Shown: piece after piece, positions 1 through 64,000 of the stretch
Layout of the letters: every line of letters begins with the position of its first letter
Position numbering within the stretch: position 1 is the first letter of the stretch
Assembly (NCBI GenBank): GCA_004020545.1
Contig: SAQE01000013.1
Coordinates: 55,875 to 119,874 of the forward strand
Length of the DNA stretch: 64,000 nucleotides
Source: Mesorhizobium sp.
Lineage (GTDB): Bacteria; Pseudomonadota; Alphaproteobacteria; Rhizobiales; Rhizobiaceae
Direction of reading: 5' to 3'
Translations under genes and position numbers: made by a program
Notes under the pieces: model-generated
Seen by the model: the letters and a program-made list of their open reading frames with translations, nothing else
Database searches by the model: none
What the model was told of the DNA's origin: nothing

Positions 1-297
1 CCGAAGGCTGCTGGCGGCCTGGCACAAGCAACCTACGAGCTCTTCGCGGGCATCATCGAATTCGGCTTGGCCAACAATCTCTCCGGGATCGTAACGGTGA
101 CAGATACGCGCATCGAAAGGATCCTTCGTCTCGCGACCTGGCCGTTGTCACGTATCGGACAGCCCCAGCAGGTCGGCAACACCGAGGCAGTCGCCGGCTT
201 CCTCGAGATTTCCTACGCCAGTCTCTTGCGCATCCGCTGGAGGGGACGCCTGAACGGGCCGGTGTTGTGGCAACCAGTTCTCGTCCAATCGGCATAG
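1..297 (+). CDS. traI: Acyl-homoserine lactone synthase, LuxI/TraI family, 3' end only
   Basis: The open frame enters from the left edge and stops at 295-297, so only the last 98 residues are here. They carry the C-terminal LuxI-type pattern: IEFG, then VTVTDTRIERIL, then WPLSRIGQP, then an AVAGFLEIS-like strand. This family makes N-acyl-homoserine lactone signals from S-adenosylmethionine and acyl-ACP. In rhizobial plasmids and ICEs such a gene (traI) works with TraR to turn on conjugation. The window also carries transfer genes, which supports that reading. The catalytic N-terminal half lies outside the window, so activity cannot be judged. The gene name rests on context; it could be another luxI paralogue. 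Confidence 0.72.
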   Translation, partial: PKAAGGLAQATYELFAGIIEFGLANNLSGIVTVTDTRIERILRLATWPLSRIGQPQQVGNTEAVAGFLEISYASLLRIRWRGRLNGPVLWQPVLVQSA

Positions 298-661
298 CGC
301 CTGCGGATGGTCAGCCGTGACCTGGGTTAAGTCTGCTCACGGCCGCCACCGCCCGCCGTCAAGCTGAGCGGACCCGGCCCCACGAGCATTCGACTGTTCC
401 GGTCGATCGACTCGCGCGGCCGGACTTCGGATTTCCGTAGGCGCAACCCGCAGTCCAGCGTGAGCACGCCAAAGTGGCGCCCGTCCGCTTGGAAAGAAGC
501 CAATGTGGCTTCTGAGATCGCCTTGGAATATTGGACCGGCCGCCGTGAGCGATCCCAACCTCAAACCTTTGCCGGTATGCCGGTTTGGCCGGACCGTCGG
601 CCAGTCGGAGCAGTCCCCCGATAAGGACCCGAGCTGACGCGCGATCCAACAGCGCCCAAGC
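298..661. other. Intergenic, no recognisable gene
   Basis: Short overlapping open frames occur on both strands but none has a good ribosome-binding site or a recognisable protein pattern. No clear hairpin, operator or repeat was seen. Confidence 0.5.
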
Positions 662-910
662 CTATGCTATGTGCATTACCGTTCGGTTGGCCATATCGTC
701 CAAGACCGCATGAAGAAGCCTTCCAACCTCCTGCGCAGCGAACTCTGGCGCAATTCCTACATCGGACAATTGAATGAGCATTTTCTTGGCAGCACAGCGC
801 CAGAACGCACTCGCCGCCTCGCCGTTCTTGGTCTCGAGGGCCTGGGCGATACTTTCGACCAATGTGCGTCGCCGATGCAGCGGAAATACGCAAATGTTTG
901 AGTCATGCAT
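662..910 (-). CDS. Small conserved rhizobial protein, DUF6074-like
   Basis: An 82-residue product starting at ATG 908-910, preceded on the minus strand by GTGAGGTG as a plausible ribosome-binding site. The N-terminal FPLHRRR followed by LVESIA, then alternating helices and a C-terminal EVGRLLHAV stretch, match the layout I recall for DUF6074 proteins, common small helical proteins of Rhizobiales with no known function. A TTG directly upstream could also initiate. No partner gene is evident; the nearest neighbour on the same strand is only a relic. The opposite strand is also open here but shows no family pattern. Confidence 0.5.
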   Translation of the reverse strand: MHDSNICVFPLHRRRTLVESIAQALETKNGEAASAFWRCAAKKMLIQLSDVGIAPEFAAQEVGRLLHAVLDDMANRTVMHIA

Positions 911-1444
911 CAATCACCTCACAGTTTCAGTTCCACAAAGAAAACACCGGCGTCTTCAAAAGCGCCGCTTAGCGCGGTGACGGTTCGCGGCGACATGACG
1001 AGTTCCACTTCCCCTCGACAAGCCATTGGGCGATGAGCCGCCGGACCGCACATCCGGACCGCACATAAGGTGAACCACCATTGCTGATCCGGCTGCGTTT
1101 CCTGTGCCGTTCCGCGACGAGGCGTTCCAGCCCGAATTGACGTCCAATGACTTGATTTCTGAAAGGGCAGGGCGGCACGAATCACCCGACTGTTCCGCCG
1201 CTTACATTCCTGCGAGCTTGTGTATGAATGATTAAAGCGTGCCCGAGCCGTTCTTGGTGGCCGCAGAAGGGAATCATGTCATCCGCGCCTATCGTAAGGC
1301 CGCGCGACTTCTAGCATGGCTGCACTGCCCCGACAGGGCTTTGCAATCGCGCGTTTCGAAGCCTATGCTTGGCATCGGCCGTCAGTTACTTCGGATGCAG
1401 CCGACAGTAAGAGGTACGCGCTCTTGCCCGCATGAGAGAGAGCC
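911..1444. other. Gene-poor region with a possible relic of an XRE-type regulator
   Basis: No intact gene. On the minus strand, around 919-1010, a frame ends with SPRTVTALSGAFEDAGVFFV. This resembles the last helix and strand of small XRE-type helix-turn-helix proteins, where an ALE-AGV-F pattern is usual. The rest of such a protein is missing, so this is at most a relic. The stretch from about 1190 to 1430 leads into the Crp-like gene and shows no obvious operator. Confidence 0.3.
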
Positions 1445-2149
1445 TTGCCCGAATCCCTTTTTCGCAACCGGGTGCTGAAATCCCTTTCGCCGGAGGACTT
1501 CGCGCTGTTGCGACCATCGCTGCATCGCGTCGAACTGGACATCAAGGCTCAGTTGGAGATCGCGCATCAGCCGATCAGGAATGGATATTTTCCCGAGAGG
1601 GGCATCGCCTCGGTGGTCGCCACCATGACCGGCGGACGGCAATGTGAAGTCGGCATTATCGGATATGACGGGATGACAGGAATTGCCCTCATTCTCGGAC
1701 AGGACAGCTCTTCCAACGAGACCTATATCCAGGTCGCAGGCAATGGCTGGCGCCTGCCGGTTGAAATCATTCGTCCTGCGGTTGCGGAAAGCCCGTCGCT
1801 GCGCACGTCAGTGCTGGACTATGCCCACGCGTTCCTTGTCCAGTCGTCCCGGACGGCACTGGTCAATGGCCACTCCAAAATCGAGGAACGGCTGGCCCGC
1901 TGGTTGCTGATGATCCATGACCGCTCTGACGGAGACAAGATCTACCTGACGCATGAATTTCTGGCGACCATGCTCGGCGCCCGCCGTCCCGGGGTCACCA
2001 CGGCCCTGCAAATGCTTGAATATCGAGGACTTGTCCGTGCCAAGCGCGGCGAGGTCACGATTATCGACCGCGTCGGATTGATGGAACTCACGCATGGCGC
2101 TTACGGCGAGGAGGAGCAACGTTATTTCGGCCTGGCCACCGCTGCCTGA
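1445..2149 (+). CDS. Crp/Fnr-family transcriptional regulator
   Basis: A 234-residue cytoplasmic regulator. Residues 1-120 form the cyclic-nucleotide-binding-like beta-roll (FPERGIASVV, EVGIIGYDGMTG), followed by a long dimerisation helix and a C-terminal winged helix (residues about 165-215) of the HTH_Crp_2 type, with LTHEFLATMLGARRPGVTTA as recognition region. It has no N-terminal cysteine set, so it is not an FNR-type oxygen sensor. The start is taken as TTG 1445 because GAGAGAG lies just upstream and no in-frame ATG fits better. Similar solitary Crp-like proteins are common in Mesorhizobium and Bradyrhizobium; ligand and targets are unknown. Confidence 0.8.
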   Translation: MPESLFRNRVLKSLSPEDFALLRPSLHRVELDIKAQLEIAHQPIRNGYFPERGIASVVATMTGGRQCEVGIIGYDGMTGIALILGQDSSSNETYIQVAGNGWRLPVEIIRPAVAESPSLRTSVLDYAHAFLVQSSRTALVNGHSKIEERLARWLLMIHDRSDGDKIYLTHEFLATMLGARRPGVTTALQMLEYRGLVRAKRGEVTIIDRVGLMELTHGAYGEEEQRYFGLATAA

Positions 2150-2445
2150 TTGTCCGGTATCGGACATAGGCTTGAAGGCTGCCGAACTCCCGTCCTAGAT
2201 CGTGTCAGTCAGAGTTTCAGGGAGGCGGGTGAAAAAGCCGCCGAAGCCTATGTTCTGTCCAGAGGCAAGGCCCGGTTCCTCTCCACCGCCCAGGCGATCC
2301 GCGCCATTCGAACGCTTATGCCGGCGTGCAAAGCGACCGATCGCGAGTTGAGGAATTGGTGGCGGCGACGTCCATCGTTCACGGTGTGCCCGTCGCCTTC
2401 GACGCAAAAACAGCCGAGGGAGTAGAACCACGGCTGCATTCCTAG
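2150..2445 (+). pseudogene. Small conserved hypothetical protein, frameshifted
   Basis: The first frame gives KARFLSTAQAIRAIRTL and ATDREL, then runs out of register near 2345. In the neighbouring frame the sequence continues as EELVAATSIVHGVPVAFDAK and stops at 2443-2445. The two parts join into one sensible small protein if one base was lost near 2350. The pattern resembles small rhizobial proteins of unknown function that I recall only loosely. It begins at a TTG directly after the stop of the Crp-like gene and lacks a good ribosome-binding site. The frameshift could also be a sequencing error. Confidence 0.4.
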
Positions 2446-2637
2446 GAGGGCATGCCGCGCCGTCCAGACTGTCAGATCGGGCATTCGTCAGATGGTTGTC
2501 CGCTAACTTAACTGGCAGAGTCTACAGGACGTGTCCAGCATTGCGAACTCACCGATCGCTTGGCGGCCAAAGCTGCCGGCAAGCGATCGCCTCATCCAGC
2601 CGTCTGCACCATCTCATCACAGACATCATCGGTGATG

Positions 2638-3027
2638 CTACCTGCCCAGCATATGTCCAGCATTTCGCAGGGCGGCCAGAAGGAGCCTCGCATAGCCTGT
2701 GACATCGATCTGGGCCTGCATGGACAGGGGCATGCTGGTCCAGTTCTCCAATGGTGCAATGAAAGGTGAGAAGGTGCCATTGACAAGGCAACAGCAGCTA
2801 ACAAGGCCCTCTCGGTCCAATGCCACCACACCGATCTTGTCGCCTGGATATCCAATGGCTGCGACTCGCTGGACCTCCAGGTCACCGTCAACCCGCACGT
2901 CGAAAAGAAGGCTACCACGGCTCCTCGTGGCTATCTCAGCCGCCTTCTCATCAAAGCTTGAAGAGAGCAAGCGGACGCTTTCCACCGCCATCTGGAAAAT
3001 CACCAAATCCAGTTCATTCACGGCCAT
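2638..3027 (-). CDS. Hypothetical protein
   Basis: A 129-residue frame from ATG 3025-3027. The composition is protein-like, with alternating hydrophobic and charged segments, for example ELDLVIFQMAVESVRLL near the start and IGVVALDREGLVSCCCLVNG in the middle. I do not recognise the family. There is no signal peptide and no clear ribosome-binding site. The frame is open further upstream to about 3069. Neighbours are decayed genes, so this may be a remnant. Confidence 0.35.
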   Translation of the reverse strand: MAVNELDLVIFQMAVESVRLLSSSFDEKAAEIATRSRGSLLFDVRVDGDLEVQRVAAIGYPGDKIGVVALDREGLVSCCCLVNGTFSPFIAPLENWTSMPLSMQAQIDVTGYARLLLAALRNAGHMLGR

Positions 3028-3637
3028 ATGGGCAATTGCGCGCAATGGGTGGTGATTGCAATGACACACACTGCTTGTTCACAGATGTCGGTCACGAACG
3101 ATCATTCGTCGGGTTCCGGTTCCGACCAACGGTGTGGCCACCTGATCGTGCTGCGGTTCGAACATTCCTAACGCGAGCCGAGCGCTGTTGATGAGGATGG
3201 AGTCTAGGTCTCGGGCCCTGCCTCGCGGCTTGCTCATCCTTGGCAGACCCCTTGCAACGCCGCCGCGATGGCGCAAACGCCAGATGACGCTGATCCATCG
3301 CTTAATCGTGAACTGAGCTTCTGAACACCCTTGGTGGGACAGCAGGGTGGAAGGGCTTGACCAACGCTGCCGCCGTTTTCGAAGAGGGCCCGTCCTCGAT
3401 TGAATCTTTGGAGCCCCGTGCGGCGCGCAGGAAAATGTTGACCATCTGGACGCAGGTCCCAGACCCCAAGGCAAACAGGGAACCTTCCAGCCAGCCAAGC
3501 TGCGCCGAAGCAAAGAGCGACCTTTGGAATTCCCAAGAACGGACCCTTCCATAGTTGACTGGCAACCGCAGCGCGAGTGCGGGAGAGCGAACAAGCACTG
3601 CGTGAGAGGTCCTGCGCGTTTTCCCCTCTTTGCTATT
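3028..3637. other. Gene-poor region upstream of the dctA relic
   Basis: Overlapping open frames exist on both strands but none shows a recognisable family or a consistent start. The right part forms the upstream region of the sigma-54 promoter at 3638. Confidence 0.4.
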
Positions 3638-3652
3638 TGGCACATCGCTTGC
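3638..3652 (+). promoter_or_regulatory. Sigma-54 (RpoN) -24/-12 promoter of dctA
   Basis: TGGCAC, five bases, TTGC: a full match to the RpoN consensus with the correct spacing. It lies about 83 bp before the GTG start of the dctA relic. Rhizobial dctA genes are known to be transcribed by RpoN with DctD, so motif and gene agree. The promoter has outlived the gene it served. Confidence 0.75.
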
Positions 3653-3734
3653 GCCGAAGTGGGCGCAGCGTTCGACCGGAGCACTGCATGGGAGAAGGAG
3701 GAGCCCCACCCCGATCCGGTCAAGGAGAGAAACG

Positions 3735-4707
3735 GTGTTGGTTCCACAAGTCCCCATAGCGAACGCAGCGGCCCGCAAGCGCCATTTTGCCCGGGCCTAC
3801 GTGCAGATGCTTGCCGCCATAATCCTGGGTGCTGCAATCGGCTATTTCCATTTGGAGACCGGCCAGAGCCTGAAGCCGCTCGGCGATGCCTTCGATCTTC
3901 CTGACAATAGCGACCGGCATTGCCGGCATGAGCGATCTGCAGAAGGTCGGCCGAGTTGCCGCCAAGGCGATGGTTTATTTCCTCACCTTCTCGACACTTG
4001 CACTCGTTGTCGGACTGATTGTCGCGAATATCGTTCAGCCTGGCGCCGGCCTCAACATCGATCCGGCCTCGCTCGATGTCCAAGCCGTTAAGGGCTATGT
4101 GGCCACGGCTCACGAGCAGTCCGTGACCAGCTTCCTGATGAACATCATCCCATCAACCATTGCCAGTGCCTTCGCGGAAGGCGACATCCTGCAAGTCTTG
4201 TTCTTCTCGGTCCTGTTCGGCGCGGTCTGCCGCTACAACGGCCGCTCGATCTTCTCTCTCGTCCGATACATCAAGGACGAGCTGCTGCTCGCAACGTCCT
4301 CCTCGGAGGCCGCGCTGCCCTCGCTCATGGAGAAGATGGAAAAGGCCGGCGCCACGCATTCGGTCGTGGGTCTCATTCCATTCAATCTGGACGGCACGAA
4401 TATGATGCTCGCCGCCCTCTTCATCGCCCAGACCACGAAAACTGATCTGCCGATCGGCTGCCGGATCCTCATGCTGTTCGTCGCATTGTTCCCTTCGAAC
4501 GGAACAACCCGCATTACCGGTGCAGGCCTCGTCACAATGGCTGCAACGCTCTTTCTTGTTCCGGCCGCACCGGTCACCTCCGTGGGTCTTATTCTTGGCG
4601 TCGATCAGCTTATGTCCGAATGCCACGCGCTGACGATATTTCTCCGCAGCGTAGCGGCAACGCTGGCTGTCGCCCGGTCTGGGGCGAGCGGGATAAACGA
4701 CGATTCG
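3735..4707 (+). pseudogene. dctA: C4-dicarboxylate/proton symporter DctA, degraded
   Basis: GTG 3735 follows a good ribosome-binding site (AAGGAG at 3722). The first part (RAYVQMLAAIILGA, then LKPLGDAF) is DctA-like. The frame is lost at about 3894, exactly where a short stretch is missing, and continues in another frame with [20 protein letters not shown]. Compared with rhizobial DctA (about 440 residues), roughly 80 residues are missing after SVLFG, and smaller losses occur at [24 protein letters not shown] and ALFPSNGTT. The last recognisable part, [13 protein letters not shown], then breaks frame again. DctA imports succinate, fumarate and malate and is needed for nodule nitrogen fixation; this copy cannot be functional, so another copy must serve the cell. 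Confidence 0.85.
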
Positions 4708-4726
4708 GGGAGCGCCTCACTAGCGG

Positions 4727-5640
4727 ACCGTTCAGCGCTCTGGCGGTGGACGGTCAAGTCGCCCGGCGTGGTGAACGCAGTTCCCCGCGCGAACGACGCT
4801 CAGCTATTGGGGTGGGCCCGATGGCGCAAAGCCGTATTTGAGAAACCGCCAGATCGCACCCGCACCTGTGCGCCTGTAGCAACTGCGGGGCACGATCAAA
4901 AGCGACCCATTTTACACCGAAAAGGCGGGCCGTTGCTGCCACGCCGTCCATGGATTGGAGCCTCATGTCTAAGACAACGGCCACCACTCTCGCGGTTCTC
5001 CTTTTTCTCCTCGCCGTGCTGCTTTCCGTGCTGGCGAGCCATAATAGCGCGCACCCGCCGCGGGAAAGGCCGCCCCCGCCCATGCAGTCGTGCCAATGGA
5101 CAGTCAAAAGTGGAGCGGCGCACTCGTCAACGACCCCGCTTCGCCAAATCGCCGGCAACCCGGAAGGTCCGGGGACCCTTCAGCGCTCTGCCGGGCGGAC
5201 GGTCAGTCGCCCGGCGTGGTGAATGGCGGTCGCGGTTGCCCGGCCCGCGCGAACGACGCTCAGCTGGGTGGGGTGGGCCCGATGGCGCAAGGCCATCTTT
5301 CCAGAAACCGCCAGAGCGCACCGGCATCTATAGCTGTGCGCCCTCGCGACTGCGCCCTGTGGCAAGTGCGGGGCTCGATCAAAAGCATTTTACACCAAAA
5401 GGCGGGCCGTTGCTGCCACGCCGTCCATGGATTGGAGACTCATGTCTAAGCCGACTGCCATCACTGTCGCAGCTCTTCTTTTACTCCTCGCCGTGCTGGC
5501 GAGCCAATATAGCGCGAACCTGCACCGGCAGGCGTGGTCGATCGACAGGCAAAAGTGGAGCGGCGCATTCGACAACGACCCCCTTCGCCAATCGCCGGCA
5601 ACCCGCAAGGCGATGCCGTTCTGGTCATATTCAATGACTA
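4727..5640 (+). repeat. Imperfect tandem duplication of about 450 bp
   Basis: Two copies, about 4727-5174 and 5175-5640, share long blocks: TTCAGCGCTC at their left ends, then CGCCCGGCGTGGTGAA, GCGAACGACGCTCAGCT, GGTGGGCCCGATGGCGCAA, GGCGGGCCGTTGCTGCC and the start region of a small gene. Each copy holds the 5' end of a DsbA-like gene; only the second continues into the rest. Copy 2 has CCAATCG where copy 1 has CCAAATCG, a one-base loss that breaks the frame. Confidence 0.8.
4965..5222 (+). pseudogene. 5' fragment of a DsbA-like gene (duplicate copy 1)
   Basis: ATG 4965 follows TTGGAG. The first 25 residues form a hydrophobic signal or anchor ([17 protein letters not shown]), then the frame gives [12 protein letters not shown] before running into the left end of the second duplicate copy. 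No thioredoxin-like catalytic part is present. It is best read as the truncated twin of the gene starting at 5442. Confidence 0.55.
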
Positions 5641-6089
5641 CCACAACTGTCCGCATTGCAGACTGGCAGATCTCAACTACCAAAAAGCCTTCAAGAATGA
5701 TCCCAATCTGAAGCTTGTGATCAGACGGTTCCCGGTCCTGGGACCGGATTCCCAATCGCACTCGCCTCGAGAAAACAGGGAAAGTTCGACGAATTCCACC
5801 GCGCCCTTATGACTTCCCCCAGTTGGATCATTGAAAGGATCACTCTCAAGATCGCAGCGCGTGTGGGCCTTGACGTGGAGCAGCTCAAGCGGGAATGCAA
5901 GATCCGGCCATCGCAGATGAACTTGCGCGCGTCCGCGCACTCGCGAAAGGTCTGCACATCGACCGTACGCCCGCGTTGGTGGTCGGCGATATAGTGATCG
6001 CCCACCTGGTCGACATGGCCAGCTTGCAACGCTTGCTCGCCGATGCGCGCTCAAAGCGTGCAGGCTCTCGTGCGGGGCAGCATCTGTAG
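5442..6089 (+). pseudogene. DsbA-family thiol-disulfide oxidoreductase, frameshifted
   Basis: ATG 5442 follows ATTGGAGA. A signal anchor ([17 protein letters not shown]) leads into a thioredoxin-fold protein whose parts lie in different frames. The catalytic segment [14 protein letters not shown] carries an intact CPHC motif and continues to FPVLGPDS. After a further break come QGKFDEFHRALM and ARVGLDVEQLK, then DPAIADELARVRALA and RTPALVVGD with the cis-Pro (TP) typical of the family, ending at 6087-6089. At least three frameshifts are needed. Intact relatives are periplasmic oxidases or isomerases of cysteine pairs. Its place in a decayed block makes a true pseudogene more likely than sequencing errors. 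Confidence 0.7.
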
Positions 6090-6565
6090 ATCGGCCACGC
6101 TGTTGTTGCCGGAGCGTGCCGTTTGTGGCAGCTGGCTTTGCTGTTGCTCCTCGGCATCTTGTTGCGGTCATCCAGCTGCCGTGGGCGCCAACAACAATCC
6201 TGAGCGCCCGCGCCTGAAGGCGCTGGCCGGGTGCTCGTGAACCGAGCCCGCTTATCTTCGCCATGCTCAGGCGGTCTTGGCCCTGCGGCTTCGCCCCCTG
6301 GCGCGGGGCAGCCTTCGGCTGCTGACGGTCGCCGGCCTGTCGGCCGGCGTCGTTTTTATCGTGGCCTTCCCCGGTGGCGCAGGGCGGGCAGCACTCCCTT
6401 CTAGGCCCGCCGCGGCGTCCCGCAACCCTTCGCTTTCGCTTCGGGTCCTCCACTCCGTTCCGGTCCTGCGGATGCAGTCCGCCTCCGACGTCGGGCCTTT
6501 CCGGTCGCTTTCGCCGCCCACCCCGCTTCCGGGGAGGGCGCGATTGAAGAGCGGAGGACATCACG
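6090..6565. other. GC-rich leader region upstream of ardC
   Basis: No convincing gene. The region is rich in short inverted repeats, for example GCCGGCCTGTCGGCCGGC near 6330-6347. A strong ribosome-binding site (GGAGGA, 6554-6559) at its right end belongs to ardC. Confidence 0.4.
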
Positions 6566-7330
6566 ATGCGTGCAAACAACAAACGTTGCGGCAGCCGACA
6601 GGCTGGCGCAGAGAGTGGCGGGCGCACCGGCGCCAGCCTTTATCAGGAAATCACCGACCGCATCATTGCCGAACTGGAGCGCGGCACCGTGCCATGGGTC
6701 AAGCCGTGGGGCAGGGCAAGGACAGGCCTCGGCCTGCCGCGGAATGCGGCCACCCAGCGCCGATATTCCGGCATCAATATCCTGATCCTGTGGGGCGGGG
6801 TCATCGATCGCGGTTTCCCCAGCCAGAACTGGCTCACCTTCCGGCAGGCGCTTTCCCTAGGTGGCAATGTCAGGAAGGGTGAGCACGGCACCACCATCGT
6901 TCACGCTGACCGCTTTGTTCCCAAGAACGAAAAGCAACGCGCCGACACCGATGGCGACGAACCGCAGGCGGTGCCCTTCCTGAAGCGCTTTACCGTCTTC
7001 AATGTCGCGCAGTGCGATAATCTGCCCGAACATCTTTATGCCGCCGGCGAGCCTCTGCCTGAGCGCGAGATGGTCCCGCAGGCCGAGGCGCTCATTCATG
7101 CAACCGGCGCTGATTTTCGCATCGGCGGCGAGCGCGCCTTCTACATGCCCGGCAGCGACACCATACAGGTGCCGCCGCAGCCGGCTTTCTTCCACCAGAT
7201 CGACTATTACCGGACCTGCTTTCACGAGCTTGGCCACTGGACCGGCCACCCGACGCGACTCGCGCGCGACCTGTCCGGCTCCTTCGGGTCCAACACCTAT
7301 GCGCGCGAGGAACTGGTCGCCTTATCTTGA
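6566..7330 (+). pseudogene. ardC: ArdC-like antirestriction protein, 5' part (interrupted)
   Basis: ATG 6566 follows GGAGGA. The N-terminal part (SLYQEITDRIIAELERG, VPWVKPWG, RRYSGINILILWG, KGEHGTTIVHADRF) is the ssDNA-binding ArdC domain (DUF1738). The C-terminal part has the zinc-peptidase motif HELGHWTGH. ArdC proteins protect incoming single-stranded conjugative DNA. The true reading frame stops making sense at 7320, in REELVA. Joined at the repeated GTCGC to 14099, it reads on in frame as VAEIASAFICSSLG, the normal end of the family. The frame now terminates at TGA 7328-7330 inside an inserted element. Loss of the last 75 or so residues probably disables it. Confidence 0.85.
7316..7320. 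repeat. Left target-site duplication GTCGC
   Basis: GTCGC at 7316-7320 recurs at 14099-14103 on the other side of the inserted element. Collapsing the two copies restores the ardC reading frame exactly. Confidence 0.75.
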
Positions 7331-7335
7331 CAGTC
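7322..7335 (+). repeat. Left terminal inverted repeat
   Basis: TTATCTTGACAGTC. It pairs with 14085-14098 (12 of 14 positions). The inner nine bases, TTGACAGTC versus CTGACAGTC, are nearly identical. Confidence 0.7.
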
Positions 7336-7514
7336 TGCACCGACTCTCCGTGTCTTGCTGGCGTCGATGCAACAGGACTGACGGAGGCGTTGTCCAGGCC
7401 GGCCGCAGCGCTCCCACATAGCTGGCGGAGGCCGGCCTGGATAGCGCCGGGCAAGTTGAACTCCTTCGTTGATGCTGGCTCCCGGATGGGGGTCCGGGGG
7501 AGGTTGAACAACTT

Positions 7515-8909
7515 GTGGACAATGTAGCGCCGGTTTCGAACATCACCATTCAGGAGCGCCGATCGGCTGACGGGCTTGATGCACACGTTCCCATGATCCT
7601 TAGGGATGGGGCACTCTACGATCCTGATCTGGATCGCTTCTTCCGCGACCTGCCTCTCAACGGCGTTCGTTCCCACCATTCTCTTCGTGCCTATGGCTAT
7701 GACGTTCTTGTCTGGGTCCGTTTTCTTTCGGAAGCCTGCGCCAAGACGGTATGGCAGGCGGGTCGGCATGACGTCCTTGCCTATCACCGAGTTCGGCGCC
7801 GTGCGGAGGCCGGCCAACGCATCTCTGCTGCTTCCTGGAATCGTGCCGTCGCCTGCCTCGACCGTGTGTATCGATGGGGCGCCCAGGAGGGTCTCATTGC
7901 GGAAGCGCCGTTCACGCATCGGTCCGTGTGGAGGCAAGGGTATACTGGCCGGCGAGCGCGGATCTCGGCTCGCAACGATGCGTATGAACCTGCCGCGCGC
8001 CGCGCGGATGTCAGCTTCGTCACACTCGACGACTACCGGAGATTTCGGGATCTTGGCTTGAGAGGGCTACTGCCTGGTGGCGGAACGCGCCCTGGCGCCC
8101 GAGATCGCAACGGCATTCGCAATGCGCTGTTTTCAGATCTCCTGGTTACGACGGGCCTCCGGCTGGAGGAAGCTTCATTTCTCTTCGCATCCGATCTTGC
8201 TGTCGTTGGTCAGCCGCCATGCCGTCAGGTCTGGCTCGAGCTGCCCGATGCTTTGACCAAGGGCGATCGTGGTCGCCAGATACTCGTTCCCGCTCGGCTG
8301 CTCGAGCAGATGCGCGCCTATATCGCTGTCGAGCGCTCCCATGCTATTGCAAAGTTTCAGCGCCGTTCGGGGTGGCAATCACTTGACCGCCCGATCCTCG
8401 TACACCGGGAGCGGAGCAATTCCCGGCTACGACTGCGTGACGGCGGCGACATCGCGCTTGACCTGCTCAGCCCCGAGGAACGCGGCCGGATCATTGTCTG
8501 CAACGACGACGGCACACCGAGCGAACCGGCGGTATTATGGCTCTCGGAGGTCGGCTTGCCGGTACAGCCGAACTCCTGGGCAGTCATCTTCGCCCGTGCT
8601 TCCGCGCGGTGCAGATCCTTCGGCTTCGACGTCAACATCAGTCCGCATCAGCTCCGCCATTCCTTTGCAGTTCATATGCTGGCGATGCTCATTCAGCATC
8701 GCCTCCGTGATGCGGCGTTGCCTGCCGGACCGATGGAGGGATACCGGCAAGTTCTCGGCGATCCTCTTCAGCAAGTCCAACGGCTCCTTGGTCATGCCAG
8801 TCTAGCAACGACCTACATCTACCTCGACCACATCGCGACACGCGCGGATACCGTCGATGCTGCGGTCGAGGAACTGCTCGCACTGCTTCCATCGGAGACT
8901 TCATTATGA
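7515..8909 (+). CDS. Tyrosine recombinase, first of trio
   Basis: A 464-residue integrase-type recombinase that cuts and joins DNA through a tyrosine. It has an N-terminal SAM-like core-binding region (residues about 40-150: SLRAYGYDVLVWVRFL) and a C-terminal catalytic domain. The catalytic pattern is complete: arginine in TTGLRLEEAS, HQLRHSFAVH for the H-x-x-R box, GHASLATTYIYLDH for the late histidine and the tyrosine. The start is GTG 7515, behind GGGGGAGG; an in-frame ATG at 7593 is possible. Its TGA overlaps the ATG of the next gene (ATGA, 8906-8909), so the trio is probably translated together. It is likely the main catalytic partner of the three. Confidence 0.85.
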   Translation: MDNVAPVSNITIQERRSADGLDAHVPMILRDGALYDPDLDRFFRDLPLNGVRSHHSLRAYGYDVLVWVRFLSEACAKTVWQAGRHDVLAYHRVRRRAEAGQRISAASWNRAVACLDRVYRWGAQEGLIAEAPFTHRSVWRQGYTGRRARISARNDAYEPAARRADVSFVTLDDYRRFRDLGLRGLLPGGGTRPGARDRNGIRNALFSDLLVTTGLRLEEASFLFASDLAVVGQPPCRQVWLELPDALTKGDRGRQILVPARLLEQMRAYIAVERSHAIAKFQRRSGWQSLDRPILVHRERSNSRLRLRDGGDIALDLLSPEERGRIIVCNDDGTPSEPAVLWLSEVGLPVQPNSWAVIFARASARCRSFGFDVNISPHQLRHSFAVHMLAMLIQHRLRDAALPAGPMEGYRQVLGDPLQQVQRLLGHASLATTYIYLDHIATRADTVDAAVEELLALLPSETSL

Positions 8910-10693
8910 CGGGGCGGCCGCGCAAGGGAGCTCCAGTCCGTTTTGCACCAGCCGATGCCATTGCTACCGCACACGCCCGCGATCCGGTCCTCGGTCTGCG
9001 CTTCAACATCGAGGCGCGCTATGGCGGGAGCATCGACGTTGACCTTACCGGCCTGCATCCGCGACCTCTCGCCATCGCATTTGCCGGTGCTCTTCGCCGG
9101 CAGGCGGAGCTTGGTGGTTCGCTGGGGGCGCGGAGTACCATCAAGGGGCATTTAAATGCATGTCTTAGGTTCTTCGCGTATCTGCGCGAGCACTCGAAGG
9201 CAAAAACGCCCGCCGATCTGCGCGCTGACGATATCGACGGATATGAGGATTTCCTCGAAGCCGGCGGGATGAAGCCTATCTACCGGCACATCATTCTTGC
9301 CAAGGCTATTCTCGCCTTGCGCTCGATTGATGCCGACCAACCTGGCCTTCTCGATGAAGGGGTACGGCGTCGGCTAAGTTATACCAGCACACAATCCGCC
9401 GGCCGATCGCAACCGCGCGACGCCTACAGTCCGTACGTCGCAAGGCAGCTTCGCGATGCGGCCCGCGCCGACATCGGCAAGATCTTCAGACGCATCGGGA
9501 AGTCGCTCGATGATGATGAGGGCGACTCCAATCTTCGCAGAGTGACCGACGAAGCGAACGACAGGATCGTGGCCTCGGGCGCGCTCAGCAGCGGGGACAG
9601 AGCCTTCCATCGCTTGTACTTCATGAGGGCACGTCGCGGTCTACCTGTCTCAACCTTGGCCGAAGACATCCACGGTCGTCATCATCTGCGGGCCACCGAC
9701 ATTCCACCGCTTCTGACCTTCCTGTCACTGGAGACCGGCCTGGAGATAGAATGTTGCAAGGCTTTGACGATCGACTGCCTCCAGAACCCCGGACCTGGAA
9801 CCATCGACATAGCCTATATCAAGCGACGCGCCCGAGGTGCTGAGCACAAACATATTCGTGTGCGTGACGGCGGGATCGGAACACCGGGTGGTCTCGTTCG
9901 CAAGCTGATCGAGGTGACGGCCTTTACGAGGCAGTTCGTCCCAAGCGATTGCCTTTGGCTCTATTACTATACCGGCCGGAAGCAACTCCGCGCAGGTGTC
10001 GATCATCCGCATGAACGCGTCGACCAATGGACCGGAAGCCATGGGATCGTCGATGACGATGGCCAGCCTCTTCGGCTCGTTCTTTCGCGATTGCGCAAAA
10101 CCCACAAGGCGATCTGGTATCTGAAGACCGAGGGTCATATGGCCCGCTTTGCGGTCGGGCATACGCCCGAGATTGCCGCTCGACACTATGCGGACATTCC
10201 CTCGCTGCGCCCGCTTCATGAGGCCACCGTGGCGGAGGCATTTTCCGAAGTCGCCGCGGCCGCCGGCCCAATCATATTGGGGCCTCGCGACGAGGATTCC
10301 TGGCGCCAAAGCCACACCGCTTCGGAAGGAAGCAGTGATGTCGACGCGCTTCTAGGCGGCGAACAGGATGTTTGGCTCGCTGCGTGCTCGGGATTTGATC
10401 GCAGTCCTTTCGGAGAGCTGGGATCACCTTGTCCGCAACCGTTCTGGGGCTGTCTCGAATGCCGCAACGCCGTCATCACCGCGCGCAAGCTGCCGGCAAT
10501 CATCGCGTTCCTGTGGTTTATCGAGGAGCAACGGACGGGTCTCCCCGCCGCGGACTGGGCCATGAAGTTCGGCCGCGCGCATCATCGCATCGCGAAGCAG
10601 GTCTTACCTGCTTTCCCGGAGAGTGTAGTTGCCGAAGCTCGCCGCGAGGCGGAAGGGCACGCCCTCTATCTGCCGCCGGAGGCCCGGCAATGA
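8906..10693 (+). CDS. Tyrosine recombinase-like protein, second of trio (active site altered)
   Basis: A 595-residue protein with a phage-integrase-like layout. Early parts include GSLGARSTIKGHLNACLRFF, a core-binding helix set. The catalytic domain is recognisable but degenerate: the place of the first arginine reads ETGLEIECCKAL, with glutamate where TGLR is expected, and the H-x-x-R box reads RLRKTHKAIW. The late VGHTPEIAARHYADI segment, with its histidine and tyrosine, is retained. A C-terminal cysteine-rich part (CPQPFWGCLECRNAV) may bind zinc. It starts at ATG 8906 overlapping the previous stop and ends in an ATGA overlap with the third gene. It may act as an accessory subunit rather than an independent recombinase. 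Confidence 0.75.
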   Translation: MTGRPRKGAPVRFAPADAIATAHARDPVLGLRFNIEARYGGSIDVDLTGLHPRPLAIAFAGALRRQAELGGSLGARSTIKGHLNACLRFFAYLREHSKAKTPADLRADDIDGYEDFLEAGGMKPIYRHIILAKAILALRSIDADQPGLLDEGVRRRLSYTSTQSAGRSQPRDAYSPYVARQLRDAARADIGKIFRRIGKSLDDDEGDSNLRRVTDEANDRIVASGALSSGDRAFHRLYFMRARRGLPVSTLAEDIHGRHHLRATDIPPLLTFLSLETGLEIECCKALTIDCLQNPGPGTIDIAYIKRRARGAEHKHIRVRDGGIGTPGGLVRKLIEVTAFTRQFVPSDCLWLYYYTGRKQLRAGVDHPHERVDQWTGSHGIVDDDGQPLRLVLSRLRKTHKAIWYLKTEGHMARFAVGHTPEIAARHYADIPSLRPLHEATVAEAFSEVAAAAGPIILGPRDEDSWRQSHTASEGSSDVDALLGGEQDVWLAACSGFDRSPFGELGSPCPQPFWGCLECRNAVITARKLPAIIAFLWFIEEQRTGLPAADWAMKFGRAHHRIAKQVLPAFPESVVAEARREAEGHALYLPPEARQ

Positions 10694-12855
10694 TCAGGTT
10701 GGCCGCAGTAGCCTCCACCTCCCGGGAACTCGATCTTCGCCCGGTTCTCGCGTCCGCTCCGTTGAAGCCGGGCTTTGATCGGGACACCCTTTCGCGCTAC
10801 GGCGATCCGAGCTGGGATCTCGGACCGGCCGTATTTCGCGAGAACGCCAGGCGGTGCCATGTCACCGTGCATTTCGGGTCCGTCGAGGATGTGAGTGTTC
10901 GCGAGACGCTTCGCGAGCTTCTCTATGCCCGGCTCAACGTCGACATGCCGGGTCACCGCAAGAAGCTTCCTCCCGGCAGTATCCGGCAGGTTTTCAATCG
11001 TGCGCGACGCTTCTTCGAGTTCGTGCGCGATGAGCTTGGTTCTGTCGATCTTCGCCGTGTCGATCAGCAACTGCTGGATCGCTACGTTCGCCATCTCAAG
11101 ACTGACCGTGCTCGCCGGCCGGTTATAGTCGGCCACCTCCTGGAAGTCCCTGCTGATCTCTATGCCTTTCGCGATTACCTCCCGTCTGGAGGCCTGTACT
11201 TCCGGCCCTGGGGCGGCCAGGCGCCCGCCCGGGTCGCCGGCTATCGCTTTGTTCACGAGAACCTCACGCCACGCATGCCAGAAGAGATCATCTCGCCATT
11301 GCTGGCCTGGTCGAGCCGGTATATCACCCAGTTCGCCTCAGACATCTTCGCCGCCCGTGCAGAGTTGGAGCGATTGGAAGCCCACTGCGCCGCGCTCCTC
11401 CAGTCAGATCAGGCTCTCACATACACGGAACGCCGTAGCCGACAGCGAAGGCGTCTTCAGAACTATTTCGATAAGCTACGAAGCGAAGGCCGTGGCGTGC
11501 CCATCTGGGAGAGCGCGCACAACGGCACCGTTTTGCGGCACCCAGAGACAGGAGACGTATCGCCGCCCGTCAATTCGCACCTGCTTCACCTGCACATTGG
11601 CATCGACGCCCAGGCCGAGCCAAGGATGCATATTCAGCTGACCGGCGGCGCACCTCGCCAGATCAGGGCCGCGTTGCTCGAACTCGGCCTCGAGACAGGT
11701 GGAATGGAGACTCCCATCGCCATTCTACCGGAGACCGGCAAGCCATGGCGGCCCCGCTTCGACGCCAAAACACTGGCGGAGGAAGAGCGGATGCTGCAGG
11801 CGGCAGCCTATATCCTCTGCGCGTACCTGACCGGGATGCGGGACTGCGAGGTCCAGGCGATGCAGCGCGGATGCCTTTCCGTAACGCGCAGCCAAGATGG
11901 CATGGTCATGCGTCATCGCGTTCGCTCGGTTGCCTACAAGGGCAGGTCGAGCCAAGGTGAGCCGGCTGATTGGATTACAATTGAGCCTGTAGCCAAGGCG
12001 ATAGAAGTGCTGGAACGTTTGTCCTTCCGGGCGGCATCCGCGCGCGGGCTCACGACGCTCTGGCCCGTTCTTATCGCAAGGTCCGTTTGCAAGGATCACC
12101 TCTCGGCCGAGATTGTCCGCCAACTCAACCACTTCCGCGACCATCTCAACAACCTGTTCGGCACACCGGATACGCCGGCGGTCCCGAACGGACCAGGTGA
12201 TCAGCCTTGGCGGATCACGACGCGGCAGTTCAGACGCACGATTGCATGGCACATTGCCAACCGTCCCTTCGGCACAATTGCCGGCATGATCCAGTACAAG
12301 CATGCCTCCGTCGCCGCCTTCGAGGGCTATGCCGGCTCCAGCCGATCCGGCTTCCGTGCGGAGGTGCAGAACCAGCGCAGTCTCGGCCAGCTTGATGACC
12401 TGTTGACGTATTTCGATGAGCGGCAGGCCGGGGCGACGTTGTCCGGGCCCGCCGCAGTGCGTGTAGCAAAGACACTCGACGGCATATCAACAGAACTCGG
12501 TCCGCTTCCGGCCATGATCGCTGATCGTGGGCGGCTCCGCACAATGTTAGCGAGCCTCGCGCGGACATTGCATGTCGGAGTGCTGGCCGACTGCTTCTTT
12601 GATCCCGGCACGGCCGCCTGCCTTAAGCAGGCAACGAACATCGACGGCAAGATGCCGCTGACCGCGCTTTGCCAGCCAACCCGCTGCCCCAATGCCTGCA
12701 TCACCGCACGCCATCGGCCAGCTTGGTCACGCTCTGCCGAGGACGCCAAGACCTTGCTGAAGGAGAAGCGTCTGTCGCCTTTGCAACGGACCATCATGAA
12801 GCAGGATCTCCAGCGGATCCAGGCGGTTCTTGATGGCTTAGATCGTCGGACCTGA
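10690..12855 (+). CDS. Tyrosine recombinase-like protein, third of trio
   Basis: A 721-residue protein starting at ATG 10690, inside the stop of the previous gene; the frame is open further upstream but the ATGA overlap fixes the start. The catalytic part includes AYLTGMRDCEVQAM (first arginine), TTRQFRRTIAWH in place of the usual H-x-x-R, and YKHASVAAFEGYAG with the late histidine and a tyrosine. A C-terminal cysteine-bearing segment (CFFDPGTAACL, LCQPTRCPNACIT) looks like a zinc-binding or DNA-end-binding region and also occurs in other large integrase-trio proteins. It probably works in a complex with the two upstream proteins on the element ends. Confidence 0.78.
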   Translation: MIRLAAVASTSRELDLRPVLASAPLKPGFDRDTLSRYGDPSWDLGPAVFRENARRCHVTVHFGSVEDVSVRETLRELLYARLNVDMPGHRKKLPPGSIRQVFNRARRFFEFVRDELGSVDLRRVDQQLLDRYVRHLKTDRARRPVIVGHLLEVPADLYAFRDYLPSGGLYFRPWGGQAPARVAGYRFVHENLTPRMPEEIISPLLAWSSRYITQFASDIFAARAELERLEAHCAALLQSDQALTYTERRSRQRRRLQNYFDKLRSEGRGVPIWESAHNGTVLRHPETGDVSPPVNSHLLHLHIGIDAQAEPRMHIQLTGGAPRQIRAALLELGLETGGMETPIAILPETGKPWRPRFDAKTLAEEERMLQAAAYILCAYLTGMRDCEVQAMQRGCLSVTRSQDGMVMRHRVRSVAYKGRSSQGEPADWITIEPVAKAIEVLERLSFRAASARGLTTLWPVLIARSVCKDHLSAEIVRQLNHFRDHLNNLFGTPDTPAVPNGPGDQPWRITTRQFRRTIAWHIANRPFGTIAGMIQYKHASVAAFEGYAGSSRSGFRAEVQNQRSLGQLDDLLTYFDERQAGATLSGPAAVRVAKTLDGISTELGPLPAMIADRGRLRTMLASLARTLHVGVLADCFFDPGTAACLKQATNIDGKMPLTALCQPTRCPNACITARHRPAWSRSAEDAKTLLKEKRLSPLQRTIMKQDLQRIQAVLDGLDRRT

Positions 12856-13072
12856 GGCGGTGTGGCGGTTCGCGTGCGGCCCAATGATCGGATGTCCCGT
12901 CGGACCAACCCCGGCGTGCGGCGGAGCGCGCGATGTCAGGTCCGCCCGCGCAACGGCTGATCGCCGTCCTTCGCTCCGCTGCGGCTCTTCGAGTGCGCGG
13001 TCGGCCCTTAGGCCATCGCAGATGGCTGCTCCGCCGCCGGGGATTGGCCCCGGCGGGACAGGAGTTCCGACG

Positions 13073-13951
13073 ATGGACACGCAAAACCGCACCGACGTTT
13101 ATACCCGCATCACCTCCGAGATCATTGCCGCCATCGAGGCCGGCGCCGGCGAATGGCGGATGCCCTGGCACCACGATGGAAGCTCGATTGCTCGCCCAAC
13201 CAACATCTCTTCCGGAAAGGCCTATCGCGGCGTCAATACGCTCGCTCTTTGGATCGCAGCTCAGGCTCACGGCTTTGGAAGCGGCATCTGGGGCACATAC
13301 CGGCAATGGCAGGCGCTTGACGCCCAGGTCCGCAAGGGCGAACGCGCAACGACCGTCGTGCTCTGGAAGGAGTTTGCCGCACACAGTGACGATGATGCAG
13401 TCGGCGACGATGAGCACCCCCAGCGACGCCTCTTCGCGCGCGCCTTCTCGGTCTTCAACAGCTCTCAGGTCGAGGGCTTCACGCCTTCCGCCGCTCCAAT
13501 CCTGCCTGACTCTGAACGAGTCCCGCATGCCGATGCCTTCATCAGTGCGCTCGGCATCCCAGTTACTTTTGGCGCGAGCGCTGCATACTACCGCATCGAT
13601 CTCGACCGAATCTTTATGCCGGACTTCAATCGCTTCCGCGATGCGGTCGCTCACGTCGGGACTTATGTCCACGAGGCCGCGCATGCCACGGGCTCTAAGC
13701 ATCGGCTCGATCGAGACTTCACCAAACGCTTCACCCGCCAGGCTTTGGCAGTCGAAGAACTGACCGCCGAACTTGCTGCAGCCTATATTTTAGCCGATCT
13801 GGGCCTGGCGCATCATCCCCGTCCTGACCACGCAGCCTATGTGGCATCCTGGCTGTCGGTGCTGAAGGACGACCCGCGGGCGATTTTCACTGCCGCAAGC
13901 AAAGCGCAGGCTGCCGCTGACTGGATGCACGCGCGACAGCCGCCGAGCTGA
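13073..13951 (+). CDS. ArdC-like antirestriction protein carried by the element
   Basis: A 292-residue product from ATG 13073, behind GGAG at 13061. The N-terminal ssDNA-binding domain is recognisable: VYTRITSEIIAAIEAG, WRMPWHH, KAYRGVNTLALW, VRKGERATTVVLWKEF. A zincin motif HEAAHATG follows, then EELTAELAAAYILADLG and a SWLSVLKDDPRAIF tail. It is complete, unlike the interrupted copy, and is clearly diverged from it, so it is not a duplicate made during insertion. The gene lies between the recombinase trio and the right end, in the position of a passenger. It may shield the element or its host ICE from restriction during transfer. A 217-bp gap separates it from the trio. Confidence 0.82.
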   Translation: MDTQNRTDVYTRITSEIIAAIEAGAGEWRMPWHHDGSSIARPTNISSGKAYRGVNTLALWIAAQAHGFGSGIWGTYRQWQALDAQVRKGERATTVVLWKEFAAHSDDDAVGDDEHPQRRLFARAFSVFNSSQVEGFTPSAAPILPDSERVPHADAFISALGIPVTFGASAAYYRIDLDRIFMPDFNRFRDAVAHVGTYVHEAAHATGSKHRLDRDFTKRFTRQALAVEELTAELAAAYILADLGLAHHPRPDHAAYVASWLSVLKDDPRAIFTAASKAQAAADWMHARQPPS

Positions 13952-14084
13952 GCGCCACGTCGCCTTAGGGCCGCCACCGACGCGCAGCCATGGCCTTTTC
14001 ACCTTGGCTGCCGCCCAGCCCGCGAGGATCCAAAACGCTGAGGCCTGAAACTCCGATTCCGCGATAGCCACGATCGTCAGGCTT

Positions 14085-14098
14085 GACTGTCAGGATAT
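14085..14098 (-). repeat. Right terminal inverted repeat
   Basis: GACTGTCAGGATAT on the plus strand, the inverted partner of 7322-7335. It is followed directly by the second GTCGC. Confidence 0.7.
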
Positions 14099-14350
14099 GT
14101 CGCGGAAATCGCATCAGCCTTCATCTGCAGCAGTCTCGGCATCGAGCCGACCGTGCGTCATGCCGACTACATCGGCTCATGGCTGACGGTTTTGCGCGAG
14201 GACAACCGCGCCATCTTCCGCGCTGCCAGCCATGCCTCGAAAGCCGCCGATTTCCTGCTTGGCCTCAATGCCGATGTCGAAGGCGAGGCACATGCCGAAA
14301 CCGCCCATGGGAGCGCGCAATCCTCACACGCGACCGCCTTGCGCCTCTGA
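14099..14350 (+). pseudogene. ardC: ArdC-like antirestriction protein, 3' part (interrupted)
   Basis: Begins at the second GTCGC. The frame reads VAEIASAFICSSLG, then VRHADYIGSWLTVLREDNRA and FRAASHASKAADFLL, ending at 14348-14350. These are the last conserved segments of ArdC proteins and directly continue the 5' part that ends at 7320. With the 5' part this would give a protein of roughly 335 residues, the normal family length. It has no start of its own. Confidence 0.85.
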
Positions 14351-14452
14351 TGACGCAAAAGCCGCGCGCAACCAACTCGACAGTTCTCTTTGAGGTTGCG
14401 CTAACGCCGATGGCCGGCGTTGGCGCCGATCGTTTATCGGACCGAGGTTCGC

Positions 14453-14479
14453 AAAAAAGGGCGGCATTGCTGCCGCCCT
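14453..14479 (-). terminator. Rho-independent terminator of groES-groEL
   Basis: Read on the minus strand: AGGGCGGCAG, loop, then TGCCGCCCT running into six T residues. The stem is perfect and lies about 30 bp after the groEL stop, as expected for the end of this operon. Confidence 0.88.
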
Positions 14480-14506
14480 CTCGTTGCGAAAGCTGCCAGA
14501 GCTGGA

Positions 14507-16512
<2,006 letters not shown>

Positions 16513-16552
16513 TTTCGGATTTTTCCCTGGTGCGGATGTTGAGGGGTTTTTG

Positions 16553-16579
16553 TTAGCACTCGCGATGGACGAGTGCTAA
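16553..16579 (-). promoter_or_regulatory. CIRCE operator (HrcA site)
   Basis: TTAGCACTC, nine bases, GAGTGCTAA: a perfect CIRCE inverted repeat 40 bp before groES. HrcA is known to bind this element and to repress groESL until heat stress. No hrcA gene is in the window, so the repressor must be chromosomal. Confidence 0.95.
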
Positions 16580-16613
16580 CGCGATAGTGAGGTAGGCTGT
16601 AAGCGGGCACTCG

Positions 16614-16922
16614 TCAAGACGGACGAGGGCAGGCGAGGAGCTCTGGCCCCCTCCCCGGTGGAACCCAACGCATACGCGCATCCGCGTTGATGGCTGCGAG
16701 CCCCACATTTCCATTGAATTCGGCGTCATGACGCCAACTTGCGCGCGCCGCTTCCAAGTCGTCAGTCGTGCTGCCGTCAGCACGAACATAGGGCTGCGCT
16801 TCACTTCCCGTCGAAGCCGCGGCAAGCAGCGTCGCCGTCAGCACGCTCCTTTGCAGATGCTTGCCAAAGGTGGACAGTGAGCGCACCTGCGCCGGGCTGT
16901 TGGTGCGAACGTAAGACGTCAT
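16614..16922 (-). pseudogene. N-terminal fragment of an S8-type secreted peptidase/autotransporter
   Basis: ATG 16920-16922 follows a strong AAGGAG. The 102-residue product has a signal-like segment (LQRSVLTATLLAAASTGSEA) followed by DLEAARASWRHDAEFNGN and VGLAAINADA. In S8-family autotransporter peptidases an SWR-EFN-xWGLGAI segment sits just before the catalytic aspartate, so this looks like the start of such a protein. The catalytic domain is missing and the frame ends in unrelated sequence. The similarity is recalled, not searched. Confidence 0.4.
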
Positions 16923-17932
16923 TGACAACTCCTTTTTGCAAGTCGAGCCCTTCTCCACCTTCGGCCGCCGTCGACGCGAAGAAGTCCGCATCGCGTTGAT
17001 GACGAGCTGCGAAAAAGAGAAAGATGTGTTTGATGGCTGCGGTCCCAACGGTGCCTTCAGATTTGAGATCACTTCCGCCGCGAGCGGCTGAAGCTCCTCG
17101 CAACGTCACAATCGAATCTGCTGCCAAGCCTCCAGGAAAGGAGAGCATTGCTCATCTCGCGCTTGTGCATGCAGTCAACCTTCGATCCGTGTTGCCACAT
17201 CTCAAGTGCAAATGCCGTGCCAAAGCTCACTGGGTAGTGAACGCATGGCTCTCCCTGAAAACCTCACAAATCCAGCATGGTCAATTGTGCGGAACCCGAC
17301 ATGCGTCTTCTGCCACTGTCAGCTTTCGGACAGGCATGACGCGTTTCGCGCCGACCACCGGTCGATCGGTTTTGGGGCCGGTCTGTTCGCCTCATAAGAG
17401 CGCGTCACGTTGCGTAGCGGTTTCCCGAGCGCCGCCACATGACACTGGACCTGCAGGTAGCACCGGCTTCTCATCCAGCCTTGCTTTGGCCCCTTCGCGT
17501 ATCAAATTCCCGCTGGCGAGCCCTGCTTTCATAGATCGCACCATGCCGGATGTCTGCTCTGGCGCCCGACCCGCTGGCACGATCTCGATCCGGCATAAGG
17601 GCGCAGCATCTTTGCAGGCCGTTTCATCCCGGCGTCCTGCTTGGCTGAAAGACCGCACTTGGCGAGCGGTCTCCATGCTCTCTCCAAGGACCATCCCTGC
17701 GGCTGGCTTGTCGACCTATGGGCGGGTCCGGCCGCCCGAAACCCTCGCCATCAGCTTTTTTCCCCGCCGCCTGCGGCGGCTTCCTCGCGCCGCTTCGCTC
17801 ACAAAAAAGCTGCCCGCTCGGATCCTTCGCTGTCGCTGCGGCCCTGTCGGATTCAGGCGGTCCTGACGCGCCCATTACGGTGCGCCATCGCAGGGGATGG
17901 TCCCCGGCGAAACCACAAAAGGAGACTTCGAA
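16923..17932. other. One-kilobase region without a supported gene
   Basis: Long frames occur on both strands, including one of 280 codons on the plus strand from 17024, but they have no family pattern, no clear start and a composition expected of chance frames in GC-rich DNA. GGAGAC at 17921 is the ribosome-binding site of the next gene. Confidence 0.4.
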
Positions 17933-18256
17933 ATGACCGCGATCGGTTACGTCAACAAGCAGGAAAACGGCGCCTACAAGGGCCAGCTCAAGACGCTCAG
18001 CGTCCGCGCCGACATCGATATCGTCCCCAACCAGGCCAAGAGCGCCGACAACCATCCCGACTTCCGGGTGCTTACGCAAGGAGTCGAAGTTGGCGCCGGC
18101 TGGATCCGCACCGGCGAGACTTCCGGCAAGGATTATGTGAGCCTGTCGATTGCAGCGCCGGAGTTCGGACCGCGCAAGCTCTACGCCAATCTCGGCCGCG
18201 CCGCCGGCCAGGACGATCACGACACCTACGCCATCATCTGGAACCCGGCCGACTGA
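17933..18256 (+). CDS. DUF736-family protein
   Basis: A 107-residue protein from ATG 17933, behind AAAAGGAGAC. It begins MTAIGYVNKQENGAYKGQL, has KTLSVRADIDIVPN, WIRTGETSGKDYVSLSI and ends DTYAIIWNPAD, the standard DUF736 layout. These small proteins are very common on alphaproteobacterial plasmids and ICEs, normally near transfer genes. Their function is unknown; the fold looks like a single-stranded-DNA-binding or beta-rich domain, which is speculation. It precedes the rdfS transfer operon on the same strand. Confidence 0.9.
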   Translation: MTAIGYVNKQENGAYKGQLKTLSVRADIDIVPNQAKSADNHPDFRVLTQGVEVGAGWIRTGETSGKDYVSLSIAAPEFGPRKLYANLGRAAGQDDHDTYAIIWNPAD

Positions 18257-18268
18257 CCGGCCGAGATA

Positions 18269-18300
18269 GAGCCTCGCGCCGCAGCCCCGGCGCGGGGCTC
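18269..18300 (+). terminator. Strong hairpin after the DUF736 gene
   Basis: GAGCCTCGCGCC and GGCGCGGGGCTC form a stem around an eight-base loop, 12 bp after the stop. No T-run follows, so termination here is uncertain. Confidence 0.4.
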
Positions 18301-18436
18301 ATTCCCAGGAGTTCCACCCAAACCCCGTCCGCCCTAAAGGGCGGCGAAAACTCTCCCCCGACTCTTCGCCCGTCCCCGAGACGATCTCCCTCGCCCATCC
18401 TCGCCCTCGCTTGTCCGAAGCGAAACGAGGATCATC

Positions 18437-18706
18437 ATGGACGACGAAAACGAACGCGCGGCCCGCGCGAAAAAGGGCAGCCCGTTTCTCAGCACAGCCC
18501 AAGCCGCCTTCTATATCGGGCTCTCCCAGCGCACGCTCGAAAAGATGCGGCTCAAGGGCGGCGGCCCGAAATTCCGCAAGCACGGCCGCTATGTCCGCTA
18601 TCACATCGACGAACTCGACCATTGGTCGAAAGGACACCCGCAGCACTCCACCGCCGGCGATGGCAAGGCCGGTTCCGGCCAGGGCGGCACGGGAGGCCGT
18701 TCATGA
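18437..18706 (+). CDS. rdfS: RdfS-like excisionase (recombination directionality factor)
   Basis: An 89-residue winged-helix (HTH_17/MerR-like) protein. Residues 17-66 hold the DNA-binding domain: FLSTAQAAFYIGLSQRTLEK, KGGGPKFRKHGRYVRYH, IDELDHWS. It overlaps traF by four bases and is followed by the transglycosylase and rlxS. In ICEMlSym of M. loti R7A the order rdfS-traF-msi107-rlxS is established, and RdfS there turns the IntS integrase to excision. Sequence type and gene order agree, hence the name. In R7A this operon is activated by the quorum-sensing output FseA; no fseA is in this window. Confidence 0.82.
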   Translation: MDDENERAARAKKGSPFLSTAQAAFYIGLSQRTLEKMRLKGGGPKFRKHGRYVRYHIDELDHWSKGHPQHSTAGDGKAGSGQGGTGGRS

Positions 18707-19251
18707 GGCGGCGCCCTTCCATCCATCTGATCGGCAGCCGCCTGAGGCGTGTTCGAGCCCGTAAGACGGTCGCCTTGGCCGCGGCCGGTCTCGGTCTTTT
18801 GGGCTTCACGGCGCTGGGAAAGCCCACCCCTTGGCTGGTCTGGAACGCCTCGGCCAGCGCGCCGATCGGCCTTTACCGCATCGCTGCGGGAGCGCTGGCG
18901 CGTGGCGATCTCGTGCTCGTGCGCCCGCCTGAATACGCGGCGTATCTCGCCGCCGAGCGCAGCTATCTGCCTCGCAATGTGCCGCTGGCAAAACGTCTTG
19001 CAGCGCTGCCGGACGATAATGTCTGCGCCTTCAATGACGCCATCATCATCGGCGGCGACATCGTCGCGCGCCGGCTCAAAATCGACGCCGAAGGCCGACC
19101 TTTGCCATGGTGGAACGGCTGCCGAGCGCTCGGGGATAACGAGGTTTTCCTGCTCGGCAGCGACAAAAACCGCTCCTTCGACAGCCGCTATTTCGGGCCT
19201 GTTCCCACTCAAAATGTCATCGGGAGGCTCGTACCGCTATGGACCGAGTGA
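18703..19251 (+). CDS. traF: Conjugal transfer peptidase TraF (S26 family)
   Basis: A 182-residue membrane-anchored signal-peptidase-like enzyme. One N-terminal transmembrane segment (TVALAAAGLGLLGFTALG, residues about 22-39) is followed by NASASAPIGLYR, with the catalytic serine (S52), and PLAKRLAALP, with the general-base lysine (K97). A late segment GSDKNRSFDSRYFGPV matches the family. TraF proteins mature and cyclise the TrbC pilin. The ATG at 18703 lies inside the rdfS stop, and its end overlaps the next gene by 13 bases, so the operon is tightly coupled. TrbC is encoded 18 kb downstream. Confidence 0.88.
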   Translation: MRRRPSIHLIGSRLRRVRARKTVALAAAGLGLLGFTALGKPTPWLVWNASASAPIGLYRIAAGALARGDLVLVRPPEYAAYLAAERSYLPRNVPLAKRLAALPDDNVCAFNDAIIIGGDIVARRLKIDAEGRPLPWWNGCRALGDNEVFLLGSDKNRSFDSRYFGPVPTQNVIGRLVPLWTE

Positions 19252-19922
19252 CCCTCCTCTTGTTGGGCATGATCGCCATTGCGCCATGCGCCTGTTCCGC
19301 CTCGACCGGCGCTGAGCCGGTCGCCATCTCCCAAAGTCCGCAGCTGCGAAAGTGGCAGACGTTGGTATCGGAAGCAAGCCGGCGCTTCCATATTCCCCAA
19401 GCCTGGATCTATGCCGTCATGGCTGCCGAAAGCGGCGGCAAGACAATGCGCGGCGGCCGCCCCATCACCTCCCCCGCTGGCGCCATGGGCCTCATGCAGG
19501 TGATGCCCGGCACCTATGAGGAGATGCGGGTCGAACACGGCCTTGGGCCTAACCCCCACGATCCGCGCGACAATATCCTGGCCGGCACGGCCTATCTCAG
19601 CGCCATGTATGACCGCTTCGGATTTCCTGGCCTGTTTGGCGCCTACAATGCCGGTCCCGAGCGCTACGACGAGCATTTGAAGCGTGGCAAACCGCTGCCA
19701 GAAGAGACCGTCGAGTACCTCGACCAACTCAAGGCGGCCGGAGTTTCGGCGGCCGACATCGAGGCGTTCGAAAGCCAATCTGTCGCTCCAAAGGCGCAAA
19801 TCGCTCCTCTCGGACGGTCGCTGTTCTTCATTCATGACGGTGTTCACTCAGGCGTGCGAAACGGCGATCTCTTCGTGCCGCTCGGCAAGGACGGCGCGCA
19901 GCCGAAGGAGCCGGTGCGTTAG
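19239..19922 (+). CDS. VirB1-like lytic transglycosylase of the transfer operon
   Basis: A 227-residue secreted protein. A lipoprotein-like signal (LLLLGMIAIAPCACS) is followed by an SLT domain: QAWIYAVMAAESGG with the catalytic glutamate (E64), then SPAGAMGLMQVMPGTYEEM and GAYNAGPERY. Such enzymes cut peptidoglycan locally to let a type IV secretion channel pass. The gene lies between traF and rlxS, the place of msi107 in ICEMlSym R7A. It starts at ATG 19239 inside traF. Confidence 0.88.
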   Translation: MDRVTLLLLGMIAIAPCACSASTGAEPVAISQSPQLRKWQTLVSEASRRFHIPQAWIYAVMAAESGGKTMRGGRPITSPAGAMGLMQVMPGTYEEMRVEHGLGPNPHDPRDNILAGTAYLSAMYDRFGFPGLFGAYNAGPERYDEHLKRGKPLPEETVEYLDQLKAAGVSAADIEAFESQSVAPKAQIAPLGRSLFFIHDGVHSGVRNGDLFVPLGKDGAQPKEPVR

Positions 19923-20101
19923 CCATGGGCGGACGGGGGCGCGTCTGGCGGGGCTGGGCGCGTAAGGCAAGATAAAGGTACCGCCTCCAGGAGGCGGTTA
20001 AATCTTTGTCTGCACATCGTTTTTCCAGGAGGCTGCCGCCGGTGCCAAGAGGGTTGGACGTGTAAGTGTCTGATTTTGCTTGATATGTCTGGGAGGCTCG
20101 C
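19923..20101. other. Intergenic region before rlxS; candidate oriT neighbourhood
   Basis: The region holds a compact palindrome CCGCCTCCAGGAGGCGG (19981-19997) and AT-rich patches such as TAAATCTTTG and GATTTTGCTTGATATG. It lies directly upstream of the relaxase gene, a usual place for an origin of transfer. The nick site cannot be identified by eye. Confidence 0.3.
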
Positions 20102-22072
20102 ATGAAGGATGACGAGTTCAGGCCGAAGCTCGGCAAAATCGGGTCGCGCGGCTCGAAGGCAGGCAAACGCTATGCCGGTCAAGTCCGGGCAGCCGTCAAC
20201 CGAGCCGGCGGCCAGCCCCAGCCCGGCGGTCGCTTCACGGGCAGCCGGACAGGGCGCGGCGGGGCGGCTGCGGCGCTGCTGAAATCGCGCGACCGGTATG
20301 CCGCCTTCCGCCAGCGCCGGGTGATCGTCAAGGCGCGGATCGTCAAGCTCGCCGGCAAGGGCGCGGACGGGGCGCGTGCCCATCTACGCTATCTTCAGCG
20401 CGACGGCGTCACCCGAGAAGGTGCGCCTGGCGAGCTCTACGGCGCCGACAGCGACCGCGTCGACGGCAAGGCGTTCATCGATCGCGCGGACGGCGACCGC
20501 CACCAATTCCGCTTCATCGTCGCTGCCGAAGACGGCATCGAGTATGAAGACCTGAAGGCGCTGACGCGGCGGCTCATGGCGCAGATGCAGGAAGACCTCG
20601 GCACGAAGCTCGACTGGGTCGCGGTTGATCATTTCAACACCGGCCACCCGCACAGCCACATCATCGTCCGAGGCAGGGACGACCGTGGCGAGAACCTGGT
20701 CATCGCGCGCGAATATATCTCATCTGGCATCCGCGAGCGGGCGGCCGAGCTGGTCAGCCTCGATCTCGGTCCGCGAACCGACCGCGAGATTGAGCTTCGC
20801 CTGCGCCGGGAAATGGAGCAGGAACGCTTCACCAGCATCGACCGTCGGCTGCTCAGCATGCGTGATGATGACGGGCTGGTCTCGCCGGGCGGTCCCGACG
20901 CCATTCGCCAGACGCTGCACCAGGGACGGCTGCGCAAGCTCGAGCGGATGGGTCTGGCCGCGGAGGTCGGCGCTGGCTCCTGGCGCCTCGACGATGAGCT
21001 CGAAGCCACGCTGCGCCGCACCGGCGAACGCGGCGACATCATCAAGACCATCCACCGCGAACTGGCCGGCAAGGGGCTTGCACGCAGTGCCGCCGACTGG
21101 GTGATCCACGATCGAGCCGGCGAGCCCGTCCAGTCTCTCGTCGGTCGCGTTGTCGCGCGTGGACTGGCCGACGAGATCAATGACCGCCACTACATGATCG
21201 TCGACGCCGTCGACGGTAAGAGCCATTGGATCGACATCGGTAGAGGCGAGGCGATGGAAACGATGCCTAATGGCTGCATCGTGCGTGTCGCGCCAAGGAA
21301 CACCGAGCCGAGGCGGGTCGATCGTACCATCGCCGAAATCGCCGCCGCGAATGGCGGCCGTTACGACGTCGATATCCACCTGAAGCATGACCCATCCGCC
21401 ACCGAGAGCTTTGCGCGAACGCATGTGCGGCGGCTGGAGGCGATCCGCCGCGCGACCGGCGGCGTTGAGCGAGAGCCGAACGGCACCTGGCTCATCGCGC
21501 CGGACCATCTCGATCGCGTCGCGAATTATGAGGGCCAGCGGGCCAGGGCCGAGCCTTTCGTTGTCGACAAGCTCTCCTCAATGGCGCTGGAGCGACAGGT
21601 CAGCTTCAACGGCGCCACCTGGCTCGACCGGGAGCTGGTTGCCGATAGACCCGAGCCTTTGCACGGATCCGGCTTCGGCTGCGACGTGAGAGAGGCGCAA
21701 GCTCGCCGGCGGGAGTGGCTGATCGCGCAAGGCCACGCGCATGAAGAACAGGATCGGATCGTCTATCGAGCCAACATGCTTTCGATCCTGCGCCAGCGAG
21801 AACTGAACCGTGTTGCTGGCCAACTGTCGGAGGAACTTGGCCTGCCCTATGCCGAAGCGCGATCCGGAGGACGAGTAGAGGGTACGCTCCGCCGCTCCGT
21901 CGAGCTTGCCAGCGGAAAATATGCCGTCGTTGAGAAGTCGCGCGAGTTCACGCTGGTGCCATGGCGGCCGGTGCTTGAGCGCCATGTGGGCAAGGAGGTC
22001 TCCGGTGTCGTGAGTGGGGAGGGGATTTCATGGACCGTCGGCCGGCAAAGGAGCGGACCTGGTGTTTCGTGA
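20102..22072 (+). CDS. rlxS: Relaxase RlxS (VirD2/TraI-like, DUF3363)
   Basis: A 656-residue relaxase that should nick the origin of transfer and stay bound to the 5' end. N-terminal relaxase part: LRYLQRDGV (with a candidate catalytic Tyr97), FRFIVAAEDG and the histidine cluster HFNTGHPHSHIIVRG (residues 177-191) that binds the metal. The long C-terminal region is the DUF3363 domain; it includes GLADEINDRHYMIVDAVDG and ends LVPWRPVLERHVGKEVSG. Gene order rdfS-traF-transglycosylase-relaxase matches ICEMlSym. It starts at ATG 20102 after a GGGAGG-like site. A degraded copy of its last 100 bp occurs at 25943. Confidence 0.9.
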   Translation: MKDDEFRPKLGKIGSRGSKAGKRYAGQVRAAVNRAGGQPQPGGRFTGSRTGRGGAAAALLKSRDRYAAFRQRRVIVKARIVKLAGKGADGARAHLRYLQRDGVTREGAPGELYGADSDRVDGKAFIDRADGDRHQFRFIVAAEDGIEYEDLKALTRRLMAQMQEDLGTKLDWVAVDHFNTGHPHSHIIVRGRDDRGENLVIAREYISSGIRERAAELVSLDLGPRTDREIELRLRREMEQERFTSIDRRLLSMRDDDGLVSPGGPDAIRQTLHQGRLRKLERMGLAAEVGAGSWRLDDELEATLRRTGERGDIIKTIHRELAGKGLARSAADWVIHDRAGEPVQSLVGRVVARGLADEINDRHYMIVDAVDGKSHWIDIGRGEAMETMPNGCIVRVAPRNTEPRRVDRTIAEIAAANGGRYDVDIHLKHDPSATESFARTHVRRLEAIRRATGGVEREPNGTWLIAPDHLDRVANYEGQRARAEPFVVDKLSSMALERQVSFNGATWLDRELVADRPEPLHGSGFGCDVREAQARRREWLIAQGHAHEEQDRIVYRANMLSILRQRELNRVAGQLSEELGLPYAEARSGGRVEGTLRRSVELASGKYAVVEKSREFTLVPWRPVLERHVGKEVSGVVSGEGISWTVGRQRSGPGVS

Positions 22073-22428
22073 GATGGTGTACAGCTTTTTTAGCCAGCGG
22101 CGCGGGCAGCCATGCGAGCCCGCGTAGACCTTATGGCCGCACGCCCGCAATCGGTCGCATGGACCTGCCAGGCGGGGCGGCTTTGGAGCGTTCGGACCCG
22201 ACACGCTGCGTGAGTGGCCAGACTTCGAGCGCTCGAAGATGCGGACTGTTGTCTGCTGGCCGGCGTTATTCCGGCTGGCCTATGACCGCGGCGCAACAGT
22301 TCACCGCTGAAGTTGCCACGGGCGAACATCGACAAGAGAAAAAACACCATTGCGCGATACAAATCGCCGTTGAAAGCGTTTAGGTTGCATGCGCTTCGCC
22401 AAGTAAACGGATACCCCAGAAGAGAGCC
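22073..22428. other. Junction between relaxase gene and AAA/subtilase cassette
   Basis: No gene supported. The base composition falls near 22330-22390 (CAAGAGAAAAAACACC). It is the left boundary of the segment lying between the two copies of the relaxase 3' end. Confidence 0.4.
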
Positions 22429-23413
22429 ATGACCACGGCCCGCCATATCGTGACGCTGCTTAAAAGCCACTTTGCCGGCGACGAGGATCGTTTCCTCTCT
22501 ATCGCGATGCAGCTTGCTGCGCATGAGGCACGTCAAGGCCATGGCAAGCTTGCTCAGGAGCTCAAGGATCTGGTCGACGCAGCCAAGAGCAGGGACGCCC
22601 GGATTGCCAAGAGCAGTCGGCCGGTTCCCCTTTTTCAGCCAAAGGGCGAGCTCGCAGGGCTCCTGCATGTGCGCTATCCGGACCTGCGACTGACCGACAT
22701 GATTTTGCCGGACAGTCTGCGCTCGCGCCTGCACCGCGTGCTGGGAGAGCAGCGCCAACAAGCAAGCTTGCGCGAGCACGGGCTTGTTCCCCGTCGCAAA
22801 CTGCTTCTGGTCGGCCCGCCAGGATCAGGCAAGACGATGACCGCATCGGCATTGGCCGGGGAGCTTCATCTGCCCCTTTTCACGATCGTCCTCGATGGTT
22901 TGATCACCAAGTTCATGGGAGAGACTGCCGGAAAGCTGCGGCTTGTTTTTGATGCAATGCAGGCGACGCGGGGCGTCTACTTCTTTGACGAATTCGATGC
23001 CATCGGCGCGCGTCGAGGCGAACGCCAGGATGTTGGCGAGATTCGGCGCGTGCTGAATTCGTTTCTGCAGTTTCTCGAGCAAGACGACAGCCACAGCCTG
23101 ATTATTGCGGCAACAAATCATCCCGAGCTGCTCGACAGAGCTTTGTTCCGCCGTTTCGACGATGTCATCGAATACGCCGTGCCCGATCGGCCGATTATCG
23201 AGGCGCTGCTTCGGGCTCGACTCGACCGCTTCGACACCAGAGGGCTTGCCTGGAACGAGGCGATCTCTCAGGCAGAGAGACTGTCGCAGGCCGAGATCAC
23301 CCGCGCGGCCGACGACGCTGCAAAAACCATCATATTGCGGGGGGGGGCGGATCACCTCGGAAGCGCTCATCGACGCTCTGAAGGAACGCCGGCAGGCTTC
23401 GCTGTCTGAGTAG
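22429..23413 (+). CDS. AAA ATPase paired with subtilase (frameshift at a G9 tract)
   Basis: About 328 residues. An N-terminal helical part (residues 1-90) is followed by an AAA module with LLLVGPPGSGKT (Walker A, 129-136), YFFDEFDAIG (Walker B, 184-193), IIAATNHPE (sensor 1) and LFRRFDD (arginine finger). In the sequence as given, the frame slips at nine G residues (23339-23347) and would end at 23409. With one G fewer it reads GGGRITSEALIDALKERRQ and stops at 23411-23413, the more natural AAA end. The start ATG follows AGAGAG. The subtilase gene begins 18 bp later, so the two form an operon. The ATPase probably unfolds or delivers substrates to, or gates, the peptidase; that role is inferred. 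Confidence 0.82.
23339..23347 (+). repeat. Nine-G homopolymer in the AAA ATPase gene
   Basis: GGGGGGGGG close to the 3' end of the gene. The protein frame is out of register across it by one base. Such tracts slip during replication and in sequencing, so this may be a switch or an error. Confidence 0.6.
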
Positions 23414-23430
23414 CGACAGCACAGATCATA

Positions 23431-25898
23431 ATGGCAGACGATTTTCCGCGCGACCGCGCCCATATCCACCTTCGCAACAACGGCATTCGGGAAGCCTATC
23501 GGCGGCCCAACCAACTTATACATGCACCGCCGCTGCCGGCGCGTGATCGGGCGTCGCATGCTGCGGCCTTGACGCAATCCATCGAACAAGCGGTCGAAAG
23601 TGCACGCCAGCAGATTGCGGCGCGTGACCCCCAGCTGTCGGTCGGCACGCCTGGCTTTTATCTCGAGATCGATCTGCCCATGTCCGGACGGGCGGCCCTC
23701 GACCAGTTGGCCGATCGTCGCCAGCACATGGAGCTGGTCGCCGTCCATGAGCCAACTCAACCCGGTGCTCCCATCACAGCGTCGGTGTTCCTGCCGCAAA
23801 GCGCGCAAGCCTATTATTTGCGGAAAGTCGAGGCGTATCGAGACGTTGACACTGACCGCGGCAGACCGCGCAACGAGCCGCTCGTCTCCCGCATGGAGAC
23901 AGTCAGGCTGGCGACTGCACGATCGTTGTTTACCGACCACGACGACCTCTTCCCCCAGGCCGCTGACGAGCAGGTGTGGTGGGAAGTCTGGCTGCGCGAC
24001 GGTCGCCGCGAGAACTTCGAGCACATTGCCGAAGCCCTGAACATCACTTTGCGCACGCATGCGGTCAGGTTTCCGGAGCGGGTGGTCATGCTGGCACTCG
24101 CCAGCACGGCAATGCTCGACCGCATGATTGCGCACAGCGATGTCGTCGCCGAGCTGCGGCGCGCGAAGGATACGCCGTCCTTCTTCATGGGCCTTGGCGG
24201 CGCGGAGCAAAGGGACTGGAGCGACGAGCTTCTCGGGCGCGTCAGACCGCCTCAACCGATATTGCGGTCTGCATTCTCGACAGCGGCGTGCGTCGCACCC
24301 ACCCGTTGATCGAACCCGCACTTGCCGTTGAAGACTGGCACACCGTCAAACCGGCATGGGGCAGCGACGACACACCTGCGTGGAGCGGCCACGGGACGCG
24401 AATGGCAGGTGTCGGCCTGTACGGTGATCTGGTCCCGCTCCTGGTCGGAGGCGATCCAGTTCCATTGCCCTTTCGGCTGGAGAGTGTTCGTATCCTTCCG
24501 CCAGAAGACGAGGCAAACGATCCAGAACTCTATGGCGCGATCACCGCGGAAGCGATCGCCCGCGCCGAGGTGCAGGCGCCGGAGCGCCGCCGCGCGATCG
24601 CAATGGCTGTGACAAGCGCCAGTCCGGCGCGTGGAAGGCCCACATCGTGGTCTGCCGCTATCGACCAACTCTGTTTCGAAGAGGAACAGCGACGCTTGAT
24701 CGTTCTCTCTGCCGGCAACATCGGCGATGACCTCATGCCGGCCGAGCATTTGACGCGCAACGATCTGGAAGCAGTCGATGATCCTTCTCAGGCCTGGAAT
24801 GCGCTGACGGTCGGCGCTTTCACAGAAAAGGTCGATATCATTGACACCGACTTTGCGGGCTACGCTCCGATCGCGCCGGTCGGCGAGCTCTCGCCGCGCA
24901 GTCGCACTTCGGTCGTTTGGGACAGGCAGTGGCCGGTGAAGCCCGAGGTCGTCTTCGAAGGCGGCAATCTCGCCCATGACGGTGTGTTGCCTGGCGAGCC
25001 GATCGACGATCTGCAGATATTGACCACTTTCTATCGACCCGAACTGCGCCACTTCACCACCCTCGGAGATACGAGCGCGGCAACGGCCCATGCCGCACGG
25101 ATGGCGGGACTAATTCTATCAGCGCGCCCCGAGCTGTGGCCTGAAACGGTTCGCGCCCTGATCGTCCACTCGGCCGAATGGACTCCGGCGATGCGCGCAC
25201 GCATCGATGCGTGCAACGGAGCGAAGGGCGAGATCCAGGCGCTCGTGCGGCGCTATGGTTATGGCGTGCCAGATCTTGGGCGCGCGCTTCTGTCAACGGT
25301 GAACGACCTCACGCTTATCGTTGAAGATGAGCTTCAGCCTTTCCAGCGCGAGGGCGGCGCGGCTGCCAAAACGCGTGACATGAAGCTGCATCGCCTGCCT
25401 TGGCCGAAGGAGCAGCTCGCGGCGCTCGGCGCTGCCCAGGTCGAGCTCCGCGTCACGCTGTCCTATTTCATCGAACCCAACCCCGGTGAACGCGGATGGA
25501 CCCGCCGGCATCGTTACGCGTCCCATGGTCTTCGGTTCAGAGTAAAGTCAGCGACCGAGACAGTCGACGAATTCCGAGCCCGCATCAATCAGGCCGCTCG
25601 GGACGAGGAGGAAGGGGCGCCTGCTGGAGGCGGAGAAGAGTGGCTGCTCGGCACCTTCCGCGATCGCGGCTCGTTGCACGCCGATTTCTGGTCGGGCAGC
25701 GCCGCCGATCTCGCCGAGCGTGACGCGATCGGCGTGTTCCCGGTCGGGGGCTGGTGGAAGGAGAAGCCTTACCTGGAACGCGTCGACGCTCTGGCTCGGT
25801 ACGCCCTGATTGTGACGATTCGGGCGCCTGGGGTCGATGTTGACATCTTCACACCCGTCGAAGCAGCCCTGACTGTCGAGACGTCGGTCGAGACCTGA
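23431..25898 (+). CDS. Subtilisin-like serine peptidase (S8), frameshifted near 24250
   Basis: About 820 residues once one frame change is allowed. The first frame (23431 to about 24245) gives a non-catalytic N-terminal part, including VWWEVWLRDGRRENFEHIAE, that may regulate or recognise substrates. The second frame carries the whole catalytic domain: aspartate in VCILDSGVRRTHPL, histidine in SGHGTRMAGVGLYG, asparagine in IVLSAGN, serine in LGDTSAATAHAARMAG. The frame shift falls in GTCAGACCGCCTCAACCG, with no long homopolymer. No signal peptide is visible, so the enzyme is probably cytoplasmic. AAA ATPase plus S8 peptidase pairs recur on mobile islands; a defence role is plausible but not shown. 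The frameshift may be real or a sequencing error. Confidence 0.8.
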
Positions 25899-25942
25899 TG
25901 CAGCACTGTCCAAACCGGCCAACAACGGAGGTTTGACCAGCC

Positions 25943-26040
25943 TCTGGTGCCATGGCGGCTGGTGCTGGATCATCACGTCGGCAAGGAGGTGTCAGGGATC
26001 ATGCGCGGAGGACGATAGGCGGGCAAAGGAGCGGGCCAAG
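25943..26040 (+). pseudogene. Relic copy of the rlxS 3' end
   Basis: LVPWRLVLDHHVGKEVSGI is readable here and closely matches LVPWRPVLERHVGKEVSG at the end of rlxS. At DNA level CTGGTGCCATGGCGGC, GTCGGCAAGGAGGT and GGGCAAAGGAGCGG recur in the same order. The copy is broken by a stop (TAG) and lacks everything upstream. Confidence 0.75.
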
Positions 26041-26112
26041 CGTGTCATAATGGCGCCCATGGTCACGCCCACAAGCCGCGCCCCCTGCGTCCACGGAGAG
26101 GTGCGCGTCTGC

Positions 26113-27672
26113 TTAGGCGGCCGAGACATCGCTTACCTGATCAACGGGCTCGCCGTATTTGCGCCTGTAAGCGGCAATGAAATCGTCGTCGCTACAGATG
26201 CAGCGGCCGCTGGAGTCCTTGGCCTTCGGATCGTGCAAGTGAGAGCCAAGGGGGCGCAGAAGATTCACCCGAGTGCTCGTCGTCGGGCTCATGGGAAACC
26301 CCGCACTATGTTTGACCAAATCCGCGGCAAGCATAATCCCGGCAAGCACCGACTGAAAGGCCATCGGAACGACAGTTCGAACGCGGCGACTTCCTTCGCT
26401 AAGCTGGAACACCAGACCGCCGCAGATAGCCTGCTGATAAAAGGAGCGCAGGGGCTGGCCGACAAACGGGGCTAGCGGTTCAAACGGCACAGCCATCGCT
26501 GTAGCCACGCGAACTACAAAGTCGTTGGGAACTCCGGCATTGGTCTGCAGGAGCGTTTTCACCTGCTCGTGTGCTTCCGGTATTCCGAGTTCCTCGGCAA
26601 TCAGCTGGTGCTCGTCCTTGGATTTTCCGGATGGCAGGTACATGCAACAAAGGCAAGCCTGGCCGTCATCGAAACCATGCCGGGAGATACCGAGATCGTG
26701 CTCCTGCGTCCAAGCGTTTGCGATCCATCGCGGCAGTGCACCTTGGACAGCCAGACGGTCGGCGGCGGTGTCAAGCGCCACACCCACTTGGTCGAAGACC
26801 CAATTGCCCCGGCGCGCAACATATTCTGCCCACGTCAGAGGGTGCGCCTCGACCTCAAGGGCAGTCGATCTAAGGGCGGTGGCTGCAAGAACCGCCTTGG
26901 ACATACCAATCTCCGCCTGGCCGGCCAATGCGTAGCGCTGCAGGTTTGAGAGTTCGATCGCTTCGTGATCGATTACATGCAGACGACCCTTGAGATCGGG
27001 TTGTCTCGCTAGCGCCCAAAGCGAGCCATGGCCTATCGCACCGAGCCCAACGAGGTGGGTTTCGCCAAGGTCGACTGGAAAGTCGATCGGGCCAGCCTCC
27101 CCGGCTTTGGTCTTGTCGTAGCTGCATAGCGAGAGGTCGATGGTTTCGTCCAACTCGGCGCCGGTCAACTGGGCGGCGAAGATAGTTCGAAAGACGTTGG
27201 CGGCGCCGAAGCAACTGGCGGCGCCAGCTCCATAAGGCAGCAGACTTGGGCCAGAGCCCACCGGGTCCGTACGCGACAGCTTTGCCGCCCAACCGTCCGA
27301 TCCCACGAAAAAGATCGGGCACCGGAGTGATGGGCGCGTTACCCCTGCAACGACGCAGACGGTGGCAGACTTGCCGGAACGCCGGATGCCGACTTTTGGA
27401 TTGATCGACTTTGCCAAGCGCTCCAGCGCTTGGGCTTGAGAGCTCGCCGCGCTGTCCAGCGGGAGTATCGCCAGAACCGGGTAGAGCCTAGCGAGCAATC
27501 TCACCGCAAGATCTAATGTCGCCTGGCCTTCGGCGCAGGAAGCGGCCTGATGGTCGAAGGCGACTGCCACGACCTGCTTTTCAAGAGCTGCTTTGAAGTC
27601 TCCCAGATGAAAATCGGCCAGGACCTGAGATGCCGCCGTGGCGGCGCGATCGATGAAGTTAGCGAATGCCAT
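26113..27672 (-). CDS. E1-like (ThiF family) activating enzyme of a bacterial ubiquitin-like operon
   Basis: A 519-residue protein. The central adenylation domain shows LVGLGAIGHGSLWAL (nucleotide-binding loop, residues about 207-221) and DHEAIELSNLQRY (235-247), both hallmarks of E1/ThiF enzymes. A CLCC cluster (340-343) is a candidate thioester or zinc site, although only a structure would tell. The N-terminal 190 residues are a separate domain without a pattern I recognise. E1 enzymes adenylate the C-terminus of a ubiquitin-like protein. The gene is the last of four on the minus strand and starts three bases after the JAB stop. It converges on the subtilase gene. Confidence 0.88.
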   Translation of the reverse strand: MAFANFIDRAATAASQVLADFHLGDFKAALEKQVVAVAFDHQAASCAEGQATLDLAVRLLARLYPVLAILPLDSAASSQAQALERLAKSINPKVGIRRSGKSATVCVVAGVTRPSLRCPIFFVGSDGWAAKLSRTDPVGSGPSLLPYGAGAASCFGAANVFRTIFAAQLTGAELDETIDLSLCSYDKTKAGEAGPIDFPVDLGETHLVGLGAIGHGSLWALARQPDLKGRLHVIDHEAIELSNLQRYALAGQAEIGMSKAVLAATALRSTALEVEAHPLTWAEYVARRGNWVFDQVGVALDTAADRLAVQGALPRWIANAWTQEHDLGISRHGFDDGQACLCCMYLPSGKSKDEHQLIAEELGIPEAHEQVKTLLQTNAGVPNDFVVRVATAMAVPFEPLAPFVGQPLRSFYQQAICGGLVFQLSEGSRRVRTVVPMAFQSVLAGIMLAADLVKHSAGFPMSPTTSTRVNLLRPLGSHLHDPKAKDSSGRCICSDDDFIAAYRRKYGEPVDQVSDVSAA

Positions 27673-27675
27673 TGT

Positions 27676-28164
27676 TCAACTCGATATCATGATCATTCGC
27701 GACAGTGCCGCGGGAGGGAGCGCATTCCATTTGGCCTTTTCGTCAAGCCGATAGGCGGCGACCCGAGCAAAATCGAAAGGCTCGCGGGCGAAATTCGGCA
27801 CCACCAGCGACAGACACCCAACCGTGGTAGCAACCGCATAAGCGTCGTCCGTCGTCGAATGGTAGGCGCGGCCCGGATGGCTGTGAATCTGGGCCAAGAG
27901 TTTCAGGCCGCTTTTGTAGAGCCAGACATTGAGCCGGTGCAGTTCTTCGGCCGCAACGATCACGCAAACGCCATCGTTTGTTCGAATGTGACGCTGCGCC
28001 GGGATAACCGTCTCTGTTACGGCAAAGTGCCGGTCTTCCTGAACGCCGACCCAAAGTGCCATCCCCTCATTGCCCTCGCGACCAACTGAGCGCAGATGCC
28101 CATGCGTGGTCGAGATGCAGCCGCGCGGGAGAGTCACGATCGTTACATCTCTCAAACCAGTCAT
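27676..28164 (-). CDS. JAB/MPN-type metallopeptidase (JAMM)
   Basis: A 162-residue protein. The JAMM zinc motif is complete: glutamate in GNEGMALW (E34), then HSHPGRAYHSTTDD with H94, H96, S103 and D106. JAMM enzymes cut isopeptide or peptide bonds after ubiquitin-like domains, so this one may process the UBL or remove it from targets. The frame is open upstream to 28314, but ATG 28162-28164 overlaps the stop of the CEHH gene (ATGA), which decides the start. Confidence 0.88.
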   Translation of the reverse strand: MTGLRDVTIVTLPRGCISTTHGHLRSVGREGNEGMALWVGVQEDRHFAVTETVIPAQRHIRTNDGVCVIVAAEELHRLNVWLYKSGLKLLAQIHSHPGRAYHSTTDDAYAVATTVGCLSLVVPNFAREPFDFARVAAYRLDEKAKWNALPPAALSRMIMISS

Positions 28165-28778
28165 TCTTGTATCGCCTGAGGGGATACCACCATTCCTACG
28201 ATTGTCGGTTGGAGTTGAATCTGCAACTGCTCTATAGGAACGATTCCGTACTTGATGATCTTGTCCAGGATGAAGGCCAAACAGCCTTCGCCAGAACCCC
28301 GATGAAGTAGCCATGGATCACCTGAATGGGCTGGATTGTCGTGGTATTCCCGGACGCCCGCCATGCACAGGAATGGTTCGTCCTCGGGACTGTTGGCCTG
28401 GATGAAGTCCGTCAGCGGCACGGCGTTCTGCTGGATGAGAGCTCCTATCATCTCCGGCGGCGTTCCGGGCAGCGGCGGACGTCTAAGCATTTTCAGGTAT
28501 AGATCTTTCCGGGCAATCGGATCACGCGTAAACGGATCGACGAAGACCACGGACGGTGGTCTTAAGTCGTAGTCGGTGAAGTCGACCTCGCTCGCTGCGC
28601 TGACCACCCGTGGCTTTAACTTGGGGCTGGCGAAAATGAAGAAAGCGCGCGGAAAAGTCGCCTCGATCAAGAAGCAGCCCTGAGCCCGATAGACATCAGC
28701 ATATGGCCGGAACCGGCCGATCTCCCGATCAAACTTCGCTCGGGAGACCTCCGGATCCACACTTTGGGGTTTAGGCAC
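28161..28778 (-). CDS. CEHH-motif protein of ubiquitin-like operon (E2 position)
   Basis: A 205-residue protein in the place where E2-like genes usually stand. It has the spaced motif C138, E144, H146, H151 in LCMAGVREYHDNPAHSGDPW, which fits the predicted metal-binding CEHH family (Pfam metal_CEHH, from memory) reported in bacterial UBL operons. No canonical E2 catalytic cysteine motif (HPN-type) is seen. Whether it transfers the UBL or acts otherwise is unknown. It starts at GTG 28776-28778, overlapping the UBL stop by eight bases, and ends in ATGA with the JAB gene. Confidence 0.78.
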   Translation of the reverse strand: MPKPQSVDPEVSRAKFDREIGRFRPYADVYRAQGCFLIEATFPRAFFIFASPKLKPRVVSAASEVDFTDYDLRPPSVVFVDPFTRDPIARKDLYLKMLRRPPLPGTPPEMIGALIQQNAVPLTDFIQANSPEDEPFLCMAGVREYHDNPAHSGDPWLLHRGSGEGCLAFILDKIIKYGIVPIEQLQIQLQPTIVGMVVSPQAIQE

Positions 28779-29067
28779 CTGCGACGCCCGCCTTCAGGCT
28801 GAGGAACAGGGTCACAGTATTCGGGAAACCGAAATCGCCAAGCTTCTTGTCGACGTCGAGCAAGTTGCCGGCCTCATCCTTGAATTCCCAATTCTCGGCT
28901 GGTTGGGCGACATTCTGCGTGTTCTCAAGGGCTTTGGTACGAATGACGTGAAGCGGCTGGTTGGGATTGGCTTCGACCTGCGTGGGCTGGCCGTTCACCA
29001 CCACCGTGATCTCGATCTTGCCCGGTCCGCCGCCGTGATTATCGCCCTTACCCGAATCCTTCGACAT
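28771..29067 (-). CDS. Ubiquitin-like protein (DUF2604/multiubiquitin-type)
   Basis: A 98-residue protein: a flexible glycine-rich start (SKDSGKGDNHGGGPGK), then one beta-grasp domain, ITVVVNGQPTQVEANPN, PLHVIRTKALENTQN, WEFKDEAGNLLDVDKKL, DFGFPNTVTLFLSLKAG, ending AGVAGA. The fold pattern and operon place identify it as a prokaryotic UBL, probably DUF2604. The C-terminus is GVAGA rather than exposed GG, so trimming or a different last residue would matter for activation. ATG 29065-29067 follows AGGAG and is the first gene of the four-gene operon; an upstream in-frame start lacks a ribosome-binding site. Confidence 0.85.
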   Translation of the reverse strand: MSKDSGKGDNHGGGPGKIEITVVVNGQPTQVEANPNQPLHVIRTKALENTQNVAQPAENWEFKDEAGNLLDVDKKLGDFGFPNTVTLFLSLKAGVAGA

Positions 29068-29818
29068 TGTCCTACTCCTGTGGCTTGCCAACCGCCCCAC
29101 GCCCTGGCACCCACCTGCGAGTGAGACCGGCGGTCTTCAATCGTTCACCCGGCGCCACGGCCGCGAGTACGCGAAAGACAGGGGATAAGCTACCGAATCG
29201 GTGCTTGCCTTCTTTTATGGGTGACTTGAGCCGCAAGTAAATGGTCTCAAATTGCTCCTCACAACTATAATCGATTAGAGCAATGCGAAAATATTGGCGA
29301 CACGCCTATTCATCTGCTCTCTCACTCGCCTGCTCCGTGCTCGGCAAGGGGAGCTTTGATCTGCGTCACGCGTCCCCAAGCAGCTGATTGCGCCGGCAGC
29401 GCCATAGGAACCGTCGTTCAGAGTCTTCACCACTCAAGCACCCGCATGGATGCATGCCGACGCTCGTCTCCACAAAACAGCGCAAGTGGTGCCTTGTTGG
29501 ATAAGGTCGCCTCGTACCTGGTGCAGCATCTCTCGGAACGCATGCCGCTGCGAGACCAGGCCTCATCATCGCGTCACATAGGAGCTGAAGCTTTCCGGAT
29601 CGGGTATCCAATCGGCATCCAGTTGCTCGGCGATATGGTTGAATTCTGCCCTCAGGACAAGAGTGAGTAGAGCAGCCCCGCTACGAAAATCCCATCCTGG
29701 TTCGTTTGACGCATCGACTATTCAGATTGATTGGCGTGATACCCGGCGCGGCCGCAACACGCGAGGCCGTCAACCGCTGAGCAGAAAACCAGCCTTCGCC
29801 TTCCGCGGCGGCGGACCT
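29068..29818. other. Long intergenic region between the UBL operon and the effector gene
   Basis: It must contain the UBL promoter (minus strand) and upstream DNA of the tts box (plus strand). An AT-rich patch near 29255-29300 (ACTATAATCGATTAGAGC) is a plausible promoter area. A 104-codon plus-strand frame from 29356 has no recognisable pattern. Confidence 0.4.
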
Positions 29819-29847
29819 CGTCAGCCTCTCGAAAGCTTGCCTGAGTA
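29819..29847 (+). promoter_or_regulatory. tts box (TtsI-dependent type III promoter)
   Basis: CGTCAGCCTCTCGAAAGCT followed by TGCCTGAGTAG. It agrees with the rhizobial tts-box pattern GTCAG-TT-TCGAAAGCT with CT-A downstream. TtsI, activated through NodD and flavonoids, drives type III effector genes from such boxes. The box lies 35 bp before the chosen effector start. Confidence 0.85.
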
Positions 29848-29881
29848 GGTTGCTCATGTGATCTGTGGAAGTGAGGATAGC

Positions 29882-32800
29882 GTGCACCCGTACAAACTAG
29901 ACATTCATCGTGGCAGCTTGGCTGCAGGTGCAGCACGCCGTACCGCACGAGCAAGCGGACAGGCCGGCCAAGCCGGTTTTGAGCAGCACTTGGGCGAACT
30001 GCAGGCGGCGGACGAGTTGATGGGTGCGCCAGGCGAGGAGGTCCTCGTCAATGGCTCGCATGGTAAAGGTGAGTTGAGACCAACGAAGAGGCAGAGGATC
30101 CAAAGCAATCTGCAGCATGCTGTCACTGAGCGGCAACCAGGTGAGGTTGGCAACTCAGGCGCTCGCGTGATGATGCAACTCCCCACCCATCAGGTGGGTA
30201 CATCGGAACGGGAGGCGCAACTTGTGATGCAGGGGGACGAGCACGAATACACCCCAGCACCGCATCTCGACGGGTCGATGCCCTCGACAGTGCAGCCGGA
30301 TCGTCCAATTGTGGTCCCCGACGGTGCCGACAAGCGTCCTGTTTATTCCAACGATGCCACCGCCATCGAAGGGCTGAAGTCAGCACTCCTTGCGGGTAAA
30401 GCCAGGCCGGACACGGTCACTCGCAGCACAAATTCTCTTTTCGGCTTTAGTCGTTGGCTCTTTCAAAACAACAAGCCAGGGCTTGCTGCTCGGCTTTACC
30501 ATCCGTCGCTGAGCCAGGATCTCGAGGAGTACGAGAGTAGGGGTGGTTCCTCCACCGTGGCTGGCGCACTGCGTCAATTGATGAAGTCGATGGGCGGAGC
30601 CGGCCCGATTGTGGGTCGCGCTGTCCTGAACCCCCATCCTGACGACGCCGCGCTCACCAGACATTTCAGATCCGCGAGCGGCTACGCAACTGCTCTTAAC
30701 CATTTCAGTCATTACCTACGTCAAAATGACAAGCTCGGAATTGCGGGTCGCATTTACGATAAATCGCTGGATAAAGATGTTGAGAGCTACAAGGCCGCCT
30801 CCTCTAATGGTGGAGCTCCGATCGAATCTGCGCTGGTTTATCTCCGCAAGAACCCGCCGCGCGTTATACTCGGGAATCATCTGGAAAACGCGGTCAGCAT
30901 GGAGGCTCGTCCCCGTGGCGACGCTGCTCAGCATACCGCACCACAGCAGGGATTCGATTGGCCAGAGGAGCTCCTGCCGGTAGGTTATAAGGAGGGCACC
31001 GATCTACCATTGTCTCTCGCCCCAACCGCGCACCAACACCAAGCGCCCGACTTTGGAGAGGCCGTCCCTCACTTGAACTGGCGCCACGGCGACCAGGGCG
31101 CCCCGGAGGAGCTGGTAGCTGCACGGGACAGGAGCAGCCCGCTGCCAAGCGAGGCGGTGCCACATAAATCTGGACGGGGACTCGCTACGCAGCCCAGATT
31201 GTGGGCGGAGAAATCCGCCTCGCCAGAGCTCTTTCGACGGCGGGCGGAGCAGGCTCTGCCGGCGTCCGCCAGAGGTGTGGAGACATCCTCCGCGGTTGAT
31301 GAAGCCGCGCAGGCCGCTCGCCAAGCTTTGGCTTGGTTGCAGCAGGAGATGGAGGGGATCGAACCGATGCAGGATCCTCATAAGGTGGCTACACCGGAAT
31401 GTGAGGCGCAGCTCGTCAGGCAGAGGGATGAGCACGAATCCACCCCAGCACCGCATCCCGGAGGTGGTGGGTCGATGCCCTCGACAGTGCAGCCGGATCG
31501 TCCAATTGTAGTCCCCGACGGTGCCGACAAGCGTCCTGTCTATTCCAACGATGCGACCGCTATCGAAGGGCTGAGGGCAGCATTCCACGCGGGTAAGGCC
31601 AAAGCGAACACGGTCACTTACAATGTAAATTCTCTTTTCGGCTTTAGTCGGTGGCTCCTTCAAAACAACAAGCCAGGGTTTGCTGCTCGGCTTTACCATT
31701 CGTCGCTGGATCAGGATCTCAAGGAGTACGAGAGTACGGGTGGTTCCTCCACCGTGGCTGGCGCACTGCGTTACCTCAAGAAGTCGACAGGCGGAGCCCA
31801 GATTATGGCTCGCCCTGTCGTGATCCCCTATCCTGACGATGCCGAGCTCATTAGAAATTACAGAGCCGCTTCGACCAAGGAGTACCTGGCAGCGCCTGCG
31901 ACCGGACGGAATCCAGATACCGTGGGCGGCTATACAAATTTTCTTAGACATTTTAGTCAGTACCTGCGTCAAAATAACAAGCTTGGGATTGCGGCTCGGA
32001 TTCACGACAAATCGCTGGATAAAGATGTTGAGAGCTTCAAGGCTGTCTCCTATGGTAATAGGCTAAGTATCAGTTCTGCATTGGCTCACCTCCGGGATAT
32101 CCTGCCGCGCATTGTGCTCGGGCGCGAAACTGTCCTTTCTGCTCATCCGGCAGACGCAGTCACCAGGCGCGTTGGGGCCGCTGCTGAAGCTGGGCCAGCG
32201 GCACCGGCAAGAGCTCCCCAACCCGCCTCGCCAGCAACCGCTAGGCTGCCAGGCACCTACCGCGGCCTTCCACTGGTTGATGTGACCACACTGACTACCA
32301 GTTCCTCTGGGGCTCAGATCGGGGCGCTCGATCCGACAGCCCCGTCCAACGTTGCAACGGGGCGGGTGCTCGGCGCCGCCGAATGGCTGAGCGACGCCCA
32401 TATCCAGAGAGATTACAATTTGCTGGAGGGGCAACTGCAGGGGATCAATCCGGCGCTCGCTGCCCGGACTCGGCTGGTGGATCCTTCCGTATCCCATCTA
32501 CTGCGACACACGTCGCCGCAAGACGCTCGAGGCATATTGCAGTCCATCTATAATCAAAACAACGCCACAGCCGACTTCCTGTTCTTGCCAGTGAATAATG
32601 GCACGGCTACTAGCCCCGGCACCCATTGGTCGCTGCTGCTCGTTGATCGCCGCGACCCGGAAAGGCGGTTCGCCTATCACTACGACTCCCTCCAGCGAGA
32701 GGGATATAACGACGTGCCTGCAAAACAGCTCGCAGGACTGCTGAATGCCACCTTGGCGCCAGCCCCCATGGCCAGACAGACGAACCATTATGATTGCGGC

Positions 32801-33328
32801 GTATTTGTCCTGGAGGGCACGTGGGCGCTGGTTGAACGATTGGTGAAAGGGCAGCGGCCAGACCACGAGCCGCTGCCCCTCGACAACCTCGTTGCCGATC
32901 GGCAGGCGCTGCAAGACCGGCTAAGGAGGCGCTTGCCGCACGAGGAAGAGCCGCGGCAGCTGCTGGAGGATGAACCCGCCTCCCCACCGATGATGGCATT
33001 CGAGCCAGGGGAACTGCGGCAACTGTTGGAAGACGAGCCTGCCTCCCCACCAATGATGGCGTTCGAGCCAGGGGAACTGCGGCAACTGTTGGAGGACGAG
33101 CCTGCCTCCCCACCAATGATGGCGTTCCAGCCAGGGGAACTGCGGCAGCTGTTGGAGGATGAACCCGCTTCCCCACCGATGATGGCGTTCGAGCCAGGGG
33201 AACTGCGGCAACTGTTGGAAGACGAGCCTGCCTCCACTTGGGCACAAATCAATTCGACCCCACATGCGCGAGCGGACGGTGTTCATCAGCCAGCCCAGGC
33301 GCCGTGGCTCCCTGAACGCAGAAGATAA
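29882..33328 (+). CDS. Type III effector with C48 (ULP1/SUMO-protease) domain, NopD/XopD-like
   Basis: About 1148 residues. The start is GTG 29882 (GGAAGTGAGG upstream); GTG 29858 is possible. The N-terminus is Ala/Gly-rich, as in type III substrates, with no Sec signal. Two long internal repeats follow (DNA 30210-30873 and 31400-32121), each with FGFSRWL-QNNKPG-AARLYH and HYLRQN-KLGIA. The C48 cysteine-peptidase domain has the triad H915 (GTHWSLLLVD), D935 (YHYDSL) and C972 (NHYDCGVFV). A tail of 21-residue repeats (LRQLLEDEPASPPMMAF) ends the protein. Relatives (NopD in Bradyrhizobium, XopD in Xanthomonas, a few Mesorhizobium proteins) cut SUMO from plant targets. The preceding tts box supports type III export into legume cells. 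Confidence 0.87.
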   Translation: MHPYKLDIHRGSLAAGAARRTARASGQAGQAGFEQHLGELQAADELMGAPGEEVLVNGSHGKGELRPTKRQRIQSNLQHAVTERQPGEVGNSGARVMMQLPTHQVGTSEREAQLVMQGDEHEYTPAPHLDGSMPSTVQPDRPIVVPDGADKRPVYSNDATAIEGLKSALLAGKARPDTVTRSTNSLFGFSRWLFQNNKPGLAARLYHPSLSQDLEEYESRGGSSTVAGALRQLMKSMGGAGPIVGRAVLNPHPDDAALTRHFRSASGYATALNHFSHYLRQNDKLGIAGRIYDKSLDKDVESYKAASSNGGAPIESALVYLRKNPPRVILGNHLENAVSMEARPRGDAAQHTAPQQGFDWPEELLPVGYKEGTDLPLSLAPTAHQHQAPDFGEAVPHLNWRHGDQGAPEELVAARDRSSPLPSEAVPHKSGRGLATQPRLWAEKSASPELFRRRAEQALPASARGVETSSAVDEAAQAARQALAWLQQEMEGIEPMQDPHKVATPECEAQLVRQRDEHESTPAPHPGGGGSMPSTVQPDRPIVVPDGADKRPVYSNDATAIEGLRAAFHAGKAKANTVTYNVNSLFGFSRWLLQNNKPGFAARLYHSSLDQDLKEYESTGGSSTVAGALRYLKKSTGGAQIMARPVVIPYPDDAELIRNYRAASTKEYLAAPATGRNPDTVGGYTNFLRHFSQYLRQNNKLGIAARIHDKSLDKDVESFKAVSYGNRLSISSALAHLRDILPRIVLGRETVLSAHPADAVTRRVGAAAEAGPAAPARAPQPASPATARLPGTYRGLPLVDVTTLTTSSSGAQIGALDPTAPSNVATGRVLGAAEWLSDAHIQRDYNLLEGQLQGINPALAARTRLVDPSVSHLLRHTSPQDARGILQSIYNQNNATADFLFLPVNNGTATSPGTHWSLLLVDRRDPERRFAYHYDSLQREGYNDVPAKQLAGLLNATLAPAPMARQTNHYDCGVFVLEGTWALVERLVKGQRPDHEPLPLDNLVADRQALQDRLRRRLPHEEEPRQLLEDEPASPPMMAFEPGELRQLLEDEPASPPMMAFEPGELRQLLEDEPASPPMMAFQPGELRQLLEDEPASPPMMAFEPGELRQLLEDEPASTWAQINSTPHARADGVHQPAQAPWLPERRR
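30210..32121 (+). repeat. Two-fold internal repeat in the effector gene
   Basis: Copies at about 30210-30873 and 31400-32121. The most conserved part begins TCGATGCCCTCGACAGTGCA and encodes VPDGADKRPVYSNDATAIEG in both. The second copy has an insertion (KEYLAAPATGRNPDT). The unit of about 200 residues may be a helical substrate-binding or targeting domain. Confidence 0.85.
32954..33235 (+). repeat. 63-bp tandem repeats at the effector 3' end
   Basis: Four full units and one partial unit encode RQLLEDEPASPPMMAFEPGE. Copies differ mainly at silent positions plus one E/Q change. Similar C-terminal repeats occur in some NopD-type effectors. Confidence 0.88.
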
Positions 33329-33546
33329 CTTTGCGGAGGAGCGGTCACGCAACTGTCGGCGGCGCCGGGCCTCAGGGTGAATGGAAAGGATGGAGTGGCG
33401 GATGGTGTCGCGTGAAGGCGCAACACGCGTGCTGACCGACCTGATACGTAGGAAGTCGTTCATTGCTCCCAAATCGTATGTGAGGAACATTCCTGTCCCG
33501 GCTGCGCCGCGCGATGCTAGGTCGCGTTGTTCAGCGGGCCAAGCCG

Positions 33547-35577
33547 ATGACACCTACGAAGCTACTGATCGGGCAGATCGCCGTTGTGTGCGCAATTGTC
33601 ATTATCGGCGTATGGACGGCAACCCAATGGTGCGCTCAAATGCTGACCTACCAGACGCCTCTCGGCGCACCATGGTTTCTCTTCGCCGGCTGGCCAATCT
33701 ACAAGCCGTGGAAGCTGTTTGAATGGTGGTTCCACTTCGATGCTTATGCGCCGGAGGTCTTCGACAAAGCCGGTACGCTTGCAGGCGCCAGCGGATTCCT
33801 GGGCTGTGCCGCCGCAATCGCTGGCTCGCTTTTGCGCGCGCGACAGCGCGGGTCGGTTACGACCTATGGGTCTTCACGGTGGGCCACGACTCATGAGGTC
33901 GAGACGGCAGGGTTGTTACGGCCGGCGGGCGTTTTCCTCGGTAGGCTGAACGATCGCTATCTGCGCCATGACGGCCCGGAGCACGTCATGGCATTTGCGC
34001 CGACGCGTTCGGGCAAGGGCGTGGGGCTGGTTGTTCCAACGCTACTTTCCTGGACCGGGTCTGCCATCATTCATGATATAAAAGGCGAAAATTGGCAGTT
34101 GACCTCCGGCTGGCGGTCGAAATTCTCGTACTGCCTTCTGTTCAATCCGACCGACCCGAGATCGGCACGCTACAACCCGCTGCTGGAGGTACGCAAAGGC
34201 CCAGATGAGATCCGAGACGTTCAAAACATCGCCGACATCCTCGTCGATCCCGAGGGCGCGCTGGAGCGACGGAACCACTGGGAGAAGACCAGCCATTCAC
34301 TCCTAGTTGGCGCCATTTTGCACGTGCTCTACGCTGAAGAGGAAAAGACGCTGGCCCGCGTCGCCACCTTCCTGTCGGACCCGCAACGCTCGTTTGCCGC
34401 AACGCTACAGCGGATGATGACGACAAACCATCTCGGGACGGGGCATAACCCTCAGGTCCATCCCGTAGTGGCCTCGGCGGCTCGCGAACTCCTGAACAAG
34501 TCGGAGAACGAGCGCTCAGGCGTCCTCTCGACCGCCATGTCCTTTCTCGGGCTTTATCGTGATCCAACGGTCGCGACGGCCACTTCGTCCTGCGACTGGC
34601 GCATCGCTGACCTAGTGGATGGAGAGCGACCGCTGTCGCTCTATCTGGTCGTGCCGCCTTCGGATATCTCGCGCACCAAGCCTTTGGTGCGACTGATCTT
34701 GAACCAGATCGGCAGGCGGTTGACGGAGCGCCTGGAGGGGGACCCGAAGAAGAGCCGTAAGCATCAACTGCTCATGATGCTGGACGAGTTTCCGGCGCTC
34801 GGTCGCCTCGACTTCTTCGAGACGGCGCTCGCCTTCATGGCAGGTTATGGCATTCGCTCCTATCTGATCGCACAATCTTTGAACCAGGTTTCAAAGGCCT
34901 ATGGCGAGAACAATGCTATTCTCGACAATTGCCACGTGCGAATTGCCTTTTCCTCCAATGACGAACGCACGGCCAAGCGCATCTCGGATGCCCTCGGCAC
35001 CGCAACCGAACTTAGGTCGATGCGCAACTATGCGGGCCATCGGCTTGCGCCCTGGCTTTCGCATGTCATGGTGAGCCGCCAGGAAACCGCGCGCCCGCTC
35101 CTGACGCCAGGCGAGGTGATGCAATTGCCGCCGTCAGACGAATTGGTCCTGGTTTCTGGGTTGCCGCCGATCCGCGCCAAGAAGCTGCGCTATTATCAGG
35201 ATCAGAATTTCACAGACCGGGTGCTGCCTGCGCCGGTGCTGCGCGACGGTCCCTATGCGGACTGCCCTGCATCACGCCCGGACGGCTGGACTGGACAAGT
35301 GTGCAGCGTCGATAGCCGACTTGCTGCGGACGACGAAAGCGCCGACGCGCCAGTTGAAGACGAGGGAGGCGTTCAGCAGCAACGCCATCCAAGCCTGCCC
35401 GTAGAAGACGTTGTTGTCTCTCAAGAGCCCGATCAGGCCGATCTGTTGAAGCCCGCAGACGATGACAGCGAAGCGCTCGCGGACAAGCGTGTCATGGATC
35501 GGATTTCCACTGCGGCCCGCGCCTACGGTATCAACGAGGGCAGGGGCGACGACAAGGATGTCATTCCCGGCTTCTGA
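33547..35577 (+). CDS. traG: Conjugal transfer coupling protein TraG/VirD4
   Basis: A 676-residue inner-membrane ATPase. Two or three N-terminal membrane segments (residues about 6-24, 40-50 and 78-97) precede MAFAPTRSGKGVGLV (Walker A, about 150-163) and LLMMLDEFPALGRL (Walker B). TraG proteins link the relaxase-DNA complex to the mating channel. ATG 33547 is preferred to the upstream alternative because the TraG family starts at such a segment. The last 100 residues are acidic and poorly conserved. It heads the CopG-trb cluster, with the effector gene lying between it and rlxS. Confidence 0.92.
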   Translation: MTPTKLLIGQIAVVCAIVIIGVWTATQWCAQMLTYQTPLGAPWFLFAGWPIYKPWKLFEWWFHFDAYAPEVFDKAGTLAGASGFLGCAAAIAGSLLRARQRGSVTTYGSSRWATTHEVETAGLLRPAGVFLGRLNDRYLRHDGPEHVMAFAPTRSGKGVGLVVPTLLSWTGSAIIHDIKGENWQLTSGWRSKFSYCLLFNPTDPRSARYNPLLEVRKGPDEIRDVQNIADILVDPEGALERRNHWEKTSHSLLVGAILHVLYAEEEKTLARVATFLSDPQRSFAATLQRMMTTNHLGTGHNPQVHPVVASAARELLNKSENERSGVLSTAMSFLGLYRDPTVATATSSCDWRIADLVDGERPLSLYLVVPPSDISRTKPLVRLILNQIGRRLTERLEGDPKKSRKHQLLMMLDEFPALGRLDFFETALAFMAGYGIRSYLIAQSLNQVSKAYGENNAILDNCHVRIAFSSNDERTAKRISDALGTATELRSMRNYAGHRLAPWLSHVMVSRQETARPLLTPGEVMQLPPSDELVLVSGLPPIRAKKLRYYQDQNFTDRVLPAPVLRDGPYADCPASRPDGWTGQVCSVDSRLAADDESADAPVEDEGGVQQQRHPSLPVEDVVVSQEPDQADLLKPADDDSEALADKRVMDRISTAARAYGINEGRGDDKDVIPGF

Positions 35578-35693
35578 AGTCCGCTGAGTTGCAGAGCGCA
35601 TCTCAGCGTAGATAACGGCCATAAGCAATTTTGAGCGTCTGGCCGATCCTTCTCCCGTCGCCGGCGCAACGCCGGGCCGTCGGAACGAGCCGC

Positions 35694-36107
35694 ATGAAGC
35701 CCCACCGCATTCGCCATCAGTTTCTGCTTGAGCCGGAGCTCAGCGAGAAACTGGACAACCTCAGTCGCGATCCGTCAACGACCAAATCAGCGATCGTGGC
35801 GAAGGCGGTCGAGGCGTTCATCGAGCGGCGTGGCGAGAACGAGTTCGATCGGCGCTACGGCGTAAGGCTTGACCGGCTCTCCCGCGACCTTGCCCACGTC
35901 AGGCGCGATGCCGAGGTGATCCTGGAGAGTCTGGCGCTCTTCATCCGCTTTTCGATCACGCTTCATGCCCACACGCCTGTGCCGGACAGGGCGACCCAGG
36001 CGATTGCCCAGGAGCGTTTTGACAAATTCGTTGAGCAGGTCGGCCGCCAGATCGCTTCCGGCAAAAGGTCGCTTAGCAAAGACAATGGTGGGGGAGGGGA
36101 AGGATGA
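35694..36107 (+). CDS. CopG/RHH-like protein of the traG-trb region
   Basis: A 137-residue protein from ATG 35694. The first 55 residues (RIRHQFLLEPELSEKLDNLS, STTKSAIVAKAVEAFIERRG) form a ribbon-helix-helix DNA-binding motif; the rest is helical. A gene of this kind regularly stands between traG and trbB in rhizobial ICEs and plasmids and may control the trb operon. Its stop overlaps the trbB ATG by four bases. Confidence 0.8.
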   Translation: MKPHRIRHQFLLEPELSEKLDNLSRDPSTTKSAIVAKAVEAFIERRGENEFDRRYGVRLDRLSRDLAHVRRDAEVILESLALFIRFSITLHAHTPVPDRATQAIAQERFDKFVEQVGRQIASGKRSLSKDNGGGGEG

Positions 36108-37072
36108 GCTCTCATCCCGAGGCCGACCACCGGCGGCGTGTCATGCTGCGCACCGCCCTGGGTCCGGCAATCACCGAAGCCCTTGCCGATCCGTCCGTCA
36201 TCGAGGTGATGGTCAATCCCGACGGTGCGCTGCGGCTCGACCGGCTGGGCGAGGGCCGAGTCAATACGGGCGTGCATCTGCACCCGTCCGAGGCGGAACG
36301 CATCATCCGCCTGGTCGCCTCCCATGTGCGGGTCGAGGCGCACGCGGACAATCCGATTGTCAGTGCCGAACTGCCGTCGGGCGAGCGCTTCGAGGGTCTG
36401 CTGCCGCCGGTCGTGCTCGCGCCATGCTTTGCCATCCGTAAACCAGCGGCAAAGCTCTACACGCTGGCCGACTATGTCGCGGACCGGATCATGCTGCCGC
36501 TGCAGGTCGATGTGCTCAAGAGGGCAGTCCGCGAGCGGCGCAACATCCTGGTCGCCGGCGGCACGTCTTCGGGCAAGACAACCCTTGCCAATGCGCTGCT
36601 GGCGGAGGTCGCAGAATGCGACGAGCGGGTGATCCTCATCGAGGACACGCGCGAACTGCAGTGCGCGGCCAGGGACTGCGTTGCCCTGAGAACGAGGCGG
36701 GGCTCGGTCACCCTTGCCGATCTCGTGCGCTCAACGCTGCGGCTCAGGCCCGACCGCATCATCGTCGGCGAAGTAAGAGGTGCGGAAGCACTCGACATGC
36801 TGAAGGCATGGAACACCGGGCACCCCGGCGGCATCGCCACGGTTCACGCCAATTCGGCGCGCTCCGCACTCTACCGTATCGAGCAGCTCGCACAGGAAGC
36901 AGTCGTCACCGTTCCCCGCCGCCTCATCGCCGATGCCGTCGACCTGCTCGTCTTCATCGCCGGCCGCGGCTCGTCGCGCCACATCGACGCAATCGCCGAG
37001 GTCACCGGTCTCGACGGCAGCGGCGATTACGCCGTTGCCCCGCTCACGCTTTCGCAACTCCAGCAGCTTTGA
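36104..37072 (+). CDS. trbB: Conjugal transfer ATPase TrbB (VirB11-like)
   Basis: A 322-residue hexameric secretion ATPase. It has GGTSSGKTTLANALL (Walker A, residues 152-166), VILIEDTRELQC (Asp box), LRLRPDRIIVGEVRGAEALD (Walker B) and HPGGIATVHANSA (His box). It powers pilus assembly and DNA export from the cytoplasmic face. First gene of the trbBCDEJLFGI operon, overlapping the CopG-like gene. Confidence 0.95.
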   Translation: MSSHPEADHRRRVMLRTALGPAITEALADPSVIEVMVNPDGALRLDRLGEGRVNTGVHLHPSEAERIIRLVASHVRVEAHADNPIVSAELPSGERFEGLLPPVVLAPCFAIRKPAAKLYTLADYVADRIMLPLQVDVLKRAVRERRNILVAGGTSSGKTTLANALLAEVAECDERVILIEDTRELQCAARDCVALRTRRGSVTLADLVRSTLRLRPDRIIVGEVRGAEALDMLKAWNTGHPGGIATVHANSARSALYRIEQLAQEAVVTVPRRLIADAVDLLVFIAGRGSSRHIDAIAEVTGLDGSGDYAVAPLTLSQLQQL

Positions 37073-37084
37073 AAGGCCTTCCTC

Positions 37085-37393
37085 ATGCGCAAGAAGCTTC
37101 GCTTTCTTTCGTCCACAGCGCTCGCGTTTCTTATCACGGCCCCCGTTTATGCGGCCGGCTCCGGCATGCCGTGGGAGCAGCCGCTGCAGCAGATCCTGGA
37201 GTCGGTGCAGGGACCGGTCGCCAAGATCGTTGCGGTGATCATCATTATCACCACCGGCCTGACGCTTGCCTTCGGCGACACCGCCGGTGGTTTTCGGCGC
37301 CTGATTCAGATCGTCTTCGGTCTGTCGATCGCCTTCGCGGCATCGAGCTTCTTCCTCTCCTTCTTCTCCTTCGGTGGTGGGGCGCTCGTCTGA
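37085..37393 (+). CDS. trbC: Conjugal transfer pilin TrbC
   Basis: A 102-residue pilin precursor. A signal peptide (LSSTALAFLITAPVYA) is followed by GMPWEQPLQQILESVQGP and two hydrophobic segments (residues about 45-62 and 72-96). TrbC/VirB2 subunits form the conjugative pilus and are processed by TraF, which is encoded at 18.7 kb. It ends in a TGATG overlap with trbD. Confidence 0.92.
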   Translation: MRKKLRFLSSTALAFLITAPVYAAGSGMPWEQPLQQILESVQGPVAKIVAVIIIITTGLTLAFGDTAGGFRRLIQIVFGLSIAFAASSFFLSFFSFGGGALV

Positions 37394-37665
37394 TGGCCGC
37401 CGGGGAGCAGCATATCGAGGGCTTCGCAGTACCGGTCCACCGGGCGCTGACCGAGCCGATCCTGCTCGGCGGGGCTCCGCGCGCGGTGGCGATCCTCAAC
37501 GGTACAGTGGCCGCGGCCATTGGCTTCGGCTTGCAGCAATGGATTGCTGGTCTGGTGCTTTGGATCGCGGGCCACTCGTTAGCGGTCTTTGCCGCAAGAC
37601 GCGATCCGGACTTCGCCAGCGTGCTTGTGCGCCACCTTCGTCTGAAGGGGTGGCTTGCATGCTGA
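37393..37665 (+). CDS. trbD: Conjugal transfer protein TrbD (VirB3-like)
   Basis: A 90-residue inner-membrane protein. It starts at ATG 37393, overlapping the trbC stop. GFAVPVHRALTEPILLGGAP is the usual TrbD start, followed by a double membrane segment (residues about 34-66) and a short basic tail. Its stop lies inside the start of trbE, as normal for trb operons. Confidence 0.92.
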   Translation: MAAGEQHIEGFAVPVHRALTEPILLGGAPRAVAILNGTVAAAIGFGLQQWIAGLVLWIAGHSLAVFAARRDPDFASVLVRHLRLKGWLAC

Positions 37666-40109
37666 ACCTTTCGGAATATCGAAGCAAAGCCGACCGGCTT
37701 GCCGACCATCTACCCTGGGCTGCCTTGGTGGCGCCCGGCATCGTGCTCAACAAGGACGGCAGCTTTCAGCGGACGTTGCGGTTCCGCGGCCCGGATCTCG
37801 AAAGTGCGACGGAGGCTGAACTCGTCGGCATTTGCGGCCGGGCGAACAATGCTCTCAGACGCCTTGGCTCTGGCTGGGCATTGTTCTTTGAGGCCGAGCG
37901 CATAGAAGCGCTGGGCTATCCGAACTCGCATTTTCCTGACGCCGCGTCGTGGCTGGTCGACGAAGAACGCCGCGCTGCTTTCGAGGGGAAGGTAGCGCAC
38001 TACGAGAGCCGCTATCATGTGACCTTAGTGTTTATGCCACCGCCCGACGCCCAGGCGCGCGCGGAAAGCGCGCTCGTCGACTCTCATTATTCCCAAGGAG
38101 AAAGAGACTGGCGCCAGGATCTGGCGAGGTTCCGTGACGAGACCAACCGCGTGCTCGATCTCTTCTCGGGCTTCATGCCCGAAGTACGCGTCCTCGATGA
38201 TGCTCAGACGTTGACCTATCTCCACGGCACGATTTCGCCTCGACGCCATCCTATCATGGTCCCGGAAACGCCGATATATCTGGATGCCATCCTGGTCGAT
38301 GCGCCGCTTGCCGGTGGCCTGGAGCCGATGCTGGGTGAGCAGCATCTTCGCACACTGACCATCCTCGGCTTTCCGAACCTCACCCGGCCCGGGATTCTCG
38401 ATGCCCTCAATCATCAGGATTTCGCCTATCGCTGGATGACGCGCTTCATTCCGCTCGAGAAAACGGAAGCCACGAAGACGCTGACGCGGTTGCGCCGGCA
38501 GTGGTTTGCCAAGCGCAAATCGATCGTGGCAATCCTACGCGAGGTCATTACCAACGAGCCGGTCCCGCTTGTCGACAGCGATGCCGACAACAAGGCGCTC
38601 GATGCCGACGAAGCCCTTCAGGCATTGGGCGGCGATCATGTGAGCTTCGGCTATCTCACCACGACCGTGACGGTGTGGGGCGAGGATCGCCAAGCCGCTG
38701 CAGAGAAGCTTCGCGCGGTCGAGCGCATCATCAATGGGATCGGTTTCACCACGATCCGAGAAGGCGTCAATGCGGTCGAGGCTTGGCTCGGCTCATTGCC
38801 TGGCCATGTCTACGCTAACGTTCGCCAACCGCTCGTTCATACTTTGAACCTTGCCCATCTCATGCCGCTGTCGTCGGTTTGGGCCGGTCCTGCGACAAAC
38901 GAGTATCTCGCGAAAGTCACCCAAACCGAAGCGCCACCGCTTCTCGTTGCCGAGACCAGCGGGTCGACACCGTTTCGGCTTTCCACCCACGTCGAAGATG
39001 TCGGCCACATGCTGGCTGTTGGTCCGACCGGCGCCGGCAAGTCGGTTCTGCTTGCTCTGATTGCTCTGCAGTTCAGGCGCTATGCCGGCGCCCAGGTTTA
39101 TGTCTTCGACAAAGGCAATTCGGCCCGTGCTGCAACACTTGCCATGGGTGGAGAACACCACGCGCTAGGAGCGGACGGTTCCCTTGCCTTTCAGCCACTG
39201 CGCAGCATCAACGACCAGGCTAGCCGAAGCTGGGCGGCCGAATGGATCGCCAGCCTTATTGCCCACGAGAACGTCACCGTCACGCCGGAGGTGAAGGAGG
39301 CTATCTGGTCAGCGCTGGCCAGCCTTGCCACCGCGCCGGCGCAGGAACGCACACTGACCGGCCTTTCGGTCCTGCTTCAATCCAATGCGCTGAAGTCCGC
39401 ATTGATGCCCTACACGCTCGACGGTCCCTTCGGCCGCCTGCTCGATGCCGATCATGATGGGCTGGCCTTGTCGGATGTGCAGTGTTTCGAGACCGAGGAG
39501 CTGATGCACAGCCAAGGCGCTTTGCTGCCGGTGCTTACCTATCTGTTCCAGCGACTTGAGGAACGGTTCGACGGACGGCCCACGCTGATCATGCTCGACG
39601 AGGCGTGGGTCTATCTCGACAATCCGCTGTTCGCCGCCCGCATCCGCGAATGGCTGAAGGTGCTGCGAAAGAAGAACGTGTCGGTTGTCTTCGCTACGCA
39701 GTCGCTGGCTGATATCGCGGGCTCTGCCATAGCGCCGGCAATCATCGAAAGCTGCCCGCAGCGCATTTTCCTTCCCAATGATCGTGCCGTGGAACCCCAG
39801 GCGCGCACAGCCTACGAACGCTTCGGTTTAAGCGAGCGGCAGATCGAATTGATCGCCCGCGCCACGCCGAAGCGTCAGTATTATCTGCAATCGCGCCGCG
39901 GCAACCGTCTGTTCGAGCTCGGGCTTGGCCCCATCGCTCTTGCGCTTTGCGGTGCTTCCGATCCGGCCACGCAGACTCTGATCGACAGGATCCTGTCCGA
40001 AGACGGGCAAGGCAGCTTTGCCTCGCAGTTCCTGATCGCGCGCGGCCTCGATTGGGCCGGCGAACTTCTCAAGCAATTCCCTCAACCAGACAAGGAGCAA
40101 TTAGCATGA
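37659..40109 (+). CDS. trbE: Conjugal transfer ATPase TrbE (VirB4-like)
   Basis: An 816-residue membrane-associated ATPase. Walker A is AVGPTGAGKSVLLAL (from about residue 453); Walker B is LIMLDEAWVYLDNP (about 643-656). VirB4/TrbE proteins are the largest energisers of the mating channel. ATG 37659 overlaps the trbD stop; the frame is open further upstream, but spacing and family length decide for this ATG. The stop overlaps the trbJ start. Confidence 0.95.
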   Translation: MLNLSEYRSKADRLADHLPWAALVAPGIVLNKDGSFQRTLRFRGPDLESATEAELVGICGRANNALRRLGSGWALFFEAERIEALGYPNSHFPDAASWLVDEERRAAFEGKVAHYESRYHVTLVFMPPPDAQARAESALVDSHYSQGERDWRQDLARFRDETNRVLDLFSGFMPEVRVLDDAQTLTYLHGTISPRRHPIMVPETPIYLDAILVDAPLAGGLEPMLGEQHLRTLTILGFPNLTRPGILDALNHQDFAYRWMTRFIPLEKTEATKTLTRLRRQWFAKRKSIVAILREVITNEPVPLVDSDADNKALDADEALQALGGDHVSFGYLTTTVTVWGEDRQAAAEKLRAVERIINGIGFTTIREGVNAVEAWLGSLPGHVYANVRQPLVHTLNLAHLMPLSSVWAGPATNEYLAKVTQTEAPPLLVAETSGSTPFRLSTHVEDVGHMLAVGPTGAGKSVLLALIALQFRRYAGAQVYVFDKGNSARAATLAMGGEHHALGADGSLAFQPLRSINDQASRSWAAEWIASLIAHENVTVTPEVKEAIWSALASLATAPAQERTLTGLSVLLQSNALKSALMPYTLDGPFGRLLDADHDGLALSDVQCFETEELMHSQGALLPVLTYLFQRLEERFDGRPTLIMLDEAWVYLDNPLFAARIREWLKVLRKKNVSVVFATQSLADIAGSAIAPAIIESCPQRIFLPNDRAVEPQARTAYERFGLSERQIELIARATPKRQYYLQSRRGNRLFELGLGPIALALCGASDPATQTLIDRILSEDGQGSFASQFLIARGLDWAGELLKQFPQPDKEQLA

Positions 40110-40831
40110 TGCGGCGACGCCTTCTCTCCGGCCTGATCACCGTTTCCCTGATCGCCAAGCCTATGGCCGACTATGTGCAGCCCGCCTACGCCCTTATCGT
40201 GTTCGATCCGTCCAATTATGCGCAGAACGTGCTGACGGCCGCGCGCGCCCTGGAGCAGATCAACAACCAGATCCAGTCGCTGCAGAATCAGGCGACCATG
40301 CTGCAGAACATGGCGCGCAATCTTCAGCGTCTGGATTTCTCTTCCGTTGGCCAACTCACCGGTTCGCTCCATCGCATCGACGGCTTGATGGACCAGGCGA
40401 GTGGCCTCAGCTTTGATCTGGGCAAGCTTCAAGACCAGTGGCGCAGCCAATATCCGGAAAGCTACGACGCCACGATCAAGGTCAGCGATGTGGCGAGTGC
40501 TGCGCGCGAGCGTTGGCAAAGCGCCATGCAGGCGTTCCGCCAGACCATGGGGGTCCAGTCGCAAATCGTCGAGAACGTCCGCGCCGACGGCGATCTGCTC
40601 GCCGATCTCGTCAACCGCAGCCAAGGGGCGGCCGGTGCGCTTCAGGCAAGCCAGGCCACCAACCAGCTGATAGCGCTTTCGACAAAGCAGCAGATGCAGA
40701 TCCAGACGCTGCTCGCAACGCAGTTTCGAGCTGAGGCCGAGGATGCCGCCCGCAAGGCCCAGTCAGAGGAAGCCGCCCGCGAGATGACGAAGCGATTCTT
40801 GGGTACCGGCTCGGCTTATCCCGGCAATTAA
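40106..40831 (+). CDS. trbJ: Conjugal transfer protein TrbJ (VirB5-like)
   Basis: A 241-residue periplasmic protein. A signal-like N-terminus (LLSGLITVSLIAKPMADYV) precedes VFDPSNYAQNVLTAARALEQ and a long helical region with ALEQINNQIQSLQNQ. TrbJ probably contributes to the pilus tip. ATG 40106 follows AAGGAGC. The small trbK gene often found next (entry-exclusion lipoprotein) is absent; only 33 bp separate trbJ from trbL. Confidence 0.92.
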   Translation: MMRRRLLSGLITVSLIAKPMADYVQPAYALIVFDPSNYAQNVLTAARALEQINNQIQSLQNQATMLQNMARNLQRLDFSSVGQLTGSLHRIDGLMDQASGLSFDLGKLQDQWRSQYPESYDATIKVSDVASAARERWQSAMQAFRQTMGVQSQIVENVRADGDLLADLVNRSQGAAGALQASQATNQLIALSTKQQMQIQTLLATQFRAEAEDAARKAQSEEAAREMTKRFLGTGSAYPGN

Positions 40832-40864
40832 TCACGAGTTCATCACGACGAGGAAGGCAGCGGC

Positions 40865-42187
40865 ATGAACGACCTTGGCGTCATCGATCGCTTCATGGAG
40901 ACCTTCATCCGCTACATCGACAGCGGGTTCGGTCTGCTCTCGGGCGACGTCGCCTTCCTCACTACCATTCTGATCGGCATTGACATCACACTTGCCGGCC
41001 TGGCGTGGGCGCTCGGCGAGGAGACCAGCGTTCTCGGCCGGCTTGTCCGCAAGGTGCTCTATGTTGGCGTCTTCGCCTTCATCCTGAACAATTTCAAGAA
41101 CCTCGCCGATATCATTTATCGTTCTTTTGCCGGTCTCGGGATTAATGCGTCGGCCGGCAATCTGTCGGCAGACAATCTCCTGCGCCCGGGCCGCATTGCC
41201 GCGACCGGTTTCGAAGGTGCTTGGCCAATGCTTGACCAAGCCAGTCAGCTCCTGGGCTTCCCGGAAATCTTCGGCAACGCACTGACCATCTTCGTGCTGC
41301 TGATGGCCTGGTTCCTGGTCATCATCGCCTTCTTCATCCTTTCCATCCAGCTTTTCATCACCATCCTTGAGTTCAAGCTCACCACGCTGGCAGGTTTTGT
41401 TTTGGTTCCATTCGCACTTTGGAACCGTTCAGCGTTCCTGGCCGAACGCGTGCTCGGCCATGTTATCTCGTCAGGCATCAAGGTGATGGTGCTCGCCGTC
41501 ATTGTCGGCATCGGCTCCACGCTCTTCGGGGAGTTCGCTTCCGCATTGCAAGGCAAGGAGCCGGATCTGGCCGCTGCCATGTCCCAGGTACTGGGCGCAC
41601 TGGCACTGCTTGGCCTTGGCATTTTTGGGCCGGGGATCGCGTCGGGTCTTGTCTCAGGCGCACCGCAGCTTGGCGCGGGCGCCGCCCTCGGCACGACCGC
41701 GGCGGCAGCGGGTGTATCACTCGTTGCTGGAGGCACGGCATTTTCTGGCGCGCGTATGGCAACCAGCGGCGGTCTCGCCGCCATCCGCGCCGGCACAACA
41801 ATGGGATCGGCTGCTTCCACGTCCTGGCAGATCGGGCGCGCAACCTCGCCCGACGTTGGCCTCTCCGGTGTGGCTGCTGGAATGCATGGTGTAACCAGTG
41901 CCGCTGGCGGCGCCGCTATACGCGTAGCGCGATCCGCCACTGCAAGTGTTGGGCGCAACGCCGATGCCGGGCGCGATGCCGCGTGGACCGCGACCGGCGG
42001 CACGCCGACCGCGTCAATGACCGAGCGCTCTGCCGGTTCGGCCACTGTTTCGGCGCCGACGTGGGCAAGGCGCCTACGTTCTGAACAGACCGCCCGTGCA
42101 CATCGCCACGCTGCCATGCAAGCTGTCCGAGACGGAGACCGGCCGGGAGGCAGCGCCAACCCCTCTCTCAACGACAAGGATGACTAG
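40865..42187 (+). CDS. trbL: Conjugal transfer protein TrbL (VirB6-like)
   Basis: A 440-residue polytopic membrane protein, with about six hydrophobic segments between residues 20 and 285 (for example LTIFVLLMAWFLVIIAFFI). The C-terminal 130 residues are Ala/Gly/Thr-rich and hydrophilic. It forms part of the inner-membrane channel. The stop is adjacent to the trbF start. Confidence 0.92.
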   Translation: MNDLGVIDRFMETFIRYIDSGFGLLSGDVAFLTTILIGIDITLAGLAWALGEETSVLGRLVRKVLYVGVFAFILNNFKNLADIIYRSFAGLGINASAGNLSADNLLRPGRIAATGFEGAWPMLDQASQLLGFPEIFGNALTIFVLLMAWFLVIIAFFILSIQLFITILEFKLTTLAGFVLVPFALWNRSAFLAERVLGHVISSGIKVMVLAVIVGIGSTLFGEFASALQGKEPDLAAAMSQVLGALALLGLGIFGPGIASGLVSGAPQLGAGAALGTTAAAAGVSLVAGGTAFSGARMATSGGLAAIRAGTTMGSAASTSWQIGRATSPDVGLSGVAAGMHGVTSAAGGAAIRVARSATASVGRNADAGRDAAWTATGGTPTASMTERSAGSATVSAPTWARRLRSEQTARAHRHAAMQAVRDGDRPGGSANPSLNDKDD

Positions 42188-42919
42188 ATGCTCTTCAAGC
42201 GACCCGTGCACCGTTACGGCAAAACACCCGAACCGGTCACGCCGTATCAAAAAGCCGCCCAGCTGTGGGACGAGCGCATCGGCTCATCTCGACTGCAGGC
42301 CAGGAACTGGCGGCTCATGGCCCTTGGGTGCCTGGCCTTGGCGACCGGACTTTCCGGCGGACTCGTATGGCAGTCGATGCAAAGCCGTGTCGTGCCTTAC
42401 GTCGTCGAGGTCGATGGCTTCGGCGAGACGCGCGCCGTCGCGCCGGCAATCCGGAATTATGAGCCCTCGGATGCTCAGATCGCCTGGCATCTCGGCCGCT
42501 TCATCCAGAATGTCCGTTCCGTTTCCACCGATCCGGTTTTGGTACGGCAGAACTGGTTCGCAGCTTACGACTTTGCTAGCGATCGCGCAGCGCTCTTCCT
42601 CAACGAATACGCCAAGGCGAACGACCCCTTCGGTCAGATCGGAACGCGCAGTGTCTCGGTACAGGTCACCAGCGTGGTCAGGGCCTCCGAAAGTTCATTC
42701 CAGGTCAAATGGACCGAGCAGGTGTTTGAGCGCGGAAGCCTTGCCAGCACGATGCGCTGGACTGCGATCCTCACGATCGTGATCCGCTCGCCAAGCAATA
42801 CGGATCAGCTGCGCAAGAATCCGCTCGGCGTCTTCATCAACGCCATTGACTGGTCACGCGAGCTCGACAGCGCCGTCCCACCCCCCCTTTCTCCGACGGA
42901 GTCCACCAATGAAAGATAA
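42188..42919 (+). CDS. trbF: Conjugal transfer protein TrbF (VirB8-like)
   Basis: A 243-residue bitopic protein: a short cytoplasmic N-terminus (HRYGKTPEPVTPYQKAAQLW), one membrane segment (residues about 40-58), then the periplasmic VirB8-like domain (VVPYVVEVDGFGE, RNYEPSDAQIAWHL, NPLGVFINAIDWSREL). VirB8-type proteins are assembly nuclei of the channel. The last ten bases overlap trbG. Confidence 0.93.
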   Translation: MLFKRPVHRYGKTPEPVTPYQKAAQLWDERIGSSRLQARNWRLMALGCLALATGLSGGLVWQSMQSRVVPYVVEVDGFGETRAVAPAIRNYEPSDAQIAWHLGRFIQNVRSVSTDPVLVRQNWFAAYDFASDRAALFLNEYAKANDPFGQIGTRSVSVQVTSVVRASESSFQVKWTEQVFERGSLASTMRWTAILTIVIRSPSNTDQLRKNPLGVFINAIDWSRELDSAVPPPLSPTESTNER

Positions 42920-43934
42920 AATGTCACCGATTCGTGCCGTGCTGATCCTATCGGTGTCGGCAGCGGTCGTTTCCGCTTGTGCATCGAAGAAGGTGCCGCC
43001 GCCTGAGATTTCCTATGACGCTGCTGACTTCAAACCGGCCGCGATCGAGAAGGCGCCGGAGAGGCCGATTAGAATTGTCGAGGTGCCAAAACCACTGCCG
43101 CTGCCTGGCCAATTGCAGCCCGAGTCCGGCAAGGCCGAGGACAAGCGCCCCCCTGAAGAACGCGTCGCTGATGCCAACAAAGCCGCGACCCAGCAACCCA
43201 CCAAGTACGGGTATGTTAATGCCGTGCAAGTCTACCCCTTCACCGATGGCGCGCTTTATCAGCTCTATGCCGCGCCGGAGCGCGTGACCGACATCGCTCT
43301 GCAGCCGGGCGAGAAACTAACCGCCGTGTCGGCTGGCGACACCGTGCGCTGGGTCATAGGCGATACCGCAAGCGGCACCGGTGACAATCAGCGCACCCAT
43401 GTTCTGGTGAAACCCTTCGCGCCGGGTCTTGCCACCAATGTCGTCATTACGACGGACCGGCGGACCTATCATTTGCAGCTTCAAAGCACCGAGAAGACAG
43501 CAATGGCGGCAATCTCCTGGACCTACAGCCAAGACCAGATCATCGCGCTTCGCCAGCGCAATGCTCAAGCCGAGGCAGTTACACCGGTCGCGTCGAATAT
43601 CGCGCTCGAAAACCTTCGCTTTCGCTACTCGATCAGTGGCGACACACCGCCCTGGAGACCGACGCGAGCCTTCGACGACGGCAGCAAGGTCTATATTGAG
43701 TTCCCTCGTCGCATAGATCAGGGCGAGGCGCCACCACTCTTCATCGTCGGCGCAGATGGGAGCAGCGAGCTCGTCAACTATCGCGTGCGCGGCAACTATT
43801 ACATCGTCGATCGGCTCTTCGCCGCGGCCGAACTTCGCCTCGGCACCAAGCAGCAGCAGGTGATCCGCATCAGCAGGATTGACGACAGGCAACCGCTACG
43901 GCGGATCTCGCTCTTTTCGCGTTCCAGCCGGTGA
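42909..43934 (+). CDS. trbG: Conjugal transfer protein TrbG (VirB9-like)
   Basis: A 341-residue outer-membrane-associated protein. A lipoprotein-like signal (AVLILSVSAAVVSACAS) leads into a proline-rich stretch, then the VirB9 domain: VQVYPFTDGALYQLYAAPER, THVLVKPFAPGLATNVVIT, RTYHLQLQS and FDDGSKVYIEFP. It forms the outer core complex with TrbI. The start is ATG 42909; ATG 42921 is possible. Confidence 0.93.
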   Translation: MKDKMSPIRAVLILSVSAAVVSACASKKVPPPEISYDAADFKPAAIEKAPERPIRIVEVPKPLPLPGQLQPESGKAEDKRPPEERVADANKAATQQPTKYGYVNAVQVYPFTDGALYQLYAAPERVTDIALQPGEKLTAVSAGDTVRWVIGDTASGTGDNQRTHVLVKPFAPGLATNVVITTDRRTYHLQLQSTEKTAMAAISWTYSQDQIIALRQRNAQAEAVTPVASNIALENLRFRYSISGDTPPWRPTRAFDDGSKVYIEFPRRIDQGEAPPLFIVGADGSSELVNYRVRGNYYIVDRLFAAAELRLGTKQQQVIRISRIDDRQPLRRISLFSRSSR

Positions 43935-43945
43935 GGTGAGGGCTC

Positions 43946-45160
43946 ATGATCGAAAATTCCCGCTCTGGCATCCCGCCGAAACTGGATCCCGAGGAACTGC
44001 AGCTTCGGGCCTCTCCCCGCCGCGTGGTGCGGTTCAGGCGCGGTGTGATCATCGCGATCGCAGCGCTCGGATCCGGCGCTGTGTTCGGCGTTGCCATGAT
44101 GGCGCTCCAGGGGCCGGCCCTTCGCATCAGGGATCAGGCGGAAGATCCCTACAGCACTGAGCGCAAACCAACCGTCGAGGGACTCGATACGCTTCCCCAT
44201 GACTATTCCGGCATGAAGCCGAAGCCTCCCGTCCTTGGGCCACCTTTGCCGGGCGACCTCGGTCGCCCCATCCTCGAGCGGCAGCGCCAGCTCGGCATCG
44301 TGCCGGGTCAAGACATCTCGGCCGAGGAGCAGCGTCTAGCGCAGCAGGCGATCGAAGCGCGTGAATCGCAGGTGCTTTTCCGCGTCGAAAATCGAGCTCA
44401 ACAGACAGATGTCGGTGAGAGCGTGCAAACTGCTCAGCATCCATTTGAGGCACTTCCCCAATCCGAAGCAGCACGCGCGTCAGCCTCGGTGGCGCCGGCG
44501 GAAGGCGACCAGAACAATCAGCAGCGAAAGCTTGATTTCCTCAGCCAGCGGAGCACTGGCGGGATCTACAATCCGCATGCGCTGCAGACGCCGATCTCGC
44601 CGTATCAACTGATGGCTGGCAGCGTGATTGCCGCCAGCCTGATCACCGGCATCAATTCCGATTTGCCGGGCCTTGTCGTCGCGCAAGTCACCGAGAATGT
44701 GCACGACACGGTCACGGGCAACATATTGCTGATTCCGCAGGGCTCACGTCTTATCGGCGTCTACGACAGCGTCGTCGCGTTCGGGCAAAAGCGAGCGCTG
44801 CTGGTCTGGCAGCGCATTCTGCTGCCCGACGGCTCGTCGGTCGAAATCGACAATCTGCCCGCGAGCGACACCGCCGGCTACGCAGGGCTGGAAGACAAAG
44901 TCGATTTCCACACCTGGCAGCTGATCAAGGGGGTGGCGCTTGCCACATTGCTCGGTGTCGGCACGGAATTCAGCCTCGGCGAAAACGAGAGCGATCTGGT
45001 CAAGGCGATCCGGGAATCAGCCCAGCAGAACGCCAGTCGAGCCGGCCAGCGCATCACCGAAAAAAACCTCAATATCCAGCCCACCATCATCGTCCGCCCA
45101 GGTTGGCCACTGCGCGTCATCGTGCACAAGGACATCGTGCTGCGGCCATACGCGAGTTGA
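43946..45160 (+). CDS. trbI: Conjugal transfer protein TrbI (VirB10-like)
   Basis: A 404-residue protein spanning the envelope. A cytoplasmic start, one membrane helix (GVIIAIAALGSGAVFGVAMM) and a proline-rich linker precede the C-terminal VirB10 domain: ISPYQLMAGSVIAASLITGI, GNILLIPQGSRLIGVYDS, LVWQRILLPDG, and the ending IIVRPGWPLRVIVHKDIVL. No trbH gene stands before it. Confidence 0.94.
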   Translation: MIENSRSGIPPKLDPEELQLRASPRRVVRFRRGVIIAIAALGSGAVFGVAMMALQGPALRIRDQAEDPYSTERKPTVEGLDTLPHDYSGMKPKPPVLGPPLPGDLGRPILERQRQLGIVPGQDISAEEQRLAQQAIEARESQVLFRVENRAQQTDVGESVQTAQHPFEALPQSEAARASASVAPAEGDQNNQQRKLDFLSQRSTGGIYNPHALQTPISPYQLMAGSVIAASLITGINSDLPGLVVAQVTENVHDTVTGNILLIPQGSRLIGVYDSVVAFGQKRALLVWQRILLPDGSSVEIDNLPASDTAGYAGLEDKVDFHTWQLIKGVALATLLGVGTEFSLGENESDLVKAIRESAQQNASRAGQRITEKNLNIQPTIIVRPGWPLRVIVHKDIVLRPYAS

Positions 45161-45172
45161 GCAGGAGTTACC

Positions 45173-45415
45173 ATGGCTGACCTGAAACTTGGAAAGCTTC
45201 CAGACCGAACAGCTTCGAAGATCACCATTACCGTCAGCGCGGAGCTGGGCCAAACACTCAAGGAGTATGCTGCACTTTACCGTCAGACCTATCGTCAGTC
45301 TGAAACCGTGGCAGAACTCATCCCTTTCATGCTGGCGGCGTTTCTGGAAGGCGACCGAGCCTTTGCCAAGGCCCGAAAAGAAGGTCTGCCGACGGAGCTT
45401 GCCGAAAAATCGTGA
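45173..45415 (+). CDS. DUF2274-family protein, end of the trb operon
   Basis: An 80-residue protein from ATG 45173 (AGGAGT upstream). LKLGKLPDRTASKITITVSA, LKEYAALYRQTY and ELIPFMLAAFLEGDRAF fit DUF2274, a small ribbon-helix-helix-like family found almost always directly after trbI. It probably has a regulatory role; this is not proven. Confidence 0.88.
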   Translation: MADLKLGKLPDRTASKITITVSAELGQTLKEYAALYRQTYRQSETVAELIPFMLAAFLEGDRAFAKARKEGLPTELAEKS

Positions 45416-45651
45416 CTCCTCCGCTAGAGGCAGCTGGAACATTGCCTAGCTGTCGCGGCCTACCTGCTCCTCGCGAAGCATAGGATCAAACACCTTGGAA
45501 TGCAGGTATGCGTAAGAGAGGATGTGGAAGGAAATACCGCGCAACAGCCTAAGTTTGCATTTTCGATTGGATGCGGTAGTCGCCTATGAGCGGTCAAAAT
45601 GAAACGCAGCTGGTTCGCGATCGACCAAACGGCGAGCGCACTGTGCTTTGC

Positions 45652-47001
45652 TCAGACCGCCACCGAGTGCCTCGCCGTTCCCCCTTTGAAATATGTATCG
45701 AACTTGGCCGCGATGGTTCGAACGAAGGGGCGACTTTCAGCCCGTACGACGAAACTGTCGCCATCGAATTCAAGCGCTCGGGCAGGATCGTGGAGGGCGA
45801 TGGACCTCGAGCGATGAAGGAGCTTCTCGCCGGCTTTGCCGAACCGCTCCACCAGATCGACTGCCGAGAAGGCAAAATCACACATCAGCCGCTCGATTAT
45901 CCAGCCACGGACGCGATCGTCGTCGGAAAGGGCAACGCCCCGGACGGCAGCCAACCCGCCATCCGCAACCATGCGCCCGTACCCGGCAGTCGAAGCCATG
46001 TTCTGCACGTAGCCTTGGCGAAAACGACCGATGGACGAAGGGCCAAGTCCGATCAGTGTCGGGCAGCGATCCTCGGTGTAGCCCTGAAAATTGCGATGCA
46101 AAACCCCTGCGCGGGCCGCTATGGCCAGCGCATCGTCGGGCTTCGCGAAATGATCGAGTCCTATTGCCTCATATCCCTTGGCGACAATTGCCCGCGCCGC
46201 GAGTTGAGATTGGGCGAAACGCTCGGTGGGACTCGGCAGCCATGCCTCGTCGATCATCGTCTGATGCTTCTTGAACCAGGGCACATGTGCGTAGCCGAAC
46301 AGAGCCATCCGGTCTGGTTCCAAGGTCAGTGCCTGCGCCACCGTGGAACAGATCGTCTCGCGTGTCTGATTCGGGAGCCCGTAGAGCAGGTCCAGATTGA
46401 CCGATTCAACGCCCCGCGAACGAACCCCGTCGACGACTGCCTTGGTCTGCAAAAAACTTTGCTCACGATTAATTGCTTTTTGCACTTGCGGATCGAAATC
46501 CTGCACGCCGAGGCTCGCCCGCGTTACGCCGATTTGAGCAAGCGCATCAAGGCGCGCCTTGTCCATGTCGTTGGTTCCGATTTCGATGCTGACCGTAGCA
46601 TCCGGGAGAAGGTCGAAGCTGTCCCGCAAGGCCGCTCCAAGAGCAACCATGTCATCGGGCCTCAGCATCGTTGGCGAACCGCCACCGAAGTGGATTGCAC
46701 GGACATGTGCCTTGCCGCTCACCAGACCGGCAATCGTGACGATTTCGGCATTCAGCGAGCGCAGATAAGCGGCCACCGGCTCATATTGGTGCGTCTGCTT
46801 GGTGTGACAGGCGCAGAACCAGCAGAGCTTGTCGCAGTAAGGAATGTGCAAATACAGCGAGATTTCGTCGCCACTTTCCAGCGCCTCCAACCAGCCACGG
46901 TAAATGGCAGCATCGACCCCGGAATGGAAATGCGGCGCCGTCGGATAGCTTGTGTAGCGTGGGACGTTCTCGCTGAGTTTGACAGCTATTTCCGATTGCA
47001 T
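45652..47001 (-). CDS. hemN: Oxygen-independent coproporphyrinogen III oxidase HemN
   Basis: A 449-residue radical-SAM enzyme of heme synthesis that works without oxygen. VPRYTSYPTAPHF and HIPYCDKLCWFCAC (C56, C60, C63 hold the 4Fe-4S cluster) are typical, followed by FGGGSPTML, GVQDFDP and LLYGLPNQT. The start ATG 46999-47001 is chosen by family length; an upstream in-frame ATG at 47038-47040 lacks a ribosome-binding site. It lies divergent from fnrN, with an FNR-type site between them, so it is probably induced at low oxygen to supply heme for the cbb3 oxidase. Confidence 0.95.
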   Translation of the reverse strand: MQSEIAVKLSENVPRYTSYPTAPHFHSGVDAAIYRGWLEALESGDEISLYLHIPYCDKLCWFCACHTKQTHQYEPVAAYLRSLNAEIVTIAGLVSGKAHVRAIHFGGGSPTMLRPDDMVALGAALRDSFDLLPDATVSIEIGTNDMDKARLDALAQIGVTRASLGVQDFDPQVQKAINREQSFLQTKAVVDGVRSRGVESVNLDLLYGLPNQTRETICSTVAQALTLEPDRMALFGYAHVPWFKKHQTMIDEAWLPSPTERFAQSQLAARAIVAKGYEAIGLDHFAKPDDALAIAARAGVLHRNFQGYTEDRCPTLIGLGPSSIGRFRQGYVQNMASTAGYGRMVADGGLAAVRGVALSDDDRVRGWIIERLMCDFAFSAVDLVERFGKAGEKLLHRSRSIALHDPARALEFDGDSFVVRAESRPFVRTIAAKFDTYFKGGTARHSVAV

Positions 47002-47054
47002 CTCGCGTTCACCGTGTTGCCCGCCGAACACTGCACGCATCGCTGAAGCAGACC

Positions 47055-47068
47055 CTGATCTCGATCAG
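47055..47068. promoter_or_regulatory. FNR/FixK-type anaerobox between hemN and fnrN
   Basis: CTGATCTCGATCAG: half-sites TGAT and ATCA around CTCG, a perfect palindrome close to the TTGAT-N4-ATCAA consensus. It lies 54 bp before the hemN start and 85 bp before fnrN, so it could serve either gene or both (fnrN autocontrol). Confidence 0.7.
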
Positions 47069-47152
47069 CCGCGCGCATGGACAAACCGCCGCAGGACTTC
47101 TCTACCCTGGATGGGTATCCTGCCGGCAGTTAGGATCGGGTAAAGCGAACGC

Positions 47153-47896
47153 ATGACCTTTCGGCAAGACATTCATACTTCCGGCATTCCTGTTCTTTGC
47201 CTCCCTTGCGAGGCACGGCGTCGCGGTGTCTGCGGTGCGCTCGATCCAGACAATTTGGTTGGGCTCGCCAAGACTTGCTCGCGTCGCCGGATCGAGTCAG
47301 GAATGGAGTTGACCGGCGAGGCACAGAACGTCGACAGCTACTCGAACGTGCTTTCAGGCGTGGTAAAGCTATCAAAGAGCCTGTCGGATGGGCGCCAGCA
47401 GATCGTCGGTCTCCAGTTTGCACCGAATTTTCTGGGACGTCCTTTCAAGGTGGAAAGCTCGATCAATGCGGAAGCGGCAACAGCAGTCACGCTGTGCTCG
47501 TTTCCGCGAGCGGCCGTCGAACGGATGATGAAGGCGTCACGGGAATTCGAGCATCGCCTGCTCAAACAGACGCTGAATGAACTCGATGAGGCGCGCGAGT
47601 GGATGGTGACGCTGGGGCGCAAGACAGCTCCGGAAAAGGTGGCGAGTTTTCTCCTCATAATGGCCCGGAATATCGATTCCAGTCTCGACGCGGCTTCCAG
47701 GTCAGCGTCCTTCGATCTGCCGCTGACGCGTGCCGAAATCTCTGATTTCCTTGGAATTACCAACGAAACCGTGAGCCGCCAACTGACGCGATTGCGGGCT
47801 GACGGGGTGATTCGGATTGAGAACGCACGCCATGTGACGGTGGACAGCATAAGCCGTCTGGAGAAGCGCTGTGGCGGCGGACGCGAGCGGCCCTAA
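47153..47896 (+). CDS. fnrN: FnrN-type oxygen-sensing regulator (Crp/Fnr family)
   Basis: A 247-residue regulator with an N-terminal cysteine set (C16, C19, C27) in PVLCLPCEARRRGVCGAL, plus C115 in TLCSFPR, the ligands expected for an oxygen-labile 4Fe-4S cluster. The cAMP-domain-like core (SYSNVLSGVVKLSKSLSDGR, GLQFAPNFLGRPF) and the HTH (AEISDFLGITNETVSRQLTR) follow. FnrN-type proteins activate fix and heme genes under microaerobic conditions from TTGAT-N4-ATCAA sites, three of which lie nearby. The gene is probably autoregulated. It could also be called FixK, but FixK lacks this N-terminal cysteine set. Confidence 0.92.
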   Translation: MTFRQDIHTSGIPVLCLPCEARRRGVCGALDPDNLVGLAKTCSRRRIESGMELTGEAQNVDSYSNVLSGVVKLSKSLSDGRQQIVGLQFAPNFLGRPFKVESSINAEAATAVTLCSFPRAAVERMMKASREFEHRLLKQTLNELDEAREWMVTLGRKTAPEKVASFLLIMARNIDSSLDAASRSASFDLPLTRAEISDFLGITNETVSRQLTRLRADGVIRIENARHVTVDSISRLEKRCGGGRERP

Positions 47897-48307
47897 GCGG
47901 CGAGGCCCATGTCGCATGGCTCCGGGGCGGGCCGTGCTTGCCTTCTAATGCGATGTCGCCGCGCCTTCGAAGAAGCGGCGTCACGGTCGAGACAGACAGC
48001 TTTCGGGCTTTGATAGGGACGACGACCAATCGCCAGGTGTGTTTCGGCACATACCGGCGAAGCACGGTCCTTAAGCTGCCACGGCTCGGCCGAACGATCG
48101 CGTTCGTTTCCAATGGGATCCGAACAACGTTTGGCAGGGCATCGGCAATAGCATCCAACGCGTCGCAGAGCCTCAGCTTTCGCCTCAATCGATCGCGTCT
48201 GCGCCCGCCCAACCCAGGGAACGCCTTCCATGAGGGGGTGAGCCCGCGCTGCGTTCCTCGTTCATTCGCCACCTGCTGATTGCGCCGCCGACACAAAATC
48301 GTGCGGC
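47897..48307. other. Region between fnrN and fixN
   Basis: No supported gene. A minus-strand frame (47757-48314) has a protein-like stretch (LCDALDAIADALPNVVRI) but overlaps fnrN, has no good start, and is not a family I can name. It may hold a decayed small gene. Confidence 0.35.
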
Positions 48308-48321
48308 CTGACATAGATCAG
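48308..48321 (+). promoter_or_regulatory. FNR/FixK box of fixNOQP
   Basis: CTGACATAGATCAG: TGAC and ATCA around ATAG, the form TTGAC-N4-ATCAA being a usual FixK/FNR site. It is 75 bp before the fixN ATG, a fitting distance for a class II promoter with a 30-35 bp leader. Confidence 0.82.
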
Positions 48322-48395
48322 GGCGAGGGGGCGGCGGCTGCGCAATTAGTGCGCTGCGGATTTGGCATCCACCAGATTCGAGATCGGGATCTGCA

Positions 48396-50015
48396 ATGAA
48401 ATTCGGCACAGAGATCGTCCTTCTAAGCGTGTTCGCTTTTGCGGCCCTGGTGGCCGCCGGCTTCGGCGTGGATGAACCTTTCCGCCGACATATGTGGGTG
48501 TTGTTCTTCGCAGTGGCTGGTTTCACTGCGATCCTGTTGCGCAACACGGAGTTCAAGCCAGCAGCTCCGATTGACCCATCCGCTTACATGGATGGTCCGA
48601 TCCGCTACGGCGCGATCGCCACCGTGTTCTGGGGTGTCGTCGGGATGCTGGTCGGCGTGGTGATCGCGCTTCAGCTCGCCTATCCCGATCTCAACATCCA
48701 GCCCTGGTTCAATTTCGGCCGTTTGCGGCCGCTGCATACATCCGGTGTCGTCTTCGCCTTCGGTGGCAACGCGCTGCTTTGCACGTCTCTGTATGTCGTG
48801 CAGCGCACCTGCCGCGCCCGCCTCTTCGGCGGTGATCTCGCCTGGTTCGTCTTCTGGGGCTACCAGCTGTTCATCGTCATGGCCGCGACCGGCTATCTGC
48901 TCGGCATCACCGAGGGCCGCGAGTACGCCGAACCCGAATGGTATGTGGATGTCTGGCTGACCATCGTCTGGGTCGCCTACCTCATTCTGTTCCTTGGCAC
49001 GATCCTGAAGCGCAAGGAACCGCATATCTACGTCGCCAACTGGTTCTACCTGTCGTTCATCGTGACCATCGCGATGCTGCATGTGGTCAACAACCTGTCG
49101 ATGCCAGTCTCGTTCCTGGGCTCCAAGAGCTACTCCGCCTTTTCCGGGGTCCAGGACGCGCTGACCCAATGGTGGTACGGCCACAACGCGGTCGGCTTCT
49201 TTCTCACCGCCGGCTTCCTTGGCATGATGTATTATTTCGTGCCCAAGCAGGCGAACCGGCCAGTCTATTCGTACCGGCTGTCGATCGTCCATTTCTGGGC
49301 GATCATCTTTCTCTACATCTGGGCTGGCCCGCATCACCTGCACTACACCGCCTTGCCAGATTGGGCGCAGACGCTCGGCATGGCGTTCTCGATCATGCTG
49401 TGGATGCCGTCCTGGGGCGGCATGATCAACGGCCTGATGACGCTGTCCGGCGCCTGGGACAAGCTGCGCACCGATCCGATCATCCGCATGATGGTGATGG
49501 CCGTCGCCTTCTATGGCATGTCGACCTTCGAAGGCCCGATCATGGCGATCAGGGCGGTCAATTCGCTGTCGCATTATACCGACTGGACCATCGGCCACGT
49601 CCATTCGGGCGCGCTCGGCTGGGTTGGCATGATCTCGTTCGGCGCAATCTACTACATGGTGCCGAAGCTCTGGAACCGTCACCGGCTCTACTCGCTGCGG
49701 CTCGTCACTTGGCACTTCTGGCTGGCGACACTCGGGATCGTCGTCTACGCCTCGGTCATGTGGGTGTCAGGCATCATGCAGGGCCTGATGTGGCGTGAAT
49801 ACGACCAGCAGGGCTTCCTGGTCTATTCCTTCGCCGAAACCGTCGCTGCCATGCACCCATACTACGTCATGCGCGCCATCGGTGGGGCCATGTACCTCTC
49901 CGGCGCCCTTATCATGGCCTGGAACATCACCATGACCATCCTCGGCCACCAGCGCGAGGAGGAGCCGATGCCGAGCCCCGTCGCCATCCGACCTGCGCGA
50001 TCAGGAGCCAGGTAA
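48396..50015 (+). CDS. fixN: cbb3-type cytochrome c oxidase subunit I (FixN)
   Basis: A 539-residue polytopic heme-copper oxidase subunit. Typical segments: [19 protein letters not shown] (heme ligand His), [31 protein letters not shown] and [16 protein letters not shown]. It holds the low-spin heme b and the heme b3-CuB centre that reduces oxygen with very high affinity, needed by bacteroids. ATG 48396 lies behind the FNR box. The stop overlaps fixO (TAATG). Confidence 0.97.
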
Positions 50016-50746
50016 TGGGCTTGATGGACAAACACGCAATCATCGAGAAGAACGCCACGCTTCTTCTCGTTGGCTCGCTGCTCGTGGTGACGGTCGGCGG
50101 TATCGTCGAGATAGCGCCTCTCTTCTATCTCGACAATACGATCGAGAAGGTGGAAGGCATGCGCCCCTATTCGCCGCTCGAACTTGTCGGGCGCAACATC
50201 TATATGCGCGAGGGCTGCTTTCTCTGCCATAGCCAGATGATCAGGCCGTTCCGCGACGAAGTTGAGCGCTATGGCCACTACAGCCTGGCTGCCGAGTCCA
50301 TGTACGATCACCCCTTCCAGTGGGGATCGAAGCGCACCGGGCCGGATCTCGCCAGAGTTGGCGACCGCTACTCGAATGCATGGCATGTCGCGCATCTTAC
50401 CGACCCGCGCTCGGTGGTGCCGGAATCGATCATGCCGAGCTATGGGTTCCTGAAAGACACGCCGATCGACGTGAAGGATTTCTCGACGCATCTGGTCGCC
50501 AACAGGCGTGTAGCCGTCCCTTACACCGATGACATGATCGCGCACGCCAATGCGGATCTGGCGGCGCAGGCCGATCCCAATGCCGACACATCAGGCCTTG
50601 AGGCGCGTTACCCCAAAGTCAAGATCGGCGACTTCGACGGCAACCCGCAACAGGTCACCGAAATGGATGCCCTGCTCGCCTACCTGCAGATGCTTGGCAC
50701 ACTGGTCGACTTCAAAAATTACGACGAAGCCGCCGGCTACCGCTGA
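50015..50746 (+). CDS. fixO: cbb3-type cytochrome c oxidase subunit II (FixO)
   Basis: A 243-residue membrane-anchored monoheme cytochrome c. One N-terminal membrane helix (residues about 15-36) precedes [15 protein letters not shown], with the CxxCH heme site at residues 68-72. It passes electrons from FixP to FixN. The ATG overlaps the fixN stop. Confidence 0.97.
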
Positions 50747-50757
50747 GGAGAACGCTG

Positions 50758-50907
50758 ATGACCTACAATTTGATGCGGGCGTTTGCCGACAGCTGGGGCC
50801 TGGTTGCGATGGCGCTGTTCTTCGTCGGGTGCATCGCCTTTGCCCTACGCCCCGGCAGCCGAAGGCTGGCCGACGAAGCTGCCCGCATTCCGCTCGAGGA
50901 CGAGTGA
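50758..50907 (+). CDS. fixQ: cbb3-type oxidase small subunit (FixQ/CcoQ)
   Basis: A 49-residue protein from ATG 50758 (TGAGGAGAAC upstream): a single membrane helix (SWGLVAMALFFVGCIAFAL) followed by a charged tail ending IPLEDE. CcoQ stabilises the cbb3 complex. It stands between fixO and fixP, as usual. Confidence 0.92.
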   Translation: MTYNLMRAFADSWGLVAMALFFVGCIAFALRPGSRRLADEAARIPLEDE

Positions 50908-50909
50908 TC

Positions 50910-51773
50910 ATGAGCGACGAGCACATCGATGAGGTCTCCGGCGTCTCAACCACCGGCCATGAATGGGACGGCATCAGGGAGCTCAACAATCCTCTGCCGC
51001 GATGGTGGGTGATTACCTTCTACGTCACCATAGCGTGGGCGCTCGTCTATACGACCGCATACCCGGCATGGCCGATGCTGACCTCGGCAACCAAGGGCAT
51101 GCTCGGCTATTCAAGCCGTAAGGACGTCAAGAACGACCTTGCCGCGGCCGAGGCCGCCAAGGGCAAGTATGTTGCAGCCATCCAGGCAAAGAGCGTCTCG
51201 GAGATCTTGACCGACGATGCCTTGCGCGAATTCGCGGTCGCTGCCGGGGCTGCCGCGTTCAAGGTCAACTGTACGCAATGCCACGGCTCCGGCGCTCAGG
51301 GGTCGAAGGGCTTTCCCAACCTGAATGACGATGACTGGCTCTGGGGCGGCAGCCCCGACCAGATCAAGCAGACGATCACGCACGGCCTCCGCTTTGCTTC
51401 CGATCCGGACACGCGACTGTCAGAAATGCCGGCCTTCGGCGACATCATCACCGCCGACCAGATCGCACAAGTCAGCGCCTACGTGGCCAGCCTTTCCGGC
51501 AAGGTCCGCGATGCAAGTCTGATCCAACCCGGCGCCAAGGTCTTTGCCGAGAACTGCGTCGCTTGTCACGGCGACAATGCAAAAGGCAACAGGGAATTCG
51601 GCGCCCCCGACCTGACTGACGCGATCTGGCTTTACGGGTCCGGCGAGACGGCCATCGCCGCCCAGGTTCGTGCGCCAAAGCAGGGCGTCATGCCGGCCTG
51701 GGTTGGCCGTCTCGGCGAGATCAAGGTCAAGGAACTTGCAGTTTATGTCCATTCGCTTGGCGGCGGAGAATAG
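50910..51773 (+). CDS. fixP: cbb3-type oxidase diheme subunit III (FixP)
   Basis: A 287-residue diheme cytochrome c. A conserved start (GHEWDGIRELNNPLPRWW) and one membrane helix (33-52) precede two heme sites, CTQCH (121-125) and CVACH (216-220). FixP receives electrons from the bc1 complex. It starts two bases after the fixQ stop. Confidence 0.96.
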   Translation: MSDEHIDEVSGVSTTGHEWDGIRELNNPLPRWWVITFYVTIAWALVYTTAYPAWPMLTSATKGMLGYSSRKDVKNDLAAAEAAKGKYVAAIQAKSVSEILTDDALREFAVAAGAAAFKVNCTQCHGSGAQGSKGFPNLNDDDWLWGGSPDQIKQTITHGLRFASDPDTRLSEMPAFGDIITADQIAQVSAYVASLSGKVRDASLIQPGAKVFAENCVACHGDNAKGNREFGAPDLTDAIWLYGSGETAIAAQVRAPKQGVMPAWVGRLGEIKVKELAVYVHSLGGGE

Positions 51774-51814
51774 GAATGGAAGCCCTATTCTTCGGTCACC
51801 CCTGCCAAGCGGAC

Positions 51815-51838
51815 GAGGCCCGGCGCGAGCCGGGCCTC
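51815..51838 (+). terminator. Strong hairpin between fixP and fixG
   Basis: GAGGCCCGGC, GCGA, GCCGGGCCTC: a perfect 10-bp stem 41 bp after the fixP stop. It lacks a T-run, so it may only partly stop transcription or protect the fixNOQP message. Confidence 0.5.
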
Positions 51839-51903
51839 GACACCATTCCTAATGCGATCTGCACAACCCGGCAAGGCTGTCCTACCGCGAGGCTTTTCGA
51901 CAG

Positions 51904-53499
51904 GTGCCCCTGACATTGGCTGGGAAAGTGGAGTTGCACGTGCGTGACAAGACGCAGTTGACACGGCTCGAAACAGAAACTGTCAATGCCGCCAAAACCC
52001 GCAAGCCCCTTTATGCCGCGCGTCAAAAGATCTTTCCGAAGCGCGCCTCGGGCAACTTTCGCCGCTTCAAATGGCTGGTGATGACGATCACACTTGGCAT
52101 CTATTACCTGACTGCGTGGCTGCATTGGGATCGTGGCCCATTTGCCCCGGACCAGGCCGTGCTGCTCGATCTCACCAATCGGCGCTTCTACTTTTTCTTC
52201 ATCGAGATCTGGCCGCAGGAATTCTTCTATGTGGCCGGCCTCCTGGTCATGGCCGGTGTTGGACTTTTCCTGATTACCTCTGCTGTCGGCCGTGCCTGGT
52301 GCGGCTATGCATGTCCGCAGACCGTGTGGGTCGATCTGTTCCTTGTCGTCGAGCGTGCGATTGAGGGGGACCGCAACGCCCGCATGAAACTCGATGCCGG
52401 CCCCTGGACCGCCCGCAAGCTGATGCTGCGGGTCTCGAAACACGCCATCTGGCTTGTCATAGGGGCGGCGACCGGTGGCGCCTGGATTTTCTATTTCGCT
52501 GATGCACCAACACTTGTGGGCGAGCTTTTCACCGGTACCGCCGCACCTGTCGCCTACATCACCATCGCCGTGCTGACGGCGACGACCTACACCTTCGGCG
52601 GCCTGATGCGCGAACAGGTCTGCACCTATATGTGCCCATGGCCGCGCATCCAGGCAGCCATGCTCGATGAGAATTCGCTCACCGTCACCTACAATGACTG
52701 GCGCGGCGAGCCGCGATCGCGCCACGCCAAGAAGGTGCAAGCCTCGGGGCAGTCCGTCGGCGACTGCGTCGACTGCAATGCCTGCGTCGCGGTCTGCCCA
52801 ATGGGAATCGACATTCGCGACGGCCAGCAGCTCGAATGCATTACCTGCGCGCTGTGTATCGACGCCTGCGACGGCGTCATGGACAAGCTCGGCAAGGAGC
52901 GCGGGCTGATCTCCTACGCGACGCTCTCCGACTACAACGCCAACATGATGCTGGCGACCGCAGGCGGCTCCAGTTCAATCAATCCGTCGCTGGTCAGGAC
53001 TGCTGTCGGCACCTTCTCCGATCAGGTGGCGCATTTTCACATTCGCAAGATCTTCCGGCCGCGCACCTACGTCTACATGGGCTTGTGGTCGCTGATCGGG
53101 CTGGGCCTGCTCTATTCGCTGCTGACGCGCGATCGGCTCGAACTGAACGTGCTGCATGACCGCAATCCGCAATTCGTCACACTATCCGATGGCTCCATCC
53201 GCAATGGCTATAGCGTCAAGCTGCTCAACATGATCCCTGAGCCAAGGACAATCGTCGTCACCATGCAGGGTCTGGAGGGTGCCGACATGGTCGTCGTCGG
53301 CGACGACATCCCGGCCGGCCGGTCTTTCGCCATCCCGGTCGAACCCGACCGCCTGAAAACGTTGAAGGTCTTCGTTCGCCAACCGGCGGACCAGATCCAC
53401 GCCCCGGCACAGACCTTCAAGTTCCGTGTCGAGGATAAGGCGAGCTTCGAGTCGAACGAGTACGCCGCCACATTCAACGCGCCAGAGGCCGCCAAATGA
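51904..53499 (+). CDS. fixG: FixG/CcoG copper-oxidase assembly ferredoxin
   Basis: A membrane protein of up to 531 residues with about five hydrophobic segments and a bacterial-ferredoxin-like part: CVDCNACVAVCPMGIDI and ECITCALCIDACDGVM (eight cysteines for two 4Fe-4S clusters). CcoG is thought to reduce Cu(II) to Cu(I) for loading into the oxidase. GTG 51904 is the longest possible start; GTG 51928 or 51940 are also plausible, as no site is decisive. The stop overlaps fixH. Confidence 0.95.
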   Translation: MPLTLAGKVELHVRDKTQLTRLETETVNAAKTRKPLYAARQKIFPKRASGNFRRFKWLVMTITLGIYYLTAWLHWDRGPFAPDQAVLLDLTNRRFYFFFIEIWPQEFFYVAGLLVMAGVGLFLITSAVGRAWCGYACPQTVWVDLFLVVERAIEGDRNARMKLDAGPWTARKLMLRVSKHAIWLVIGAATGGAWIFYFADAPTLVGELFTGTAAPVAYITIAVLTATTYTFGGLMREQVCTYMCPWPRIQAAMLDENSLTVTYNDWRGEPRSRHAKKVQASGQSVGDCVDCNACVAVCPMGIDIRDGQQLECITCALCIDACDGVMDKLGKERGLISYATLSDYNANMMLATAGGSSSINPSLVRTAVGTFSDQVAHFHIRKIFRPRTYVYMGLWSLIGLGLLYSLLTRDRLELNVLHDRNPQFVTLSDGSIRNGYSVKLLNMIPEPRTIVVTMQGLEGADMVVVGDDIPAGRSFAIPVEPDRLKTLKVFVRQPADQIHAPAQTFKFRVEDKASFESNEYAATFNAPEAAK

Positions 53500-53993
53500 C
53501 CGCCAATGCCCAAAAGCCTCGCGAATTCACCGGCAGGCACATGCTGGCCATCATTCTCACCTTCTTCGGGGTGGTCATCGCGGTCAACCTGACCATGGCC
53601 ACGCTCGCCAATACGAGTTGGACCGGCCTCGTCGTCGAGAACACCTATGTGGCCAGCCAGCAATTCAACAAGGAGGCCGAGGCCGGCCGCGCTCAAGCAG
53701 CGCTCGGTTGGACCGGCAAGCTGACCATCGCATGGGGCGAAGTCCGCTACAGCCTCTCCGACGCTGCAGGCAAGCCGGTTCCTCTGCACGGCGTCAAGGT
53801 GCTGTTTCGTCATCCCGCCTACGAGAAAGAGGACAAGTCCGTCACGCTCGCCCTCGCCTCCGGCCAGGAGTTCGCCGCCCAGCATATGCCGAAGGACGGC
53901 GTCTGGATCGTCGAAGTCGACACCGATGCCGGCCTGACACGACCCTATCGCGACGTCCGCAGGATTATGATTTCTCATGGAGCGCTGCAATGA
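53496..53993 (+). CDS. fixH: FixH/CcoH oxidase assembly protein
   Basis: A 165-residue protein: one N-terminal membrane helix (MLAIILTFFGVVIAVNLTM) followed by a periplasmic domain (WTGLVVENTYVASQQFNKEA, WIVEVDTDAG). CcoH helps cbb3 oxidase maturation. The ATG overlaps the fixG stop and the TGA overlaps the fixI ATG. Confidence 0.95.
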   Translation: MTANAQKPREFTGRHMLAIILTFFGVVIAVNLTMATLANTSWTGLVVENTYVASQQFNKEAEAGRAQAALGWTGKLTIAWGEVRYSLSDAAGKPVPLHGVKVLFRHPAYEKEDKSVTLALASGQEFAAQHMPKDGVWIVEVDTDAGLTRPYRDVRRIMISHGALQ

Positions 53994-56278
53994 GCTGTTG
54001 TGCACCGGGCGCTGAAATGGCGCTGGATCTGAACGGCGCCACGTCGGTCCTGCCATCCAGCCAGGAGATCAGGTTGGCGAGCCGATCGCTTGGCGATGAT
54101 CTTCGGCAGACCGATCTTTCAGTGCCGACGGTTCATTGCGCCGCCTGTATCCAGACGATCGAGGCGGCACTTGGAAAGCTCGATCACGTCGAAAGCGCGC
54201 GCGTCAACCTGTCGACGAAGCGGGTCGCGGTCCGGTGGCGAGGAGACGAGGTGCCACCCTTCGTCGCCGCGCTTGGCAGGCTGGGCTACGAGGCGCATCT
54301 GTTCACACCCGAGGTCGATGACAAGGACAAGACGCTTGCCGAACTGATCCGCGCTGTCGCTGTTGCCGGCTTTGCGGCGGGGAACATCATGCTGCTTTCG
54401 GTCTCTGTCTGGTCCGGCGCCGAAGGTGCTACCCGCGACCTGTTTCACTGGGTCTCGGCGCTGATCGCCATTCCTGCCCTCGCCTTCGCCGGCGGAATCT
54501 TCTTCCGTTCGGCCTGGAATGCTTTGCGCCATGGTCGCATGAATATGGACGTGCCCATCGCGGTCGGTGTTTCGCTCGCCTATGCCATGAGCCTCTATGA
54601 GACGATCAATCATGGCGACCACGCCTATTTCGACGCGTCGGTATCGCTGCTGTTCTTCCTTTTGATCGGGCGCACGCTGGATCATGTGATGCGGGAGCGT
54701 GCCCGGACTGCCGTGAAGGGCCTGTCTCAGATGGCCGCGCGTGGCGCAATGGTGATGCGCGGCGACGGCGCGCGCGACTATCTGCCGGTCGGCGAGATCG
54801 AACCAGGCATGCGGTTGTTGATCGCGGCCGGTGAGAGGATCCCCGTCGACGGCAAGATCATCCAGGGAACGTCGGATCTCGACTGCTCGCTGGCCTCAGG
54901 CGAAAGCACGCCGAAAAACGTGGCGCCGGGCGAAGCAGTACAGGCCGGCGTGCTCAATCTTACCGGCCCGCTGACGATCCAGGCGACAGCCGCCGCAAAG
55001 GATTCGTTCCTGGCGGAGATGGTTCGGCTGATGGAATCCGCCGAGGGCGGTCGCGCGCACTATCGCCGCATCGCTGATCGCGTGTCGGCACTCTACGCGC
55101 CCCTGGTTCATCTCACCGCCTTCGTGACATTCCTGGGCTGGATGGCGGCGACCGGCGACTGGCACCGGGCGATGACGATCGCCATCGCTGTTCTCATCAT
55201 CACATGCCCCTGCGCGCTCGGCCTCGCCGTGCCGATCGTCCAAGTGGTCGCGGCGCGGCGGCTTTTCGAGAGCGGTATCATGGTCAAGGACGGTTCGGCC
55301 ATGGAGCGCCTCGCGGCGATCGATACTGCCGTGTTCGACAAGACCGGCACGCTCACGCTCGGCCAGCCCCGGCTGGTCAATGCGGACTCGATTGATCCGG
55401 GCATGCTGGCAATCGCCGCCGACATGGCCGCGCATTCGCGTCACCCGTTTTCAAAGGCCATGACCGGCTTTGCCGCTCCTGGCGGGCAACACAAATTCGA
55501 TGCCGTCACAGAGCATCCGGGGTTCGGGATCGAAGCCACTGTCGCCGGAAGCACCTGGCGGCTGGGTCGACGCGGATGGGCTGGATGGAAGGCCCGGACC
55601 GGAGGTGAAGGCAAACATGGCTATGGTGGAACGGCCCTGACAAAAGACGGGTTCATTGTCGCGACCTTCGATTTCGAGAATGCGCTGCGCGCCGACGCGG
55701 CGGCGGCGATCAAGCGATTGAACGATGCCGGGGTGTCGATGCAAATGCTGTCGGGCGATACCGCCGCAGCCTGCGCCGAAGTGGCAAAGCTGCTGGATAT
55801 CGACGACTTCGTTCCGTGCCTGCTGCCATCGGGCAAGCTCGAACGCATCGAAACCCTCGCGAAAGTTGGGCACAAGGTTCTGATGGTTGGCGACGGCCTC
55901 AACGATACGCCGGCCCTGAGCGCGGCGCATGTCTCGATCGCACCGGCCACCGCCGTCGACATTGGCCGCAACGCGGCAGACTTCGTCTTCCTGCGCGAAA
56001 GCCTCCTGGCGGTGCCGCTCGCCCTGGGCGTCTCGCGCAAGGCAGGAAACCTGATCCGGCAGAACATCGCAATCGCAATCGTCTACAATGCGGTGGCAGT
56101 ACCAATCGCCATCCTCGGGCACGTCACGCCTTTGATAGCGGCGATTGCCATGTCTGCCTCATCGCTGCTTGTTATTGGAAACGCATTGCGCTTGCACGGC
56201 TTCATGGCGAATGCGACGGTGCAAGTTATTCAAAAAGTCAGACGCTCCGCAGTCGGCTATTCGGCACAATCCTCGTGA
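53990..56278 (+). CDS. fixI: FixI/CcoI copper-transporting P-type ATPase
   Basis: A 762-residue P1B-type ATPase. An N-terminal MSCCAP motif and a heavy-metal-associated domain with CAAC (C50, C53) are followed by the CPC metal channel motif (C406, C408), phosphorylation site DKTGTLT (D450) and hinge GDGLNDTPAL. CcoI exports copper to the periplasm for the CuB centre. Upstream extension of the frame is ignored because ATG 53990 sits in the fixH stop. Confidence 0.96.
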   Translation: MSCCAPGAEMALDLNGATSVLPSSQEIRLASRSLGDDLRQTDLSVPTVHCAACIQTIEAALGKLDHVESARVNLSTKRVAVRWRGDEVPPFVAALGRLGYEAHLFTPEVDDKDKTLAELIRAVAVAGFAAGNIMLLSVSVWSGAEGATRDLFHWVSALIAIPALAFAGGIFFRSAWNALRHGRMNMDVPIAVGVSLAYAMSLYETINHGDHAYFDASVSLLFFLLIGRTLDHVMRERARTAVKGLSQMAARGAMVMRGDGARDYLPVGEIEPGMRLLIAAGERIPVDGKIIQGTSDLDCSLASGESTPKNVAPGEAVQAGVLNLTGPLTIQATAAAKDSFLAEMVRLMESAEGGRAHYRRIADRVSALYAPLVHLTAFVTFLGWMAATGDWHRAMTIAIAVLIITCPCALGLAVPIVQVVAARRLFESGIMVKDGSAMERLAAIDTAVFDKTGTLTLGQPRLVNADSIDPGMLAIAADMAAHSRHPFSKAMTGFAAPGGQHKFDAVTEHPGFGIEATVAGSTWRLGRRGWAGWKARTGGEGKHGYGGTALTKDGFIVATFDFENALRADAAAAIKRLNDAGVSMQMLSGDTAAACAEVAKLLDIDDFVPCLLPSGKLERIETLAKVGHKVLMVGDGLNDTPALSAAHVSIAPATAVDIGRNAADFVFLRESLLAVPLALGVSRKAGNLIRQNIAIAIVYNAVAVPIAILGHVTPLIAAIAMSASSLLVIGNALRLHGFMANATVQVIQKVRRSAVGYSAQSS

Positions 56279-56430
56279 CGACCTTGCTCTATCTCATACC
56301 AGTGGCCCTTTTTCTGGGTGCACTGGGCCTGTCCGGCTTCGTCTGGGCATTGCGAAGCGGTCAATACGAAGATCTCGACGGAGCCGCCGAGCGGATACTA
56401 ATTGATCGGGACGACAAACCGGGACGCTGA
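56275..56430 (+). CDS. fixS: FixS/CcoS small maturation protein
   Basis: A 51-residue protein starting at GTG 56275 inside the fixI stop. A single membrane helix (YLIPVALFLGALGLSGFVWA) is followed by LRSGQYEDLDGAAERIL, the hallmark tail of CcoS. It completes fixGHIS; CcoS is needed for cofactor insertion into the oxidase. Confidence 0.93.
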   Translation: MTTLLYLIPVALFLGALGLSGFVWALRSGQYEDLDGAAERILIDRDDKPGR

Positions 56431-56728
56431 TTTCAATCCGCTGTGCATAAGATGCGCGGATCCCGCTCGTCAGTCGAGCCGGCTCGGTCGGGAACAAGCT
56501 GTCCATGCTCCATGACCAGCTTGACCTAAGCTGGGCACTACATTGATTTGTGAAAATCCACTGTCGTGCGAAGGACTGCCTTCCCATGCACCCAGTATGA
56601 GGCGGCTGATGCCGCGAGAGTACCTCGCGCGGCCGGACGAGCTTCGCACTGTGCGCACGGGTAACAAGTTGAGCGTCGCGATCGATCACCCGAGCGTGAA
56701 CTACCAGTGCCGGTTGATCGTGCCCTGG
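56431..56728. other. Intergenic after fixS
   Basis: No gene supported. A plus-strand frame has REYLARPDELRTVRTGNKL but no start or family. Its right end leads into an FNR-type site. Confidence 0.4.
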
Positions 56729-56742
56729 CTGATCCAGATCAG
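56729..56742 (+). promoter_or_regulatory. Third FNR/FixK-type box
   Basis: CTGATCCAGATCAG: half-sites TGAT and ATCA around CCAG, the same palindrome class as at 47055. It lies 52 bp before a small gene at 56795 with a good ribosome-binding site. Confidence 0.6.
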
Positions 56743-56794
56743 GGTCATATTCGCATCAGTGGTGCTTTATAGGCCAGTCTTCGAAGGAGAATGC

Positions 56795-56977
56795 ATGACT
56801 TATGTATCGCGGCCAGACGCGTCCACCTCTGATGGGTTGCATGCTTCATTGCCGATCCATGCCAATTTCCGGCCCTGCGCCTTGCAGCAATGCGGTCACC
56901 GAAACTCAGCGCAGATCACGGTGTTCCGCACGTGGTATCCACTCGTCACGACGATAATAATAGGCAGAATCCCATGA
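56795..56977 (+). CDS. Small hypothetical protein
   Basis: A 60-residue frame from ATG 56795 after GAAGGAGA, ending in a four-base overlap (ATGA) with the next gene. Residues FRPCALQQCGHRNSAQITVF contain two cysteines and a histidine. I do not recognise it. Position, ribosome-binding site and overlap suggest it is translated and coupled with the caspase-like gene. Confidence 0.45.
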   Translation: MTYVSRPDASTSDGLHASLPIHANFRPCALQQCGHRNSAQITVFRTWYPLVTTIIIGRIP

Positions 56978-57396
56978 GCGCCGTTCACATCATCGACTGC
57001 CACAACGCGAATGACTACTTCGCCGACAGGGCGGACGGACCGATCACACAGAAGATGCTAAAGACTGTCAACATCCGCGCGGAGCTCCACATTGCTTTGG
57101 ACCGAAAGCATTTTCGTGAGGCTGTAGTCCAAGCGAACAAGGCGAAGTGCGACGTGCTTCACATCGCTGGGCACGGCAATGGAGACGGGATCGCTTCGTC
57201 CAGTGGGCGAGGTAGCCTTCTTTGGGCTGACTTCGTAGAAATGTTCCAAGGCTCGGATCCAGCGCCGAAGATCCTCGTGATGTCAATGTGCTGCGGAGCA
57301 TCATACGCGTTGGCGGCGGGCACGGAGCTCAGCGGATGTCAGTCGGCTCAGTTCCACCGTTACACGAGGATAGCCGACGGGATGGCGGCACGCTGA
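56974..57396 (+). CDS. Caspase/CHAT-like protein, probably truncated
   Basis: A 140-residue product. An early strand SAVHIIDCHNANDYF, then VLHIAGHGNGDG, carries a candidate catalytic histidine; LWADFVEMFQ and ILVMSMCCGASYAL carry the candidate cysteine after a strand. This His-Cys arrangement is that of caspase-like (CHAT/C14) peptidases. The conserved part ends about 25 residues later in sequence that looks unrelated, so the C-terminal half of the domain is missing. ATG 56974 overlaps the previous gene, and the stop overlaps the hydroxylase ATG. Family assignment is by pattern only. Confidence 0.45.
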   Translation: MSAVHIIDCHNANDYFADRADGPITQKMLKTVNIRAELHIALDRKHFREAVVQANKAKCDVLHIAGHGNGDGIASSSGRGSLLWADFVEMFQGSDPAPKILVMSMCCGASYALAAGTELSGCQSAQFHRYTRIADGMAAR

Positions 57397-58574
57397 TGGG
57401 CTCTGACGACAATTTTGACATCGTTGTCGTTGGAGCCGGGCCGGTCGGCCTTTCGTTCGCTGCGTCGCTTGCCCAAAGCGAACTCAAGGTGGCAGTTGTT
57501 GAACAGAACACATTCGATAGTCTGGCGAATCCGGCTTTCGATGGTCGCGAAATCGCGCTGACCAACGCTTCGATCAGAACCCTTCGCGAGCTCGGCGCCT
57601 GGGATGTCATCCCGGCTTCGGACAAATCAGCAATTCAAGGCGCGCGCGTGCTCAACGGCTCGAGCGCATTCGCTCTTCGTTTCGATCCTCCCAGCAACTC
57701 TGGAGAACCGCTGGGGGTTTTGGTTCCAAATTGCCGGATCCGCGAGGCGCTGTTCAAAATCGTCCGCTTGCAGGATCGCGCCCGGCTGTTGTGCGGCCAC
57801 TCGGTCGTCGATGCAACAAACAGCCAAGAAGGAGCAGTCGTAACGCTCTCTAATGGCGCGCGTTTAACTGCTCGGCTTGTTGTTGCCGCGGATTCGCGTT
57901 TGTCCGCCACGCGTGATCTGCTGGGCATCGGCGCCGATATCAACCGGCTTGGCCACTCGATGCTGATTTGCCGAGTGAGGCACGAGCGCGCCCACCACCA
58001 GATCGCCATCGAATGGTTCGATCACCATCAGACGATAGCGATATTGCCCCTCGCGGAGGGCGTGTCGTCGCTGCTGCTCACATTGCGCTCAAACGAGGCC
58101 TATAGACTGCTTGCCTTCGATGACGATTTGTTCCTGTCGGAGTTGACGAAACTGTGTCGAGGGCGCCTTGGAAAAATGACCTTGGCAAGCAAGCGCCATA
58201 CCTATCCGCTGGTCACGACCTGGGCGCACAAATTCCGGGCCCCGAGCGCCGCACTCATCGGCGACGCTGCCATCGGCATGCACCCGGTGACCGCTCACGG
58301 ATTCAACATCGGTCTCAGCAGCCAGAAGCAACTCGCCCGTGGAATCATGACTGCGTGCCGCGACGGCCGCAATGTTGGCGACCCCGACATGCTGCACATA
58401 TACGAAAGGCGGCTGCGCCTGTCGGCGGCGCCGCTCTACCATGCAACGAACATACTGGTTGGACTCTACTCCAGAGACCACCTGGCGGCACGGCTTGCAA
58501 GGCATCTGGGGCTTCGCTTTGCCCAACATGTTCCCCTTGTCCGGCATGGGATTTCGGCGGAGCTCCAGCGGTGA
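57396..58574 (+). CDS. UbiH/UbiF-type FAD-dependent hydroxylase
   Basis: A 392-residue flavoprotein monooxygenase. The Rossmann motif VVVGAGPVGLSFAASLA sits at the start, RLVVAADSRLSATRDLLGI in the middle, and the FAD site LIGDAAIGMHPVTAHGFNIG near residue 285-304. Relatives hydroxylate the ring of ubiquinone precursors. Some members act on other aromatic rings. It follows the caspase-like gene by overlap and may be controlled by the FNR-type box at 56729. Why a ring hydroxylase, which needs oxygen, should lie near the high-affinity oxidase is not clear; it may keep quinone synthesis going at low oxygen. Confidence 0.85.
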   Translation: MGSDDNFDIVVVGAGPVGLSFAASLAQSELKVAVVEQNTFDSLANPAFDGREIALTNASIRTLRELGAWDVIPASDKSAIQGARVLNGSSAFALRFDPPSNSGEPLGVLVPNCRIREALFKIVRLQDRARLLCGHSVVDATNSQEGAVVTLSNGARLTARLVVAADSRLSATRDLLGIGADINRLGHSMLICRVRHERAHHQIAIEWFDHHQTIAILPLAEGVSSLLLTLRSNEAYRLLAFDDDLFLSELTKLCRGRLGKMTLASKRHTYPLVTTWAHKFRAPSAALIGDAAIGMHPVTAHGFNIGLSSQKQLARGIMTACRDGRNVGDPDMLHIYERRLRLSAAPLYHATNILVGLYSRDHLAARLARHLGLRFAQHVPLVRHGISAELQR

Positions 58575-58830
58575 TACTGCACCAGCAGTTGCATTTTGCG
58601 CGATGTGCTGGGCGAGCGATGGGAGAGAGTGCATCATGCGCCGGAGTAATCCTGCTCCCGACGCTGATCTCCGATTGAAGAATTAACCCGTCCTTCAGGG
58701 GGGCTGCATAGGCTGCGGACAAGCAGGAGTAAGCAAGCTGACCCGTCCAGCCCTGGAAAAAGAAGATCCGCTGGAGGCGAGAATCCTTCAGGACCAGCTC
58801 GCTGATCTGAGGGCAGGCCTTTTCGTCTCA

Positions 58831-60651
58831 ATGCCGATAAGCATTGTGCTGTCCGGGCTGATTTTGACCGTGCAGGCCCTTTCCGGGAACGGTCTTGCTG
58901 GCGCGGCCTGGTTTTCGGTCGTTAATGCGATAAATGCCGCCCGCCTTGCACTCGCCCGTCATCAGCTGAAGGAACCCGGAGTCCAGGATGATCTGACACG
59001 GGTTTGGCTGCGGCTTCGCTGGTTTGGCAGGCTTGCTCTTCTGGCGGGATTCACCTGGTCATTCCTTGCCGTCCTAACGGCTGGGTACACGACGTCTCAA
59101 GCATCGCTGCATCTAATAATTCTGGCGGGCATTTCAGCTGGCGCGGTCACGTACGGCAGCTCATATGCTGCGGCAGCGATATACTTCATCACACCGCCAC
59201 TCCTCATTGCCGCCGCATGCTTGCTGACGAAGGGAACCCTGGAAAACTACATTCTGGCTTTTGCCGTCCTGCTTTTCGAGGGCGGCCTGGCTCGAGCCTC
59301 GTTCGTTGGACAAGCGCGCTTCCGTGACGCGAGCCGCCTGAGACATCAAGCCGAGCGGCTTGCCGCGGAAATGGAGCGCAATTCCAGGGAGGACCATCTT
59401 ACCGCGCTCCTCAACAGGCGCGGCCTCGAACATGCAATCGATCAGTTTGAGAACACTGATGGGCCCTTTGTGGCCATGCTGATTGATCTGGATGGGTTCA
59501 AATCTGTCAACGATACCTACGGTCACAGAACGGGTGACGAGCTGCTTGCCAGGATCGCCCGCCGAATAGAGGAAGAAGCACCGGAGGGCTCAACGCTCGC
59601 CCGCATCGGTGGCGATGAATTCGTGCTGGTTTTTTCCTCGCTTAGAAATTCGCCTTCTCCCAGCAATCTCGCATCCAATCTCATATCCAAGCTTGCTCGC
59701 CCCTATCCTGGCGTCGCCTCCGTCCGGATCGGGGCATCCATAGGAATATACTCGGCTAAAAACCCGGGGCTGACGGAAATGTTGTTGCGGGCGGACATCG
59801 CCCTTTACACAGCTAAGCGCCGTGGCAGGAACGAATTTTGCCTGTTCGATGCCGAGCTCGACCGGGAACTGCAACGCCGCCAGTCAATCGAACGCGATCT
59901 TCATTCGGCGATAAAGACGAGAAGCTTGGGCCCTTGGTTCCAGCCAATCGTAAGACTCGACACCGAAGCTGTGATCGGTTTTGAAGGGTTGCTAAGGTGG
60001 TCCCATCCGATTCACGGTTCCATCTCTCCGCCCGAAATCATGACAGCGGCACGCGAAACCGGAATGCTCCAGCTGCTAACTCAAGCTGTATTTTCCGAAT
60101 GTTGCGCTTTTATCGACGCCTTGGTGAAAGCTGACTGTCGTGATGTTCGTGTGACGATGAACGTTTCACCGCGCGAATTGGAGGCCGGCGATATCGACGA
60201 AATGGTTCTGAATGGTCTGGCGGCAAAGGACCTCCCTGCAACGATGTTCGAAATTGAGATAACAGAAGAATCGCCCGTGGACCCGGACAGGGTCGATGAA
60301 AAGCTCGGACGGCTTTCACATGCCGGCATTTCCATCGCGCTCGATGTCTTCGGCACCGGCTTTTCCACGTTGGCATCGCTCAAGGACAGTCGGATAAGGA
60401 AGGTGAAAATAGACCAGGGCTTCATTCGCGGTTTAGCCAAATCGCGGGAGGATCGGCTGCTTGTCAAAACCGTGATCGATCTTGGTCGGACGCTCGGGAT
60501 CGAGGTCATGGCCGAGGGCGTCGAGACAGAGGCGGATCGGCAAACTCTGCACAAGCTTGGCTGCAAAACCGCTCAGGGCTTCCTGTTCTCCAAGGCGGTG
60601 CCACTCAGCCAAGCGCTTGGTTTGGCAGTTAAAGAGCGCCAGGAGTTGTGA
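58831..60651 (+). CDS. Membrane-bound GGDEF/EAL cyclic-di-GMP protein
   Basis: A 606-residue protein. Several hydrophobic segments (residues about 5-25, 65-85, 95-115 and 120-150) anchor it. The GGDEF domain is complete (DLDGFKSVNDTYGH, ARIGGDEFVLVF). The EAL domain has FEGLLRW, NVSPRE, EITEE, KIDQGF and AEGVET, but its loop-6 motif reads LDVFGTGFS where DDFGTG is usual, so phosphodiesterase activity may be weak or lost. It could make or sense cyclic di-GMP. The frame is open upstream to about 58685 without a better start codon, so the N-terminus may be incomplete. Confidence 0.88.
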   Translation: MPISIVLSGLILTVQALSGNGLAGAAWFSVVNAINAARLALARHQLKEPGVQDDLTRVWLRLRWFGRLALLAGFTWSFLAVLTAGYTTSQASLHLIILAGISAGAVTYGSSYAAAAIYFITPPLLIAAACLLTKGTLENYILAFAVLLFEGGLARASFVGQARFRDASRLRHQAERLAAEMERNSREDHLTALLNRRGLEHAIDQFENTDGPFVAMLIDLDGFKSVNDTYGHRTGDELLARIARRIEEEAPEGSTLARIGGDEFVLVFSSLRNSPSPSNLASNLISKLARPYPGVASVRIGASIGIYSAKNPGLTEMLLRADIALYTAKRRGRNEFCLFDAELDRELQRRQSIERDLHSAIKTRSLGPWFQPIVRLDTEAVIGFEGLLRWSHPIHGSISPPEIMTAARETGMLQLLTQAVFSECCAFIDALVKADCRDVRVTMNVSPRELEAGDIDEMVLNGLAAKDLPATMFEIEITEESPVDPDRVDEKLGRLSHAGISIALDVFGTGFSTLASLKDSRIRKVKIDQGFIRGLAKSREDRLLVKTVIDLGRTLGIEVMAEGVETEADRQTLHKLGCKTAQGFLFSKAVPLSQALGLAVKERQEL

Positions 60652-60659
60652 CCGGCATC

Positions 60660-61040
60660 CGCCATTCGCTCACGCGCGCCACCTCGCCGGGTTCAGCGGT
60701 ATCCTGCAAGTGGATGGCTACTCGGCCTATACCAACCTGGTCAAGGCACGGGACAAAGCCGGCAGCAATGAAACAATCCGGCTCGCCGGGTGCTGGGCTC
60801 ACCTGCGGCGCAAATTCTACGACCTGCACATCAGCGGGATCTCGCAGGGCCGCGACGGGTTCGATCACCGCCATGACCGAATTGTGGAAGGTCGAGACAA
60901 GGTTCGTGGCAAGGATGCTGGAAGCCGCGCCGCGCTGCGTCAGGAAAAGTCCGTGGCCATTGTCGCGAGCCCCTTCGATCTATGGGAAGCGGAACTGGGC
61001 AAGGTCTCGGGGAAATCCAAAACCGCCTTGCGGGGCTGAC
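60660..61040 (+). pseudogene. IS66-family transposase (TnpC) relic
   Basis: HLAGFSGILQVDGYSAYTNL, AGCWAHLRRKFYDLH, then MTELWKVE in another frame and SPFDLWEAELGKVSGKSK in the first frame again. This is the middle of an IS66 TnpC; both ends are missing and at least two frame changes are needed. No terminal repeats were found. Confidence 0.8.
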
Positions 61041-61385
61041 CTTCCATCTGGTCCGTGGTTAGCTGATAGGCGGTTTATTTGTCGTGCAACGTGCTCTTTC
61101 AGCCTAAGCTGCTCCACGCGTGGGGTACCAAATGTCAGACTTTCACCACTAGGAAATCGCGAACGGGCGCGGCGCTTACTGGCCGCATTGCCGCAAAATA
61201 GCGTCGGAAGGTGGGATCGGCGTGACGTTGTTACTCAGAGTGAGTGGTCCCGAGAGTTGAGGGCAGAATCGAAATTCGCGTGTTCCTATAGCGCATCTCC
61301 GATCGGGGGCCATCGCCACGAGCAGCAGATGAGGCAATGCGAAGCTTGGTCGATCGACAGAGTGATGCGGCACGACATCCATTTC

Positions 61386-61643
61386 CTACCAGCCCATTCC
61401 CCCCGATACAGCCGCGCGTCTACTCGAACCTAGAGCTGTCGAGCATGAGCAAACACCGTCCTTGTTGTGTTCTGAGAACTCCAGCTTTACCTCGCCGAAT
61501 GGCAGCTCGCAAATGATGCAATCAAAAGTGTGCATACCGCGGCAGCGACCACATTGTTTCAGTCTTTTCAACAGCGTAAGAATCTGACGGTATTTTTGAC
61601 GGTACTCACTGGTTGTGTGACTTAAATTAAGTAATTGAAACAA
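61386..61643 (-). CDS. Possible small hypothetical protein
   Basis: An 85-codon minus-strand frame with CGRCRGMHTFDCIICELPFG, a possible zinc-binding cysteine set. The first ATG has no clear ribosome-binding site, and the DNA on the right carries TGACGGT repeats. It could be a relic of a small regulatory gene or chance. Confidence 0.25.
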   Translation of the reverse strand: MFQLLNLSHTTSEYRQKYRQILTLLKRLKQCGRCRGMHTFDCIICELPFGEVKLEFSEHNKDGVCSCSTALGSSRRAAVSGGMGW

Positions 61644-61952
61644 TCAGGTACGGCCTTAATTGATGATTGAGTGGGGAATGATTTTGCGTCCTTCCGGGTC
61701 TATCGCGGGCTATCGGAAATCCACTCTAAGTCTATGATTTAAAAAGCAGAAATCTTCAGCATCAATCGCGGACTATCGCGTACAAAAGGACCGCTCTGAC
61801 GGTCTTTTTGACGGTATCCGTTTTCTTGTCCGAGCGCCAAAATCGCAATACCGTCAGCCCAATTCGGCCGACGACGGCCTTTTTTCGGAAGCTAACGCCC
61901 TGAATTCGTTAGGAAAAGCAGCGCTGCAGCACGACGAATTTTGCCTGACGGT
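61585..61952. repeat. Paired TGACGGT repeats upstream of the integrase
   Basis: TGACGGT at 61585, 61597, 61797, 61809 and 61946, and the inverse ACCGTCA at 61850. Two of them form identical pairs spaced 12 bp (start to start). A second repeat, TCGCGGxCTATCG, occurs near 61705 and 61767. They could be arm-type binding sites for the integrase or sites for a factor like the AlpA protein at 63.4 kb. Confidence 0.55.
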
Positions 61953-61987
61953 CTTTTAGGCCGAAAACCGGTCTATTTCCACCAGAA

Positions 61988-63254
61988 ATGGAGGTCACCT
62001 TGCTGACGGACACAGCCCTTAAGCATCTGAAATCTAAGGCAAAAGACTACAAGGTCGCGGACCGTGACGGTATGTACGTTCTGGTCAAGAGTTCGGGCTC
62101 GTTGAGCTTCCGATACGACTACCGGATGAACGGCCGTCGCGAGACCGTGACGCTCGGGCAATACGGACCTGACGGCATCACGCTCGCCCGCGCGAGAGAA
62201 TTGTGCCTCGACGCGCGCCGCATGGTAGGTGAGGGGATCTCGCCCGCGCAGGAGAAGCAGCGACAGAAGCGCCGCCTGAAGGAAGCCAAGAGCTTCGGCG
62301 AGTTCGGGGAGCGTTGGTTCAAGGAAGCGCGGATGGCTGACAGCACGTGCGCCATGCGCCGAGCGATCTTCGACCGCGACATTGTGCCGACCTGGAGAAA
62401 CCGGCTCCTCAAGGAGATCACGCCGGAGGATCTTCGGGGGCTCTGCAAGAAAGTGAAGGACCGGGGAGCACCGGCCACCGCCATCCACGTCCGCGACATC
62501 GTCAAGCAGATCTTCGCATTCGCGATCCTGCATGGCGAGAAAGTGCCGAACCCGGCCGAAGATGTTGGTCCTGCTTCGATCGCGACCTTCGTGCCGAAAG
62601 ACCGTGCTCTCTCGCCAACCGAAGTCCGGATTGTGCTGAAGCAGCTTGAGCACGTCCCGACGCTGCCCACGATCCGCCTTGGACTGAGGCTGATCCTGTT
62701 GACCATGGTGGAAGAGCGAGCTGCAAGATGCGGTCTGGGACGAAGTGGATTTCGAGAAAGCGGTGTGGAGCATTCCCAAAGAGCGCATGAAGCGCTCCAA
62801 GCCCCATAACGTTTATCTGTCTCGCCAATCGGTCGACATCATGATCGCGCTCAAAACATGCGCCGGGAACTCACGCTATGTTCTGCCGTCGCGCTACGAT
62901 GCCGACGCGCCGATGTCCCGCGCCACGTTCAACCGCATTACCACCGCTGTCGTCGTGAGAGCCAAGGAGCAAGGTCTGCCGCTTGAGCCGTTCACCGTGC
63001 ATGATCTGCGCAGGACCGGCTCGACCCTGCTCAACGAACTCGGTTTCAATCGCGACTGGATCGAGAAATGCCTGGCCCACGAGGAGGGAAAATCCTCCCG
63101 AGGCGTCTACAACAAGGCCGAGTATGAACTGCAACGCCGTCACATGCTCCAGGAATGGGCCGACGCTGTCGACGCTTGGGTGGACGGTCGGACGCATCAG
63201 CCGACGCTTTATCCGCCGACCATGCATTTGATCGCTCCGGAAGCGAGAATCTAG
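61988..63254 (+). pseudogene. P4-type phage/ICE integrase, frameshifted
   Basis: About 420 residues in two frames. The first (61988-62710) carries the N-terminal DUF4102 arm-binding domain (ALKHLKSKAKDYKVADRDGM, GRRETVTLGQYGPDG) and the core-binding domain. After LILLTMV a two-base loss shifts the frame; in the second frame it reads KSELQDAVWDEVDFE and goes on to HDLRRTGSTLL (H-x-x-R) and RGVYNKAEY (tyrosine). The lost bases belong to the codon for the first catalytic arginine, expected as VRKSEL, so the enzyme is inactive unless this is a sequencing error. This class integrates islands at tRNA genes; no tRNA is visible nearby. Confidence 0.87.
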
Positions 63255-63363
63255 TGAGTGAAAGCACCGGAATCGGCATCACCGCGGACAATTGCGCAAA
63301 ATGGCGCTGACGTTGCCCTTGTCCCGAGGGTCGCTCGCCAGCGCCACCGGTGCTGGGGCCACG

Positions 63364-63717
63364 TCAATGTCGAACAGGTCTTGTTTTCCGCTGGCGTACG
63401 TCGGGCGACGGAGCACGTTTGATAATCTCCGCATCCGAGGCTCGGCGTCGCTCCTCGACCCAGGCCTCAACCTCGGCCAAATCCCAAACCACGCAGCGCG
63501 AAGTCAGATGGAAACGTCGAGGAAACTCACCACGCCGCTCCATCTCGTAAATCGTGGTGTCGGCCAGAGGAACAATCTTGCGAAGTTCCGGCCTTCGGAT
63601 TGTCTGCTTTGGCAAGCTATGGCGAGGCGATGAAGTGTCAGAGGAAGCAGTGTCGGCGCATGGTGCGCTATTCAACGCGTCCAAACTAGGCCGCTTGACG
63701 TTGGCCTTTCCAGTCAT
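63364..63717 (-). CDS. AlpA-family transcriptional regulator
   Basis: A 117-residue protein. Its middle is the AlpA/MerR-like winged helix: IRRPELRKIVPLADTTIYEM, RRGEFPRRFHL, VVWDLAEVEAWVEERR. AlpA proteins control or assist integrases and excision in P4-type islands. It lies tail to tail with the frameshifted integrase and may once have been its partner. The start is ATG 63715-63717; a TTG four codons upstream is also possible. The first 35 residues are low-complexity and Ser/Thr-rich. Confidence 0.75.
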   Translation of the reverse strand: MTGKANVKRPSLDALNSAPCADTASSDTSSPRHSLPKQTIRRPELRKIVPLADTTIYEMERRGEFPRRFHLTSRCVVWDLAEVEAWVEERRRASDAEIIKRAPSPDVRQRKTRPVRH

Positions 63718-64000
63718 GACGATTCCCAAATCAGCTATTAGTCAGGGAGGCTGACCACTTTGGACGGAGGGTGGAAGAGGCATTGCCTGTGTGGTGGGGA
63801 ACGAGCGGCTCCGGCCTGCAAATCGGACAACAGGCAATCTCGCGAGGGTGTCGACCTGGCCCTTGTCGGGGGTTCGAGTCGCTGGACCGCTACATCGTCA
63901 CACTATCGAGGAAGCAATGTTTTCCTATCGGCGACCGTCCGAGTAGGTCGTGTCCCATCAGGTGGTGTAGCTGCGGGTTATGAAGCCGCTCGCGAGCGCG
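63718..64000. other. Right-end region without gene
   Basis: No gene or RNA supported. GGGGGTTCGAGTCGCTGG near 63885 looks like a T-arm but does not fold well. The last 60 bases (GTCGTGTCCCATCAGGTGG and onward) may begin an insertion sequence, which the window edge hides. Confidence 0.35.

Follow-up and report, generated by a model that had tools for sequence, protein, structure and literature searches.

The region at 22429–29067 of the window (the whole 64,000-nucleotide stretch of Mesorhizobium sp. DNA analysed here) very probably holds two independent and already known anti-phage cassettes, BilABCD and IetAS, at one insertion site of a Mesorhizobium symbiosis-type ICE, IetAS being the later arrival and in decay. 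The observations behind this view, read directly from the DNA, are the gene identities, the empty sites in sister elements, a remnant of the relaxase gene rlxS, the frame breaks in ietAS and the open bil genes. A sequence-only reading had described two complete-looking modules, one of which might tag proteins for the other to unfold and cut, allowing that they might simply be two cargo modules side by side; the evidence favours the latter, and we conclude that Bil and IetAS form no single pathway in the window.

On the plus strand, the ICE relaxase gene rlxS (20102–22072; DUF3363/MobA-VirD2 type; Pfam DUF3363 E 4e-145, Relaxase E 3e-5) is followed by ietA, encoding the AAA+ ATPase of the IetAS defence pair (22429–23409; PADLOC IetA E 1.5e-71), and by the S8 peptidase coding region, ietS, which spans 23431–25898. 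The minus strand carries bilD (26113–27672; E1-like activating enzyme), bilC (27676–28164; JAB/JAMM deubiquitinase), bilB (28161–28778; E2, the 'CEHH' gene) and bilA (28771–29067; ubiquitin-like protein, DUF2604). The stops of ietS and bilD are separated by 214 bp (25899–26112), within which lies a decayed second rlxS 3' end on the plus strand (25944–26058, the right end being approximate), 53 bp of it matching 21953–22005 at 83%. ORF checks and family searches, in which IetA, Peptidase_S8 and IetS, ThiF and BilD, JAB and BilC, Metal_CEHH and DUF2604 all gave matches, recovered every gene position, strand and family label previously assigned, together with the 214-bp gap. It was likewise borne out that each module is a member of a known defence family and is surrounded by conjugation genes of an ICE, those for a relaxase, an SLT transglycosylase and a coupling protein adjoining the locus. 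The completeness of the modules did not survive, as the S8 gene is split over two frames and IetA is out of frame at its C-terminus.

The minus-strand operon is an orthologue of Ensifer aridi BilABCD, for which structures have been solved (PDB 8tyx, 8tyy, 8tyz and 8tz0, which we take to be the E. aridi proteins, as locus L036 of E. aridi LMR001 supports). The four genes are alike, stand in the same order (UBL–E2–DUB–E1) and give full-length matches: by phmmer, BilD matched 8tyz_A over residues 1–518 of 519 (1050 bits), BilB 8tyz_C (E 8e-112), BilC 8tyx_B over its full length, and BilA 8tyx_A, also over its full length (E 2e-57). Protein identity to LMR001 is 80–93% with the gene order unchanged; unlike the E. 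aridi genes, those of the window are on a Mesorhizobium ICE, with ietAS downstream in this lineage. BilC carries the JAMM motif (HSHP) and Glu33 (an E33A mutant is named in PDB entry 8tyx), BilA ends in ...AGVAGA, so offering a C-terminal glycine for its predicted exposure by BilC, and in BilD the Pfam label Prok-E2_C falls in the N-terminal part, with ThiF behind it. BilB has all of C138, E144, H146 and H151, the CEHH residues whose numbers and roles are given in a review (PMC11354881). As that review and the PDB molecule names would have it, BilC exposes the C-terminus of BilA, which would then be conjugated to target proteins via E1 (BilD) and E2 (BilB); homology and the literature suggest that this would take place during phage infection. 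Bil, putatively the resident cassette, is predicted to be active in the window, and none of the 37 copies of the window's lineage has lost the reading frame of bilA, bilB or bilC; outside the lineage, broken or partial bil genes were found at three of 39 Bil loci (L047, L051 and L075).

The plus-strand pair resembles IetAS (NCBIfam IteA/IteS; PADLOC IetA/IetS) in having an AAA ATPase gene followed by an S8 peptidase gene. IetA has its Walker motifs (GPPGSGKT at residue 129 and YFFDEFD at 184), and the IetS motifs LDSG, SGHGT and GDTSAA (Asp, His, Ser) are all in the C-terminal frame that ends at 25898. The pair differs from reference IetAS in being a divergent branch that falls short of the NCBIfam equivalog cut-offs (NF042959, NF042956: 198 of 510 bits, and 28 of 900 bits for the ietS C-terminal piece) and in having a broken ietS; the C-terminal piece gave no phmmer match in the PDB. 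In place of a single S8 polypeptide downstream of ietA, the window has a 292-aa ORF lacking the peptidase domain (23431–24309), ended early by a frame break just ahead of the catalytic domain, and a C-terminal part in another frame (24216–25898; Peptidase_S8 E 8e-60, IetS E 9e-26). A frame change at a G-rich stretch near 23345 replaces about the last 22 residues of IetA, relative to 26 of the 37 copies. IetAS thus appears from its reading frames to be inactive in the window; translation may reinitiate on the C-terminal frame of ietS.

The ietS break is inherited and is not an assembly slip of one genome, as the indel responsible (near 24253) is common to 11 of the 37 copies, the window included. 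Sequencing error in a single genome is rejected on the same ground, single-contig genomes (L133, L136) being among those that share the break. The copies are near-identical (about 99% DNA identity) and comprise 20 distinct sequences, with at least one duplicate (L140 = L045). In ten copies ietS is one 822-aa frame and ietA too is full length (four of the 20 distinct sequences), L017 and L018 being examples of loci with both modules open; ietS is not full length in the other 27, being ended early or partly deleted in 26 and changed near the C-terminus in L012. Over the 37 copies, ietAS has accumulated 13 distinct frame-breaking indels and one nonsense change (ietS accounting for six of the indels and the nonsense change), whereas the bil genes show a single indel site, among the final codons of bilD, besides one bilD that is lengthened; scaled by length, the contrast of 13 indels with one gives a binomial p of 0.003. 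No frame-breaking lesion was found among the 26 loci assessed for rlxS, the 24 for the transglycosylase gene or the 17 for traG (10 of these cut); in this check partial matches left rlxS unassessed at 10 of 36 loci and concerned ietS at two of 36 (a 296-bp deletion). Between ietAS and bil there was no difference in pN/pS (0.31 and 0.24, respectively; Fisher p 0.71), so SNPs alone give no sign of relaxed selection.

The rlxS 3' end, at the rlxS–bil junction, is the insertion point of ietAS, as follows from the empty sites of sister elements taken with the decayed rlxS 3' end in the 214-bp gap. Of 28 loci set against the window, 12 (L038, L039, L041–L043, L046, L049, L053, L074 and L145–L147) have bil immediately next to rlxS and lack ietAS there, and L174 and L176 have the same arrangement at the protein level. 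When sister ICEs are aligned with the window, the stretches matching rlxS and bil abut or overlap at the gap remnant, and no ietAS lies between them. It seems, then, that IetAS, a cassette of an AAA ATPase and a subtilase, would have been placed between rlxS and bil at a later time, the duplicated rlxS 3' end staying next to bil after the insertion, and that ietAS would now be decaying, the window's ietS being unable to yield a single polypeptide with the protease domain. Its arrival was probably by recombination with an ICE carrying rlxS–ietAS. A possible donor-like element is L141, whose rlxS–ietA is 94% identical in DNA to the window and whose ietS is cut short; its genome has only a 25.8-bit PF14455 fragment and no full bil.

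Direct adjacency of IetAS and Bil occurs only in the window's lineage: 28 of the 67 Bil loci show it, and in every one of them BilB is 97–100% identical. Among the genus copies, IetA is within 10 kb of bilB in 36 of 36 from the lineage versus none of 23 others, four of the 23 having it within 25 kb. The survey covered one genus, Mesorhizobium, and the listed part of the plasmid matches; four PF14455 matches below 100 bits (G525, the second of G490, G412 and G481) were left out of the 59 Bil copies, long open frames that matched IetA at about 110 bits were taken as FtsH and excluded, and the IetA of G481, near-identical to that of the window, was counted as outside Bil. The fetched flanks of 39 non-lineage Bil loci, some of them cut by contig ends, contained no IetA, two of these loci (L048 and L072) having an ietS of another family. 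In these two, as in L142 and L143, an IetAS family unrelated to the window's has its ietS about 5.5 kb from bilD, measured between nearest edges and across intervening genes; this ietS is broken in two of the four (L142 and L072). Two more unrelated IetAS near Bil are 21 kb and, on pNGR234a, 22–24 kb away, ietS in the latter being split beside IS21 copies. The IetA proteins of these three further lineages are 32–39% identical to the window's and to each other, and ietS is broken again in two of the three groups. The sequence-only reading had staked its proposed link on the modules being found together outside this lineage: they are not when direct adjacency is considered, but the four loci at about 5.5 kb mean that this does not wholly hold for 10 kb. 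At the level of whole genomes, IetAS and Bil were not associated outside the lineage (5/20 versus 15/90, p 0.36), and 11 of 12 Bil plasmids had no match to the IetA profile PDLC04232 or the IetS profile PDLC02198.

Against this background, it is very unlikely that BilABCD tags proteins which IetAS then unfolds and cuts, as a bacterial counterpart of ubiquitin–proteasome degradation. Such a pathway would fit the adjacency in all 36 lineage copies and the statement in PMC11811056 that ietAS can work together with other defences (Zorya II); the unrelated IetAS families near Bil at 5.5–24 kb could be read as a favoured pairing, and the ten copies with both modules open count against our own interpretation, since the pair could act in those strains. 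However, the modules converge on their stops and so share no operon, and neither the flanks of the 39 non-lineage loci nor the 11 plasmids speak for a partnership. We reject the pathway on the broken ietS and on the confinement of direct adjacency to one lineage; with the protease gene broken in the window and most sister copies while bilA, bilB and bilC stay open, two independent cassettes at an insertion hotspot look likelier than a tag-and-destroy machine.

The lesions themselves admit other explanations. Live IetS might be harmful on symbiosis elements or with their Bil, and ietS actively purged, through antagonism or a cost to conjugation or symbiosis. This seems improbable, even though the lesions of ietS in the window's lineage, its breakage in L142 and L072, its truncation in L141 and its splitting on pNGR234a contrast with a long single ORF behind ietA in 22 of the 23 genus loci away from Bil, and with an undivided S8 part in 58 of the 60 plasmid matches listed, of 432. 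Eight of the 22 open loci are in genomes with bil elsewhere (L148, L154, L155, L158–L160, L163 and L168), L141 is broken in a genome without full bil, both genes are open in L143 and L144 as in the ten lineage copies, in Rhizobium etli CFN 42 the S8 part of IetS is undivided (NC_004041) and bilD is on NC_007762, and few independent lineages are involved. Symbiosis elements are rich in IS, so plain decay may suffice. Slightly less probable still is the broader proposition that symbiosis elements with a resident Bil repeatedly gain IetAS beside it and then lose IetS through conflict with Bil, conjugation or nodule life. That the G-rich stretch in ietA toggles the pair by phase variation is highly improbable: the stretch is indel-prone, with three different indels near it in the 37 copies, but most lesions, including all those of ietS, the 296-bp deletion and the nonsense change, are outside it, and the idea was rejected on that account. 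Programmed frameshifting connecting both ietS frames could explain a break common to 11 copies, but is scarcely credible and was also rejected, as the sole XXXYYYZ heptamer at 24100–24309 is out of the required phase and other copies are in frame or broken at other places.

The element resembles the Mesorhizobium ICESym backbone (ICEMlSymR7A type: rlxS, msi107 transglycosylase, traF, traG) in its relaxase, SLT transglycosylase and coupling-protein genes, which PMC8627217 counts among the backbone genes. It is probably a symbiosis ICE: nodA of the window's genome is on another contig, and in nine lineage copies where a single contig carries the two, nodA is 258–451 kb from bil. Bil tracks nodulation genes in the genus, nodA being present in 54 of 56 Bil-bearing Mesorhizobium genomes. 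The mobile element with bil and ietAS belongs to chickpea-nodulating bacteria. The words 'ubiquitin' and 'defence' are absent from the main text of PMC8627217, so the Bil cargo seems unremarked there; a narrow search of titles and the starts of abstracts, with that text, found no mention of a Bil–IetAS neighbourhood or of Bil as ICE cargo, and a literature search found nothing on the mechanism of IetAS.

On these findings, rhizobial symbiosis elements regularly carry a bacterial system for ubiquitin-like conjugation, and so offer natural hosts for studying the purpose of Bil. The findings also indicate that two defence cassettes can be adjacent through a shared insertion site while one of them decays, and they counsel caution when a composite pathway is inferred from neighbouring genes. 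The repeated loss of ietS near Bil is a testable, so far weak, case of defence-system conflict; if such a conflict between IetS and Bil were true, these loci would record how two defence systems proved incompatible in nature.

The window comes from a 7.0-Mb draft genome, and the genes named in the sequence-only reading lie at the coordinates given to them. Each of the four minus-strand genes, bilA, bilB, bilC and bilD, encodes a product matching, over about its full length, a chain of PDB 8tyx/8tyz/8tz0; hence the gene that Pfam labels 'Metal_CEHH' is the E2, and the 'Prok-E2_C' label marks the N-terminal region of the E1. The BilB CEHH residues (C138, E144, H146 and H151) are all found, as are E33 and the HSHP motif of BilC, their roles being those described in a review (PMC11354881). 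The plus-strand pair was identified as IetA/IetS by PADLOC, with scores under the NCBIfam equivalog cut-offs. The reading of two complete modules was thus borne out for genes and positions, but not for completeness: ietS is split into a 292-aa N-terminal frame and a separate frame with the S8 domain, and ietA changes frame close to its end.

Such breaks are widespread among near-identical copies. In 37 aligned copies of about 99% identity (28 named loci, eight single-contig genomes and the window; 20 distinct sequences), ietS had its full 822-aa frame in 10 and ended early or was partly deleted in 26, through several different lesions, the C-terminal region being altered in the remaining copy (L012). 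ietA was full in 26 copies, and both genes were full in 10 (four distinct sequences). bilA, bilB and bilC were open in all 37, while the length of BilD was 519 aa (22 copies), 509 aa (14) or 557 aa (one). With every alignment gap counted once, ietAS had 13 frame-breaking indels (seven in ietA, six in ietS, one of the latter removing 296 bp) plus a nonsense change, whereas the bil lesions amounted to one indel site at the final bilD codons and one lengthened bilD. No such lesions were found in the relaxase gene rlxS (26 loci assessed, 10 partial ones being omitted), the transglycosylase gene (24 loci) or traG (17 loci, 10 of them cut). As synonymous SNPs were similarly numerous in ietAS (32) and bil (31), the contrast in lesions is not due to age; pN/pS did not differ (0.31 versus 0.24). 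Outside this lineage, bil genes were partial or broken in a few loci (L047, L051 and L075), so Bil is at times dispensable.

Direct adjacency of ietAS and bil was seen in 28 of 67 named loci found by BilB, all of one lineage (BilB 97–100% identical) and all near-identical to the window: 27 Mesorhizobium records, some of them MAGs, and one 'Bacterium' record. Names among them include M. muleiense, M. mediterraneum and M. wenxiniae, which are known as chickpea symbionts. In the flanks of the other 39 (up to 10 kb, partly cut by contig ends), phmmer found no IetA; two of these, L048 and L072, do show an ietS of a second family. Pairing within 10 kb, proposed as a survey in the sequence-only reading, had two sides: in the genus IetA lay this close to bilB in 36/36 lineage copies versus 0/23 others, and second-family ietS lies about 5.5 kb from bilD in four loci (L142, L143, L048 and L072). 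Within 25 kb, IetA accompanied bilB in 4/23 non-lineage copies, in two groups. Among non-lineage genomes IetA was no commoner with Bil (5/20) than without (15/90; p 0.36), and 11 of 12 BilD plasmids had no match to either of the profiles used for IetA and IetS, whereas 432 plasmids carry relatives of the S8 piece in the window. The modules are thus mostly independent, and a single system in which Bil tags proteins and IetAS degrades them is not supported, ietS also being broken. Direct adjacency belongs to one island lineage, and the looser proximity is what common insertion sites would give.

How ietAS arrived can be partly reconstructed. In 12 of 28 loci compared with the window, bil directly adjoins rlxS and ietAS is absent there, and the window's 214-bp ietS–bilD gap holds a second, decayed rlxS 3' end (53 bp, 83% to the window's own rlxS), with longer matches (70–78%) to junctions of several sister ICEs. 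Therefore ietAS was inserted at an rlxS–bil junction, an event in which the end of rlxS was duplicated. The donor may have been an rlxS–ietA element, acquired by recombination, like that of L141, a contig of another genome with 94% DNA identity to the window across rlxS–ietA, an ietS cut short and a polyprenyl synthetase gene next; the bil signal of that genome is limited to one 25.8-bit PF14455 fragment.

The rlxS–bil spot has been used again for IetAS insertion. Four loci, L142, L143, L048 and L072, have a longer remnant of the rlxS 3' end after bil, and beyond it cargo whose series of ORF lengths is identical. This cargo includes second-family IetAS (IetA of L143 36% identical to the window's), which adjoins full rlxS in L142 and L143; the other two sequences stop short of there. 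Between IetAS and bil (L143, 7000–11816, with matching parts of the others) lie a nucleoside deoxyribosyltransferase-like gene, SIR2-like and DUF6884/PDC-M57-like genes and two without Pfam match, possibly a further defence cassette. This ietS is open in L143, open up to the locus end in L048, and frame-broken in L072, while in L142 some 5 kb of other DNA splits it. Inside that DNA, a 354-bp stretch, 95% identical to window 60674–61027, occurs twice in opposite orientation (L142, 10653–11006 and 13086–13439), probably as mobile-element ends. A third family lies 21 kb from bil on its other side in two genomes (G420 and G423), its ietS being open in the one fetched (L144). On the NGR234 symbiosis plasmid (pNGR234a, NC_000914.2), bilABCD occupies 395373–398326, under labels including DUF2604 protein, putative metal-binding protein and 'E2 ligase fold family C protein'. 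At a distance of 22–24 kb lies ietA, together with the part of ietS that encodes the N-terminal half; the C-terminal half is elsewhere on the plasmid, next to a second ISRsp2 copy. The four IetA sequences share 32–39% identity.

Does ietS fail because it is actively purged near Bil? As controls we took the 23 places in the genus where IetA is separated from Bil by more than 30 kb or occurs in its absence. In 22 a single ORF of 745–888 aa stands behind ietA, matching IetS by tblastn in 19; in L160, L161 and L166 tblastn gave no IetS match, and the ORF is identified by position and, in two of these, also by motifs. The last is L141, with its broken ietS. The S8 part is in one piece in 58 of 60 plasmid matches listed (of 432), many being near-identical Agrobacterium plasmids. 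Purging is possible, but eight of the 22 open ietS loci are in genomes with bil elsewhere, copies exist with ietAS and bil both open, and R. etli CFN 42 carries both on two plasmids; decay after insertion is therefore favoured as the most likely cause. Bil and IetAS, both known cassettes, thus share an insertion hotspot here, where IetAS is decaying.

Two other plus-strand genes deserve mention. Adjoining bil is a large ORF (window 29858–33328) with a C48 (Ulp1/SUMO-protease-like) domain and internal repeats, resembling a rhizobial type III effector; that a gene of SUMO-protease type adjoins the ubiquitin-like operon is probably due to chance. The same element carries an ArdC-type antirestriction protein gene (12860–13951).

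Bil keeps closer company with nodulation genes. In the genus, nodA occurs in nearly all Bil-bearing genomes versus 47/90 without Bil (p 2e-9), and in 18/20 versus 47/90 with the lineage omitted (p 0.002); IetA outside the lineage has no such link (12/20 versus 53/90). Among 14 non-lineage copies with both genes on one contig, bil and nodA are 17–41 kb apart in 12; the distance is 258–813 kb in the two that remain and in nine copies of the lineage. In the window's draft genome nodA is on a different contig, and we infer that it belongs to the same ICE as bil. Genomes G468 and G469 each have three nodA matches and two Bil copies, of which one belongs to the lineage and one does not; this suggests two symbiosis elements in one chromosome. 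Bil is thus a ubiquitin-like system that is regular cargo of symbiosis elements, strongly tied to nodA-bearing genomes (54/56).
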